Positions 1-64,000 of a stretch of DNA of 64,000 nt are shown piece after piece. The position numbers and the translations under genes are program-made. The DNA is from Bryum argenteum. Its lineage: Eukaryota; Streptophyta; Bryopsida; Bryales; Bryaceae. The number at the start of each line of letters is the position of its first letter. The stretch's first letter is position 1. The notes beneath the pieces were generated by a model. That model searched no databases and had not been told where the DNA came from. It saw only the letters and a program-made list of their open reading frames with translations. The stretch lies in NCBI GenBank assembly GCA_037043015.1, contig CM073323.1, positions 10,785,758 to 10,849,757 of the forward strand, given 5' to 3'.

Positions 1-7
1 ATCTTAC

Positions 8-851
8 CTTGCTCTTCGTCACGGAGTCGTTCACATTGATGGCGGGGAACAGGAGGGATCCGTTGTCCATCATCTGGTACAACCTCTTCACTCCGGTGGT
101 GGTCTCCTCAGACACACCCACGAGCCTCTCAGCCATCTTGTGGTACTTAGTCGGGTTCTCCTTCATGCCATCCCTGAAACCATATGCAGTAAAACTCATC
201 AGCCCCGCCACCGCATTTCACCATATCACCGCCATAACCGCCAGACACAACCAAGAAACCCTCATAGCAAAAACCCTGCCAAGAACAGATCGGTAACGGC
301 ACTAACCTCAAGATGGTGAGCACGATCTTGAACTCGGCATTGGTGGTAGACTCAGGGTCAGGCATGGTGCCATCCTTGGCGTAAGCGATCTCAGCCTTGA
401 CACCCTCGTGGATCAACAATGTAGCGTCACCACCATCGTCAACGATCAGATCTGGGCCGCCACCGGGGCCCCAGTCGAGGGCACGCTCCGTGCACCACCA
501 GTACTCCTGGAGGGTCTCACCCTTCCACGCGAACACGGCCGCAGAGTCACGCGCAATGGCGGCGGCGGCGTGGTCCTGGGTGGAGAAGATGTTGCAAGAG
601 CACCAGCGCACCTCAGCACCGAGAGCGGTGAGGGTCTCGATGAGGACAGCGGTCTGGATGGTCATGTGCAGGGAGCCGGTGATCTTGGCGCCCTTGAAGG
701 GTTGCGCGGCGCCGAACTCAGTGCGGCAGGACATGAGTCCGGGCATCTCGACCTCAGCCAAGTCGAGCTCCAGGCGCCCGAAGTCCGCCTGCGACATGTC
801 GCGCACCTTGTACTCGCGCCCGGACGACGTCTTCTCCACGGTAAGCTCCAT
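8..851 (-). CDS. SAHH: S-adenosylhomocysteinase (adenosylhomocysteinase), 5' part, runs off the left edge
   Basis: This enzyme hydrolyses S-adenosylhomocysteine to adenosine and homocysteine, which relieves product inhibition of methyltransferases. Exon 1 is 851-307 and exon 2 is 173-8, joined across an intron with GT/AG ends (306-174). The gene continues past base 1 through a donor at 6-7. The start begins [16 protein letters not shown], as plant SAHHs do. Visible family blocks are the [18 protein letters not shown] segment, [35 protein letters not shown], the [13 protein letters not shown] block and, in exon 2, [13 protein letters not shown] and [15 protein letters not shown]. About 237 of the usual 485 residues are present, which is most of the substrate-binding domain; the NAD-binding domain lies outside the window. 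The protein is cytosolic or nuclear in plants by family knowledge. PRMT4 in the same window consumes SAM, but nothing suggests co-regulation. Confidence 0.97.
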
Positions 852-1620
852 TTCTGCTACTGTGAAAGCTGCACGAAAGAAAAGAGAGACAGGAGAGATA
901 ACAACAATACCCTACTCTCTTCTTCGGCAGTCACAAAGCAGAAACGGAACCCAGAGAAAGAAGTGGAGAATGGAGAATGCAGAGGCGCGGGGTCCCTATT
1001 GTAGAGAGCAGCCTCTTTCCTAAAGTGGGGGTTTGGCACCGTGCTACAAACGGGGATCTAGGTTTCGGAGATGTCGTCACTTACTTTGGCTTTCGGTTCG
1101 AGACCCTAACACCGCGCATATTCCGCTCTTGCCCTAGGAACCTTCTACATTCTTGTGTGAACTTCTCTCTTTTCATGATTGCACGGTTTTAATGTGTTGT
1201 GAGTGTTTAACTCTTGCAATAATTAATCTCTCTTGAGTGTTATTATGGTTTGGTGGTTCTGGTGCAAATAAATAGGAACAAAGATTACATCTCTTCTTTA
1301 TAAAAGAGCTTTAATCCCTTTTCTTCCTTTGTTTTGTTATGATGAATTGAAAGGTTTAATTTGAGAATTGGTTTTTGCCTTAATTTTTATCTTGTGGATG
1401 TGATTGTGAAAAGGAAAAAAAAAAAAAAAAAAAAAAAAAAAACTAGAAAACTAACTTGCACCTTCGCGTTGTTTATTGAAATACTTAATGTGTAGTTTCA
1501 TCATATTTGTATGCATGGTCTAGCTATAGGAGATTATACCATAAAGAAATAGCCAGAAGAATTTCCAACACCTTGCCAAGTAGCTCACTACTTCAATTCA
1601 TGAATTGGATTTTCCTCAAC
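852..1620. other. 5' leader and upstream flank of SAHH, with an A28 run
   Basis: No gene is seen. The first 150 bases probably hold the SAHH 5' leader and core promoter, read on the minus strand. A run of 28 A lies at 1415-1442 in AT-rich sequence. No retroelement body was recognised next to it. Confidence 0.4.
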
Positions 1621-1817
1621 ATCATTTGAACGGTATCAAATAGGATTGAACCTGGACGGCCGCAACAACACAACCATGTTTTCTCCAAACAACCTCATGT
1701 GTCAACAATGTGACACTCAAAAAAACCAACCTCCTACTTTTATACAACAAAACTACACCCAATACAATCAATCTAATGATCATTGGTTTCTCGTTATACA
1801 ATGTACACCTTGAACTA

Positions 1818-2140
1818 CTATAGTCCTCCCAACTGGTGGGCGGTTCTTGAACCTTGTTGTATGCGTACCTCAAAGTTGTTTGGGGGGATACCATGTCAAG
1901 TATCTCTAAGGCACTAGTGGCTAGGTAGGACCTGACATAGTGTTCACCCTGAGAGGGATTAGTAGTCCCGCCATTGGTGTGATGACCTCCGGGTATAAAT
2001 CCAAGGATAGGTCGAACAAACTGTCTATTCACGTTGACCTTTAAATAGGTTGGAGTTTCTCTTCATCTGTCCACCTTGAGAGGAGTTTGTAGTCCTCTGC
2101 CATTATTGTTGTGTCCTCGGGGCATACAATCAAACTAAGG
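1818..2140 (+). mobile_element. 5'-truncated tRNA-SINE-family copy plus a second tail fragment
   Basis: The sequence from about 1818 to 2066 matches the body and 3' tail of the SINE at 45675-46018 and, more distantly, the one at 49598-49945. Shared blocks are the tagtcc...ccaact block, a tacctcaaag block, the ctaaggcactagtggctagg stretch, and the end ggttggagtttctc. The tRNA-like head is missing. A second degraded tail-like piece follows at about 2070-2140 (ccaccttgagagg). No target duplication was found, so this is an old copy. Confidence 0.7.
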
Positions 2141-2550
2141 TAAACCAAAGGCACATTCATACCAACCCAATACGAGTCTAGTGTTCTTCTTCTATTTCTC
2201 TAAATCAATTTTAAAAATTATTTTTTATTTCTTATTTTTTAGAAATGGGTCAAGATTTCGGAAGATCTACAGCATCAAGTTTTATCCGATCTAAGAAAGG
2301 GCATTGGCGTTCCCCCAAATAGAATCATTGAATATTCTGGAGACTGAACTGACAGGTATTAAAAAAATCAACTGATTTGAGTACATACTGGAAATAACTG
2401 TTCAATCTCCTGAAAAGATTGAAATAGATCACCGACCCTTGTTGGAGTTGGTGTGAATAGAGTGTTCCTTTGATCTACTTTTGATGATATGTGCGTAGTA
2501 TTTGAAAAATCAAAACAATTTTTTCAGATACCTTTCCAAAAAGTCATTTC
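2141..2550. other. AT-rich intergenic DNA, nothing recognised
   Basis: No credible reading frame, RNA gene or repeat boundary was seen in this stretch. Confidence 0.4.
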
Positions 2551-2713
2551 ATGGTTCAAAATTCTTCATACTTTGAGACTTTATTTCTCTCCAAGTTTTG
2601 TTTTTTACCAAGGCATGAAAATTCCTCATTCTTCGAGATCATACTTTTTTCCAAGTTTTGTTTATTAACAAGGCATGAAAATTCCTCATACTTTGAGATC
2701 TTACTTTTCCAAG

Positions 2714-2757
<44 letters not shown>
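2551..2757 (+). repeat. Three tandem ~65-bp units followed by an (ATT)n microsatellite
   Basis: A unit containing aaggcatgaaaattcctca and ccaagttttgtt recurs about three times between 2551 and 2715 with drift. It runs into about 13-14 ATT trinucleotides (2715-2757). The open frame across it is a by-product of the repeat. Confidence 0.75.
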
Positions 2758-2758
<1 letters not shown>

Positions 2759-3039
2759 ATTTGTTGTGTTGGATTTCAAATGAAGTGTGTTTTATTTTGT
2801 GGGAATTTTATTCCAAATTCAAGATGTTATAAATTCACAGCATGAATTATTATGACGGTTACATAAGATTCTGCTTTTTAAAATATGTCACATGTTTCAT
2901 TGTTCCAATCCCTTGTTCCAAATTACAAAGAAGAAAATTCACAGTTTTTTTCTACATATGTTTTATCTTTCCAACAACTTTCTAATTTGAAGACTTTTGA
3001 TTCAACTAGTAAATACTTTTGGTATTAGATATGCAATGA

Positions 3040-3320
3040 TGTTTCTACAATAAAAAAAGTGAAAATAGGAAGTTTTTTTGAGGGGCTATATCTCCTTCAT
3101 CCACCGTTGGATTTTGATTTTAATTATTCTTGATGGATTGTAAGTAGAGTCTAGTTTTAGTGGTAGAAAGATCGACCCAATTGAAGTTTTTTTGAAGGTA
3201 AAGCAGAGATTTGAGTGCAAGAGGTTAAATTTTGGACTATCTTCCCTTTGTAAACAATTTGACAATTTTCACAATTAGAAAGATATTGTTTGAGCTAAGA
3301 AATCATTTTGCTAAACATTT
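3040..3320 (+). repeat. Dispersed repeat, copy 1 (related to 12001-12310 and, inverted, ~46040-46215)
   Basis: It shares the blocks ggctatatctccttcatcca, tctagttttagtggtagaaa and ttgagtgcaag, in the same order, with 12001-12310. The reverse complement occurs around 46040-46215. There are no coding features and no clear termini, so this is probably a decayed element. Confidence 0.6.
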
Positions 3321-3334
3321 TTGTTACGATTGTC

Positions 3335-3705
3335 TTAACCCTTAAACGCCCATGGGGTCTAAAACGGGCAGCCCAAAATTGGATCACAACATCTTTTGGA
3401 CTTGGGCATCATGAATAGTGCACTTTTTGAACTTGGGCACCATGAATGAATCAATCAATGATGAACTTGCAACCTCCTACAAGGTTATGTACAACCCCAA
3501 CCTACCTACCACAATCCTTTCAAACCATAAAATCATACATACAAATTGTGATTTGAATTGTAAAATTTCACTTTTTGAATGCATCATAAGACGGTAACCA
3601 GTTTGACATCAAAATATTAAGTGAAAAGTTGATTATAGTGAGAGCTACAGAGAAGATTCTATTGGAATCAAGCCCCTCGGGCTTGCTTGGGCGTTTAAGG
3701 GTTAA
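3335..3705 (+). mobile_element. TTAA-flanked MITE, copy 1 (piggyBac-like ends)
   Basis: A 371-bp element including TTAA at both ends. The terminal inverted repeats begin CCCTTAAACGCCCA on both strands. A sub-terminal hairpin (caagcccctcgggcttg) sits just inside the right end. Copies of the same family lie at 22320-22688, 29099-29437 and 59989-60358, all flanked by TTAA. No internal ORF was found, so it is non-autonomous. Confidence 0.85.
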
Positions 3706-4650
3706 CACGAGTATGAAATCTTTCTAGTTGGTCATTTTTTGATTGCAATTGGTTTCAATTTTGGTGGTATTTTCACTCCAAAATGAAGATGATAGAACTT
3801 TGTACTAATGTGTTAGTTATTAATAGTTTTGAATGCATTTCAACAAGGAAAATTTGAAAAGTAATTCTTGATTTGAAAACCCTTCAAATCTACTACACAA
3901 GGTGCCAAATAGTTTGTTTTATAAGTGAGTGATGGGCCGCACACATGGGTCTCAAACAGGGCTCATCAACGAGCCCTCAGCTTGCCGTGAGCCTTCTATG
4001 GGAAAACTTGATGTCAGCCATCAGCCAAGTCGAGCGACGCCTGCCACGACGATAAAAAATAAAAGTGACCTCACTACCCCTTAACTACACTTACCCCAAC
4101 CCCCTGGACCCCACCACTTCCCTTAACTTTTCTCCATTATTTCTTTGTATTTTCCCCATCCCTATACCTACTGACTCTTAATCCTTATCAACCATAACAA
4201 AGATTCAAAAATTAACCACGAACAAGTATAAAACACATGCATGGACACAATTTTAAACACAAAACATCTCTCTCTTCCACTTTCCTTCTTGTTTGAGTAA
4301 ATCATGACGTATAGATGCAACTTTCCTATGATTTTTTTTATGATTCCATCACAAAATTAAAATTTGAAAGTACGAAGAAAATTCCAGAGTACTCTGGTAA
4401 CCATGCATTAGGTAGCCAACTAGGCACCCATGCAAGTAACATACTCCTCCCTCCTTGCAACATTTGGTCAGTGGCCATACCAGGTGTAACAATACATGGC
4501 ATTCCTCTTCAAGAGTAGCCTCTCATTAAAATTTGACACCAATAATAATTATAAAATGAGCCCACTCCCATAAGCAAAAATGATCTAAAATATTGACATG
4601 TTATGATGGCCTTCTTGGGCATGTGTTGTTTTTCCTCTCTTTACAAATGA
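3706..4650. other. AT-rich intergenic DNA
   Basis: No gene was recognised. A segment near 3740-3830 resembles, inverted, sequence near 45500-45570 (a ggtggtattttcactccaaa-type block), so it is probably old repeat DNA. Confidence 0.4.
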
Positions 4651-4800
4651 TGGATCTAGGGAAAGTCCAAGGTCCAGGAGCCTATAAAGGTTCAAGGGCC
4701 CATAAAGTTCCAGGAGTCCATCCAGGTTCAAGAGCCTATAAAAGTTCAGGAGCCCATCCAGGTTCAGGGATGTCAGGCTTGCGTAAAACCTGGAAACCAC
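4651..4800 (+). repeat. Degenerate ~24-bp tandem repeat
   Basis: About six units alternate variants of ccaggagcctataaaggttc and ccaggagcccatccaggttc. The open frame through it is repetitive and matches no known protein. Confidence 0.65.
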
Positions 4801-4889
4801 TGGAGGGCAAATAATAATGTAGTCCACTACAGTAAATTCGATGTCTTTTTACGAATCCGTTTGAAAAGTGTTCACCTGAAGTTGTTACT

Positions 4890-5828
4890 GTACAGTGGGG
4901 TACAGAAATAATTCGAACTGAATTGGAAGGCAGTTTTTGAAAAAACTTCGAAATGTGCCTACATACTCAAAAATGATCGGAATTGCAATCCGTAAAGGGT
5001 GTTGGAACCACGTTAGAGTGTTTTACACTATCATGGCAAAAAATTGCTTCTTTTTTGTGCAATTGTTCAAAGAACTAAAACTCTACATGTTCCATCCACA
5101 ATTGACCATTGTCGCTTTGTGCTTCAATTACAATGTTCATTTTCACTTGCAAAATTGATATGAGTGCCATAAGTTGTTCTTTAGATACTTGAGCTCATGC
5201 TTATTGAATCATTGATATGTTCCTTGTTTTCTTCTTGGGTAGGAGGAATGTCTTAGAATGTGCTTGTGACTATTCAATTTTTCTCAAAGCTTTAAAGCCA
5301 TTCACACCACTAGAAATATCCTACAAGGACTTAAAGGATGGTTTGATAAAGTTAGGGTGCTTACTTTCATAAGCTCATTGCCAAACTCAAATTCTTTTAG
5401 CATTCTCACGAGTTTAAATCAAAGTTCAATTTCACACCTTAAGTGTTGATTGGAAATTTATCACAAAACTACTCCAACTCAAAAGTTTAGAGGGAGCAAG
5501 TATTTTTGAACATTCAACAATGAGCTCAAGTATCTAAAGAACAAATTATGGCATTCATATCAATTTTGCAAGTGAAAATGAACATTGTAATTGAAGCACA
5601 AAGCGACAATGGTCAATTGTGGATGGAACATGTAGAGTTTTAGTTCTTTGAACAATTGCACAAAAAAGAAGCAATTTTTTGCCATGATAGTGTAAAACAC
5701 TCTAACGTGGTTCCAACACCCTTTACGGATTGCAATTCCGATCATTTTTGAGTATGTAGGCACATTTCGAAGTTTTTTCAAAAACTGCCTTCCAATTCAG
5801 TTCGAATTATTTCTGTACCCCACTGTAC
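4890..5828. repeat. 308-bp near-perfect inverted repeat with a 323-bp spacer
   Basis: Bases 4890-5197 are the reverse complement of 5521-5828 without indels; I see only about two mismatches, near the inner ends. A 222-base segment is identical in both arms (4937-5158 and 5560-5781). The spacer (5198-5520) has no recognised gene. A transcript would fold into a very long hairpin. It could be a foldback element or a recent inverted duplication. No flanking target duplication was found. Confidence 0.9.
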
Positions 5829-6259
5829 TGTACACTCGACAAGATCCAATACAATACAGTCTAGAATACCACGTCCACTATCTCTGTCCACTTAATGCAG
5901 CATGTGTTCGAACTGCCAGAGCCATGAACGCATTAATTGTCATGGATAGAAGCTAGTCTACCTTTGAATGAGTTGGTAATGAATGATTTTCCAGGTTCGG
6001 TTGTCTGACATTCGGCGGAGGATTAAGATTGTCATGATATTCACGGTATTCCCTGCAAAGTGTCCGAAGCTAGGATGATCCAAGGATTCAGACACTCGTC
6101 CAATACGTGTTAGATGATTAGTTGTTAGAGAATAAGATGTTGTGAAACTGAACTGTACAGATATTTTCAATAATGCTGAGAGATAGCACATACAAAAAAA
6201 ACCACTTCTCTCAGTCCAAATGGAGTAATAGCCGCTAAAAGCAAACCTTGAATGATAAA
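5829..6259. other. 3' flank of the RING/PHD gene
   Basis: No gene was seen. The part next to 6260 probably contains the 3' UTR of the minus-strand RING/PHD gene. Confidence 0.4.
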
Positions 6260-9200
6260 CTACAGAATGGCGATACCAACAGTTCTTTTGACCAGAACAC
6301 CTACCACTTTACTGACGTTCTGGCGCACACATTGCGTGCAGTAGTTGGGCCATTGAGTGGAAGTGCTTGGAGAAGATGGGTGAGTACAAGCAATGGTTCC
6401 ACTCCCGAACCCCCTTGTTTCAGGTCCCGAACGCTCGATTCCAAAAACTGTTAGTAACTCCTGTGTTGCCGACCTTGCAATGGTTTTATGTTGGTCCTTA
6501 TCTGCAATTGATCAAACCGGATAAGTCCAATGAGATAAGAGGATAGCGAGAAAAATGCTATTGAGGTTGCGTCAATTTTAAGAAATAAAATTGCTCGTGG
6601 ATGGAAAGTTTCATGCTTACCGATGTGCCCCAGACTGTAGAGCGGCTTCAGCTCGGCTTTCACATAGGAAGCGAACTGCTCCTTGATCTCTTTGAGCTCA
6701 CTGGAAGTTATACTGCTGCTGCGGGTCCTGTTCAAAGCTTCCGCATCTTCTGATTGTGCTCTCCTAGCACGCATGTGCCGCCTCTCATGTTCCCTGGAGC
6801 TCCCAGGCATATCTTCAAGGTTTCCTTCAATGGCATCCCTACCTATCCCTATCCTCGACTCCTGCAAACTGCTCGTCTGTACATCGTTGCCAGAGTCGTT
6901 GTCCCGTCTTCGACCACCTCGTACGTTCCGTTCTTGGCTTCGATCTCTCAAATCTCTTGAGCTGGTTTGTCCCTCTCTCCTCGAACCATGTTCTTCAGCC
7001 GCACCTCTCTGATTTCTTGAGCTGGTTTGTCCCTCTCTCCTCGAACCATGTTCTTCAGCCGCACCTCTCTGATTTCTTGAGCTGATTTGCCCCTCTCTCC
7101 TCGAACCACGCTCTTCAGCCGCACCTCCCTGATTTCTTGAGCTGGTTTGTCCCTCCCTCCTCAAACCATGCTCTTCAGCCGCACCTGTCTGGCTTCTCGA
7201 GCTGCGATTGACCTCTCTTCTCGAGATCTGCCCTTGATTGTGAAGTCCGGGATTATTTTCTGCCAATGCATGGCCATTCCTTGCATTTTCTGTTCTGGCA
7301 TTCTGTTCCAAGGTTTGAGGGAACCTTGTGGGCCGAGCAGTAGTAGCCTCTATGCCATTAGTAGGCACGCTTCCGGATCTATTTCGGGAGGCCCTCGTTC
7401 TCCCTGTAGGTTCTGGAACTATCCTATCCCCTCCTAAAGCTCGAGCTTGCTCCATCATGGCCCACGCCTGAGTTAGGTCATTTCTCGGCACTTCAGGTAC
7501 TGGACTTAACATATTTGATACGCCGCTAGCTTGAGCTTGGGATGCACGTGTCCTTGGAGGTGTACGCTGAATAGAATCAAACCGAAGCTCTCCGCTTCGT
7601 AATTGGTCCCAATTGTTGCGGAAGTCGTTCACTCTCTGTCGAATCAATCGCTGCGTAGATAAGGTGCGAGCTGCTCCCGGGGTAGACTCAATATCACTGC
7701 TGATGGAACTTGACTGACTTGCTGCATTACTTACCAGGGTCTGCGCTTCCTGAGATAATTCAGGAGCTGGGTGGAGTCGAGTGTGCCTGTTAACCCACAT
7801 TTCATCAATACATTTATCGAATTTGACATGCTAGCGCCAATTTGCAAGGTAGGAGACTAGCATTCGAAAAGCTGACGGTCTCCTGCAATCCGACGCATAT
7901 AACATGAAAGCTGGACTCGAGAACAAGAACTGCTATTAAGATCCCAAGCAAGCAAACAGGGGGTCTACTAGCACTACCTGCGACCAGCACGATTCAAACG
8001 GGGGGGTGGAACTCGACGGGGAGGTCGCCTTTGCCGAATTGGTGTCACTTCAGGTACGAGTATGGCGTGTCGATGTCGTGAGTCATTCACCATGGCAAGG
8101 TGTGATTCGTTTTCGTCAGATTCTGCCTCTTCTTCTACCTCGTGTTCTCCGTTGTCTTCTTCATCATGTTCGTGCTCATCACTGTTGAATCCTTGGACCT
8201 GAATAGAACACAGGTTGCAAAACCAGTCTCCACGAGGAACAGATCGGCCAAGGCCTACACAGTAGGTGTGTGCTGCTGAATCACATCCATCGCATAAAAG
8301 AAGAAGCCGCTCATCTCCAGCCTCCTGGCACTCTGTGCAAACCACATGTAGATATGGATCTGTAAATAGACGAATTTCTTCCTCTGACGGCTCATATACC
8401 TGCCATCACAAACCAAACCATTATTAGAGACCATATCCGGAGACCATAATTAGAACCTATAAATTTAAACCACTTGAAGAATGTTTTGCTTATGTACTAT
8501 AATAGAAACATACGATAAGAGATGGCTAAACATACACAAAACAACTAAGCCGGGCATACAGATGTGAAAAACCAGGTCCAGGCCAATGATCGGAAAAAAC
8601 CGATGATAGTTCATTATCAGCCGATGGGTGTGTGTGACTAAAACCGATGAAAATTACAAGAAATTTTCTATTCTCAGTATAAAATGAGACAGTTGCCGGG
8701 ATAGTTTCACCTAAAACCGTGGACAAGGACAAGGACAAGGTTGGACAAGGGAACTGTAGAATACTAGCCAGTGAGGATGAAATTATTTCCCGAACCCTGG
8801 TCCAGGTCAGAAGGTCCACAAACCTCCTGCTAGTTGAAATAAATAAATGAATCTATGCAAGGAAGGATGAAGATGAAAGTACCTGATTTCTCAAGGGAAT
8901 GCGAAAAGTACGAGGCCGGCTGCGAGGGGCACCAGGGACTGGGGGCCTAACGATAGTCACGAACCGTTGCTTACAGGTTGGGCACCGAGACTCCACTTTT
9001 GACCACTCCATGATACATCCAAAACAAAAATAATGATCGCAGCAGTCAAGCTTCCCTCTCTCAACTTCGTCCTCTGTCAAGCAGATGCCGCATACTTGTA
9101 CAACTTTCTCCTCCTCTTTCGTGACCGGAGGCTCTTCCTTAATCTCCACTTCTTCCTGATCTTCATCACTGTCTACTTCACTGACTTTCCTTTTTCCCTT

Positions 9201-9311
9201 TCCCTTGTGGAAATTTTCTTTTTCGACTGGGGCTACATCTTCCTCGGTGGAGTCTGATATATATTGAACTGAATTTTCCCGCCTTCGACGTTTTGAAACA
9301 TTTCTCGTCAT
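6260..9311 (-). CDS. RING and PHD finger protein (PHRF1-like)
   Basis: Four exons: 9311-8883, 8399-7978, 7786-6621 and 6501-6260, phase-consistent, giving about 752 aa. A C3HC4 RING finger (C74, C77, then a DCCDHYFCFGC block, C110 and C113) is followed by a C4HC3 PHD finger (C164, C167, C179, C182, H187, C190, C204, C207). Both are preceded by a basic/acidic N-terminus. The middle is low-complexity, rich in R, S, E and Q, and contains four to five 20-residue repeats. The C-terminal region (KEQFASYVKAELKPLY plus KDQHKTIARSATQELL) resembles the conserved tail of plant RING/PHD proteins. It is probably a nuclear chromatin-reading E3 ligase. This is inferred from domains only; the substrate is unknown. 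Confidence 0.9.
6956..7197 (-). repeat. 60-bp in-frame coding minisatellite in the RING/PHD gene
   Basis: About four 60-base units, two of them nearly identical (6959-7018 and 7019-7078). They encode 20-residue repeats of the type RNQRGAAEEHGSRREGQTSS. The unit length is a multiple of three, so changes in copy number keep the frame. Confidence 0.9.
8571..8680. repeat. CCGATG-rich dispersed repeat, intronic copy
   Basis: It lies in intron 1 of the RING/PHD gene. The core agttcattatcagccgatgg and the preceding ccaatgatcgg block recur at 28588-28640, downstream of PRMT4. No coding content was found. Confidence 0.65.
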
Positions 9312-10400
9312 TTTTATCTGACTAGCATTTCAGTCACCTATTCCTCAAAGAATAAGATAGTTTCTGTTCACATGCTATTTGTCAGCGAATTGATCGTTTT
9401 GTGCAATGCTACAACCCAATTACTTGACCACGAACTAGATCCTCCGCTTCGGCAAAACCTTCGAGATGAAAGACCTGAAAAAACACAACGAAAATAGTGA
9501 AAAACAAGTAAGTCGGAGAGGCACTTGCGCACAGGATCCACTAAACCCTCCATTCAATGCAAGACTGCGAAGCATGTATAGGCAACGCAGCTCCTGCGTC
9601 TCTAGCACATCAACTACATGATTGCCCTAAACCACGCACACACAATCACCCCGCCTAACTGCATATCTACGAAATCCACTGCATCGTTCAAAATTTCAAG
9701 CAAACTGGCTTCGTGACTAATACCAGTTCTAAAAGAAAAACTGTCGAGTTACCACATAAAATCCACATACCACAGCACTAACCTCGAAATCTGCTCTAAC
9801 GACTGACAAGTAATAACTCTGCATAATTCTACGCTAAAATCATGGAGGATCAACCTAAGCAACAGGAACCTTGAGCTTCGCGTGCAGGCATATCCACTAA
9901 AAATGCAGTAAGGTGATATATGTACGATTAAATCTGTCTGCAAGTCGGTATTTTCCGCTTGCAGACATACATTCTCCATACAGAGAAACATAGCCTACTC
10001 GTGATTTACAGAGGTCTGAGCTAAACCTCTTCAACATACTTGAAAATAAAAGTTCCACAATTATCATAAAGAAAAATTCGATCGCATTGTCACAGAGATT
10101 GATTTCCTTCGCCGTTTGAGACACAGACATACAGTGCAGATACAAAGACAATGTGCATTTGAGCCAATTTCCGTTCCGCGCCAATTGCTCAGCGGAAAAT
10201 GGAGGAAAAGAGGTGGAAAAAAGCGGAGTAGGAAGTCGGTACCGGCGATTTCTGCGATGAATGAAAGCGGCAACTCCAACGCTGATACATCAGAATGCGC
10301 GATCAACGTGAGACTTGACGAGCAAGCTCCATAGCCAGAAACCCCTTCGACGCCATGCCCTAACTTCCTTCCTACCCCCCTCCCCTCATATCTACGATTC
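9312..10400. other. Upstream region of the RING/PHD gene
   Basis: No coding exon was recognised. A possible 3' splice site (ctagtcag, minus strand) lies just upstream of the ATG, so a 5' UTR intron with a leader exon near 9400-9490 is plausible but unproved. Confidence 0.35.
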
Positions 10401-11160
10401 GCGTGGATACAAACGTCAACATCTTAACATCTTCGTAATTTTCAATTACGAAGATGTGAAGAATGTGCTTCCCTTGTAGATTCGAAAGGAAAGGACCTTT
10501 CATTGCGGGGCTTTATGACTCACAGTTGACTCATTAGACTGACACTAACAAGATTATTTGGTGTTTCTATATGAAACAATATTAATTTGAAATATTAATT
10601 TGAAATAAGAGGAGGATGGTTATGGTAGAAGTACCTAAAACCACCAGCACCCCCACTATCAACATGTAGGTCTCCCAATAACCGCACCTAGCCTGAACTA
10701 GCATTGTCAGAACACTCAATTCAAACTGACCAATCAAAACAATCAAAAAGCTGGTGGTTTTGGGTCGAATCATGAATGGAAATTTGTACCAGCTAAGGTG
10801 GTTTTTGCATACCCTATAGGTTGATTACGGGTCCTGCAGTACTTTACTGTTTGAAAATTTGTATTAATTCGTGTGTTTTACAAAAAAAATATTAAAAAAT
10901 TGCAAACCTTCCTAAAAAGTATCTTGCCACCCAAAAAAATATTACCCATTATGAATAGACCAGCTACAAATGGGCGAATTTTCTTATGTTGGTGGTTATG
11001 GGTACTTCGACCATATATCTTACTTAAAATTGTTGGTACAATTTCTTGCTTCTTGATGTAAACTATCAAATGTGATCTTGTGTGGTAAAAATATAAATTA
11101 GACAAAATATATATATGTGTATATATAAACTATAAATAAAAGGTAATAGGTACTACGTTT
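10401..11160. other. AT-rich intergenic DNA
   Basis: No gene was recognised. A short palindrome (cttcgtaatt/aattacgaag) lies near 10431-10452. Confidence 0.35.
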
Positions 11161-11162
11161 AC

Positions 11163-11345
11163 ATTTAGGTTTGGTGTGAGACAAATAATGGTATATTGGG
11201 AGCAGAGAATCTATTATTTTTACATTTAGGGTTGGTGAGAGATAATAAGGTTAGATTGGGAGCAGAGAATCTATTATTTTTACATTCAAGGTTGGAGAGA
11301 GACAATAAGGGTAGATTGGGAGCGGGGAATCTCAAAGGTAAGAGG
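11163..11345 (+). repeat. ~60-bp tandem repeat, three units
   Basis: Units contain tttacatttagggttggtga followed by gggagcagagaatctatta, with drift. No coding significance is apparent. Confidence 0.7.
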
Positions 11346-12000
11346 CGTATCAACACTTATTGCCATTGAGTATGTTAGTACTTCTTGAGAGAATAGTTGT
11401 TCACTCCTAAACTAGAATCTGCTTGGAATCACAACAATGAACAATTTGGTATCATTGTTATGCACGAAGATTACCAGTTTTCAATAAAAAATTGTTGCAC
11501 AAGCACTTCGTATTTATCCGTATAAGAAACACTTTATATTTAATTAGAGAGTTTAAGTTGAGCAATCGACAATTGACATAATGTGTGAAAAATTACTAAT
11601 TTCAAGTTTTACCTCAAGTTTTGAATTTTAGATAATGACTTTTGTAAGTTTTAAGCATTAGTTTAATCCCTAAACACCCCTAGTGTTAAAAAAACGACAT
11701 TTTGGATAAAGGGCATAAACTTTAGAGAGCTGTAACTTCTTCATTCGGACGAAATCACTTGGATTCGGTGACAAATTAAGTCAAGTTTTTGTGTTAATTA
11801 ATGCATACCTATACGATTAAGTATGAATGAATGACGTGCATTTTAGTGAAGGCAACTTTTCTTTTTGGGCTTTCAAACATTTGGCATATTTTATCATTGC
11901 AAGCCAATCATGTGAGACTAAAAATAGTTCTTTATGAATTTTTATTACATAAGTGTCATCTTTAAATGCATCACAACAACTTAGTAGTTGGAAGATTTTT
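11346..12000. other. AT-rich intergenic DNA
   Basis: No gene was seen. Around 11673 the string ttaatccctaaacacccc resembles one end of the TTAA-flanked MITEs, but no matching second end was found. Confidence 0.3.
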
Positions 12001-12310
12001 GACCCCGATAACTTTGGTATTGGATTTGCAATGATGTTTTTGTAATGAAAAAAGTGAGAAAATGGATGATTTTTGAGGAGCTATATCTCCTTCATCCACG
12101 GTTAGATCTTGACTTTATTTTGGGGATGGATTTGAATTATAGTCTAGTTTTAGTGGTAGAAACCTTCACCCAATTGGAGATGTATTAAAGAAAATGCATG
12201 GATTTGATTGCAAGGGGTCTAGTTTTGGACTCTATATTATTTGTAAAATGTTTGGCAGTTTTCACCATTGCAAGATAAAATGTTTGGCAGTTTCCATCAA
12301 TAAATATCTT
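12001..12310 (+). repeat. Dispersed repeat, copy 2
   Basis: Same order of blocks as 3040-3320: gagctatatctccttcatcc, tagtctagttttagtggtag, then a gattgcaaggggtc-like block. Termini are unclear. Confidence 0.6.
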
Positions 12311-13031
12311 GGCTCAAATCACTATTTCTATTTTTAGTAGTCCATATTTCATATGTTTGGGTAAAACTTCATAACGAAAAGAGGTCACAAATAACTAACC
12401 AAAATACCATTAGTTACACACAGTAGTAAGTTTTACAACACTACAAAAACCTTACCATGTTTGTGTTTGAAGTGTAAAAGTCTTTTTTTAGGTGTCTGCA
12501 GCTCCTCAAAATTGAGGATCGACCATAAAATGGTTGATTGGGCTCTTAGAAGTTAAATGCTCTGGAATAGGCTTATTCCTAGTTTTGTATTCCTTCAAGA
12601 AATCCTTCCGAAAGCTTTCATACCTTTCTTAACCTTTTCAAGTGTGCCTATTGCTGGTGATCATAGAGTGTATACTGTGCAGAACCAGGATCGATATTGT
12701 CCTTCTACGACCTCCGTTCTTCTTCTTGCAGATTTTACAATGAGAAACTGATTAGGGCAAGATTGAGTTCGCAATCGAGGAGCTCAGGTATAGATACTGC
12801 ATTTCAGCTGTGTCAGGTTTTTATCAATTGCACAATTGGAGCGGAGAGAAAGAATTAGGCGAGCAGTAGCTTCCTGCATTTCGTCTCAAGAGTTTTTGGC
12901 GGTGTAGCAAATAATGTAGTTGTGACACGGGCTAAGATTGCGGCGATCAGGTCGAGCGTTGAAGTAAAATTAAATTCCACGCTTGCTATCTCATGATCCT
13001 CAGCAGCGATTGATTGATTGATTGGATCAAG
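12311..13031. other. Upstream region and likely 5' leader of the MBOAT gene
   Basis: No coding exon was recognised. The last several hundred bases before the ATG at 13032 probably contain the promoter and 5' UTR. I could not fix a transcription start. Confidence 0.4.
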
Positions 13032-16000
13032 ATGGTGGAGGCTCGAAAATCGCCACAGTCCTCATGGCGGACTGTGGAGCTCTACGCTTGCATTGCGTAT
13101 GCAATTCTATTTGAAGGCTTTGTTGTGTGGCGGAGCTCCGTTACCTCCGACGGTTTGTACTTGCTCCTTAAAAGTTGATTTTTCTTCTCGTTCCCGTGTT
13201 TGCAAGTGGTTCTTTCCTGTAGTAACGTATATGGCAATTAAATTGCACACTGAATGGGAGTAGGTCGAAGTGTGTGAAATACAGAGCACTCTTAGCAAGA
13301 GAAAACTTATTGTCAAACAGTAGGATACCGGTAATGTGACATAATATGAAGTTAAGTAGGGCATAGATGAGTAGTTGCAAAATGGCGAACTGGTAATGTA
13401 TCTCACAATGCTGTAGATACGTCGCTTTTGAAGGTTTTATTGATCACAAAGATTTCATTGATTTGAGAGCTCAGGTTCTAAGTGAAGTAATTATCGATTT
13501 AACCAAGATTGCTTGATGAGAGTATAATTCTTTTCAGAACATATCATTTTACCGTGTTCCTTCTACGTATGTCAGATTCTGCCTTCACATTTTCTTTTTC
13601 TTTCAAAATACTTCGATTTTGCTTCTTTGAACATATCCAATTAGAGCTTCAGATTATTCAGCAGTATGTACATGCACTATGTTGTGTATTGACAAATTTG
13701 TGTGTTCTATATATCGCACATATTGAGAAAACAGGAAGGTTATGATTGGTTTGAATTGTGCGTTTAACAGAGTACTCATTCGGCAAAAACAGAGGATGGC
13801 TATATGGATTAAGACCAGGTTGGATTGCTGGACGCTACATGGTAGGCTGCTCAATTACATGACTCCTCTCAAGCAGCTTGTATGTGAATTTTGAACAGAT
13901 TGCAAATTGTGAAGCTATCGTGTTGAGCATTTTACGCCGCTGTTGGGATGGTTCGAATATCTCACAAGTTCTTTGCTGTTGGATCAGGATCTCTCCGACA
14001 CTCAGTGGAGAAACTTTCGTTCGGGTTTACCAGCTTTGACAAAAGTTATGTCTGCCTTCGCGCTTCTGGTAGTTGGCCTGAGGGCAGGACTAGGCGTGAA
14101 GGGTAGAGGGATGGCGAGGTTCTGGCTTCTTGCGTCATTAGTATATGTGATATATTTGCACGGAAATTGGTAAGTTCGAGATCAAATTCTTGTTGTCGGG
14201 CATTCTACTTCTCTGTATTCCTGGATCAGCATCTCACAAGTAGTTAGGGTAATTACTAAGAGCTAATCTTCATCGTTTTATTTGGCATGGCAGCGTCCTT
14301 TTCATTTTAGCAATCGCGATCGGTAACTACGTGCTTACTAAGGTACTTGCACTATCCGCCGGTTAGCTTTCTACAGTTCGTTTCTTCGACAAGATTCCGT
14401 AGAATGTATATCGTTTAAGAGTTATCGAAGCACGTCAGGTCGACATTATTATTTGAAAATCAAAAGGTGAAGTTTGTAGAAGTTCAACATGGAACTGACC
14501 TGTCCAAGGGTTGAGCAGACCTGTGCAGGAAAATCAGCCTTTCCTTATCTCCTCTGGATATACAACCTCACGTTCCTTATAATCAACCGTGTGTACGATG
14601 GCTATAAGTTTGCATCTTTCGGGTGAGGATTTTTCTGACCACATGACCTTGTCTAGTTGACTTGTTTCTTATTCGCCCGAGTTCACGAGCCGATGCTGGG
14701 ATGTTAACACATGGTTCCAGAATGTCCGCCATATCATGCTGCTTGGATTTAATGAAGCTAAGGAATCAATATTTGCAGGGAGCAGTTTGCCTTTTTGGAT
14801 AAAAACCGTGGTGAAATGCGTTGGCACATCAGTTTCAATTTGGGTAAGATCCGTTCTCGCTGTTGATTGACTATCACTTGTTTAAATATTCAAGTTGCGA
14901 TCGCACAAGGGATATAATTGTTTGTTTTTGCATTTCTTGTGTGATACAAAACTCATTGGAAATCTGGCTCCTTCTGAACTAATTATGCCGGTTTGAGTGC
15001 TTTCAGTGATGTTGCGAATGTTGAGTTTTGGTCTTGACTATCACTGGGCACGTATATCCCGACCTTCGACTGTCAACTGGGAGGTCCGTCCTCTCTTCGT
15101 CCCTCTTTCATGAGCTGGGGAGGTTGGTTGCAGTGCCCCTCTTTTGCTTGGTTTAGAAAGTCAAATTATATAGCTGAAAGAGAAATCGGCTCTTAATACC
15201 TAGCCCATCTAAGTTTTCTATCTTAGGTGAGTCCATGTTCGAAGTTTGTTGTTAAGGGTTCACATGCTATTGTTATCTCGAACTGTTAGATTCGAAGGTT
15301 CCTTACAGTGGATGCTTTACAATAGTAGTTTCTTTTTCCAAATTTCGGAATCAACACCGACGGTGTGCAAGAGCCGGCATTCTTGGGATATATTGAGGGC
15401 AACAGTTATTTACCGCGCATTGAACCAAATTTTCTTGCATTATGGGCCTTAAAAACAGAATCATACGCGAACGTGTGAACTGTGCTCACTTGGAGTATCT
15501 GGAACTGAGGGCGCTTCATGTTATCTATCACGTCAGGTAAGTTGAAACTTGGCGTAGTCGGTACCTCGTCCACTCTGGACGAGAGCTTCAGTTTCGTCTG
15601 ATTATTAAATTCTTTATTGTGTTCTCGTAAGTCGTTTAAGTGGATCGCCTATGGCATTCTATTGTGTTGTAAGTACTTTACTCCGATGCAACTGCATGTT
15701 GTCCTGTCACTGCTTAAACAGCTAAAAGATGTCTCGTCATCTCTTAGATTACCGTGCAAATGGTATCAGTAACGGAATAGATCAAGAAGTATGTTATGTA
15801 TCGGTTCTAATCTGGAATTTATTTTGTACTGTTCAGGAAAAGCCCGTTCCTGAAGCTCAGTACAATCTTGTCACTTACTTGGCATATCTCCTCTATGCAC
15901 CCTTGTATATCGCAGGACCTATAATCACCTTCAACGCGTTTGCTTCTCAGGTTTTCACCCAACCCTGCTTCCATACTATATTGGTAACCTGAAATTGCCC

Positions 16001-18563
16001 CTTGTTGCCCTGCATCTACGCTCAGCGAGCTTTCTCGAGAATGAGAGCCTCGCAGTTTAGGTTTTCCTTTCCAAATGAGCTGATCCCTTGACTAATATCA
16101 CGTCTACGTTAAAGAGCTTGCATTCTCCACTATTTTACCTGACACCGGCACAATAGCTTCATGATTGTTGCACATGACATTTTGGTCAATGCTTACCGAA
16201 TTTTTTATTTTAATTCCGTACTGTTACTGTTTGTTGTTTCAGCTAGAGAATGTGCAAAAAGCTTACAGTATAAGAGATAAAGCAATGTACGGTTTGCGTT
16301 GGCTTCTGTGCTTTTTATTGATGGAGCTTCTTACCCATCGCTGCTATTTCAACGCCTTAGCGATCAGGTCAGTTTCTGAACTTAGCGAGATTTTTTTATT
16401 TATTATAGCTAAGATCAAACATTACGTATTCTCTTTAATGCGCTTCAATAATGTTCATTGTGCTGCACTGTATTTATTGAAGAACGTGACTGCTGCTAAC
16501 AAGTCTACTCTTTCACGCTGCAGTAAAGTTTGGCAAATGTTATCACCCGTCGACATTTTCATCATTGGATATGGGGTATTCTTGTGTCTTTACTCGCTAA
16601 ACATTCTCTTCATTTGATCAATACAATTTGAACAAATCTTGGATAGATGCAAAGCTTTCGCCTAATGGATATTCTTTTCATTTTGATGGATATCAAAAGA
16701 ACCTTTCACTTGATGTTTTTGATTGTGTTTTCTTTTTGGTATCTGGCAGGTTCTGAACTTCATGTGGCTTAAATTTCTACTCATCTGGCGGTTCTTCAGA
16801 TTTTGGGCCCTGGTATGTTGCTGTCTATTTGCAATGTTACATTTTCCCTCTCATTACATGTGCCTCACTTTACGTGGACAATTATTGCAGATTGATGGAA
16901 TTGAAACTCAAGAGAACATGACTAAATGCCTCAACAATTGCCACGATTTAGAAACTTTTTGGAAAAGCTGGCATGCTTCATACAATCGGTACCTTGTAAG
17001 GTATTACATCTCAATATTCCAGCGTTGGTTTATACTTCTGAAAAAGTGACTACAGAGCAATATCCTAGGCGATGACAATTTAGGCTAATGAACAGTTCTT
17101 AGTGGTTCATGTTCTCCGTTTCATTGTGCAGGTACTTGTATATACCTCTCGGAGGATCGCAATGGAGATTCCTCAATGTCTGGATTATATTTACCTTCGT
17201 TGCGATTTGGCATGATCTTGAGTGGTGAGTCTCTCTTGTACTTTTCCACGTCTTCCGACATACCTTAGTGGAACCACGCAACTAGATGAAGTTGCTTGTT
17301 GGATTACGATGCTAATATTAAGGCTTTCGTTTGCAGGAAGCTTCTGTCATGGGCGTGGGTCACATGTATACTATGGGGTCCAGAGCTGCTTGTGAAATCC
17401 ATCATGCGGACACCTCAAGTGTGTTAATCTATCTCTTCTCGTATCTCAGTAACTTCTCGGACGGGCTGTATTCTATTCAATTTCCATAGCAAAGGCTGCT
17501 GACTTCAACTTTCTGCATCGGCGAAGAGTCGTTTTGGATGAGTTAGACATCTGTTGATTCTTCTTTCAATGTCTGAACAGATGAAAGGCTTTAAGAAGAC
17601 AGCTGCTTACCGGGAGTGTCATGCATTAGCAGGGTCACTCAACATCACTGGCCTAATGGTGGGTAGCATATATGAGTATATATGTTCGCATATTTATTAT
17701 GTATAGAATAGTGCTCTCCTTTCATCCTCATGATCCTTGTCCTGGGCCATCGCTATTCATATTGTGCATGCTTTTAAGGGAGCTCTTGATGTATTGCTCT
17801 GTCATTCTACTCCAGTTCCTATCTTATTGACTATTCTGGGTGTTTGAGGTTAAGTAACTTACACAACAAAGTTCCATTTGTGCAGCTGGCAAACCTCGTG
17901 GGGTTTGTGGTAGGTCCAGATGGCATGAAGCTGTTGGTATCTCGTATGCTACTCCGTGAGAGTAAGTAACACCTACCTTCTTATCGAATTTGCGTTCCTT
18001 TTCTTTCTATGGGGCCTAGAATCCTCACATTCTCTTTATATCTTACTATATCAAGATGTTCTACCTTGACCTCCGAATGACCTGGAAGCCACATTTCTCA
18101 GTAAAGATAAAGATGTCATTTTCTTCAGTTCTTTGGCGTTAAGTGGTTAATGAAGTATGGGTCATCCTACAGATATCTGATGAACCTGGCTGAGTTCTGC
18201 AGATGTTCCTCTCCTTCTCGGCATCATATTCTCTTTTTACGTCGGTACAAAGGTAGGTCATATGACGACGATATCTGTGAAGATTTTCTGGTGAAACCTC
18301 TCAAAGTCTGGAAGCCCAGATTCATCAAGCTTTCAGACACATTATTCATGTACCTCTTTAGCTCCTAGTTGGTTAGAATTTTCGAGTTGCTAGTGAAATT
18401 CGCACAGGATCATAAATACTGTGGTGTTCAGAGGTTTTAGGGTCGCGTATTTTTCATCGAACTTTTGGTACTTGTGCAGCTCATGCTTGCGATTCGCGAC
18501 CGTGAAGAAAAAGTGAAAGAAGGTCAAAAACTAGATGGCTCTCGGAAGCAACTCGTTGACTGA
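13032..18563 (+). CDS. MBOAT family O-acyltransferase, GUP1/HHAT-like
   Basis: Nineteen exons join in frame to about 560 aa: 13032-13152, 13771-13841, 13988-14169, 14294-14361, 14529-14622, 14779-14843, 15007-15083, 15459-15536, 15837-15950, 16243-16367, 16524-16575, 16750-16812, 16891-17000, 17132-17224, 17337-17418, 17581-17658, 17886-17961, 18203-18252 and 18480-18563. The protein is multi-spanning. Recognisable blocks are [60 protein letters not shown] and the catalytic-type WHDLEW (about residues 433-438). A Cys-rich luminal-type loop (CELCSLG) precedes the YLAYLL block. Fungal GUP1 remodels GPI anchors and animal HHAT palmitoylates Hedgehog; the plant substrate is not known. It is probably an ER membrane protein. 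The open stretch after 15720 is not needed for the join and is probably intron. Confidence 0.93.
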
Positions 18564-19154
18564 GGGAACACCTCTATTGGGATAACGCGGGGGTAATTCT
18601 AGTGTCCTTCCTTGTTACATGTCAAACTTCTGTCTGTCTAATACTAATAATCCCTTTGTTCCTTTTGCGTACGTATCCATTGATCTCTCTCAACAGTATC
18701 CATTGAGCAACTTTCATTTCTAACGTGGATTTTGTCCTAAGTCGAAAGGAGTCAATTACAAAGGTTCCTATAAGCGTGAGAGATATTTGACTTTGAGATA
18801 TTGCTTGCAGTGAAACGCTTGAAGTCTGCGGACACACCTCGAGATCACGAACCGGTGACCAATGATCGTTTGAAAGTATTGTACTGGACAGGTATGGTTT
18901 GCCCATTGGAATTCAAGGGAGTTGCGCTGATAACAATACTATGCTTGGTTCACTTTAGAGCTCAGATGCGTAGAAGTCGGCTCATTAGTTTTGATTATCT
19001 GCGAGAGCGTCTTTTGTAGTTACCAGATGAAGGGCGGCATCACTGGCTCATCTTTCACTTTTGTGAGGAGCTAATTTCGCACCGCCTATTTTGGCAAAAT
19101 GATTCCAATACTGGCTCCTTGGCTTAAGAGTTTATAAGTTGCAGTAACCTCATG
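18564..19154. other. 3' flank of the MBOAT gene
   Basis: Probably the MBOAT 3' UTR followed by intergenic sequence. No other gene was recognised. Confidence 0.4.
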
Positions 19155-19156
19155 TA

Positions 19157-20500
19157 CAGTGGTTAGCAAAAGTATTTGGACAGGACGCTTCCTCTTCCAA
19201 TATTTCCTCTGCTAGTTTTCTTACACAACTCACATTCAAGTTGTAAAATTTTTAACATACAATCATATAGTTACAACAAACATGTAACATAATATAGATA
19301 ATGAAAAATGTCAATCAAAACAGAAATACATGATGTGGGTGTCCAATTCTTTCTGCAAAAAGTGAAGTGGAACCTTATTTATTTACATTGAAAACAAAGC
19401 CATGAGCTACAAAATCAAGCTAAAAACTAGAATGTAGAATCATAATGACTACTTAAAAACTTGTATGTGCAATCATAATGACTACCATCGTGTATAACCA
19501 CCTTTTGCTTGATAAACATCTGGAGCTCTCTTAGGCATGAACATGATTGATTTCCTCATTGTATCGACCTCGATGCCATAACAAATTTTTCGCAATTTCT
19601 CTCACAAATCTTTCTTGTTAGGGGGTTTCTTCTCCGACATTCTTGTACGATGATCTACTTCATTCCAAAGGTATTCTATAGGATTCAAGTCAGGAGATGA
19701 AGGCGGGTACTAAATTAGTTGAAACTTCTATGCTAACAACCAAACTTTATTATTAGTTGGTGTGATCAACAACCTTACAACCATACTATCACCATGTTTA
19801 TAAAGAATTCAAGGTCTCCCTTGTGACAAAGCATCTCTCAAAATGACCTCCCATTGTAAACATCTAACAGTAGCATAGCATGTGCTTCAATTCAAGAAAT
19901 GCCAAAAATCACTGAGTACATAGTCCCTGTCTCATGCATATGAAGAACAAACTTACATTCAGCAAGAGCCCTTCGAGAAGTTGTAGCTAATCAAGAACAA
20001 TCTTACTCAATTACAAGAAAAACAAGATGTCTCCAGAAATACATGCTCATTGTTAAAGATGATTTTTGTGATGCACAACTTGTGAGCACAATGAATTGAA
20101 CACCCATGATTGACATATCATGAACTGCTGCCCTTAAAAGTGGCTCAATGTGAATTTTGACTCATCCGAAAAAACCACATATTTAACTCCAATCCATCCA
20201 ACAATCATGCCTATGCATATTGATATGTTTTGTGATTCTTTGACAATAATGGCTTCTTAGTTCTCACTCGTGCTCTCAATCCTTGACTCTGAAGACATCT
20301 TCTGGACACACCCATGACTGATACATCATGAAATGTTGCCCTTGAAAGTGGCTCAATGTCAATGTCAATTCTGGTGACAACTAAACAAGAGGAATACAGT
20401 AGCGCTGCGGCGAATCGACAAAGTGGGACATTGATACGGACATTGAAAATTTCATTCGTACATTCCGACCGTTCGGAGTTTCTCTTGCAGGGCAGTACTG
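19157..20500 (-). pseudogene. Tc1/mariner-type transposase relic
   Basis: A left terminus cagtggttagcaaaagtatt follows a TA dinucleotide (19155-19156), as in Tc1-like elements. Read on the minus strand, recognisable transposase pieces appear in order. A helix-turn-helix-type stretch (GVSRRCLQSQGL...TKKPLLSKNHK, about 20210-20330) comes first. Next is the first catalytic block YVVFSDESKF (about 20155-20185), then the C-terminal catalytic block SPDLNPIEYLWNEV (about 19650-19700). The pieces lie in different frames and stops are present (for example after PPNKKDL), so it cannot make an intact protein. The right terminus is uncertain; a weak candidate followed by TA lies at 20491-20502. Glu in NPIE points to the Tc1 (DD-E) group, not the DD39D group usual in plants. 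Confidence 0.85.
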
Positions 20501-20911
20501 TAAAATTATTGTGCTGATTCACTTATTATACGTCCAGTAGGTTAATAATACCCTATTCATGCTCTTAAATTCCTTAGCTTCTGCAGGTTTCAGGTTTCAT
20601 CATTGTGCCTTGCAATGACATTTACCAGCTTATCTTCCTGTTTCTTCTTGACATGCTTGGAATTTGAATGATTTGAAGATTGTTTCAATCAGGGCGTGTC
20701 ATATAAAACAGAAAATTAAGAAAAGTAGAGTAGTGTATAAGAGAGAGGGGAATTCAGTTCGATTAGGAAGATATCATCTTAGCACTTCTAAGTTCTTATG
20801 ATTTCATATTCTCAGATGTCGGTGGAGCGGAAACTAGTGCACCTCGCGCGTGGGGCGGGACTTTGCAATCTGAAGAAGGATATGCTATTGTTTTTTTTGG
20901 CTAAAAGAACA

Positions 20912-21076
20912 GAGATAGATAGATAGATAGATAGATAGAAACTCCGATCCTTTCTAAGGGGCCGGCGTGAATGAAGTGTCTGTTCGTAATGCTGGTATCC
21001 CGATGGCCACCGGATAAGGGGAAATTAGACCAATACTACTCCCCCCTCTCAAGGGTGGACACTATAACTACGCTAG
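20912..21076 (-). mobile_element. 5'-truncated SINE with 14-bp target duplication, inside a copia gag relic
   Basis: The 165-bp tail portion of the SINE family ends in (TCTA)n on the minus strand. It is flanked by perfect copies of tggctaaaagaaca (20898-20911 and 21077-21090). Removing it and one duplication restores an open gag-like reading frame across the site, so it inserted into the older copia relic. Confidence 0.93.
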
Positions 21077-21434
21077 TGGCTAAAAGAACATATGACATTA
21101 GTTCTACGTGTATGTTAGAATATTGCTGTGAGAAAAGAGTTGTAGCGGGAGCAAATGTAGAAAGAGTCATATCTATCATTTTTGGGTCAAGGATCGTCTC
21201 GCCGCAAAGTTGAAGCTGAGCAAACAATCGGTGAAGCTCGATGTTGAATGCTTGGAGAGTGGGGAAGTCGAAGATGAGGAGATTAGTCCAATCCATCCTA
21301 GCTTGTGGAAGAAACAAGTGTCCGTTGTATTGAAATTGGGCTTGAACCGCAACTTGATCGGATTGTCCACGTGAATATCCTGCTATCAGAGGGAAACATC
21401 CGTGTGGCGTCGAAGTATCATCAGTGAGTGTCAT
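21077..21434 (-). pseudogene. Copia-type LTR retrotransposon gag fragment (UBN2-like)
   Basis: A minus-strand frame has the copia gag pattern: LPQARMDWTNLLIFDFPTL, FNIELHRLFAQLQLCGE, a DMTLSTFAPAT block and LFSQQYSNIHVELMSYVLLA. It is a fragment: no protease, integrase or RT was found, and it is interrupted by the SINE at 20912-21076. Past the SINE the frame continues a short way (20830-20900) before a stop. No LTRs were identified. Confidence 0.85.
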
Positions 21435-22194
21435 TGAATAGGTTGGACAATATCGGCTTTGGGCCTAATGTTTCCACTTTGCGCCTAAACGCTTTACTTG
21501 TTTTTGACGCGCTTTTGCCGGCGAAGAATAATCGAGTTTGCCATCACCAATTTCTTTTACTACAATATTGCCAATTTTTGAGTTCATGTTCAAAATGGAA
21601 AAGATTCTCCATTGACTATGAAATACTTTTCGATTTTTGCGAAGACTCTTTGGAAGAAAAGTTATATGACCTGCGATTGCTAAGCGTACCTGATAAATAG
21701 TTGAATAGGTTGGACAATATCGGCCTAGCGAGTAGGAAGATGCTACATGCAGTGGCAAAAAATGCTTACATTTTGGCAAACAGGGGAGACAAAGAAGTTG
21801 ATAATAGCAAGATGAAGGTGATAAAACCAAGAAAAATGATAAAATCAAGAAAATTATGAGCAAAAGAGTGATACATGTAAAATTGGGAAGAAGGGAGGTT
21901 GACAAAATCAAGAGAGAGGAGAAAGTTAGAATTCAGCAGGAGGTTATGGACAACGGTGGTGGTGAATTTGAAAACACATGAGAAAGGAAAGAGTTTTCAT
22001 CGGCACGAATACAAAACAACAATAGCAAGACATCAAAAAGAAAAAAACAAAAAAAGAAAAACAAAAAAAAAAAGAGGAAAATAAATGAATACTCAAACCC
22101 TAGCACTTAAAAACAAGAGCGATAGTATTGATAAGACTTTGAGAAAGAGAGACAAGCAGAAATGCAAAAAGAAGTTGGATGACCTTTAAGGCTG
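21434..22194. other. A-rich intergenic DNA with a 24-bp direct repeat
   Basis: The string ttgaataggttggacaatat occurs at about 21435 and again at about 21703, about 268 bp apart, next to the gag relic. This could be a duplication or recombination scar. The rest (21730-22190) is A-rich with no recognisable gene. Confidence 0.5.
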
Positions 22195-22205
22195 TCGCTT
22201 ATATA

Positions 22206-22284
22206 GATAGATAGAAACTCCGATCCCTTTCTAAGGGGCCGACGTGAATGAAGTGTCTGTTCGTAATGTTAATATCCCGATGGA
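22206..22284 (-). mobile_element. Severely 5'-truncated SINE tail with 11-bp target duplication
   Basis: Only about 79 bp of the shared 3' tail is present, ending in gatagatagaaact on the plus strand. Perfect tcgcttatata copies flank it (22195-22205 and 22285-22295). The duplication shows that the tail fragment itself was retrotransposed. Confidence 0.9.
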
Positions 22285-22319
22285 TCGCTTATATACAATT
22301 AGTATAATAGGTAGTGTAC

Positions 22320-22688
22320 TTAACCTTTAAACACCTAAGAAAGCCCAAGGGGCTTGTTTCCAAGAGAATCTGCTATGTAGTTCTCACTGTACTCAATTTT
22401 TCACTAACATTTTGATCTTAAACTGGTCACCTTCTTATGATGCATTTATAAAGTGAAATTCAAATTTTGAAATTACAATTTGTATGAGTGATCTTGTGCT
22501 TTGAGAGGATTGTGATAGGTAGGTTGGGGTTGTACATAACCTTGTAGGAGGTTACAAGCTCATCATTGATTGGTTTATTCATGATGCACAAGTCCAGAAA
22601 ATGCACTATTCATGATGCCCAAATCCAAAGATGATGTGATTTAATTTTGGGCTGTCCCTTTTAGACCCCATGGGCGTTCAAGGGTTAA
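22320..22688 (-). mobile_element. TTAA-flanked MITE, copy 2
   Basis: Inverted relative to copy 1, with TTAA at both ends and the diagnostic inner sequences (acgttcaagggttaa end, aagcccaaggggcttg hairpin). The left terminus has drifted (CCTTTAAACACC). It is non-coding. Confidence 0.85.
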
Positions 22689-23473
22689 GAGAGGTGCACC
22701 TTAAGTGCTAGTCCAACTACATGATTCTAGTAGGTGAGATCCTAAGTGAACAGGAAATGTGCTAGGTCTCTAAAAGCTTCCATGATCACTCATCCCAACA
22801 ATATTCATAGTTCCTTCTCTAATGATCCACTCTCCTAAATATCAAAGCGAATCCTACATGATCAAAATCTAGACGGACGGAACATTGGTCACTATCTTCA
22901 GAATCTTGGATAGCATCTACAAAGCACGCACAATATTCACAGTCCACCTTCCCTCCCGGACGCACTCCAGCGCGGCTGCCTGTCCAAATTCCAATTCCCA
23001 CTTCCCGATTCTTCTCGCCATTCTGCCTTTCCGCCATCCCATTTTCGGACATCATTTGCACTTGTCATTGTCGTATTTTTCTCAGCGCGCAACTTTCAAG
23101 CCAGTCCGGTACGTTTGCCGAGCTCTTTTGAGAAAATTTGGAAGCTCATGCTCCGCAACCGGCGTTTGTTGCAATGTCCGGAGTTTAATGTGCCACAGCC
23201 TGCTCCGAGTTAGCTTTCTGAGGTTTAGGCAGGGTTTTGGTAGCGCCTCCAGAATTAGGGTTTTTGTTAAGGCTCTTCGTTGTGAACCTACGCCGCCATC
23301 GAGCTCCAGTGTTTTGTCGGTAGAATTTTTATTTGTCAGATTTTATATTTTGAATTGAGGATTGTGTATGTGGTTGAACACTTTTTAGGTCTGTGTGGCC
23401 GTGGTTGTGGAAAAGAGTCACTGAACGGTATGTTTCTCTTTTTGATGCTAGATCTTGACGCACGATAATAAAG
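22689..23473. other. Upstream region and 5' leader of PRMT4
   Basis: No separate gene was recognised. Sequence from about 22880 to 23473 is richer in GC and probably includes promoter and 5' UTR, possibly with a leader intron near 23370-23470. Confidence 0.4.
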
Positions 23474-26400
23474 ATGGACGAGGCGACTCCGATGTTTAAT
23501 GGCATGTCGATATTTCCATTGACCGAGACCGTCATAGATGGGACGTCTGAAGTGTGGCCTTCCTTTGGCCGACCTGTCTCTGTTTCTGCTATTTTGAAAA
23601 AGGATCGAGAAGGATCGTTTGTGGATCTTTTTAGAACTATGCAGCCTTCTGATGGAGGAGAGAAGGTGGAGCTCTTCAAGAGGTGCTATTTGCAGCTGTC
23701 GCAGGTTCGTTGACCCGTTTCGACTCACCATTACCTATTAGATGTCTTCTCCCCTTCGTTTACTCATTCTCTAGTTATCACTGTATTTTTGGTTATACAC
23801 TCTATTTCCACTACAATCTGCACACAATCTTTCGTAGAAATGTGTTCCCGCAATCGTCTTGTAAGCCTCATGTACCTTGGCATGGAATTTGAGCTTAATG
23901 CGAGCTTAATACCGCGTCAAATGCAAGTCGTCATTGCATGGTGTAGTATGACACCTGAATAGCTGAACCGGAGTTGGTTTTACTGTGAGCCGTAAGCTTA
24001 CTTTACTTAGATATGCGGCAGTATTGGTATTTATGATTCAGTGGAGAAAAACGTACCTCTATTTTTTTGAATTTGACGAGCTATTGCACTGCTTTCAGAT
24101 CATGAAAGTAGGGCCGAAGCTTCAAATGTGGGCAGTCGATGATTCAGCGGGGGGACCTACTCAGGTAAAGCTTTCGACTATTAATAAAGTACTTCATTGT
24201 TAGTCTTTTATGACCTCTTTGCTTAGGATCAAGTGTCTTGTCCTCTAACTTACGTAATCTTTTGCAGACGACGTCTTTTGGCCTACAATTTAGCTCGGGA
24301 AAAGCGAACGATACTTTTTACTCTGCAGTTCAGGAGCACAAGGACAGTGCCTCAAAGCTAGGTACTATGCTCTGTCTTACCCCAATCACGCAGCAAAGGG
24401 AATCTGGTAGCAGTGTTCTATGATTTCCTGACTCGGAAGAATCTGGACTACAATTTCGTTGGTTAGCAGAGTAATCTTTATTGCATTGAGCTTTCAGATT
24501 TGCTGATAATTTATCTCTTGAGTTGTAACATAAGGTTCTGTCATTGTGCAGAAGTGTCGAATTCTAGTGATATGACTGAAGTAACGGAGAACAAGTTTGA
24601 GAATAAAATAGAGTCATCTTCCGCTAAAATGTACTTCCATTACTACGGGCAATTGTTACACCAACAAAACATGATGCAGGACTATGTCCGAACAGGTATG
24701 TTTTCTCCTGTCCATGAAGTCGTCCGATGGCTCTTGCTATTGAGGACCCAAATTTCATGCATCACAGTACATGTGTCTATTTCGTACAACTCTTTCTTCA
24801 CCACTATGATGCGGACTGAGTCGATTTTTTGACCCTTCGTTCCTTCTTGGTTTGTTGTCAGGCACGTACTACGCAGCTGTGATCGAGAACCATGCTGACT
24901 TTCATGGTAAAGTTGTGGTCGATGTTGGAGCAGGCAGTGGCATCTTGTCACTTTTTGCAGCTCAGGTAGGCTAACTTTCTAATGGTAAATTCTGTCGATT
25001 GAGGATGCACTGGATGGGCAGTTTCTTGTTGAACCTTTAATACTGCAATTTCTTTCTGTTGATTGCTTCTTTGAAAATGTGACATTGCTCCACTCATATA
25101 CTGACTGGTTGGGGTTCTGTGTGCAATGTATTGTGGTATTGCACAGGCAGGAGCGAAACATGTATATGCCGTAGAGGCCTCAGGCATGGCAGATTACGCA
25201 CGCAAGCTCATTGCCGGGAATCATCCCTTGAGCCAGCGCATAACTGTATGACTCTTTACCATAGCTCTTAGTATCATTTACTTGTGATCCCCTCTGTTCC
25301 TGGTTCTGCGAAGTTGCTCGTATGTCTCGTCCTAGAGATATCCTTGGGGCATTATGAAGTTTTCCATTGTCCTAGTAGCTCTTGTTATTTATTGCCCTGC
25401 ATGTAGAACGTCTAACTGCCTGGTAGGTTTGGAGGGTCCTAAGCTGGGCAATGGTGACCGCCTCTAGAATTCCTGTTTCATCTTGTTCGGGAAGAGTCTA
25501 CGTTTATTAGCTTTATGTGCTTCCGCTGGAGCAAAGGTAATTGGGGTAGATTTGTGGCGCTGTTCATGCTTCGGAAATCGGCGAGAACGTGATCACGTAT
25601 GGTTTAAACACAGTTTTTATGAATTGTAGGTGTTAGTTTAACAGGTTTCGTGGACGGGTTTTGCATTGTAAAATACACAGCACCTAGTGCACTAGGGTTG
25701 AGAGGCCTGCTCTTCTTGCAGGTTATCCATGGCAAAGTTGAGGAGGTTGAGCTGCCAGAGAAAGCAGACATTCTAATTTCAGAGCCTATGGGTGAGAGCT
25801 TAGCCATAATTGTGCGCGATGAGCGTACTTTCCTCAAGCGAATAATGTCATCAATAAGAACTGTTGATCCTAGTGGGGAAGATTAAGGGAAGGAGTGTTA
25901 GTGTAGGTTAATTCTCCCTGCTGCTACTGTTAAATCTCTGGGAATTCACTTCTGGTGTGAAGTATTGAAGTGTATATCAGCAGTTGGGATCACCTTTAGG
26001 TTACATAATCACGCTCGTACGTACATTATGGGCGGAAATGTGGTCTACTGTGCTTCTTGCACTGGGGGCGAGAAATGTGCGGGATTCAGGCTACTGTTGG
26101 ATGGGATAGAACATAGCGCTCTGGCCTCTGAGAAGTTCTTTGGTCTATATAAAAGCCAGGGAAGGGATTGATACAAGGTGATTCAGTACGAGTTGCCTAA
26201 AGGATTTTACTGATAGCGAATATGAATGTCTCTGTGCAGGGACATTGTTGGTGAATGAGCGGATGTTGGAGTCCTACATCATTGCCCGTGATCGATTCCT
26301 TGTGCCGAATGGGAAAATGTTCCCTTCAAGAGGAAGGTAAATACGAAATATCTGGATACCTTTACGCAATCAAGTTGAGGCTTGCGCAAGAGTAATTGCT

Positions 26401-28351
26401 AGAAATTTCGAAAACCAAGGAAATGAATTGGACAGACTTCGTTACTTTCTTAAATTGATTCCTCGTCCTGCTTGCAGAATACATATGGCTCCTTTCAGCG
26501 ATGAGTATCTATATGGCGAAATTGCAAACAAGGTATGTCATTCAAACTGCAAATTGTCACCATCTGAGCTATGGGTTAACAATCAAGGGGTCAACAATCA
26601 ATATAGTATAGGTATATTAATAGACTACCGTGAAATACGTTTGTCAATCAAGTACGCTTGCTAGCAAGAGTTGTTTCTGGGGCTTGCTTCTCTGTTCGAA
26701 GTTGACATGATCGTTTTCGATCAATTGCAGGCGTTATTCTGGCAGCAACAAAGCTACTATGGAGTGGATCTCACCCCCTTGCGTGACACAGCCTTCCAAG
26801 GGTATTTCTCGCAGGTGCGTACAGAAGGAGGGTCCACAGAGTAAAGACAAAGGTCTTTTATGTGTCTGAAAGAAAGAGCCGACAGAATGGAATTACGTCT
26901 CTACCAATTTCTCACCATCTCCACCTTTTTTCTGCTCCAGGATTATCACAAGGCCTTGGCTAGTAAAGTCTGATGGTACGTTCTTAAGAAGATCAGGAAT
27001 GCGTGTTTCGGCTGCGATGGTCGTTGTTACAGTTTCTAATCCATCATGTGGCTCTGCAGCCTGTGGTAGACGCATTCGATCCAAGATTACTCATCGCGCA
27101 ACCTATCATCCATAACATCGACTTCCTCACCGCCAAGGTACTTATGTGTTCTCTGCAATCTTGAGGCTTTAAGACCAGTTCTTGTTAGAGAAGCCTTCTT
27201 CAATACGTCATAGTGACAATCATAAATTGGGATTGGTTGGAAAGAATTCCTGCTGACTCGCGGTTTGGTATCTTGCAGGAGGAGGACCTGTACGAGATTG
27301 ATGTCCCTCTCGAGTTCAAGTCAGCAGTTGCTGCTCGTGTTCATGGATTGGCGTGTTGGTTCGATGTGTTATTTGATGGCAGGTAGAATTTCACCCATTC
27401 ATCGTCGATGCCCTTGTTATACTATATATACATATGGTGTTTCAGTAATGCGAAGTTCTTGCACATATATCTTAGTTCTAAATTAATTAGACTAAATATT
27501 CCTATTATGGACGATAATGCTCGCTTTCTCTTTTCGCATTCCCAGAGTGTGCTGGTTTTGGGCCTAATTTACTTTTTTGATTTGTCCACAGCACTGTTCA
27601 AAGCTGGCTCTCAACGGCACCTGGGTCTCCCACCACACACTGGTATCAGATTCGATGTGTACTATCGCAGCCCCTTTATGTACTAGCAGGCCAACCCATT
27701 ACAGGTCGCCTTCATTTGATTGCGCACAGTTCGCAAAGCTACACGATTCACCTATCAATGTCAGGTAAGATTCACTTCCAATCCCAGTTAATCGTTCATT
27801 TTGCATCGTCTTTAATATTTAGTTTTACATCCATGCTCATGCTTATGCTGTTGAACGCTTGCTTGCAGCTTCCTCTATGATTCCAGGATCAAATCGTGTT
27901 GGAACATTACAAACCTCCACAGCGAAGCTAGATCTGAAAGAACCATATTATCGGATGACGCAGTCTCCCGCATATGCGTGGTCCCAACAAGAGCAACAGA
28001 CTCAGCAGGTTACTTCTTCCCTGCTGCGTTACTGAAAGCTGCGTTGCCAGTCAGTCGTTTTACCTGCTGCCTGCCTGATGCCTGTTGAAAGCGTTACATC
28101 TTTTGCTGTGGGTGGTACTTTTGACCACACTCTTGCGGCCCCCGTAGGTTGAAGCTTTTCCTTCTCCACAAGGTGGAGTAGTCATGATGCAGCAGCCTTT
28201 CTCCACAGAAAGTGGTGATGTCGGCCAACAAAGTACCACCCAAGATAATTCCCTCCAAAGCCAACAGTTTGCAGGACAGAATGGTATCCAAGCCCCTCAG
28301 TACGTCCCTGAGCATCCGCATCAGTATCAACAAGCCTTTTGGACCTCATAA
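23474..28351 (+). CDS. PRMT4: Protein arginine N-methyltransferase 4 (CARM1-like), type I
   Basis: Fifteen exons join to about 580 aa: 23474-23704, 24099-24164, 24268-24361/2, 24552-24695, 24862-24965, 25147-25245, 25722-25791, 26240-26336, 26478-26532, 26731-26814, 27060-27137, 27279-27382, 27592-27764, 27869-28008 and 28148-28351. An N-terminal PH-like region (about 1-150) is followed by the PRMT core. The core shows [12 protein letters not shown], motif [20 protein letters not shown], the post-I acidic residue in VYAVEAS, the double-E loop [17 protein letters not shown] and the THW loop [10 protein letters not shown]. The C-terminus is Gln-rich, as in plant PRMT4. Family members asymmetrically dimethylate arginines of histone H3 (R2, R17, R26) and RNA-binding proteins in the nucleus. 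All key catalytic motifs are present, so it is probably active. Confidence 0.96.
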
Positions 28352-28584
28352 CCATGAGTCTTGAGGCTCTCCTGCTCCCTGCTTTTTAGTGTCAACGAGC
28401 TGGTTTTCTGATCACTGGACAGCTTGCCAGTGCTGGAAGTGCTGGAAGTAGTTTCTGAAGTCGGTTACTAGCAAAAGCGCAGGGTATTTCTCACATATTT
28501 CTCATCTACTATTGTTGTACGGAGTGATCGAAGTGCCATACCCTTGTCACGAGGCTGGTGCATGAATTGAGCATGATTTCAGTT
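28352..28584. other. 3' flank of PRMT4
   Basis: Probable 3' UTR and terminator region. No other feature was seen. Confidence 0.4.
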
Positions 28585-28800
28585 TGATCAAGACCAATGA
28601 TCGGGGAAAACCGACGGCTAGTTCATTATCAGCCGATGGATTTTGCCTCTTGGCCGGTCCAAATTTCAAACCATCGGATGCCAATCCGATGAAATTATGG
28701 ACTTGTCGGAAATCAGCCGATGTAAGAAATAAACCATCGGATTTATAGCATGTGCGATTAAAAAAATGCCGGATCTTGGCCGGTCTAGGGTTCGAAAGTA
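28585..28800. repeat. CCGATG-rich dispersed repeat, copy downstream of PRMT4
   Basis: It shares ccaatgatcgg and agttcattatcagccgatgg with 8571-8680. Inside are many direct and inverted ccgatg/catcgg units (for example near 28675, 28690, 28717 and 28734), giving several small stem-loops. Confidence 0.65.
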
Positions 28801-28899
28801 TGGCTTATACCCGGGGCATGCAGTAGATACCCTCAGGTTCCTAGAGGTTCTCAATTAGGGAATTGCACTAGGGTATCATGGAGTCATAGAAGCGAACCC

Positions 28900-29050
28900 T
28901 AAACGGCCCAGTGACGGCTTTGTGCGGCTTCGCTTGCTTTGCACCTGTTCGCAACCTTCGCTTTCGCTGCCTTCGCTTTCGCAGCCCCTGCTTCGCTTGC
29001 TTGTTTCTCGCACTGTTCGCTTCGCTTGCTTCGCACCTGTTCAAGCAATA
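28900..29050. repeat. Low-complexity CTTCGCTTGC-type tract
   Basis: Irregular repetition of cttcgctt, tgcttcg and cacctgttcg units. The small open frame on the minus strand is Arg/Lys-rich because of this composition and is not considered a gene. Confidence 0.55.
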
Positions 29051-29098
29051 AACAGATAAAGGGCCTAGGGACACCCTTGCCTCTTGCCTCTCTCTAAT

Positions 29099-29437
29099 TT
29101 AACCCTTAATCGCCCAAGCAAGCCCGAGGGGCTTGATTCCCTGAAGCTCTCACTGTAATCAACTTTTCACTTATATTTTGATGTCAAGCTGGACACCGTG
29201 ATGCATTCAAAAAGTGAAATTTTACAATTCAAATAACAATTTGTATGTATGATTTTATGGTTTGAAAGGATTGTGGTAGGTAGGTTGGGGTTGTACATAA
29301 CCTTGTAGGAGGTTGCAAGCTCATCATTCATGGTGCCCAAGTTCAAAAAGTGCACTATTCATGATGCCCAAGTCCAAAAGATGTTGTGATCCAATTTTGG
29401 GCTGCCCGTTTCAGACCCATGGGCGTTCAAGGGTTAA
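29099..29437 (-). mobile_element. TTAA-flanked MITE, copy 3
   Basis: 339 bp including both TTAA ends, inverted relative to copy 1, beginning CCCTTAATCGCCCAAGCAAG on the plus strand. It ends inside a minus-strand open frame (29427-29837), so it either truncates or supplies the stop region of that frame. Confidence 0.87.
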
Positions 29438-29837
29438 AGAATCCGGTTGTTATCCTCAACGACAGGCAATGAGCCACCGAGGCTCCCAAGAGCTTCTCCT
29501 CCCACTTCCTCTCTTCATGTTGTGAATCGTCTCTTTCATGATGTTGTTGGACGATCATCAACCGCTTGGTTGGCATCTCTGCAAATAGACTTCCATGCCC
29601 AGTTTGCAATACCGGCGCTCCCCCCACAAGAAAGATCCGACTTCGACGTACATACACATCCTTTCCAGTACCACGTTCGAAACAGTTGCAACTTTCACAA
29701 ACAATCAGGGAGTCCTTTTCTTCTCCGAAACTAAAACTGTCCATCTGCTCCGAAGTGTTAGCATTTGGTAACACTACGCATTTGCTATTAAGGAGTCTCC
29801 GAGTAGGTAAATCAGCTGCAGTGGACCCCAAATACAA
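29427..29837 (-). CDS. Uncertain hypothetical frame, 136 aa
   Basis: The longest frame between PRMT4 and the phytocyanin gene. Composition is protein-like (CESCNCF Cys cluster, a KRLMIVQQHHERDD stretch), but no family was recognised. Its C-terminal end runs into the TTAA MITE. The start codon used may be a non-ATG or an internal Met, and no splice context was worked out. It could be a fragment of a decayed gene or a chance frame. Confidence 0.2.
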   Translation of the reverse strand: MYLGSTAADLPTRRLLNSKCVVLPNANTSEQMDSFSFGEEKDSLIVCESCNCFERGTGKDVYVRRSRIFLVGGAPVLQTGHGSLFAEMPTKRLMIVQQHHERDDSQHEERKWEEKLLGASVAHCLSLRITTGFFNP

Positions 29838-30188
29838 ACCAAACAGTTGTTTAACTATATTTAAGGGATGATCCTTCCAGCCACGATTGGAAATTATGGT
29901 GATCTCTCGCTTCGATGAATGAGATGGTTTATTTTTGTTGTTTTGACAGGAAGCTCCCTCGTCAATTTACTGATCGCATCAAATCCCCCGGATTTACAAA
30001 TCGGGTTTGGCATTTGATTCTGTTCTTTTACGTTTCGTTATTGATTCTTGCCGCTTCCGAAATAACTGGAATGCTTGAGGGAACAATATGGTATGATTGG
30101 TGTTGTTTGGTACATTGAATAGGAGGAGTAGGATCTTGGTTGTTACTTGGAAGTTACTTACCTTTGTCCCTAGATGCCGGACTCATTC

Positions 30189-30398
30189 GGGTAAGCGTTC
30201 GTAGCAGCTACCAAGGAGGATGGATGGAGGAGGGGTAATGAGCCCCTAATTTTTTGATGTATAGACATTAAATGCCAAGGAGTAGGCTTCCTAGGGTAAC
30301 TTGGGGTCAAATTTGAATTCAAAATTATCAAAAACGGCCTTGGGAGGTCCCCACAAATTCTAGGGTGCCTCCTTGGTAGCTGCCACAAACCATTGCCC
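30189..30398. mobile_element. MULE-type MITE with 9-bp target duplication
   Basis: A 210-bp element with 31-bp terminal inverted repeats that start GGG and share gcagctaccaaggagg. It is flanked by perfect gactcattc copies (30180-30188 and 30399-30407). A 9-bp duplication is the Mutator superfamily signature. No ORF was found. Confidence 0.9.
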
Positions 30399-30407
30399 GA
30401 CTCATTC

Positions 30408-31770
30408 ATGAAATTTGGTCTGAAAAAGATCTTGGATTTTTGAGTTTTGTGAAATGGCTGTTATGTTGATTGGAATTTTACTTTGGGGGATTTGAGTATC
30501 TTTATATTCTGGGGAAATTCTCCAATTCTGCATTCTTGAATTGGGTTTTTATTTTGTTCACAAAGCCATGGAGGGAGCCCGTGATGTGTTACTTGTGAAC
30601 TGGAAGTAGGTAGATGTGACATCTAGTAAGTATAAAGTGAATGTTTCGGCTGAAAGTATAGAATGTACGAGAGTGTACTACTACTTCCATTATTTCTTTT
30701 TCTACCACAAAAATCAAAAATCAAAATCCATTGGTGGAATAAGGAAGACTCGGTTTTTTCAAAAGTATGTGTTTTGAGGAATGAGGAAGACACAACTCCT
30801 TGAGGAATAATATACTAAAATATTTTACCATCCCCTTTTTCCTCCTTTTTAAAAAAAAAAATTGAACACTAGCCAATCAATGATTTTTTTTCTTGATCCT
30901 CATGGTTCCTTAGATTATAGTTGAACCGAGGCATTTGCTTCAACTCAACTCTAATTCAAGAAATTATGAAAACATTCTTCACTAAGGAAAATTGAACATA
31001 TGTTGGAGACCTCAAAGTCTGTAGCCAATCTCCTTTTTTCAAGGTTGTATAAATCCAAACAGGATCAAGAGCACTTTACTCTCTAATCACATACTTTAGA
31101 ATTCCTTGATCATGTCTCTTGGCCCATATAGAGTGCCCTTAATTTTGGCATTATATACATGTAGGAGTTAATCTCCAAACATCTACAATGTTGATTTTTG
31201 ATATTTTGAATGTAGAGTTATTGATTGAATCCAACTACTAGTTAACTTTCTTTATTGATGTTCACTTTTGACAGAATTGAGTTGGATCTTAATTCGATTC
31301 AATTTTTGGTGGATTTTCAGAAACATGGTGCATGCTTCTCTATTGGAAGCCAGGTATTTGAATCAAATTCAATTTTCCAGATTTTTCCGATAGGGCAATG
31401 ATTTTAGAATGGATCTTAACAAAAATTCTAGCCGGAAGTTTTTTACTAGGATAAGTTTGGTATTGGAATTTACTACGATGGGCAAGGGCATGATATGGGT
31501 ACCTCCTCCAAAAATAGTGTGATTTTGTGGAACTATTTTTTTTTATTAAAAAATTAATATTAAAAATAATTCCAACCCCCTGGTATTATAGGTGACATGG
31601 CTATAGTTGTATACGTAGGGTTTTCGACACATATATAATGAATTGCACATAGGTCACACATAATGAGAGGCATCCTAATGCTCCGATGTACACGTTATGT
31701 TGTTGGAAATTGTGAAATATGCAGGGACCTTGAGATGTACCTCCTTCACTTAACATTGACTTTGAAGTCC
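30408..31770. other. AT-rich intergenic DNA
   Basis: No gene, RNA or bounded repeat was recognised. Confidence 0.4.
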
Positions 31771-31773
31771 GAT

Positions 31774-31851
31774 TCTCCATATACCACTAGTGAAGATTCT
31801 CCATATACCACTAGTGAAGATTCTCCATATACCACTATTGAAGACTTTAGG
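31774..31851 (+). repeat. Three tandem 24-bp units
   Basis: The unit gattctccatataccactag plus tgaa is repeated three times, the last slightly diverged. It is in frame within a small ORF that is otherwise unsupported. Confidence 0.85.
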
Positions 31852-31863
31852 GTGTCCTTCTAG

Positions 31864-33323
31864 GACACCAATTTTGCAACCCAATAAGTCCAATTAAAAA
31901 AATTCCTAACAAATTGTAGGAGACTTTCATATCAATGATTCACATGAAATTAGTCTTCAACTTACTTTCCAAGTGCAAAAAAATCCTCAATTTAAGACTC
32001 CATCATTGCAAATGTCCAAAGTTGAAATCCGTGCCGTTCATGACCAATCCACCTTAGCCTATGTTATGTACACTTGAAACGAATATGGGTATCTCACCAA
32101 GGTGAATGCCACTAGTTCCACACTTCCACCATGATTTCCACCAAGTTGAATGACTTGTTCCACTAAGATCTCCACCGAACTTGGTGAAAGGAGACTTTTG
32201 CTTCAGTTTGACTGTCGGTCTCAAACTGTAGCATTATTGAAAGCGTGTCCAAGATACAAGAAAAACCTGCGTTTTGCACCAAACGGTGAACATGATAGTT
32301 TTTTAAACGACTGAACAGTGTCTCTCAAACAATGGTTCGAATAGTGGAATATCATTTTAAACTCTGGCATTATCAGACTTTCAGCCCAGCTGGTGAAATG
32401 CAAGCAGTGTGGGTCCGGCATCGGTCGGAGGTGATCACATTCAACGTTCCAACAAGTAAAGACAGAGCAGGGTATATTACTGAGAACCGCTGCAACTTTT
32501 GCAGGTCCTGGCCATATTTAGCTTGCGCACTGGTGACCGCTTTTGCCTTGAGAAGCGGATCGAGCACCAGCAGCCAATGACAGGAATCCTCGGGTCCTGA
32601 TACGAAGGGAACATCTCCGATCTCGATCGTATATATAGTCTGTGTTCGGTCACCAGGCAGATCTCTGTGACCATTGTTACCGGAAATAAACGGAACAAGT
32701 GGTACAGTAGTGCAAAGTACATACCTGAAACTTCCACCGGCAGGCATGAACGAGCACCTTTCGCGGACTGCTCATCGATCGTACGATCTATTGTGGACTC
32801 TCCTCTTCGTGTAAGTTGGGACTGTAAGCCGCAGGTGATTCCGGTGCTGCATTTGAAGTAGCTCGCAGACATCAGTCCTAATGCCTAGAAGCTAGCGGAT
32901 CTATTTTGTCCTGTGCACTTCGAGGCACCCCTGCCTCCCGATCCGCCTTTATGTAAGTTCAGCACCGATCTCGATCGCACCGTTCCTTGATCTCAGTCTC
33001 TGAATCGGGAAACAAATAGGGCTTCTTCCTCCTTCATACCGATCTTATACTCTCGTAGTTGAAAACGAGTTCGTCTATGTTTATCGTCTAAGATTGAGTT
33101 ATACAAACCGCCCAGCAGTGCCTAGTAATACCACAGTTGTTGAGGTTTCCGAGTGTGATCTTGCAGTTTTGGGTTGAGGTGCGGAGGCGATCGACATCAT
33201 GTAAGTATTGTGATTGCCATGGTTAGGGTTTCTGGGCAGTAATGTGGCGGCTTCGATCGATCCATGTTGACCCGAAGTTTCATTGTTTGCAGCTTCTAGA
33301 GGATCATTTAAGATAATCTGAAG
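31864..33323. other. Intergenic DNA and upstream region of the phytocyanin gene
   Basis: No supported gene was found. Two overlapping minus-strand frames at 32373-32872 lack recognisable domains. The last 350 bases before 33324 are probably the phytocyanin promoter and leader. Confidence 0.35.
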
Positions 33324-34313
33324 ATGATTTCGAGATTAAACATGACCGTGAGGTCACGCATGGTCGTGCTCGTGGTCTGCGCGGCACTAGGCGTCATCGA
33401 TCAGGTTCAATCTGCGAACTACACAGTGGGACAGGGCTTCGTGGAAGGGAGCAATGGTTACACTTGGACTAATACTGTCAACGGTCTGCTGAAGCCCACC
33501 ATTCTCGAAGATGCTTACAAGCGCTGGGCTAATAATATTTCAGTTGTTGCCGACGACACACTCAGTAAGCTGCCTTCTCCGATCACATTCATGCACTGAT
33601 ACCATTTCCATTCGTAGTCGTAGAAAGCTAGGTCTTCTAGGTCTTCCGAGGTTCCTGAAACTAAACTGATGGGCTCGTTCGATGACTCTGCAGCTTTTGA
33701 ATACCCATTGGGCTCCCACACTGTCTTCCTGGTCCCCACCGAGGTAGCGTTCACGAATTGCGACTTTGCATCAGCAGTCCAAGTTCCCGACGGATTTCCT
33801 ACCAAAGTAAGAAACCCGTATTTACAACCGTTTAGCTTTAAGTGAAGTCCTGATATGCCAGTTTCGATCGGTGACTGATATCGTCTGCTTTCCTTGGCCG
33901 ACAGTATACCGTCAAATCAACCGACTCCACGCTTTACTTCGTATGCAATATTCCTGGACACTGTCTTCAAGGTGGCCAAAAAGTCAAGGTTACAGCCCAG
34001 GTGAGCTCACAAGTCAACTCTTGACTGACACCAATTCACCAGATTCTGATTCCGACTGTGTATACTACCAATGCATTTGCAGAAAACACCCGAAGCACGC
34101 ATTCTTTGTTATGTCCCGTCCTTTGCATTGATTATAAGTCAATATTGGTATGATCAAGCTGACAGTATCTACTTGATTGGATGTGTGCAGGGGAATGGCA
34201 ATTCTCCTCCTTCAAGTCCAGGATCGAATGCCGCACACCAGTCACCTCTCAATGGTCTGCTGCTACTCGTCATCATGTCTTCAGTTTACTTGGCCAGTGC
34301 TCTGTATCTTTAG
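33324..34313 (+). CDS. Phytocyanin (plastocyanin-like domain), probably GPI-anchored
   Basis: Four exons: 33324-33564, 33694-33806, 33905-34000 and 34191-34313, about 190 aa. A signal peptide (RMVVLVVCAALGVIDQVQS) precedes NYTVG, the usual phytocyanin start. The blue-copper type fold shows YTW, a DDTLTFEYPLGSHTV block with the first His ligand, TNCDF, and FVCNIPGHC with the Cys and second His ligands. The fourth, axial position is unclear because GHCLQGGQK is one residue longer than the common GHC-x-GQK/M pattern. A Pro/Ser-rich spacer and hydrophobic tail (LLLLVIMSSVYLASALYL) suggest a GPI signal. Family members are cell-surface proteins in wall-membrane functions or electron transfer. Confidence 0.93.
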
Positions 34314-34985
34314 AAATTCAGCAAAAGAAAATAATTAGGTAGATATCAATGCAATGCGAGGGGGGACCATTCAAATCTTGAGAGCTACATCAATATGTAA
34401 CATATACGGTTCGGTAACCACCGCCTCCACTTATTAGCTACAGAACCTATTGTTCAGTAGTATAAAAGCCGGATATGAGTGATTCTGTGTCACTCCGAAT
34501 TAGGAACTTCTGTATAATTGATTCTACGGATATTTTTCAAATGTCTGCTGAATCTTGAACGCGAATGAGAGCGACCTCTTTGTCATCCTTTTTCCATGCT
34601 GTTTTTGCTTACAGTTACGATGTACAAGTTTCAGAAGTTGTCTGTTTACAAGTACAGTACAAGCTGCTTGTTAGATCGTTTTATCAGATGGTACGGTGAA
34701 CTGTAACTTCAGTTTCGCTTGCATTTGCCACTTTTAAGGGGAGTCATGTAAAGTGAGAGTGAGGTTGACATTCTTATATGCTAAATTGCAGTCACTTATT
34801 CTTGTAACCAGTGTTCGACCTTTTTTTTAGTCTCCACAAGATATTGCCAATGTACTGAAGCTCTGTGATGATGGAAGTAAGTGTGCGATTGAGCAATGCA
34901 CTGTTACCAGTGAGAAATTTGTCAATCACGGTTGTTTAAGTCTCTCTCTCGAGGATAGGAACCCGACTGACATGAACAGTTTTTC
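34314..34985. other. 3' flank of the phytocyanin gene
   Basis: Probable 3' UTR and intergenic sequence. No other gene was recognised. Confidence 0.4.
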
Positions 34986-34989
34986 GGAA

Positions 34990-35069
34990 GGAGACAAATG
35001 AGCGTTTCGCTAGAAGTCAAATGCTCCTATTCTGAACCTTCATTTGCTATGCTCATTTGTCGTTTCTCC
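34990..35069. mobile_element. ~80-bp hairpin element, copy A
   Basis: Inverted ends ggagacaaatgagc and gctcatttgtc-gt-ttctcc. It shares the inner gctcctattctgaacct string with 39482-39560. Confidence 0.55.
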
Positions 35070-35247
35070 AATTGTTATGATACTCCAAAACGTATAGCAC
35101 TCAGGAATACCAAAAATGAATTAATTGACTTTGATGAACGTTACTGTTTGTTCCGGAATGCAATGACATATCCTGATCATTACAACCATTATATTTGAAT
35201 TCTGTTAGAGGATAAGTAGATTATTCTACTTGAACCCAGTTGGCTTA

Positions 35248-35689
35248 AGGTACGTTCCCACTTGGCCTTAGAGGTTGGCCTTAGAGGTGGTGTTAGAAGG
35301 TGGTCTTATCTCCTTAAAAGAGTGTGTGTCCACACCTACATTCTTTAGTAATTACCAATCCTACATGGATGCCCACATGGCACACTCTAAAACTTGGAGG
35401 ACAAAAAAAATATTAGCTAGTATTTGGGAGGACAAAAGATAGTTGAGCATTAGTAGGCAAGTGTTAAGGAAGCACCACAATTAGAAATATTCTCAAGTTT
35501 TGAAGACTTAAGAGTGGTCTTAGTTAATGGGGCCTTTGAGGAGCCATTATGTAATTGAGGGTACTTTTCAAGACACTTTTCCAAGCCTCATTGATGAGGC
35601 CTTCCCTAAGAATAAGGAATTTCCCCAAAATTGTGGAGGTCTTAAGTTTTAATGTATGCTCTTATCAAAGGCCAGGTGGGAAGGGGCCT
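35248..35689 (+). mobile_element. PIF/Harbinger-like MITE, tandem copy 1
   Basis: 442 bp, with imperfect inverted ends AGGTACGTTCCCACTTGGCC and AGGCCCCTTCCCACCTGGCC (right end, complement). TTA lies on both sides (35245-35247 and 35690-35692). It carries a 13-bp internal duplication (ttggccttagagg) shared with tandem copy 2 but absent from the copy at 58235. No ORF was found. Confidence 0.85.
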
Positions 35690-35704
35690 TTACCCAAGTG
35701 GCCT

Positions 35705-36146
35705 AGGTACGTTCCCACTTGGCCTTAGAGGTTGGCCTTAGAGGTGGTGTTAGAAGGTGGTCTTATCTCCTTAAAAGAGTGTGTGTCCACACCTACATTC
35801 TTTAGTAATTACCAATCCTACATGGATGCCCACATGGCACACTCTAAAACTTGGAGGACAAAAAAAATATTAGCTAGTATTTGGGAGGACAAAAGATAGT
35901 TGAGCATTAGTAGGCAAGTGTTAAGGAAGCACCACAATTAGAAATATTCTCAAGTTTTGAAGACTTAAGAGTGGTCTTAGTTAATGGGGCCTTTGAGGAG
36001 CCATTATGTAATTGAGGGTACTTTTCAAAACACTTTTCCAAGCCTCATTGATGAGGCCTTCCCTAAGAATAAGGAATTTCCCCAAAATTGTGGAGGTCTT
36101 AAGTTTTAATGTATGCTCTTATCAAAGGCCAGGTGGGAAGGGGCCT
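35705..36146 (+). mobile_element. PIF/Harbinger-like MITE, tandem copy 2
   Basis: Almost identical to 35248-35689; I noticed one substitution (caagacac to caaaacac). It is separated from copy 1 by 15 bp. The same 13-bp internal duplication shows that the pair arose by duplication of one copy. Confidence 0.85.
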
Positions 36147-37329
36147 TAAGGGTTGAATCAAGGAGGGATTAAAAAAATAATAAAGACTACCTATGTAGAA
36201 CTTAGTTGGTATAGGTTTGGATCCCATATAGACATTTTTTTCTCTTCCGTAAATTTCTCTTTTCAATAGATTGTTTCTATAGCTGATTTCTTTTCTTTTT
36301 CTCAAGACGTTAGTTAGAATTCAAACATAACAAATATTCACTCGAGTTTCAAAGCCATAACCACAATATATGGCATTTCAACTATTCTAATGAGGGGTAT
36401 TTGAAGTCGAAGAGGGATAGTTGACAACGTTCTTTTATAACATTTATTATAATCATTGCTCAAGTCAAGCAACATCTTGGTACTTCCTCTCAAATCTATG
36501 AAATTATAAATAATGTTGCTTATTTTTTTAAGAATGCGACTTTAGCAACTTCCCCCAAATTGTTGCACTGCAGAAGAGAGGTCGACACATAAAAACAAAG
36601 GGTGTCTCGTATACAAAATTGCAATTGTGTCTCGAGCTGACCCGCTTTGGATATACGAAGCACATTCAAGACGTTTTAAAGGAATATTAGACAAAATGTT
36701 AATGTGGCAATGTTTGTGTTAATTGGCAAAACGCCAACAATTGAGCTCAACTCCTCTTATCAATCTTCACGAAACATGGAACTTGGTGGTGGCCATTTTC
36801 TACCCATGTGGAAATAGTGCAACAATCTTGATAGAATCACACCACTCATTCTTACTGGCTATCACAAGCTCGGTGATATTCCCTCTTACCAAGAGTTGCA
36901 TGTGTTGTTAATGTTATGGATAATGAATGTTGCTTAGGCTTTGTTGCCAAGTTTCAGTAAAAGTAGTACGTATGCCTACCTATCTCTTTTATGACAAGGT
37001 GTAGTTCTCCATGTTGACAACCTCTGGATTGCTATAATTTTCATCTATATTTCACACCGCTAGGGTGAGGATTCCTTCATCCTCAATAAAGAGGTCATTT
37101 CGATATGTCATACCCTACAACACGTACAAAAGAAATTACCTTAAGCACAAAAGAACTCACAAAAATCAATTAACTAACGAGGTCTTTAGTATATTGACAA
37201 ACTATAAGTTTTGAAAGAATAAAACAAACATACTGAATTGATGTTTAACTAATTATGGACAAATTCATAGTCCAGAAATAATGTCGGGTGTCCGCCGATA
37301 TTACCTTAAGACTCCATCAGTAATCTTTG
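36147..37329. other. AT-rich intergenic DNA
   Basis: No gene was seen. The section 36420-36580 resembles 40900-41110 (aattataaataatgttgctt block), so it is probably a decayed copy of the same CACTA-like repeat. Confidence 0.45.
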
Positions 37330-37467
37330 AAAGGTCATAACTCAGTCAAATTTTGTCCAAATTAAACATATGAGGTGTTTTTTTGATATTTACAAAAAAA
37401 ATTGATGTCAAAAAACACCTCATATGTTTGATTTGGACAAAATTTTACTGAGTTAAATGACCTTTTG
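37330..37467. repeat. Inverted repeat / long hairpin, ~57-bp arms
   Basis: Arms 37330-37386 and 37410-37467 pair around a short A/T loop. The core is aaacatatgaggtgtttttt and its complement, with a few mismatches. As RNA it would form a 138-nt hairpin of the size of a pre-miRNA or MITE. Confidence 0.8.
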
Positions 37468-38600
37468 AAAATTGCTAAAATGGGGATAAGCTCGCCGCTG
37501 ATAAAACCAAGGTTCTTCATAAATTGCAAAAAGTCCATAAGTTGGAAAGTAGTCCATAATTTAATTTATTTAAATATCAGTTACTATATGTTTGGGTATT
37601 TTGTAATTTATAAGCACTATGTTTCTAAGAAAAATGAAATCAAGGCTTTAAATGTTTGGGCATAATCAAATCAACAATGAAATTTGAAAAATAAAATAAA
37701 ATGAAGCCAAAAGTATATAAAGAGGGAAGTTTGCAGTTGGTGGTGCTTTGAACTTGTTAGAACGTCGTCAAGTGATAGTATACAAAGTGGATGACGAAGC
37801 GGATGACAAGTGGATGTAGAAACAAGGTCGGTGTACAACACAAACTAAAAAGTTACATTCCCTCTTATTAAAACCAATCCAATGGTGATTACAAGGATTA
37901 TGAATTCCACATTGGAAGTTATAAAGTTGGAATAGTGGAATAGATGGGATCCATGTACACTATGTGATTTGTGCCTAGTTTAAAACATTTAAGATTGCTC
38001 ACGAGGAATACAAACTGTTCTATAACCTTCATAAGGAGTACAGGCTGAATCATAACCTTCATTTAACACACGTCAAATATATCGATTATGCTTTGCTGAA
38101 GCACACGTGAGATATATTGATATGGTTTCCTGAAGCTCCAGTTTTTAAGTATTGCAGCTGAAGGGTAGTGTTGGTAGGCCTTTTGGCGAGCTGTTCATCC
38201 ATCTTCCAAGTTTTGATGGAGATAATTAAGGTAGCAAATATCATATAGGATATTTCTTACAACATCATCCTCATGCTAGTAGCCATGACTACTATCAGTG
38301 TTTTGTTCGAGGGATGTGATGTCCTTGTGATGTGAGTGAATGTCATGTGAGTGATTGTGGCGGATTATATGTTGCAAGACAATGTCTTCTTTGGTCAATC
38401 AACAATTGTAGGAAAGTGTATGAAGCGTATATGGATAAAGCCAAAAGAGAAAGTAGAAATTATATTTACAATATTCTTTTTCATTATTGCTCTCTATATA
38501 CTTTGTACAACCGTTGCACTCTTTACTAAATCATTTTGTGACCTTTTTATGAGTCGCTTCTGCACATTCTCGCTCAACTTCGGGCTTCAAGGCATGTGCA
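37468..38600. other. AT-rich intergenic DNA
   Basis: No supported gene, RNA or bounded repeat was recognised. Confidence 0.4.
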
Positions 38601-38603
38601 GTG

Positions 38604-38812
38604 CCCTCTCTCCTCTTTTGCATTGCGCGCTCTCTTTTATTTTGCATTGCGCTCTCTCTCCTCTTTTGCATTGCGCTCTCTCTCCTCTTTTGCATTGTGC
38701 TCTCTCTCCTCTTTTGCATTGCGCTCTCTCTTCTCTTTTGCATTGCCCTCTCTCCTTTTTTGCATTACGTTGTCTCTCCTCTCTTGTATTGCGCTCTCTC
38801 TCTCCTCTTTGC
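38604..38812 (+). repeat. ~23-bp CT-rich minisatellite, about nine units
   Basis: The unit gctctctctcctcttttgca with ttgc repeats from about 38604 to 38812 with small variations. It creates open frames on both strands that are not gene-like. Confidence 0.9.
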
Positions 38813-39099
38813 ATCCGCACCTTCCCACTCATCTTTACACTTGGAGGTCTCTATGTTGCACTATTTTGCTTCTTTAACATTGCTCCAGCTTTGTTGCTTC
38901 TGCCTTGTTGAACTTTTGAGGTGAACTTCTCTTCTTCCAAGAAGTTATGAAAGTTAAGCAAGATTAGAAGCTCTTTTGTTTGCAATGGTAGGGTAAAAAG
39001 AACAATAGCAAGTGTGGGGCCCTAGATTTACTATATGCGGTTCATCTGATTGAACCTACCTATTATTGAATGCTTTGTATTAATTTTACTTTCTTTTTG

Positions 39100-39465
39100 T
39101 TCTAGAGACTGTTACTATTCTAAATTTTTACCTTATATTCTAAAGATATGAGTTCTATCTTTGTTAATGATACGTTGTTAAATGCACACATGTAAAATTT
39201 GGATAAAGACGAATGGAAGAAATGGTTATCTTGAATCTTGAATAAATGACAAATGTTGTACATGATCATAATAAGTCTCCACAAATGAAATATGAAAAAG
39301 AGGTGAATCAACTAATAACAATCATAAGTCAATTTAAGCATTACCAACTTTGAAGTACCCAAGTATTGTAAGTCACCTTAACTTCGATTTTGTAACTACT
39401 ATGTGATTGATGTGTTTAGAGGCACATGATACAAACAAAGTACAAAGTTAATGAATCAAATCCTT
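39100..39465 (+). repeat. Decayed repeated segment, copy A (with 43010-43480 and 43480-43810)
   Basis: It aligns through cttatattctaaagatatga, gaatggaagaaatggtta, aacaatcataagtcaat, tatgtgattgatgtgttta and gatacaaacaaagtacaaag with the segment at 43010-43400. It may descend from an exon-intron unit of a lost gene or element. Confidence 0.6.
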
Positions 39466-39481
39466 GAAAGTTTTTCGGAAT

Positions 39482-39560
39482 GAGACGTATGAGCATTACG
39501 ATACAAACCAAACGCTCCTATTCTGAACCTCTGCCGTGAGCTATACAGCTCATGCGTGTC
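39482..39560. mobile_element. ~80-bp hairpin element, copy B
   Basis: Inverted ends agacgtatgagc and gctcatgcgtct. Its inside matches copy A at 34990-35069. Confidence 0.55.
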
Positions 39561-39700
39561 TAGAAAAAGGAAAAAGAAAGAAAGAAATTCTAAGAAGTAA
39601 AATCAAATGGTAAAACAGTAGGAGAAACGAGTTAAGATGATCATTGTTGAATTCTTGCATTGCGCTAACTAACTATATTCCTCCTCTCAGAGTTGTCAGA

Positions 39701-39844
39701 GTTGTCTTATCAGACAAATTTCCTATTGATTTCTCAGACACAATTTAGATGAGATGTACATCTAAGATGACATCAATGTATCAAATGCACACCTCATCTA
39801 AATTGTGTCTGACAAATCAATAGGACTTTTGTCTACAAGACAAC
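39701..39844. repeat. 144-bp inverted repeat (MITE-like or foldback)
   Basis: Arms 39701-39757 and 39789-39844 pair with few mismatches (cacaatttagatgagatgt and its complement). No target duplication was identified. It lies about 190 bp upstream of the 5S-headed SINE. Confidence 0.75.
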
Positions 39845-40041
39845 ATTGCCGCCACAGATGTAAACCCGGTTGCGATGATGCACGAGTTTATACTATCCTC
39901 TTGAATTTTGCACGAGCGTCTAATTGCAGACAGGAAAAGACAAGTAACTTCACCTTCCATGCTATGGAATTGCCTTGCAGTCTATGTCACAGATCAATTT
40001 CGGGATGACAAGGTTCGATTGTGCCCACAAGCACGACGCAA

Positions 40042-40230
40042 AATAGATAGAAACTCCAGTCCCTTTTTAAGGGGCCGGCGTGAATGAAGTGTCCGTTTGT
40101 AATTTCAAAATGGATGCAGCACTAGGACTTCCCGGGAGGTCACCCATCCCAAGACTATTCCGGCCCAAAGGCGCTTAATTTCAGAGTTTTGATGGGATCT
40201 GGTGTAGTAGCCTTGGTATGACCGCATCAC
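40042..40230 (-). mobile_element. 5S rRNA-headed SINE with 11-bp target duplication
   Basis: Read on the minus strand, a 5S rRNA-like head of about 117 nt (40228-40112) is followed, after about 10 nt, by the 3' tail found on the tRNA-type SINE (attac-aaacggacacttc, hairpin, gagtttctatctat). The tails match at about 59 of 62 positions. Perfect gcacgacgcaa copies flank the whole unit (40031-40041 and 40231-40241). The fusion therefore inserted as one piece by target-primed reverse transcription. This is the SINE3-type arrangement known from fish; in a plant it would be unusual. Confidence 0.9.
40112..40228 (-). other. 5S rRNA-like sequence (SINE head; not judged a functional rRNA gene)
   Basis: The minus strand reads gatgcggtcatacca, then agatcccatcaaaactctg, aaattaagcgcctttgggc and gatgggtgacctcccgggaa, finishing gtgctgcatcc. 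This is collinear with plant 5S rRNA over its length. The box C of the internal promoter (gatgggtgacct) is intact; box A (aaattaagcgc) and the intermediate element (gaatag) each carry changes. There is no T-run terminator at the end; it continues into the SINE tail. Confidence 0.9.
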
Positions 40231-40372
40231 GCACGACGCAATAACCACTTAAAAATTTCGCACCAAACGAAACGAAGGATGAATCAAGTGATAATTCTCA
40301 GACTAAATACTCCTCGCCGTAAACGACTTTTGTTTTGTTGCACAGTCAATTGCCTGAACTTGATAGATGCTC

Positions 40373-40641
40373 TTAACCCCTAAAGATCCACGATGTTTTG
40401 GGAGCTTGAAATCCCAACACTGACCACTATGTACTAATGCGGGTACGTCCAATATTTTTGAAATTTTTTGATAACTTCAACAGTAGGATCTTGAAGTAGA
40501 CTACCATAGGTAGTAGTGTGAAAATTTTCAACCGTTGGATCATCAGTGGATGTGAGATCATAACATTTGAAGTTGGCTGTAAATTGTTTTTGGCCTTGAC
40601 CGTAAAAGCCGAATCGGTGGCCGTGGTCGTTTAGGGGTTAA
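40373..40641 (+). mobile_element. Second TTAA-flanked MITE family, 269 bp
   Basis: TTAA at both ends and inverted termini CCCCTAAAGATCCACG / CCCCTAAACGACCACG. Different interior from the 3335-3705 family but related ends. No ORF was found. Confidence 0.75.
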
Positions 40642-40918
40642 CCCGTTAATAGCTGTGCAGGAATGGATTCTTGTGCAGAAGGAAATTAATTCCGTGTAGG
40701 AATGGTTAGTCGAGAGCAAGGATAAGGAAGTATTCTGAACAAGTTCAAGGAAATACAATTAGAAAAGAACAGCGGCGATCAGTAACTAAAAGAGAGAAAC
40801 ACTTCTCCTTGCTTTTGGATGTAGGAGACAATTTACATCGATGTAAGTGTTGTTTGAGAATCAGATTTTGAAGAGTAGGTGATGTTGCTTGAAGGAAGGA
40901 GGACCGAGGATTTGCAAT

Positions 40919-41158
40919 GTTAGAAACATTGTTTTTGTATAAACATTGCTCAAGTTTAGTAACGTTTTGGAACTTTCTTAAGCATTGTTCTCATGGAAGT
41001 AAGCAATGTTTTCAACCTCAAATCTATTAAATTATAAATAATGTTGCTTATTTTCTTGAGAACGTTGCTGAAGCAAGTTCCAATTTATTAGTATACTTAA
41101 ACAATGTTCGAGAAAAAATGTTGCAAACGCCCCCCTGGCAACCAAATTGTAGTAGTGA
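40919..41158. mobile_element. CACTA-like repeat, right end recognisable
   Basis: The right terminus, read in complement, begins CACTACTACAATTTGGTTGC, similar to the left end of 41265-41543. The interior has inverted attgctcaag / cttgag-type blocks. The left end was not identified. Confidence 0.5.
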
Positions 41159-41264
41159 AACTTCGTAATGAGAGTCTAAAGTGCTCGAGTCTTTCCTATT
41201 CTCCAAAGGAGCTCCAACCTCAGCAACATCCCTGCTTCCCAGTTTGAGATGCTTGGATGATTGA

Positions 41265-41543
41265 CACTAGTACAATTTGGGAAACTACTACAATTTGGGC
41301 AGGGATTTATTCTCATTCTCATACGTTGCTTTAGTAAAGCAACTTTTTGGAACTCGTTGGAGCAACGTTTTCAAACAAATGAGCAAAGGTACCTAATCAC
41401 CGAGCATATTACTTATAATTTCATAAATTTGAGGTTGAGAACGCTACTTCACAAAGTACCTTTTGAAAACCTTGCTAAACTTGAGCAATGTTTGCACAAA
41501 AAGAAACTTTGTAACGTTACAAACCCCCTCTTTTCTAGTAGTG
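41265..41543 (+). mobile_element. Small CACTA-like non-autonomous element
   Basis: The left end starts CACTAGTACAATTTGGG and the right end, in complement, starts CACTACTAG. It is 279 bp with internal gagcaa-type inverted blocks. The flanking triplets (tga/aga) are not identical, so the target duplication is decayed or the boundaries are off. Confidence 0.5.
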
Positions 41544-42417
41544 AGAGTACCATGTTCAAGCTAGTCGTTAGTCCTTCTCACCAACTCAATTTATTTTTCT
41601 AATTCGGCCTTGGTCTTTTGGATGCAGTAAAGTGCCACTTACACTTAACTCAAACTTGATGGCTTAAACTCATTTATTATCTATACACCAAATTTCTTGT
41701 GTAACCAAGTTGGCCAAAAGTCATGAACACCTTACATCCTTGAAAACTCCCTAAGTCCTTCTAACTGCCAAGTATTCAACTAAGATAATCATACCCAAGA
41801 TATTAAAAAATCACATACAATCATATCAATCAAGTTCTAGTCACAAAGATTCAAACTAAACCTTACTTTAATTGTTAACGGCCTTCTTTGTATCGCACCA
41901 GTCCTTAAGTGACAAATTACACATTGAGTGATTTGAGTCCTTAACAGACCAATCACACGAGAGGAGAGGATTTTACACAAACTTCTTATGCCGTATGAAC
42001 GCCTCCATATGAACGGCTCTATATGAACGGCTCTACGTTATTTGTATTCCAACAATATTTCAAAGATCAATCACACGAGAAAGGATTTTTGCCCAAACTC
42101 CATGAATGCCTTGACTCCCCATATAAAGCATCCCGGCCTAAGAATTCACTGCATGTTTCATTCCTGTCCTGTTCTCTACAAGTATAGATCGGTCGCCGGA
42201 AGGCTGGGAGCTTTGCATGATCACCTCTGCCTTTTGCTATCTTCTGGAAATGGCTAAATCCGAATCCAGCAACTTCGCCACCGCTTCACCAAAAAAAATA
42301 GTTTTCAATATCAGGTTCGATGTGAAAAAGTGGATCAGAAAACATTCAAGAAACACAATCAATGGAAAAGAAAGCAAAAAGACAACACAAATTGGGGATA
42401 TCACATAAGCACAAAAG
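41544..42417. other. AT-rich intergenic DNA
   Basis: No gene was recognised. A short tandem (tatgaacggctcta) lies near 41995-42040. Confidence 0.4.
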
Positions 42418-42471
42418 AGGATGACGGTGCTTTTTCTAAGTTTACGAGAGAAAAAACACCGTCATGATCCT
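42418..42471. repeat. Short perfect-type hairpin
   Basis: Arms aggatgacggtgctttttct and agaaaaaacaccgtcatgatcct pair around an ~11-base loop. It could be a terminator-like or MITE-derived hairpin; the context gives no function. Confidence 0.65.
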
Positions 42472-43009
42472 TTCTCTTCATGTCCTTGTGCGCAATAATC
42501 GTGTGGTTGACAAAATTCCTTCGTATTGCACCAATTTCTCGCAACGAATCCCATTGAATTGAACATGGGACAGTTAAAACGATCCTCCGTCGGAAAGTGC
42601 CACCATGTCTGACTTTAAAACCTTTGACGCCTCGATCACGAAAATAGTTGCAGAGCTTCGTTCCGAGAGATTATTGACTTAATAAGGCTCTGTTGTAACG
42701 TCTACCGGAATAAGCCGGCTTCTAAGATTCAAGTCAATAAATCACGAGGATACATCGAAAATGAAGATTGGAGCACCCAATTCATGCAACGACATCCAAG
42801 AAACATCACCCAATATGAATCGGTATTGAAAAGATGTACTCTGTAGGTACATTTAGCTCGACTCGAGCTAAGCCCCCATTCCTCAAAATCAGTGAATGTT
42901 ACCATTATAACAAATTACGTGTTCTAGGTTTACAATATGCAGCTCTTTTTATCGAAGCTACCTTATATATCGTAAATTTTTGTATTTAGTTTTATTTCTT
43001 TTCTGTCTT
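42472..43009. other. Intergenic DNA
   Basis: No gene was seen. A small imperfect palindrome (ttattgactt...aagtcaataa) lies at about 42672-42740. Confidence 0.35.
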
Positions 43010-43810
43010 AGTGACGAGAACTAGTTTAAACTTCAATCTTATATTCAACAGATATGAGATATACCTTCATTAGTGATAGATTGTTAGCTGCACTGATGTG
43101 AGATTTGGATGATGGCAATTGGAAGAAATGATTATTTTGACTATAGAAGAAATCAGTAATGTTATATATTAATACATCAAGATTCTAGAGATGGAGTTTG
43201 AAAAGGAGGTGAGTGTACTTATAATAATCATAAGTTAATGTAAGCAGTATCAACTTTTAAGTAACCAAACATTATATGTTATCTTAACTTCATTTTGTAG
43301 CTACTATGTAATTGATGTGTTTGGAGGTGCATGATACAAAGTACAAAGCTGACGAAGCAAATCTTTACAAGGAGTATCATAATTTGTTTGAGGAGAGACA
43401 TGAGTATTACATTAGTGAAAGGAGACTAGTGATTGCGGAATACAAGGAGGTAAAGAACTTACGCTTATAAGCTCAATGGTAGAGCAAAAATGACTATTTT
43501 AATTTTGATGGGAATGACAAATGCGGTATATAATTACCTCATTTTCTTTCGGAAGAAGTATGAAGAAAAGGTGGGAGCTTGTAAAACCTACAAATCAATG
43601 TTGGCATCACCAACTTTTAAGTGCTTATATATTGTAGGTTATACTAAGTTTATGTTTCTTACGTGAAAGTGATTCTAGTAGCGCGTAATACAAGCGGAGC
43701 ATGAAACTGCTCTAGCAAATCTTTATTAGAATATTATATATTGCTTGATGAGAGGCATGAGTATTAGTAAAAAGAAATTAATAATTGCTAATAACAAAGA
43801 GTTAGTGGAG
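43010..43810 (+). pseudogene. Decayed tandem exon-like repeats, unknown gene
   Basis: Two successive segments (about 43010-43480 and 43480-43810) each contain a degraded coding-looking stretch. The first can be read YKADEANLYKEYHNLFEERH (about 43340-43400). The second has the same pattern (AEHETALANLY, DERHEY) with stops and shifts. A third relative lies at 39100-39465. Glu/Lys-rich coiled-coil-like composition; the family was not recognised. It may be a lost gene with duplicated exons or an old transposon gene. Confidence 0.45.
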
Positions 43811-45674
43811 ACGGGAAATCTCAATAGAAGAAAACAAACCCCTCTCCTTCTTGGTAACCAATCATTAATAGAACATCTATTTTTTGCACCATTTTTTTTC
43901 ATCATAATCTAACTTTGTGATTTTTAACATTTGGAGACTCAAGAGGCCACTCAGTTATTACTCTATGTCTTGTAAACATTGTATGGAAGATTTAAGCAAG
44001 TTGATATTCATATAATGAAGGGCTACAGATTGGAAAAGATATGATTACACTTTTAACCAAAAAGAACTTTTGCCATAAATATATAAGCAACATAATTGAG
44101 ATCATTAGCTCTGTACTTTGACACGACATTGAGACATGTAGAAGATGAATGTGCAAGTAGTTGGGAGTACAAATAGTGAGTGAGTCGAGTGCGTAGGGTG
44201 TTATTCCTATTGGATTGGGCTTGTGATATGCTGAGAACGAAGTTTGTAGTGAACAAGTTTACTTTATCATATAATCCTCTAGTTGCTTGTATGTGAGGTG
44301 AAAGTATTTCTATTGATTTCAATTATGCGTGCTCTCAATTTGAAAGTTATTCTTTGTAAGTGTTGTGGATAAATCAAATGACACGTACAATTAGAGTAGT
44401 TGACACAATTGGTGAGCAATAGTTGGAAAAAGTGAGACTTGTGATACCTAATTTGGTAAATACAAGTAACCCTTGTACAACACAAGATGATTGTTACAAG
44501 CTATGAAAAATAGCTTAAAATTGCATATGCTACAAAGTGATTGTCACAACCCACAAAAAATAACTTAGAATTACGAATGCTATAAAGAATGGAGTATAAT
44601 TGCCAACATGTGTTGAGGCTCCTATGTTTTCCAAGATATATGCATAAATTATTTAAAAATTATGTTTCCACTTATATCCACCTTTTGTTCAACTCCTTAG
44701 AATCTCTCTTGTTCCTTAAAGCTGAAAATTCCAAAATCGCAATTTATTATAACCTCAAATTCCTTTATTTGGTGTTATTATATGTGTCATGTTGCCAAAA
44801 CCCTAGTGTGCCATTTTGGTCCACAATCTAAAACGTGTCGTTCTACAGGCATATTCTTGAATTGCAATACAAAAATATTTATGCTTGTAAAATGGCATGT
44901 TCTTTAACATCACACATCCTTCATAATATTAACTAATTTCTACAATATCATCAAAAATTCCATAATATCACACATTTTGATGCTTTTTGACCTTTGAAAA
45001 CCGGTCAAGGGGCAATATTTTTTAGTGCATCTCAAAAACATTGTTATTTATGAACGGCCCCTACAAACGGCACTTATTCCTAACTTATTGTTGTAAAATA
45101 ATAATGGTTTTGAACTACAGTACAAAAACATTGTCCTTCAAGGTCAAAATTTGAGATAAAACCTATGTTATTTGTTTCCGTTTTTGCACCTCAAACGCTC
45201 CAATTTAGCAAAGGTGTTGTATGTACAAAGTTCTGTACACTTGAGTGCAAAAGAGTGACTTTTAATCAATATTGCCCTGACTAGCCTCTAAATGTCCTTG
45301 GGGGTACCTTCACCCAAAAACTCATTTTTAAATAAAAATCCAAAGATAAAAATAAAAATAAGCTACTTAAATGTCAACCGTACAAACTTGTAATAGACTT
45401 GTTATAGATTGTAATAAACTTGTAGTAAACTTATAATAGACTTGTTGTGGATCAAAACTTGACTCATGGGACCTTATAGATTGCAAGGTCGTAACTGACG
45501 TTTTAGTACACAAAACATGCTCCAAAATACCATCATTTTCACTTTGAGGTGAAAATACTACCAACATGAAATTTGCAATAAAAAAATCACCAACTAGAAA
45601 GTTCCTCATCTTCATCTCAAGGACTCAATTGTACAAAAAAAAACTCATTAAAAACAGATGTAGGCTCAAATATA
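43811..45674. other. AT-rich intergenic DNA
   Basis: No supported gene or RNA was found. Segment 45480-45600 resembles, inverted, sequence near 3740-3830. Confidence 0.4.
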
Positions 45675-46018
45675 GGCACCTCAAGCCTTGGCTTGGTGGT
45701 TGGAGCTCATGGCCCCCAATGAGGAGGTCGTGAGTTCTACTCCTTATGCCGGCGTGATGCTCACCACCTTAGTCCACCCAACTATGGTGAGGGGTTCTTG
45801 GACCTCGTTGTATGGGTACCTCAAAGCCCTTTGAGGGATATCATGTCGGGTATCTCTAATGCACTAGTGGCTAGGTAGGAATTAGCATAAAGTTCACCCC
45901 AAGAGGGGTTAGTAGTCCTGCCATTTGTGTTATGACCTCCAAGCATACATCCAAGGGTAGGTTGAATAAACACTCTATTCATGCCGGCCTCTAAATAGGT
46001 TGGAGTTTCTCGTCTTCT
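45675..46018 (+). mobile_element. tRNA-headed SINE, older full-length copy
   Basis: It starts ggcacctcaagccttggctt with an A-box-like tggcttggtgg and a decayed B-box (gagttctactc). It ends ctaaataggttggagtttct followed by a TTC-rich tail. Flanks aggctcaaatata / aagctccaaaatcta may be a mutated target duplication. It belongs to a subfamily with the AGGTTGG tail variant. Confidence 0.85.
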
Positions 46019-46039
46019 TAAGCTCCAAAATCTACAAAG

Positions 46040-46215
46040 GAAAAATAGTCCAAAACAAGACCATTTGCACTCAAATCCATGCCCTATCTTCAATACATCT
46101 TAGATAAGGTTAAGGCTTCTTTCACTAAAACTAGACTTTGATTGAAATCCATCTCAAAAATTAAAGTCAAAATCCAATGGTGGATGAAGGAGATTTACCT
46201 ATGTGCACAAACTAG
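46040..46215 (-). repeat. Dispersed repeat, copy 3 (inverted)
   Basis: The complement contains the blocks tctccttcatccaccattgg and tctagttttagtgaaagaa, matching 3040-3320 and 12001-12310. A further fragment lies near 46545-46600. Confidence 0.55.
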
Positions 46216-47200
46216 CAAAACCTATGTTATTTTTTTTGTCTTTTGCACCCCAAAATGCATCAATCTAGCAAAATAATACATCTCAAAAGAATTGAGGTTC
46301 TATACTACTCAATAAAATATACAAGAATCTCATAATTCCACTTTAGAGTGAAAATGCTACTAACAAACCTACAAATTATCAAAAATTCTTCAATTAGAGG
46401 GTTTTTCACCTTTATCTCAAAAACGCCTTTGTAATTTTATTAAAAATATTTTTTCTAAAAATTTTTTTAAAAAAAATAATAATAATAATAAATAAAAAAC
46501 ATGAAAATTTTTGCAGTAATGATGGTGAAAACTACCTTAAATTTTACAAAGGAGATAAAGTCCAACACTAGACCCTTGCAAGAAAATGAATGCATTATCT
46601 TCCTCCTATCTTGGATCTTCCTTATCTTACCTTAAATTCTTGTAGAGAATTTGTTGCAACATGACAAATGATAATAGTTAATTTCTTTTATGGGTGTTTT
46701 TTGGTAGTAACTATCTAAATACCAACTATAATATCTTATTGAACATAATTAGCGCACAAGTATAGGGGTAGATTTAAGAGAACGTGCTGGACAATTATAA
46801 TGGGATGAAGGAAGTGTGAATTTTTAAAATTCAAATGCCTACACTCCTCTTCGTGTGCATAGATCCCTCCTAGAAGTGAGAACAACTCACCTTTTGGTGA
46901 ATTATAGTGCCAATCAATGAGTGTCTTTTGTTAAATTTGTTACAGAAGCAACTTCTTATGTGCACTCTAATACATAAAGCTTCCATGTGGATGCATGCAT
47001 CTATAGGGATTGCTCTTTGGGGGGCCCCCAAGAATGATGGTTCCTACATGTGAAACGACACAAAAACGTACATTGTCCAAAAAGAATAGAAACTTGGGTG
47101 AGTTAAAAAATCTTCCAAAATTATGGGGACCACTCTAGAAGGCATGTTCAATCCATCTTGCCTTGAGACCCACGGGGTTATCGCCTTATCAGGTTGCCGA
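46216..47200. other. AT-rich intergenic DNA
   Basis: No gene was recognised. A short (aat)n run lies at about 46475-46492. Confidence 0.4.
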
Positions 47201-47318
47201 GCCACGTAGGACCGCAGCCCCTGCCACCTAAGCTATCACGGAGTGCCACGCATGCTTCGGAATCACCGCGGGAACAACACTGATGCCCAAGCTGCATCTC
47301 ATGGTACCCCATCCCAGT

Positions 47319-47327
47319 CCACGTGGC
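47319..47327. promoter_or_regulatory. G-box / ABRE (CCACGTGGC)
   Basis: A palindromic CACGTG core about 300 bp upstream of the LEA start codon. Such boxes bind bZIP (ABF/ABI5) factors in abscisic-acid and drought responses. A second ACGT core (ccacgtagg) is at about 47203. Confidence 0.6.
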
Positions 47328-47409
47328 AGACCATGACCGTCCACCTCTGCAGCCAGGTGGCAGCCCCTGGCAGGCCGCCACTATCATGCTGGACACTTGG
47401 CACATCCCC

Positions 47410-47415
47410 ACCGAC
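47410..47415 (+). promoter_or_regulatory. DRE/CRT core (ACCGAC)
   Basis: A DREB/CBF-type core about 215 bp upstream of the LEA start, next to the ABRE. The combination fits a desiccation- or cold-induced gene, but a 6-bp site can occur by chance. Confidence 0.45.
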
Positions 47416-47626
47416 CCAAACCAACCAGTTTTTAATCCTCCGGGCCGTGCACCCCATAACCCACAAGCCCATAATCCCATTCATTGCACTTCCACTTTGC
47501 ATTCAATTTAGCAGATTTCGATCAAAGCCCAGATTCTAGAGCCCTTTTTGGATTCGAGCAAGCATAGCATTCGATCGAGCATTTGAGTGGGGTGGTTGAG
47601 AGAGTAAAGAGTATTAGCCAGCAGCG

Positions 47627-49063
47627 ATGGCGGATGAAGTGAGCGCGAGGAACCAGGCGGCGTCTGAGAAGGCCGAGCAGAGCGGTGATGCGGCGTTGAA
47701 TGCGATCGGGCAGGCCCGGGGCGCGGCGCAAGAGCAAGGGAGCGCGGTCCTCAAGGGCGCTCAGGATCGGTACCAGGCTGCGAAAGACGCGTCCTCGCAG
47801 AAGGCTGGGGAGACTGCGGACGTTGCTGGACAGAAGAAGGCCACTGTTGCGGAGACGTTGTCGCAGTACACTCAGGCCGCGATGGACAAGCTCAAGGGCA
47901 TGAAGATCGGTGCCCAGGATTACTCCCAGCAGGCCTTGAACAAGGCTGCTGATCAGACTGAGAGCACCAAGGCTGGTGCTGCGGATACCTACAACAAGGC
48001 TGCGGACACCACTGCGCAGACTGCCCAGAGCGCGAAGGACACTACGCTTCAGAAGAAGGACCAAGCGTATGATGCAACTGCGCAAACCGCGCAGAGTGCG
48101 AAGGAGACTGCGATCCAGAAGAAGGATCAGGCGTACGATGCGACGGCCTCCGCGGCGCAGACGGCGAAGGAGACCGCGATCCAGAAGAAGGACCAGGCGT
48201 ACGACGCGACTGCGTCGGCGGCCCAGACTGCGAAGGATACCGTGATGGATTACACTGCTGCGGCTCAGGACCAGGCCATGGGCGCATGGGACGTGACCAA
48301 GCAGAAGGCAGCGGACTTGACCGGGGTGGCGCAGGAGAAGGCAGGTGCCGCGAAAGAGAGCGCTGCAGACACCGCGGGCGCGACCCAGCAGAAGGCATCT
48401 GAGACTGCAGTTGCCGCTAAGGACCGATCAGTTGATACCGCTGGAAGCGCGCAGGCCACTGCGGGCGGGTGGCTGGGTGCCATCAAGCAGAAGGCTAGCG
48501 AGCTTCTGGGCGCTGCCCAAACGCAGACGCACGAGGCAAGCAGCGCGGCACAGGACCACGCTGCCGCAGCCAAGGACAAGGCTTTGGATACCAAGGATGC
48601 TGCCGCCCAGAAGGCTGGCGAGGTTAAGGATGCCACTGCCCAGAAGGCTGGTGAGGTTAAGGATGCCACTGCCCAGAAGGCTGGCGAGGCGAAGGATGCC
48701 ACTGCCCAGAAGGCTGGCGAGGCGAAGGATGCCACTGCTCAGAAGGCTGGCGAGGCTAAGGATGCCACTGCCCAGAAGGCCGGAGAGACTAGGGATGCCG
48801 CTGCTCAGAAGGCTGGAGAGGGCCAGGACCGCGCGTCTGAGGCTTCGGATGCGACTTGGCAAACGGGAGGAGCCGCCCAGGACAAAGCTGGCGATGCCCT
48901 GCAGGCTGTTAAGGACAAGGGTGCTGAAGCAGCAGACTCTGCAAAGGCCTCCTGGGATTCCACCAAGGAGGAGGCCAGTAAAGCGGCTGATGATGCTCAA
49001 CGGAAGACTGATGAGTCCGCCTCGGCTACCGCCGGTGCTACCCCTGCATTCGAACAGAGTTAG
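47627..49063 (+). CDS. Late embryogenesis abundant protein, group 3 (LEA_4-type 11-mer repeats)
   Basis: A single-exon, 478-aa protein that is Ala/Lys/Gln/Asp/Thr-rich and without Cys. Many 11-residue units of the type KAGEAKDATAQ occur, seven almost identical in tandem (about 48606-48815), plus longer units TAQSAKETAIQKKDQAYDA (about 48010-48240). Such proteins are disordered in water and fold into amphipathic helices on drying, protecting membranes and enzymes. The ATG follows a purine-rich leader (cagcgATGg). There is no signal peptide, so it is probably cytosolic, though LEA proteins of this class can also enter organelles. The coding region is much more GC-rich than its flanks. Upstream ABRE and DRE cores support stress control. 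Confidence 0.93.
   Translation: MADEVSARNQAASEKAEQSGDAALNAIGQARGAAQEQGSAVLKGAQDRYQAAKDASSQKAGETADVAGQKKATVAETLSQYTQAAMDKLKGMKIGAQDYSQQALNKAADQTESTKAGAADTYNKAADTTAQTAQSAKDTTLQKKDQAYDATAQTAQSAKETAIQKKDQAYDATASAAQTAKETAIQKKDQAYDATASAAQTAKDTVMDYTAAAQDQAMGAWDVTKQKAADLTGVAQEKAGAAKESAADTAGATQQKASETAVAAKDRSVDTAGSAQATAGGWLGAIKQKASELLGAAQTQTHEASSAAQDHAAAAKDKALDTKDAAAQKAGEVKDATAQKAGEVKDATAQKAGEAKDATAQKAGEAKDATAQKAGEAKDATAQKAGETRDAAAQKAGEGQDRASEASDATWQTGGAAQDKAGDALQAVKDKGAEAADSAKASWDSTKEEASKAADDAQRKTDESASATAGATPAFEQS
48600..48820 (+). repeat. 33-bp coding minisatellite in the LEA gene
   Basis: About seven units of gccactgcccagaaggctgg with cgaggctaaggat. Adjacent units are nearly identical, indicating recent expansion or homogenisation. 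Confidence 0.92.
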
Positions 49064-49582
49064 ATAGCTTCAATCAATTTTACTGCAGTATGTGTACATT
49101 CCGCAGATTTATACATATTCATACATAGAACCGGTAGACCTAGATGAGCAACAGGCTTTGCTGATCGAGTCGATTGAATTGCATTTGTAAACCAAGTGTT
49201 GTAAATATAAATGAGTCTACTTTCATAACTACTGTCCGACGGCTCTGCTTGTTTATATTCCCTTTCGAGTTGATTGATTTTGTGATCAGTCGAAGATACA
49301 TTCGTGTGATCATAAGCACTTTGACAGATGTTAATGACCTGCTCTTGGAATCCGAGATATATATAGTTGTTTCTTAATGGGAACACTGGTAAGTTCAACG
49401 ATTAAGCTGTTCCCATCATTTCGTACATGTGAGATTTGAACATATGCAAGTTCTTCACTTATTGACGTGGAAATTATTTAGAGCACCAGTATGGTGTAAA
49501 TCATTCCGCTAATCGTGTAATCAGAATTTGCATACCGGAGAATATGGTTCGGTCTGTTCGCGATTGTAGATCTGCATTTCTG
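49064..49582. other. 3' flank of the LEA gene
   Basis: Probable 3' UTR and intergenic DNA. No other gene was seen. Confidence 0.4.
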
Positions 49583-49597
49583 TTCATAAAAGGAAAA

Positions 49598-49945
49598 GGC
49601 ACCACAAGCCTTGGCTTGGTGGTTGGGGCTCATGGCCCCCATTGAGGAGGTTGTGGGTTCCATTCCCCATGCCGGCGTGGTGCTCACCACTATTGTGGGG
49701 GGTCCTTGGACCTTGTTGTATGGGTACCTCAAAGTCCTTTGGGGGGATACTATGTCAAGTATCCTCAAGGCACTAGTAACTAGGCTAGAAACTAGCGTAG
49801 TTATAGTGTCCACCCTCGAGAGGGGGAAGTAGTATTGTTCCAATTTCCCCTTGTCCGGTGGCCATCGGGATATTAGCATTACGAACGGACACTTCATTCA
49901 CGCCGGCCCCTTAGAAAGGGACCGGAGTTTCTATCTATCTATCTC
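49598..49945 (+). mobile_element. Full-length tRNA-headed SINE with perfect 15-bp target duplication
   Basis: 348 bp. The tRNA-like head has a Pol III A-box (tggcttggtgg) and a B-box (ggttccattcc, one change from consensus). The body is unrelated to tRNA. The 3' tail can fold into a stem (CCGGCCCCTT/AAAGGGACCGG), followed by gagtttctatctatctatct. Perfect ttcataaaaggaaaa copies flank it (49583-49597 and 49946-49960). The intact boxes and duplication indicate recent insertion. It lies between the LEA and helicase genes. Confidence 0.95.
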
Positions 49946-49960
49946 TTCATAAAAGGAAAA

Positions 49961-50451
49961 AAACTCCATGGTAATTTTTTGAAACATTCGAAATGTATGC
50001 ACTGGCATGGTGCCCACTTCATATACTAGCACTTGTGTTTTGGGTTTGAAGGTGACATGAGAATGCACAAATAAAACCTCAACAAAAGTGCTATCCTGTT
50101 TACGCTCAAAATAGCAGAACGAAAAAGCTGTCATTGTGTTTACTTCAACATGATTTCCTCTACTGGCATAGCCGTTGTGTTTTTGCTCGTCTCCAAATTA
50201 CTGATCCCACGCTTCTCTAAAAAGAAACAGCATATACTATGTTATGCTCATTTGGTTGCTTGAGCATGAGCATGAGCATGCCAGAAAGAGAACGACCAAA
50301 GAAGAACCGAACAGTCTGATAAGAACCCACTGGTCGGTAAATACGAAATAAGCAGAGGATAAATTGGCGATGCAATGAGTCTCGAATTGTGAGAACTCAA
50401 AAGAATAATGGTCTACAAGTGGGGAAGGGGGAGGAGAGATTCTACGAGAAG
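49961..50451. other. 3' flank of the DExH helicase gene
   Basis: Downstream of the minus-strand helicase stop, probably containing its 3' UTR. No other gene was recognised. Confidence 0.4.
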
Positions 50452-53400
50452 TTAGAATCCATCCGTGGTGAGCAATCGAATAAGAGCAGTAACAACAGGA
50501 CTCTCAGAGATATCTACAGAGGGTTGCTGAATCTTATCGAGAAGAATGGAGTCAACTTTGAGGCGAAGCTCACGAATGAGCACAGCAATACGAGCAGGGG
50601 CTTCAAACTGGAGCCAGTCGTCAACAGTGATGGACTGCCGCTCATGCTTCACTCGAATCTCACCACCGAACAGCAACAACGCATAGGCCGGGATCATGGT
50701 ACTCTCTCGCAGGAACACCTTGGAGGTTTTCACTTTCTCCGTGTACACAAGCCAGGGGCTCTCGAAGATGCCCACGGGGAAGTTCACACTGGAAGGGTGC
50801 AGAAACACGCGCCCATCTTCTTTCGTGAAGAATCGAAGCTCGTGAGCTGCAGCCGTTTTCACCATTGCTCCTCCCTCTGTTTGCACGTACGTCTTCTCGG
50901 GATGCAGCACTCGGACTATGTTCGGGTAGAATCCTGCACAAATCAGAGCTTTCACTACACGGACGCTTTTGGCGTTCGCATTTAGATGATTGTAGTCTGA
51001 GAATCCCAGGTCCACCAAGATGTTGAGGTAATCAGCTCGGCTTCCCTCGATTCCTGAAAGTGTCTCCCTCGATAAGAAATTGGCTTGGCAATAATCACTC
51101 TCAGAAGATCGTCCCTCGGATTTGGCACTTGCCCATCCGTTGTATGCAGCTACTATTGCCATGTGATCGCTCTTGCTGTTTCCGGCCAGTTTGGCTCGTG
51201 CAGCTGCTGCTTCGTCTCGCTTCTCCATCGGTGACATGAACGGGGAACGGCCACTTAAGGAGGCAGCGATTGTAAGAATTGGGTCCAGGCACTTTAACAT
51301 GCATCCGAAGATGAGCATTTTGCCTACCCTTGCATCCACTGGCATTCGCGCTAAGTGCTGCCCTAGTGGTGTCAGCCTCTCTGACTTGTCGAGGGCGTTT
51401 AAGTCTTCTAAGCTTTTCAATGATGTCCGAACTGCTTCGAACGATGGTGGTGACAACATTTGAGGTACCACTTCCATTACTTTCCCTTCCATTAATGTCT
51501 TGACCTGCAATTGCACACCAGTGTTAGTGCCTAGTGTTACAAATAAAGCGTTTCGATCATGAGGGTGGTAAATGGGTTTACCCTCAAACACAATCCTTCT
51601 AAGGAAACGCGAAGCATTTCTGGAAGTTGTTGTTCCTCAAACTTCTCAAACTGTAGTCGGCTGAACAAACGGAAGCAGCATCCAGGGCGAACCCTTCCTG
51701 CACGTCCACGTCTCTGCTTTGCATTCGCTTTCGATATCCATGTGTCTTCCAAACATGAAAGACCTCTGTTATGGTCATACCGCATTTCTTTGTGGCGCCC
51801 GCTATCAATCACGTACCTGTTAAATGAGCACGACAATATTGTAAGTCTCAGCTGATCCAGAGAGCCTACAACGATGAAACGAGGAGAATGGAACAGGGCT
51901 TACACAACGTCATCGATCGTGATACTGGTCTCAGCGATATTTGTAGCCAGAACGACTTTGCGAACTCCTGAAGGAGGCCTCTTAAACACACGCTTTTGCT
52001 CCTCTCCAGAAAGAGAACCATGTAAGGCCAACACCCATAATCCCCCGAGTCCCAGTGCCGAGATTTGCTGGGAAGTTTGCAACCGCTGTTGTAGTTTGCG
52101 AATTTCAAGCATACCAGGAAGAAACACCAGTATGGCGCCTACAGCATCCTTCTGCCCATTAGTCGATGGTACTCGTCTGTCCATCTCATCTTCCGAAGCT
52201 GTTAACTTCCCATACTTTGTAGGGGGATCTAGCTCGCTCTGGAGTATGGAGCATATCAGGGATTCTATAAGTTCGAAGTTGATAATACTTTGATCCACTA
52301 TCTTCAGCGACTGTTGAGTGAACTCACTGTAAAATTCAATACCTACGATGTCTGATTCTTCTTTATCCCCCACCCCATCTTCCCAGCTGTCTAAATCTCC
52401 GGTCACAACAGAAGCTGTCTGAGGTTTCGAAGGAGGTTCTTCCGGAGAGGGTTTCTTACGCATGGCATAGCGCGAGTTACGCCCAACACGGTAACCAGTC
52501 AATTCAAACGCGTCCTCCAAGTAGAGCTCTCGAACTGGAAACGTAAACCCTGGAATATGCATGACTGGGGGCACAGAACCCCTGTCTTGCTTGAAGTAGT
52601 TGGCGAACAGGCCAGCGTCCACCGTCGCGGACATCAGTATGACGCGAAGAGAGTTCTGCGGCCTTCATATTACAGACAAAATAACAAGATAATCAAATTC
52701 TTGAGCCCATGCAGAAACTTCCGCTAACAACCATGGCCACGTGCAATAGATAACAGTAAGATCTAGTTCTCGTACCAAGATAAGGGCAATTTGATTCTGA
52801 GCAGATTCAATTCCCTCCCAGAGAATAGAATACACCTACTTATCACTCACCGAAGATGACCACTTACTCTGACTGAGACCATCATTCCTCAACCCATGCC
52901 GGTGCTCAAATGGCATCAACAGCATCCACTATGAAGAGAGAAGAAAATGAGGAGGTTACGTAAACGGTACATGCCGGCGTACCTGCACAGGAACTGTCGA
53001 AGGAGTAGTAGCAAAAGATCGCTCTCCAACGAACGTTCATGCACCTCATCAACTATTACGTGAGTTACACCTATTAGCTCGGGATCCGATAGCAACCGTC
53101 GAAGAAGGATTCCAGTTGTACAGAACAAAAGTCTGGTTCGCTTTGATCGACAACTATCTAAGCGAACTGAGTAGCCCACCTGGAAAGAAAGAACCACTTA
53201 ATATTACTAAACTTGATCCTCCCAACTGACACACTTGCAGCGCTAAATCCACACCAATCAAGGATTACCAGGTAGCCTCTACTACAAAATAGCTTGTGTC
53301 TAAATGAAACATAAGAAGCAAAGACGAAATGTCAACTTACAGTAGTGCCAACTGTCTGCCCTCTTTCCTTCGACACGCGATCGGCCAAACCAATGGCTGA

Positions 53401-56400
53401 AATTCGTCTGGGCTGCGTACATATAATATTGCACTCACCTCCTTTATTCCTCTCAATGTAATCCTCCAACACATATTGAGGCACCTGCACACCTTCTGAT
53501 TGTGAGAAACCAATAAAAGTTGCAAAAAATCAATGACAGAAAACCACATTAACAATCACTTTCTCACTCCAAGGAGGAGTACCTGTGTACTCTTGCCGCA
53601 TCCTGTTTGACCACAGACAATAGTCACCAAAGAGCCGTTGATTGCTTGTAGCAGTTCAGAACGATACTTATAAGCTGGTAATTTGGCTCTAACACCACGA
53701 AGCTCCGAATCTTTCCTTGATTTTTGCCATTCCCCCCACTCTACTTTCAGTCTCTCGCTCTCTCGTTGAACATCAGCAACATCTACCTTATATTCTTCGC
53801 CCTCTAATCCGTGCTGATCCTTCATTCCTGATCTACGTGAAGCTCGGCTATTTGGTCTAACATCTTGACCTGTATCATCAGCTTGAGGCTTCCGTAGTCC
53901 AGGAGGTATGTACACTGTAGATTTATTATTAGGGTTGTCCATATTTTCAATGGCAGTGATTGTCTTATCAATAATTTCAGTTTTAAGCACGGGCTCAGAT
54001 TCGGATAACTGGTTCCAGTCTGGGTCGTCAACAGTCGTGGCCTCTTCTTCCCCAGAACTCAAATATTTTGGAAGGAGCGATCGTATAAGTTCAGTAGCGG
54101 TAGAATAAAGGTCATATAGCATGGGTCCATTCGTCTGCAGGGCAGCCTCCCCTACTTTCTTTGTTAAGTCCAGTAGAAATGGGCTGGGCAGCTTACTGCT
54201 CCGAAATGCTATTATTGGCATCTCGTATGGATAGCGGGATCCTGGTGGTATCCTTACCTGCAGAACCATCATACAAACTTGTTACTATAGCTGTAAGTCA
54301 TAAAACGATTAAAGACACAGAAGCACATCGATAAGAAGTGTTCTGCTACCTCCATATCCAGGGTTGCGTCAACAATTTCTTCTAAAGCCAAGTTGAATGT
54401 TACTACATCTTCTGACAGGATCACCGTCCCCTCTTCAAAAATGGACTGCAATACTAGAAGCTCTTCTTCTCTCGTCTCTGTGATAGATTCTGGGGGGCCA
54501 TCGTCTCCATCTCTCCTCGTATCATCATCCTGTTTCCCCATAAGCGTCCTAAAAAGGATTCCCAACGCAACCACCACATCACCCTTGGCCTCCATGAAAG
54601 CTTCAACGCAATCGACATCTGAGTACCCATATTCTTGCAAATGGCCTACACTTTCGCTTGCATAAGTTCTCTGCACCACGTCCGGTACTTGCTTTCCTCT
54701 CACAAGTACTTGGACAGACATCTTTGAAGACTCGGCTGCAAATTTTGGAGGTAACTCATTTTCTGGAACATGTAAAACCAGCCAATCAAGAGCTCTTGAA
54801 AGCTCATCACGTTCAGCAAGGGCTGCATTTATGTGGTGCGCCTTGAATCCAAATCGCTGAAGCTGAGATCTCAGGCGGTCCTTGGGTGACAGATCGTCGG
54901 ATCTCTTATCTGCTGCTCTACGCAGTGAATTCTTTTCCGGTGGTCGCTTTTCCTTAAACTGTGCCTTGGTCGGCACACTCTGTACGCAGCAAAATGGTGA
55001 GATTTTACTCACTTTGGAGCAGCAGGTGTCCTCTCAAAAGACAAGATAGGAACGAGAGATACAAGCTAAACGACAACGGAAAGTAGACAGTACATTCTCA
55101 GAGTGAATCGTCACCTTTGTATACACATGCTTCTGAGGATGATCAGTCTCCTGACTGCTTGTTCCAGGTTCTGTTATGTCCTCCCACGTACCGGTTGCAC
55201 CTTCGTTCTGATGTTCGGGTATCTCTTCGTCATCCACGATCAACTCTTGTTCATGTTCAGAGTGTGAACTAGAAGTGACATCATCACTTATGCCTGAGCC
55301 ACGGATTATGTCCTCTACAAGACGCCGATTGCCTTCGCTCATGAATACCGAGTGCAGCTCTCGTTGTGCTGGAGCAGGTTTGTGCCTGGGCTGCGGTGGA
55401 TGGCGTTTAAGATACTCTTTTCTCTCTTCAGCAACTTTATCTAGGTCAAACCATAGCTGCTTGTAATCTTCACCGAGAATACGATCCAACCTGTTGCATA
55501 ACGTGACTAAACCGTCAGACAGAAGCAAACGCATTGACTTTTGAACTAGATAAAATTGCATCAAAAAGGTAAAAGCCCTTCGCATCAGAACAAGTTAACA
55601 GCTCTCAATAACTGAGCATAGTGACCTTCGGCTATACCTAAAAAAAGCTGGTATGTACTACCAAAACAAGGAACATCTTTCCAATAAGAGATAATGCAGA
55701 AAAGATCAACGAGGAGGTTAGATATTTGAAAACGCTAACAATCAGCGAGATTCTAGAAAAAAAGCATGAACGCAAACTACATGTGCAGTGCTCCAGTCGC
55801 AAACTTCCAGTATATTGATTAATTGTACACGATAAAAAATCACAATAGGTCGAGAGCCTGTTTCTCTGCAGTGCTTTCCAAATGTACATGTGACAGATTA
55901 ATCTTATAACATTTGTAGATAGCTTCAACGAAGGGAAACTGATACATCTTATGCTCAGGTGCAACATACCCACAAATTTCACTGCTTCTGAACAACTGGT
56001 AAGTACACATCCAAAGTCCCCACCACAGTCATGCCAGCTGCACCCACATAACCTATGCATGCAACAATTGAACCCTCATTTTGACTTTCGTTCTCTTGCT
56101 CAAAAAGAATGAGCGTGATGAATCAAATCATTGACATATCGAATACAGCAAGAAACTGATTCTGATTCACAGACATAACAATGTTCCTATCAATGTAAAG
56201 GTATTGCCCTGCTCTGAAGCATTTGCATATACAAAGTCCACACTACTGGAATATGCAAGCAGTATTACAAAGTTACTACAAGGTTCGCCAAAAGACAGAT
56301 GAGACTCAAGCTAAAATAAAACACTCGCCTACTCCGACATGGATATACCAAGCCATGAAAAACGCACTCTCAAAGCAGGTCGTGTTTAAGATATTGATAC

Positions 56401-57835
56401 TTAATTGTGAAATTTATAAGTTCAACCTTACTAACGCGCTTTCTGAATCAAGAAAAAATTTTAAGGTAACATGCAAATAGCTGAAACAAGATGCAGGATT
56501 TTGTAACTGTAAATTCCTCAAAACCTGATAAACGGACTTTTGTCATAAGCAGAACGACCCACATCGAGCGCAGAGCCTTAGTTAATCCATGGGGAAGGTT
56601 GTCGCCACTCATTATAATATTGAATTTATTCAAGACGAAGACGAAGGTTGGCAAACATTAGCTCACCTGCGATTTCCCATTACATGATGAAGTGCCATGA
56701 CAGAAGCACGATGCTGAGCTTCCATAGATGTTCGAGTCGGTTCCTTTCGATACCAAAGAATAACATCAGCTTCACTTTTCTTGTCATCAGGTAGAATTAC
56801 ACGGCACTGGAAACCTCCACCCTCCACTTCTACCTGCAAATTCAAAGAGTAGAGCCAAAGAGTGACAATTGATGAGACTTGGTACGTTGGGATGTAAGAT
56901 GTCAGCACTAATGCCCTAATGAGAAGAGCTTCATGTAAGTCCAAGCTTATGTGAACACTTGGAAAGTTCCTTGTCACACTTTGGAAGCTTTCAACAAGCT
57001 CTTGAGCAAAGGTTTGAAATCCATCCTAGCCGTTCCTCTGCTATGAGACATCGGACACAAGCATGTGACCGTATGACCAGGTCCACCCTTTAACCCATGG
57101 CTTCTCGAGAGGATGAGCAATGTTGCAATACAACCAGCATATATTTTGAACTTTCAATGCAATGCATCGGACAAGAATGGAATCACTCACGGCCTTGAAT
57201 TTTGGTTGAGGCTTCTTGTTTTTTTGACACCATTCATGAAGAAGAGTCTTCGGAGACTTAATTGGATAACCATGCTCGTCGCGCTGTGGATTCTGTACTG
57301 GCTCGCTCGTGCTTGCCGGTGCTTGTTCTGTCTGATTACTCTCCGCCGAGACTGCCGATTCTTGATTCTCTTCATCAGCATGTTTGTTTTTCAGATGCTC
57401 TTTCAAGCGCCCGTCTTGCTTGAAAATTCTGTCGCAAAACGGACACGGCAATGGCTGCCACACACAAAACACAACAATTCAAGTAACAGCCACTGAAGAA
57501 GCTCCTATGGAGCAATCGAATTGTACGAGGTTGACTCTTTTACTACGGTCACCTTGTGTGCTACAATGAACTCGCCTCTCAGATACAAAGATACAGAGAT
57601 TGGAGTCATTTACAAAATGTCCGAGCTGATCAGGCATTCTCTCGTGATCGAAATAAAAAAACTGATCTGGAAATACTGATTGAATCAGAAATCGAAGCAA
57701 TTTCGCAATTGGATCGTTGCAATCAATTACCTGTCCGGCATTTTTGGCGGAGGTCGGAGCCGCTTTGCCACCGCATCCAGCAGCGCCAGTCTTGTAGACA
57801 TGGCGCGCGGGCTTCTTCCCGGTGCCGCTGCTCAT
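50452..57835 (-). CDS. DExH-box RNA helicase with C2H2, dsRBD-like, UBA and RWD domains (DHX29/DHX57 group)
   Basis: Eleven exons join in frame to about 1,534 aa: 57835-57731, 57454-57191, 56833-56667, 55490-55115, 54979-54350, 54257-53583, 53484-53341, 53179-52983, 52662-51904, 51816-51582 and 51504-50452. Domains in order: a C2H2 zinc finger (C39, C42 ... H, H in [20 protein letters not shown] then KH); a dsRBD-like region ([20 protein letters not shown] to [18 protein letters not shown]); UBA ([20 protein letters not shown]); RWD ([14 protein letters not shown] to [18 protein letters not shown]); helicase core with Walker [40 protein letters not shown] and [12 protein letters not shown]; then HA2 and OB regions. 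Relatives (plant DExH4/DExH7, animal DHX29/DHX57) act in translation or RNA remodelling. The largest intron is 55491-56666. Confidence 0.93.
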
Positions 57836-58231
57836 CACTGGCGAATTCAGCCTTCGAATTCTCTACCGCAATCTGATGAGAAGATTCTCAAGGATGCAAA
57901 ACCGTCTCGGGATTCTCATGTGAGTCAAAATCTCCATTCCTCACTCGTTTCCCGTGCACAAGTATATCGTTAGCATCGATCCCCATACCCGCGCCGCGTG
58001 ATTCGTATCCAATTCATGTCTGACGAATCATGTTCTACTTTCCTTGTGCTTGAAGAATCCAAAACCCTAACCCTAAAACCACAATCATAATGAACAATCA
58101 TAATGTTTTGGGTGACGTAGAATTGTATCGACAAATATAAAACAAAGTGAAGGCAAACATGTTAGTAAGAAGATGACTAGTAAGAGAGCCATTGGTTAAG
58201 GTTTCAAATAAATTTTAAGAATATGTCTGAC
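57836..58231. other. Upstream region of the helicase gene
   Basis: Probable 5' leader and promoter of the minus-strand helicase. No other gene was recognised. Confidence 0.4.
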
Positions 58232-58234
58232 TTA

Positions 58235-58663
58235 AGGTACGTTCCCACTTGGCCTTAGAGGTGGTGTTAGAAGGTGGTCTTATCTCCTTAAAAGAGTGTG
58301 TGTCCACACCTACATTCTTTAGTAATTACCAATCCTACATGGATGCCCACATGGCACACTCTAAAACTTGGAGGACAAAAAAAATATTAGCTAGTATTTG
58401 GGAGGACAAAAGATAGTTGAGCATTAGTAGGCAAGTGTTAAGGAAGCACCACAATTAGAAATATTCTCAAGTTTTGAAGACTTAAGAGTGGTCTTAGTTA
58501 ATGGGGCCTTTGAGGAGCCATTATGTAATTGAGGGTACTTTTCAAGACACTTTTCCAAGCCTCATTGATGAGGCCTTCCCTAAGAATAAGGAATTTCCCC
58601 AAAATTGTGGAGGTCTTAAGTTTTAATGTATGCTCTTATCAAAGGCCAGGTGGGAAGGGGCCT
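58235..58663 (+). mobile_element. PIF/Harbinger-like MITE, third copy
   Basis: 429 bp, nearly identical to the tandem pair at 35248-36146 but without their 13-bp internal duplication. TTA flanks it on both sides (58232-58234 and 58664-58666), the 3-bp duplication expected for this superfamily. Confidence 0.88.
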
Positions 58664-58666
58664 TTA

Positions 58667-59835
58667 GTCTCAATCAAATACTGTATATTGTGGATGTTGG
58701 GTTTTTCCATTTTTGGGTCATCTTACAAAAGAATGACTACAAGTAGTAATTTTTTTGTTAGTAACCAAGTTGAGTTGGCATTAACAATGGCAAATCTGCA
58801 TTGTTTATGAAAAAGTAAAAAGGTCAAAAAGTTTTTCCCTATCGTTCCTTAATTTATTGGAGTTGTAGCCCCATGTTGGCAAAAATACCACACAAGAAAA
58901 CCATATTGATTAGTGTAATTAGTGACCCACTATAAATAGTGTTCAAAGTATACTTTCAATTTTCAAACTTTTCGAGTAGCCAAATTGCTTTCGATTGCAA
59001 TTCCCTTCTGACATCCCCGACTCACTTCTCGTATAGCCCCACTTCGCAACCAAAGTTGTCATGGCACACTTAAATAAGTGTTGAAAGGAGCATACTACAA
59101 CTAGACATCAATTTTTTTTAAAACAACAACAATGGATTCACTAGCATCTACTTGACATTATTGAATCAGATGCTATTGAACCCATTGATGCAAAGCCTAT
59201 CCAACGGGAGCGTTGTATTCAAAACTAAAGTAATCACTTGTAAGTAAACAACTATGAGTAGATATATAGGTATTGAGTTCCAATATGAAGAATATGCTTT
59301 CAGCAGAGTGATAAATCAACATGGTATGATCAATATAAGAAACTAATAGTTGTCATGCAAAAAAATATATAGAATTGACCATCAAAACATGTCACTAACA
59401 TCTCTTCTCTAATTACTACAATTTAAATGCAAGTCATGGTTACGAAAATGCTTCTCTCCGTCTTCAACACGCTAATGAAATTATTATTTATGTAGGAATA
59501 ATTTCTAAAAACGCCACTTTAACAGAATTTAAAAATATATTAAAAATATTCTTAATATTTGCATTTGTTCTTGAAAGATTACATTATACTACTGATGTTG
59601 TTACTTTGTTTTCATTCAAATCAAAGTGCCTAGTAGATTGTTTGTAAATACATAAGTGACTGTAACTTCAAAACATCATAAATATTTACAATATATTATT
59701 ATTTTTAAAGAAAAAATATACATACTCAAACACACAACCTTCAGGTAAAATTTTGATTGCTAACAACACTAAAGACAAACACCTACAACCAACTTTGCAC
59801 TTGCTTCTTGTTTCAAATTTTGAGGAGCCATTAAG
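58667..59835. other. AT-rich intergenic DNA
   Basis: No supported gene, RNA or bounded repeat was recognised. Confidence 0.4.
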
Positions 59836-59846
59836 TACTATTCTTA

Positions 59847-59980
59847 GTCATTGTGTTCATCCCGAGAGGGGTTACTAGTCCCCCCATTGGTGTAATGACC
59901 TCATGGCATATATCCAAGTATAGGTCAAACGAACACTCTATTCAGGCCGGCCTCCAAACAGGTTGGAGTTTCTCTTCTTC
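59847..59980 (+). mobile_element. 5'-truncated SINE with 11-bp target duplication
   Basis: 134 bp of the SINE body and tail (gagaggggttactagtcc to aggttggagtttctcttctt). It belongs to the same subfamily as the copy at 45675. Perfect tactattctta copies flank it (59836-59846 and 59981-59991). The right duplication overlaps the TTAA of the MITE that starts at 59989. Confidence 0.9.
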
Positions 59981-59988
59981 TACTATTC

Positions 59989-60358
59989 TTAACCCTTAAA
60001 CGCCCTTGGGGTCTAAAACGGGCAGCCCAAAATTGGATCACAGCATCTTTTGGACTTGGGCATCATGAATAGTGCACTTTTTGAACTTGGGCATCATGAA
60101 TGGACCAATCAATGATGAGCTTGCAACCTCCTACAAGGTTATGTACCACCCCAACCTACCTACCACAATCCTTTCAAACCACAAAATCATTCATACAAAT
60201 TGTGATTTGAATTGTGAAAATTCACTTTTTGAATGCATCAGAAGAAGGTGACCAGTTTGACATCAAAATATAAGTGAAACGTTGAGTACAATGAGAGCTA
60301 CAGGGAAGATTCTGTTGGAATCAAGCCCCTCGGGCTTGCTCGGGCGTTTAAGGGTTAA
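59989..60358 (+). mobile_element. TTAA-flanked MITE, copy 4
   Basis: 370 bp, same orientation as and very similar to copy 1, with CCCTTAAACGCCC ends and TTAA at both borders. It sits directly against the SINE at 59847-59980. Confidence 0.88.
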
Positions 60359-61079
60359 TACAACTTTCTTCTTATGAAGGAAATTTTGCTAACAACTTTT
60401 ATTAATTGTTTCGAATAAAAACAAGAAAAATTCACTCGAGCAAGGGAAGTTGCTCCTTTGAAAGTCGATCGATTTGAAAGTCTTACACGTAAGCCAGTAA
60501 AGATTCGTTGGAAATATGATTGAATTGATGACGTGTTCGTTATTTTCCAGATGTCCGATTTGGATTCGACAAGCAAGACACGTCAGCCTGTCCAGTCAAC
60601 CCCGCGCGCGCGCCTGGGTCAACGGCCCTCTCGAAGTCGAAGACCGTCTGGAAGACCCCAGCCCCCGGAAGTCCGCAGGGGGTCTTCAAACTGCATCTTC
60701 AGTTCCCGGGCATTCATAATTCCAACCCATGTGCGAGCCCGCAATTTCGAACTTCGGACTTGATCCGGAGCATGTCCTGTGGCATCTGTACGGCTCGAAT
60801 AAAGTCAATCAAGTCGGCCTCGCGCTTTCCACGCGTTGCGAGTAAGGATCAGTGGGTGCTTGCTTGATGGTTGCAGCACTCTGAAGGGTCGCATCGAAAG
60901 AGACATGCAAGAATCGGGAAGAATGCCTGGTGGTTGCAGCAATCGCGAATATGCTGTGCTTGACGCGTCTGACCGCGTAACCGCGACTCATTCGTTGGTA
61001 TGCCAGAGACCAAGCGTTGAGTTGAGCGCTTGATAATCGACTGACGGACTGACTGACTGAATAGGGTTTGGAGTTAGCT
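60359..61079. other. Upstream region of the C2-domain gene
   Basis: No gene was recognised. A GC-rich patch with a (cg)n run lies at about 60600-60670. The final 50-100 bases are probably the 5' leader. Confidence 0.4.
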
Positions 61080-61870
61080 ATGGCGGAGAGGAATCTGGAG
61101 ATATTGTTGAAATCGGCGACGGATTTGAAGAAGGTGAACAAGAGCAAGATGCATGCTTATGTAGTGGCTTGGATCGACCCCAGTGTGCGCGTTCCTGGTC
61201 CTATTGACAAGACCAACGGCAGCAATCCGGTGTGGAATAGTACCATCACTGTGCCGCTCGCGGCTCGCTTGCTGGGTTCGAATTTGATCCTCAACCTCGA
61301 GCTTCTGGGCTTGGGCTTCTTGTCCACCAAACCCATCGGCAGCATCAAGGTCGACCTTGCCGACATCATGCTACAGGGCGCCTCGGGCGACTCTGTCAAG
61401 GAAGATTTCGACGTCCACCAGGTACTGCCATTCGAATCACTTCAGCAATCCAAATTGGTAGCACTACTGTACTTGCTTCACACATGCTTCAAAAATCTTC
61501 CGTACCGCTCTCAGTATTACAAGCCCAGGCGATCGCCCTACCTTCTTCGGTGGCGACAAAGTGTTAACAGTGTACAGTACTTACTTTCATAGTATCCACA
61601 ACGCACACACCGACAGAACCTCGAGAAAAGGTTGGGTTAAGTTGCATACCGACATGATTGAAGTGGAAACTCCGATGCTGGACTTATTGTTGTGCTCGTG
61701 TGCTTCAGGTTACCTTGCCATCCGGCGAGCCACAGGGAACGCTGAGTTTCGAGATACATTTGACGGAATCTAAGTCATTGCTCGCAGCCCGAGCTGAAGA
61801 GAAAAGTGCGGCGGCAGAAGAAACCGCCACCCCCGAGATTCTAGAAACTAATCTAGCAGCTCCAGCTTAA
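61080..61870 (+). CDS. Small C2-domain-like protein
   Basis: Two exons, 61080-61421 and 61709-61870, join in frame to 167 aa. The pattern LEILLKSATDLKKVNKSKMH, YVVAWIDP, NPVWNSTITVPL and GSIKVDLADIM matches a single C2 beta-sandwich of the plant SRC2-like type. The C-terminus is a short Ala/Glu-rich tail. Type II C2 domains bind phospholipids, often with calcium; here the usual Asp clusters are largely missing (KKVNK in place of a D-rich loop). Calcium-independent membrane or protein binding is therefore more likely. Function is unknown. There is no transmembrane segment. Confidence 0.85.
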
Positions 61871-62553
61871 TTAGTGTAGCACCTCGCTTTGTACAATATC
61901 ATCACTAGCTCGCCCATTTGCGATTGAACGCATCATACTTATGCAATCCATTCTTTGCAATAAAGATCTTTGTGAATACACAAGCATGTCTGATCTGAAC
62001 ACATTAGGGTTCACAACCATGGCTGTCTCAATGCAATGAATGCAAGTGGTTTCCAAATATCATCTCAACAAACAAACAAACAAAAAAAGTGGTTCAGTTG
62101 CAAAGAATGAGTGCATCATCAGTTGCAAAGTATGAGTGCAACTTTACATGTGGCAATTGTGCGATGATGGCGACTAAATTTATATTCAGAGATTCTCATT
62201 TCCGTTGCCAGGGGCAATGATCATCAATCAATGTGTCGTTGGCAGTGAAGATCAATTCGCACGGGCGGCACTGCACTGCCATTTGAGAGGGTTGTTCCGA
62301 AGGACCCGCAGGGGGGGCCCCGCTTGTGACGGACTCGGCGAGCGTGACGAGAGCTACGACCTATTCTCTGCTTGTAACGGAGCGGGGTTTGTTTCTGATT
62401 TCCGATGCGATGGCGGAAGCACCCATTTCGCAATGATGGGCAGGGATCGGTCTTTGTACACGGAGTGTCAGAGCAAGGGATCTAGTTGTATTACGTGCGG
62501 GGAAATGGTTAGGAATTTTTGGTAGGAGGGGAGGGGAGGGGAGGGGTGCGATC
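61871..62553. other. C2-gene 3' flank and upstream region of ANGUSTIFOLIA
   Basis: Probable 3' UTR followed by the promoter and 5' leader of the next gene. The leader has a purine-rich ggaggggagg run at about 62526-62545. No other gene was seen. Confidence 0.4.
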
Positions 62554-64000
62554 ATGGGCAAGGGCGTGGAGGTGATGGCGATGGGGGAGGTGGTGCCGCC
62601 GCCCTTGGTGGTAGCCATTCACTGCCTGGAGGACTGCCGGCTAGAGATAGAGGCGTTGGCCGGCATTGCGGAGTTTCGCCATGTAGGGTTGGCGCACTTG
62701 GCGTCGGGGAGGGTGGAAGAGGCCGTGGCGGTCGTGGTGCGATCGCTTGTGCACTTGCCTGTTGCCGCGCAACGACGCTTGAAGCCTTGGCAGCTCATTC
62801 TGTCGCTCAGCTGCGCCGACAAGGCGGCCGATTCGTTGCTCGCGGCCGAGCTCGGCCTGCAGCTCGTCCATGTCGACAAGAAGCGCGTGGAGGAGGTGGC
62901 GGACAGCACGCTGGCCTTCATGCTGGGCCTGCTGCGCCACACGCACGTTCTGGCGAAGAAGAGTTTCGCGCCCATGGCCGCCGGCTGGCTCGGCCCCGCC
63001 CACTCCGTCTGCAAGGGCATGCGCCGCTGCAAAGGCCTCGTGGTAGGGATCGTGGGATCTTCCGCTACGGCCTGCGCTGTCGCCGTGCGCTCCCTCGCGT
63101 TTCGAATGCTCGTCGTCTTCTTCGATCCCGAGGTGATGGTGCTGCCCAGCAAATCACCCGCAACCCTAACTCGGTCACTTTCAAATCCCTCTCCTCTCTC
63201 CGAGCTCTTTACACATCTTCGGGGATAGTGGTGGATGTGCAGAATGGCGGAGGATCGGCCAGCGCCAGGAGTCGCAGGAAATTACCGGTAGCGGCCAAGG
63301 AGGTGGAAACGCTACAAGAGCTTCTCGCCATCAGTGACGTCGTGACTCTCCATTGCAACATCACGAGCGACACAGTGCAGCTCATCAACGAGGAAGCTGT
63401 ACACTCTATGAAACGAGGTCACCGTTCTAGCAAACAAAGTCAATCATTCATCACTTTCAAACTCTCAACTCTTAACACACTCTTAACCGTGCAGGTGCAA
63501 TTCTTATCAACACCAGCAGCAGTCACCTTATCGACGATTGTGCCCTGAAGCAAGCCATCATCGACGGCACGGTGGCTGGGTGCGCATTAGATGGAGTTGA
63601 GAGTCCCCATTGGATCGAAGCCTGGGTACACACACACACAAAAATCTCCCATCTCATGCTGACATTGTGCTAGAAAATTCCACATCAAGATCTTCTAGAT
63701 TCCAATTTCCGTGCGGAGTACGAGTTATTTAGCGGGTCGTGGGCTGGGCTATGGCAGGTGAGAGAGATGCCGAACGTGTTGATCACATCGAGGAGTGCGG
63801 ACTACAGTGAGGAGGCATGGATGGAGATACGAGCAAAAGCAGTAGAGATTCTCTGCTCATATCTAGTAACAAACATGATCCCCACCGACGTAACCTCCGA
63901 AGACGACGACTACTACACAGCGTTCGCAGTGGAGGAGGAAGATCCAAAGGAGGTTTTCGGCAAGGAGCTGTTCAAGGTAGAGGAGGTGGAGAGCACGAGC
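62554..64000 (+). CDS. AN: ANGUSTIFOLIA (plant CtBP/BARS-like), 5' part, runs off the right edge
   Basis: Exons 62554-63132, 63243-63417, 63495-63625 and 63758 to beyond 64000 join in frame. The D-2-hydroxyacid dehydrogenase-like fold typical of AN is visible: PPPLVVAIHCLEDCRLEIEA, ADSTLAFMLGLLRHTH, GIVGSSATACAVAVRSLAF, LQELLAISDVVTLHC, GAILINTSSSHLIDDCALKQ, TVAGCALDGVESPHWIEAW and MPNVLITSRSADYSEEAWME. The dinucleotide-binding loop is GIVGSS, not the GxGxxG of active enzymes, as in other plant AN proteins. In Arabidopsis AN controls cell shape and microtubule order from the cytosol and trans-Golgi area. The C-terminal, plant-specific half lies outside the window. Confidence 0.95.

Follow-up and report, generated by a model that had tools for sequence, protein, structure and literature searches.

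A 5S rRNA-like sequence lies directly in front of the tail of a short interspersed element (SINE) in the window, the 64-kb stretch of Bryum argenteum DNA analysed here. The arrangement raises the question whether the two parts form one element and, if so, whether that element is a member of a 5S-headed SINE family or a chimera of some other origin.

A 5S-SINE fusion enclosed by a target-site duplication

An earlier note, made from the letters of the window, had read a 5S-like sequence at 40228-40112 of the minus strand, joined to a SINE tail within a 189-bp unit between perfect 11-bp direct repeats, and had taken the whole for an undescribed family that moved as a unit. The structural part of this reading is borne out, and the insertion is composed as follows.

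40231-40241, minus strand: target-site duplication (TSD) copy on the element's 5' side, TTGCGTCGTGC (found by reading and by script, score 11)
40042-40230, minus strand: whole chimeric insertion, 189 bp, consisting of a G, the 5S-like part, TTTT and a 5'-truncated SINE A
40111-40229, minus strand: full-length 5S rRNA-like part (Rfam RF00001)
40104-40110, minus strand: junction, TTTT plus a few bases matching neither partner
40043-40103, minus strand: SINE A 3' end (positions 296-356 of 361), hairpin and start of the TCTA repeat, 95% identity
40031-40041, minus strand: TSD copy on the element's 3' side, TTGCGTCGTGC (found by reading and by script)

The 5S part, preceded by one leading G, comprises 119 bases that match the RF00001 model over positions 1-120 of 120 with a score of 86.2 bits (gathering threshold 38), and this is the sole Rfam match at gathering score within the 64-kb window. 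The TTTT of the junction may represent the end of a 5S transcript and may also be a pol III stop. The SINE tail behind it is just 61 bp long. The 11-bp TSD encloses the whole. The fusion entered the site as a single unit, and relatives elsewhere in the genome carry TSDs of their own (see below). With no LTR pair seen and a duplication of 11 bp, the insertion has the appearance neither of a stray tandem 5S gene nor of a Cassandra LTR.

A long inverted repeat at 39712-39834, which several microRNA models match below their gathering scores and partly on both strands, is probably a MITE adjoining the insertion. The window also contains a DExH helicase fragment, whose best named relatives, at 64-65%, are in Taxus and in the record Gb_37230 (a Ginkgo prefix), with further sequences at 85-92%; the comparison took in proteins below full length. 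Named matches of a LEA protein are mostly from land plants, apart from Peronospora and Podila. Both proteins thus point to a land plant, possibly a non-seed plant.

SINE A and its relatives without 5S

The SINE partner, termed SINE A here, is 361 bp long and carries box A-like and box B-like motifs of tRNA type in its head, as judged by reading; ARAGORN found no tRNA in the 64-kb window. The following SINEs of the window have no 5S head.

49597-49943, plus strand: SINE A copy without a 5S head, positions 1-361, 92% identity, 347 bp, with TTCATAAAAGGAAA on both sides
45674-45916, plus strand: older SINE without 5S, with the same head and body and a D-type tail
20926-21077, minus strand: 5'-truncated SINE A (209-361) without 5S; no 5S in the 150 bp upstream
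22203-22283, minus strand: 5'-truncated SINE A (280-360) without 5S; no 5S in the 150 bp upstream

The older SINE is 81% identical to SINE A 1-251 and its D-tail match lies at 45943-45985. The elements at 45674-45985 and 49597-49943 thus have head and body in common and differ in their 3' tails (D and A type, respectively), as if tails had been swapped between SINEs in the course of SINE evolution. Seven SINE A copies without 5S were examined, of which four (L054-L057) start at AGGCACC and have a flanking repeat visible by eye, and the other three are 5'-truncated.

A hairpin, ATTCACGCC, is a feature of the SINE 3' tail. Five SINE tails fold into such a hairpin behind a conserved ATTCACGC, with differing letters in the stem; for one plant L1 lineage, stringent recognition of such 3' ends has been described (PMC3747384, in the part available). 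A LINE bearing the SINE hairpin tail was not found among five zf-RVT/LINE places (L061 and L153-L156): three of them (L061, L155 and L156) terminate in poly(A) and lack the hairpin, and no terminus of L153 or L154 falls within the stretch examined. A genome search with zf-RVT gave 113 matches, many of them in long open frames, which suggests that LINE activity in this genome may be recent.

Dispersed 5S loci are mostly fused to SINEs

The assembly searched comprises 258.8 Mb in 25 contigs. The 211-bp unit, which includes both repeats, yielded at least 49 matches among the best 40 of 756 candidates scored, some of them pieces of one copy. The search with RF00001 yielded at least 46 dispersed 5S loci among the best 47 of 8049 first-look candidates scored. 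A tandem 5S array was also looked for; the matches listed among these best 47 of 8049 are all dispersed and none lies in an array. Behind the 26S gene, where a 5S gene was also sought, 3109 of 3501 bases are N.

The 46 listed loci were sorted by the sequence 3' of the 5S. SINE A follows from its first bases in 16 loci and in 5'-truncated form in 12, SINEs with other tails follow in seven, and a LINE follows in one (L061); together these 36 loci constitute the fusions considered below. In six further loci (L066, L070, L078, L087, L090 and L093), kept out of the fusions, the 3' partner is of no recognised type. The remaining four (L064, L041, L046 and L043) have flanks in common and resemble scattered 5S genes or remnants of such genes: about 55-86 bp of upstream sequence, including a TCATGTACATT-like stretch, is common to L064, L046 and L043, and L041 has mainly downstream sequence in common with L046 and L064. 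The 5S of L064 (1501-1619) is one base apart from the commonest head, and the locus may represent a 5S gene that belongs to no array. The common flanks had raised the suspicion of a Cassandra element in these four loci, which was rejected for want of an LTR pair around the 5S in 3.1 kb of L064. For annotation, the sorting carries a warning, since 36 of the 46 listed Rfam 5S matches in this genome are fusions.

TSDs were scored at each locus by one scan rule; as controls, upstream sequence from one locus was combined with downstream sequence from a different one. A score of at least 10 was reached by 19 of the 46 listed loci and by 1 of the 184 swapped controls. The elements at these 19 loci start at the same G in 15 cases and one or two bases earlier in the rest. 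A longer scan of 18 loci, run without control, adds L061 and L082. The repeat at L061 is a perfect 16 bp, or 11 bp if its leading A run is counted to the poly(A). Strong TSDs (score at least 10) are therefore found in 21 of the 36 fusions, against none of the ten other listed 5S loci, and are absent in 15 of the fusions. The earlier note had proposed that many copies should end at the same 5' base of 5S and at the same tail, each with its own duplication; the common 5' base and the separate TSDs were indeed found, and a single fixed junction with the tail was not.

Junctions vary on the partner side

In 31 of the 36 fusions, the 5S unit beside the partner reaches the 5S 3' end or stops no more than six bases away from it; the exceptions (L039, L040, L084, L088 and L091) are cut or decayed 5S units. 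The partner side is far from uniform. SINE A starts at positions 1-4 in 16 copies, at 260 in three, and otherwise at 44, 127, 252, 257, 264, 272, 276, 296 (the window copy) or 326, making eleven start regions in all. The 12 truncated SINE A fusions have ten distinct internal starts, six of the 12 falling within 252-264, so that the breakpoints are not random and reflect either a preferred stop or some joint ancestry. 5S and SINE A lie on one strand in all 28 SINE A fusions, and the other tails and the LINE likewise read in sense. In L061 the partner is a 5'-truncated LINE consisting of the C-terminal part and a 3' end with poly(A), recognised as a LINE by reading of its translation.

Linkers before full-length SINE A vary in length and letters. 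They are mostly A/T-rich, extend up to about 13 bases and match neither partner. About 37 bases between the parts of L079 were assigned to neither, and a MITE-like insert separates those of L088. The latter insert, palindromic by reading, sits between an old 5S head (604-722) and the SINE tail, and about 196 bp of it also occurs beside the 5S of L041. A T run stands behind the 5S in 30 fusions, with three T in eight, four in 17 and five in five of them; the run of L040 and L084 sits between two 5S pieces. In the 22 fusions with TTTT or more, the run is likely a pol III stop.

An additional 5S piece is present in five of the 36 fusions (L040, L042, L075, L084 and L086). Pieces of 5S end near position 56 in L040 and L084 (in the second 5S) and near 77 in L039 and L086, and these recurrent ends may reflect 5S fragments that are stable, or sites at which switching is preferred.

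The divergence of the 5S part is correlated with that of the SINE part (Spearman 0.74, 27 copies). L062 and L081 were left out of this calculation, their SINE A match being to another tail type or another copy; with both included the value is 0.60 (29 copies). The correlation shows the joint age of the 5S and SINE parts only.

The fused copies do not trace to one junction or one SINE subfamily

Diagnostic columns place the 5S-headed full-length SINE A copies in more than one subfamily. A T in column 191 is shared by the 5S-headed L063 and L067 with L054, L116 and other copies lacking 5S. An A in column 118 is common to the 5S-headed L069, L080 and L042 and to L081. The 5S-headed L091 shares G in column 28, C in column 34 and C in column 123 with L055, L056 and the window copies, which belong to an older subfamily. 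The 5S-headed full-length copies thus appear to fall into two, probably three, subfamilies that also hold copies without 5S; the count is given in this form because two of the groups rest on a single C/T or G/A column, which may have changed twice.

A tree was built from 19 copies without 5S and 12 5S-headed full-length SINE A copies, the latter being those that satisfied a length rule out of 15 considered (all 16 of this class but L085). It needs eight changes of label, and one clade holding all the 5S-headed copies occurs in 0% of 200 bootstrap trees. Tree signal is low, lower than that of the variant columns, and such a clade was not rejected (AU p 0.146). Certain pairs could be fused lineages: between L059 and L086 the linker is identical and one derived base of the SINE is common to both, and L059 and L082 have two bases in common.

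The single family proposed in the earlier note is not supported, given eleven SINE A start regions, the other tails, the LINE and more than one SINE subfamily. Varied junctions, partners and subfamilies argue for repeated chimera formation rather than for one family. The one-sidedness of the junction likewise speaks against a fused master, since internal deletions would vary both sides.

A U6 RNA fused to a SINE

Downstream sequence was read at 20 of the 25 U6 loci listed, and one of the 20 is a U6-SINE fusion. At C4:6798770-6799150 (L141/L151), the 3' part of U6 is joined in sense orientation to a SINE that is 5'-truncated and has a D-type tail. The U6 part is itself 5'-truncated, and an 8-base repeat, GTAATGTG, flanks the unit as judged by eye. 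Given this case, chimera formation is not exclusive to 5S.

A template-jump model and its alternatives

The window element likely belongs to a set of about three dozen chimeric retroposons, the majority of them of independent origin. The joined copies consist mostly of a full-length 5S in sense orientation and a full-length or 5'-truncated SINE or LINE; the enzyme, the template jump and the donor RNA of the following model are what we infer from them. A LINE-encoded reverse transcriptase would nick the target, be recruited by the 3' end of the SINE or LINE, and copy the SINE or LINE RNA to its 5' end or to an earlier stall point. After the addition of a few untemplated bases, it would jump to the oligo-U 3' end of 5S RNA, sometimes copying two 5S RNAs in succession. 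Copying of the 5S RNA would then run through to its 5' end, and the composite cDNA would be inserted. The donor in this model would be the host 5S RNA, if its transcript has a GTGATGCGG start and a CATCCA plus U3-5 end, or otherwise the transcript of a variant gene such as L064. Most fusions are probably not mobile again. Only one of the best 40 SINE A copies (L067) coincides with a listed 5S head, and this rarity of 5S heads fits chimeric template jumping.

A true 5S-headed SINE family of the SINE3 type, in which a fused gene with the internal promoter of 5S copies itself and the short forms arise by internal deletion, would also give dispersed copies with a common 5' base and their own TSDs. 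The top Rfam score common to six copies, the single clade that the AU test leaves standing and the linker common to L059 and L086 point in the same direction. Deletions would, however, end anywhere in the 5S, and 31 of the 36 junctions keep to within six bases of its 3' end; an identical head is found on several tail types and on a LINE, and the SINE bodies belong to more than one subfamily. The runs of TTTT or longer in 22 of the 30 fusions with a T run, as likely pol III stops, would moreover make it harder to transcribe the fused unit from the promoter in the 5S. We therefore regard a SINE3-type family as unlikely, though less so for a minority of copies than for the set as a whole. That a few fused copies, for which L059 and L086 are the best candidates, were themselves copied, with L086 gaining a further 5S piece, we consider unlikely. 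If it were so, a plant SINE with a tandem double head of 5S and tRNA-like sequence would have been caught at birth, in the same step as has been proposed for SINE3 and, via insertion into an LTR, for Cassandra.

The fused RNA could alternatively have been made before reverse transcription, by an RNA ligase that attaches SINE RNA, LINE RNA or some other RNA to 5S RNA at the 3' end of the latter; RNA ligation is one of the two mechanisms named for U6/LINE-1 chimeras (PMC13174262, in the part available). Sense orientation, the mostly complete 5S 3' end and the U6 case are all as ligation predicts. The linkers, which are variable, mostly A/T-rich and about 13 bases long at most, are better explained by untemplated addition, and the 5S pieces cut near 56 and 77 would require extra cleavage steps, so that ligation, too, has a low probability. 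Far less probable still is an origin as a Cassandra LTR, as a stray 5S gene or through a SINE that landed beside a 5S copy. L064, L041, L046 and L043, with their shared flanks, do resemble dispersed 5S genes or remains of them, but no TSD of score 10 or more is present at any of the four, whereas one such TSD encloses the joint unit in the window copy and in 20 other fusions. The window itself contains a single 5S match. Template jumping from a SINE or LINE RNA to a 5S-like RNA is accordingly the reading retained here, and the spread of junctions permits direct testing of template jumping against RNA ligation.

Comparison with known chimeric retroposons and 5S-derived elements

Events of the template-jump kind are already known from mammals and the rice blast fungus (PMC13174262; PMC2104539; each as described in the parts available). 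A close parallel is provided by the chimeric retrogenes of the fungus, WEIRD joined to Mg-SINE or MGL, in which the copy of an abundant small RNA stands in front and a SINE or LINE behind, as here (PMC2104539). Those chimeras are also alike in orientation, TSDs, the presence of some double jumps and recurrent switch sites (PMC2104539). The features of chimeric retrogenes as set out in the available text of that study can be traced one after another in the present set: a full-length cellular-RNA 5' part (5S model 1-120 in the window), a 5'-truncated 3' part (SINE A from 296 in the window), varying truncation sites (ten internal starts in 12 fusions), direct joining in the same orientation, here with short linkers, and flanking direct repeats (11 bp and perfect in the window; 21 of 36 fusions) (PMC2104539). 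The moss set differs in its 5S-like donor, its land-plant host and the SINE as main first template. A full-length SINE partner is, in addition, common here, with 16 of the 28 SINE A fusions starting at 1-4 and 12 of the 28 truncated.

Mammalian U6/LINE-1 and 5S/LINE-1 chimeras likewise place a small RNA 5' of a LINE in one event, often with TSDs (PMC13174262, in the part available). The U6/LINE-1 chimeras are full-length and in sense (PMC13174262), whereas 5S/LINE-1 chimeras are as a rule truncated and in antisense (10.5% of 253 chimeras; PMC13174262). The 5S of the present fusions differs from the latter in being in sense, mostly full-length and mostly on SINEs. In Arabidopsis, template switching has been offered as an explanation for short foreign pieces in Sadhu chimeras (PMC2848041, in the part available).

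Families with a 5S-derived head include SINE3 and the DeuSINEs (PMC3747384; PMC10886601) and the 5S-related SINEs of Aspergillus fumigatus (PMC5063351). The head of the present copies is also 5S sequence. Unlike those families, as far as the available parts of these accounts describe them, a single fused lineage is not evident here, and in place of the one master with one junction that characterises SINE3 there are many junctions and partners and more than one SINE subfamily. HaSE3 resembles the present fusions in having a 5S head on an existing tRNA-derived SINE body and tail, and template switching has been proposed for it; it is presented, in the available part of its description, as one family with a consensus, whereas here the junction varies from copy to copy. 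Cassandra, a TRIM of land plants, is another plant retroelement containing 5S, with the 5S inside its LTRs (PMC10886601, in the part available). The 64-kb window has one 5S match, no second copy of its flanks was seen in the sequence read around it, and the duplication is 11 bp and not the 5 bp given for the plant elements Helenus and Ajax (PMC10886601).

The open-access papers surveyed described 5S-derived elements of animals and fungi as well as Cassandra, and no plant 5S/SINE chimera was seen among them. Relative to these papers, the new points are the land-plant host, 5S (in sense and mostly full-length) as the main donor and SINE RNA as the main first template. These dozens of natural events in one land-plant genome indicate that LINE machinery has repeatedly fused 5S-like RNA to SINEs or LINEs. 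Cassandra has been speculated to derive from insertion of a SINE3 into an LTR (PMC10886601), and fusions of the kind described here could serve as starting material for 5S-headed SINEs and perhaps for Cassandra.
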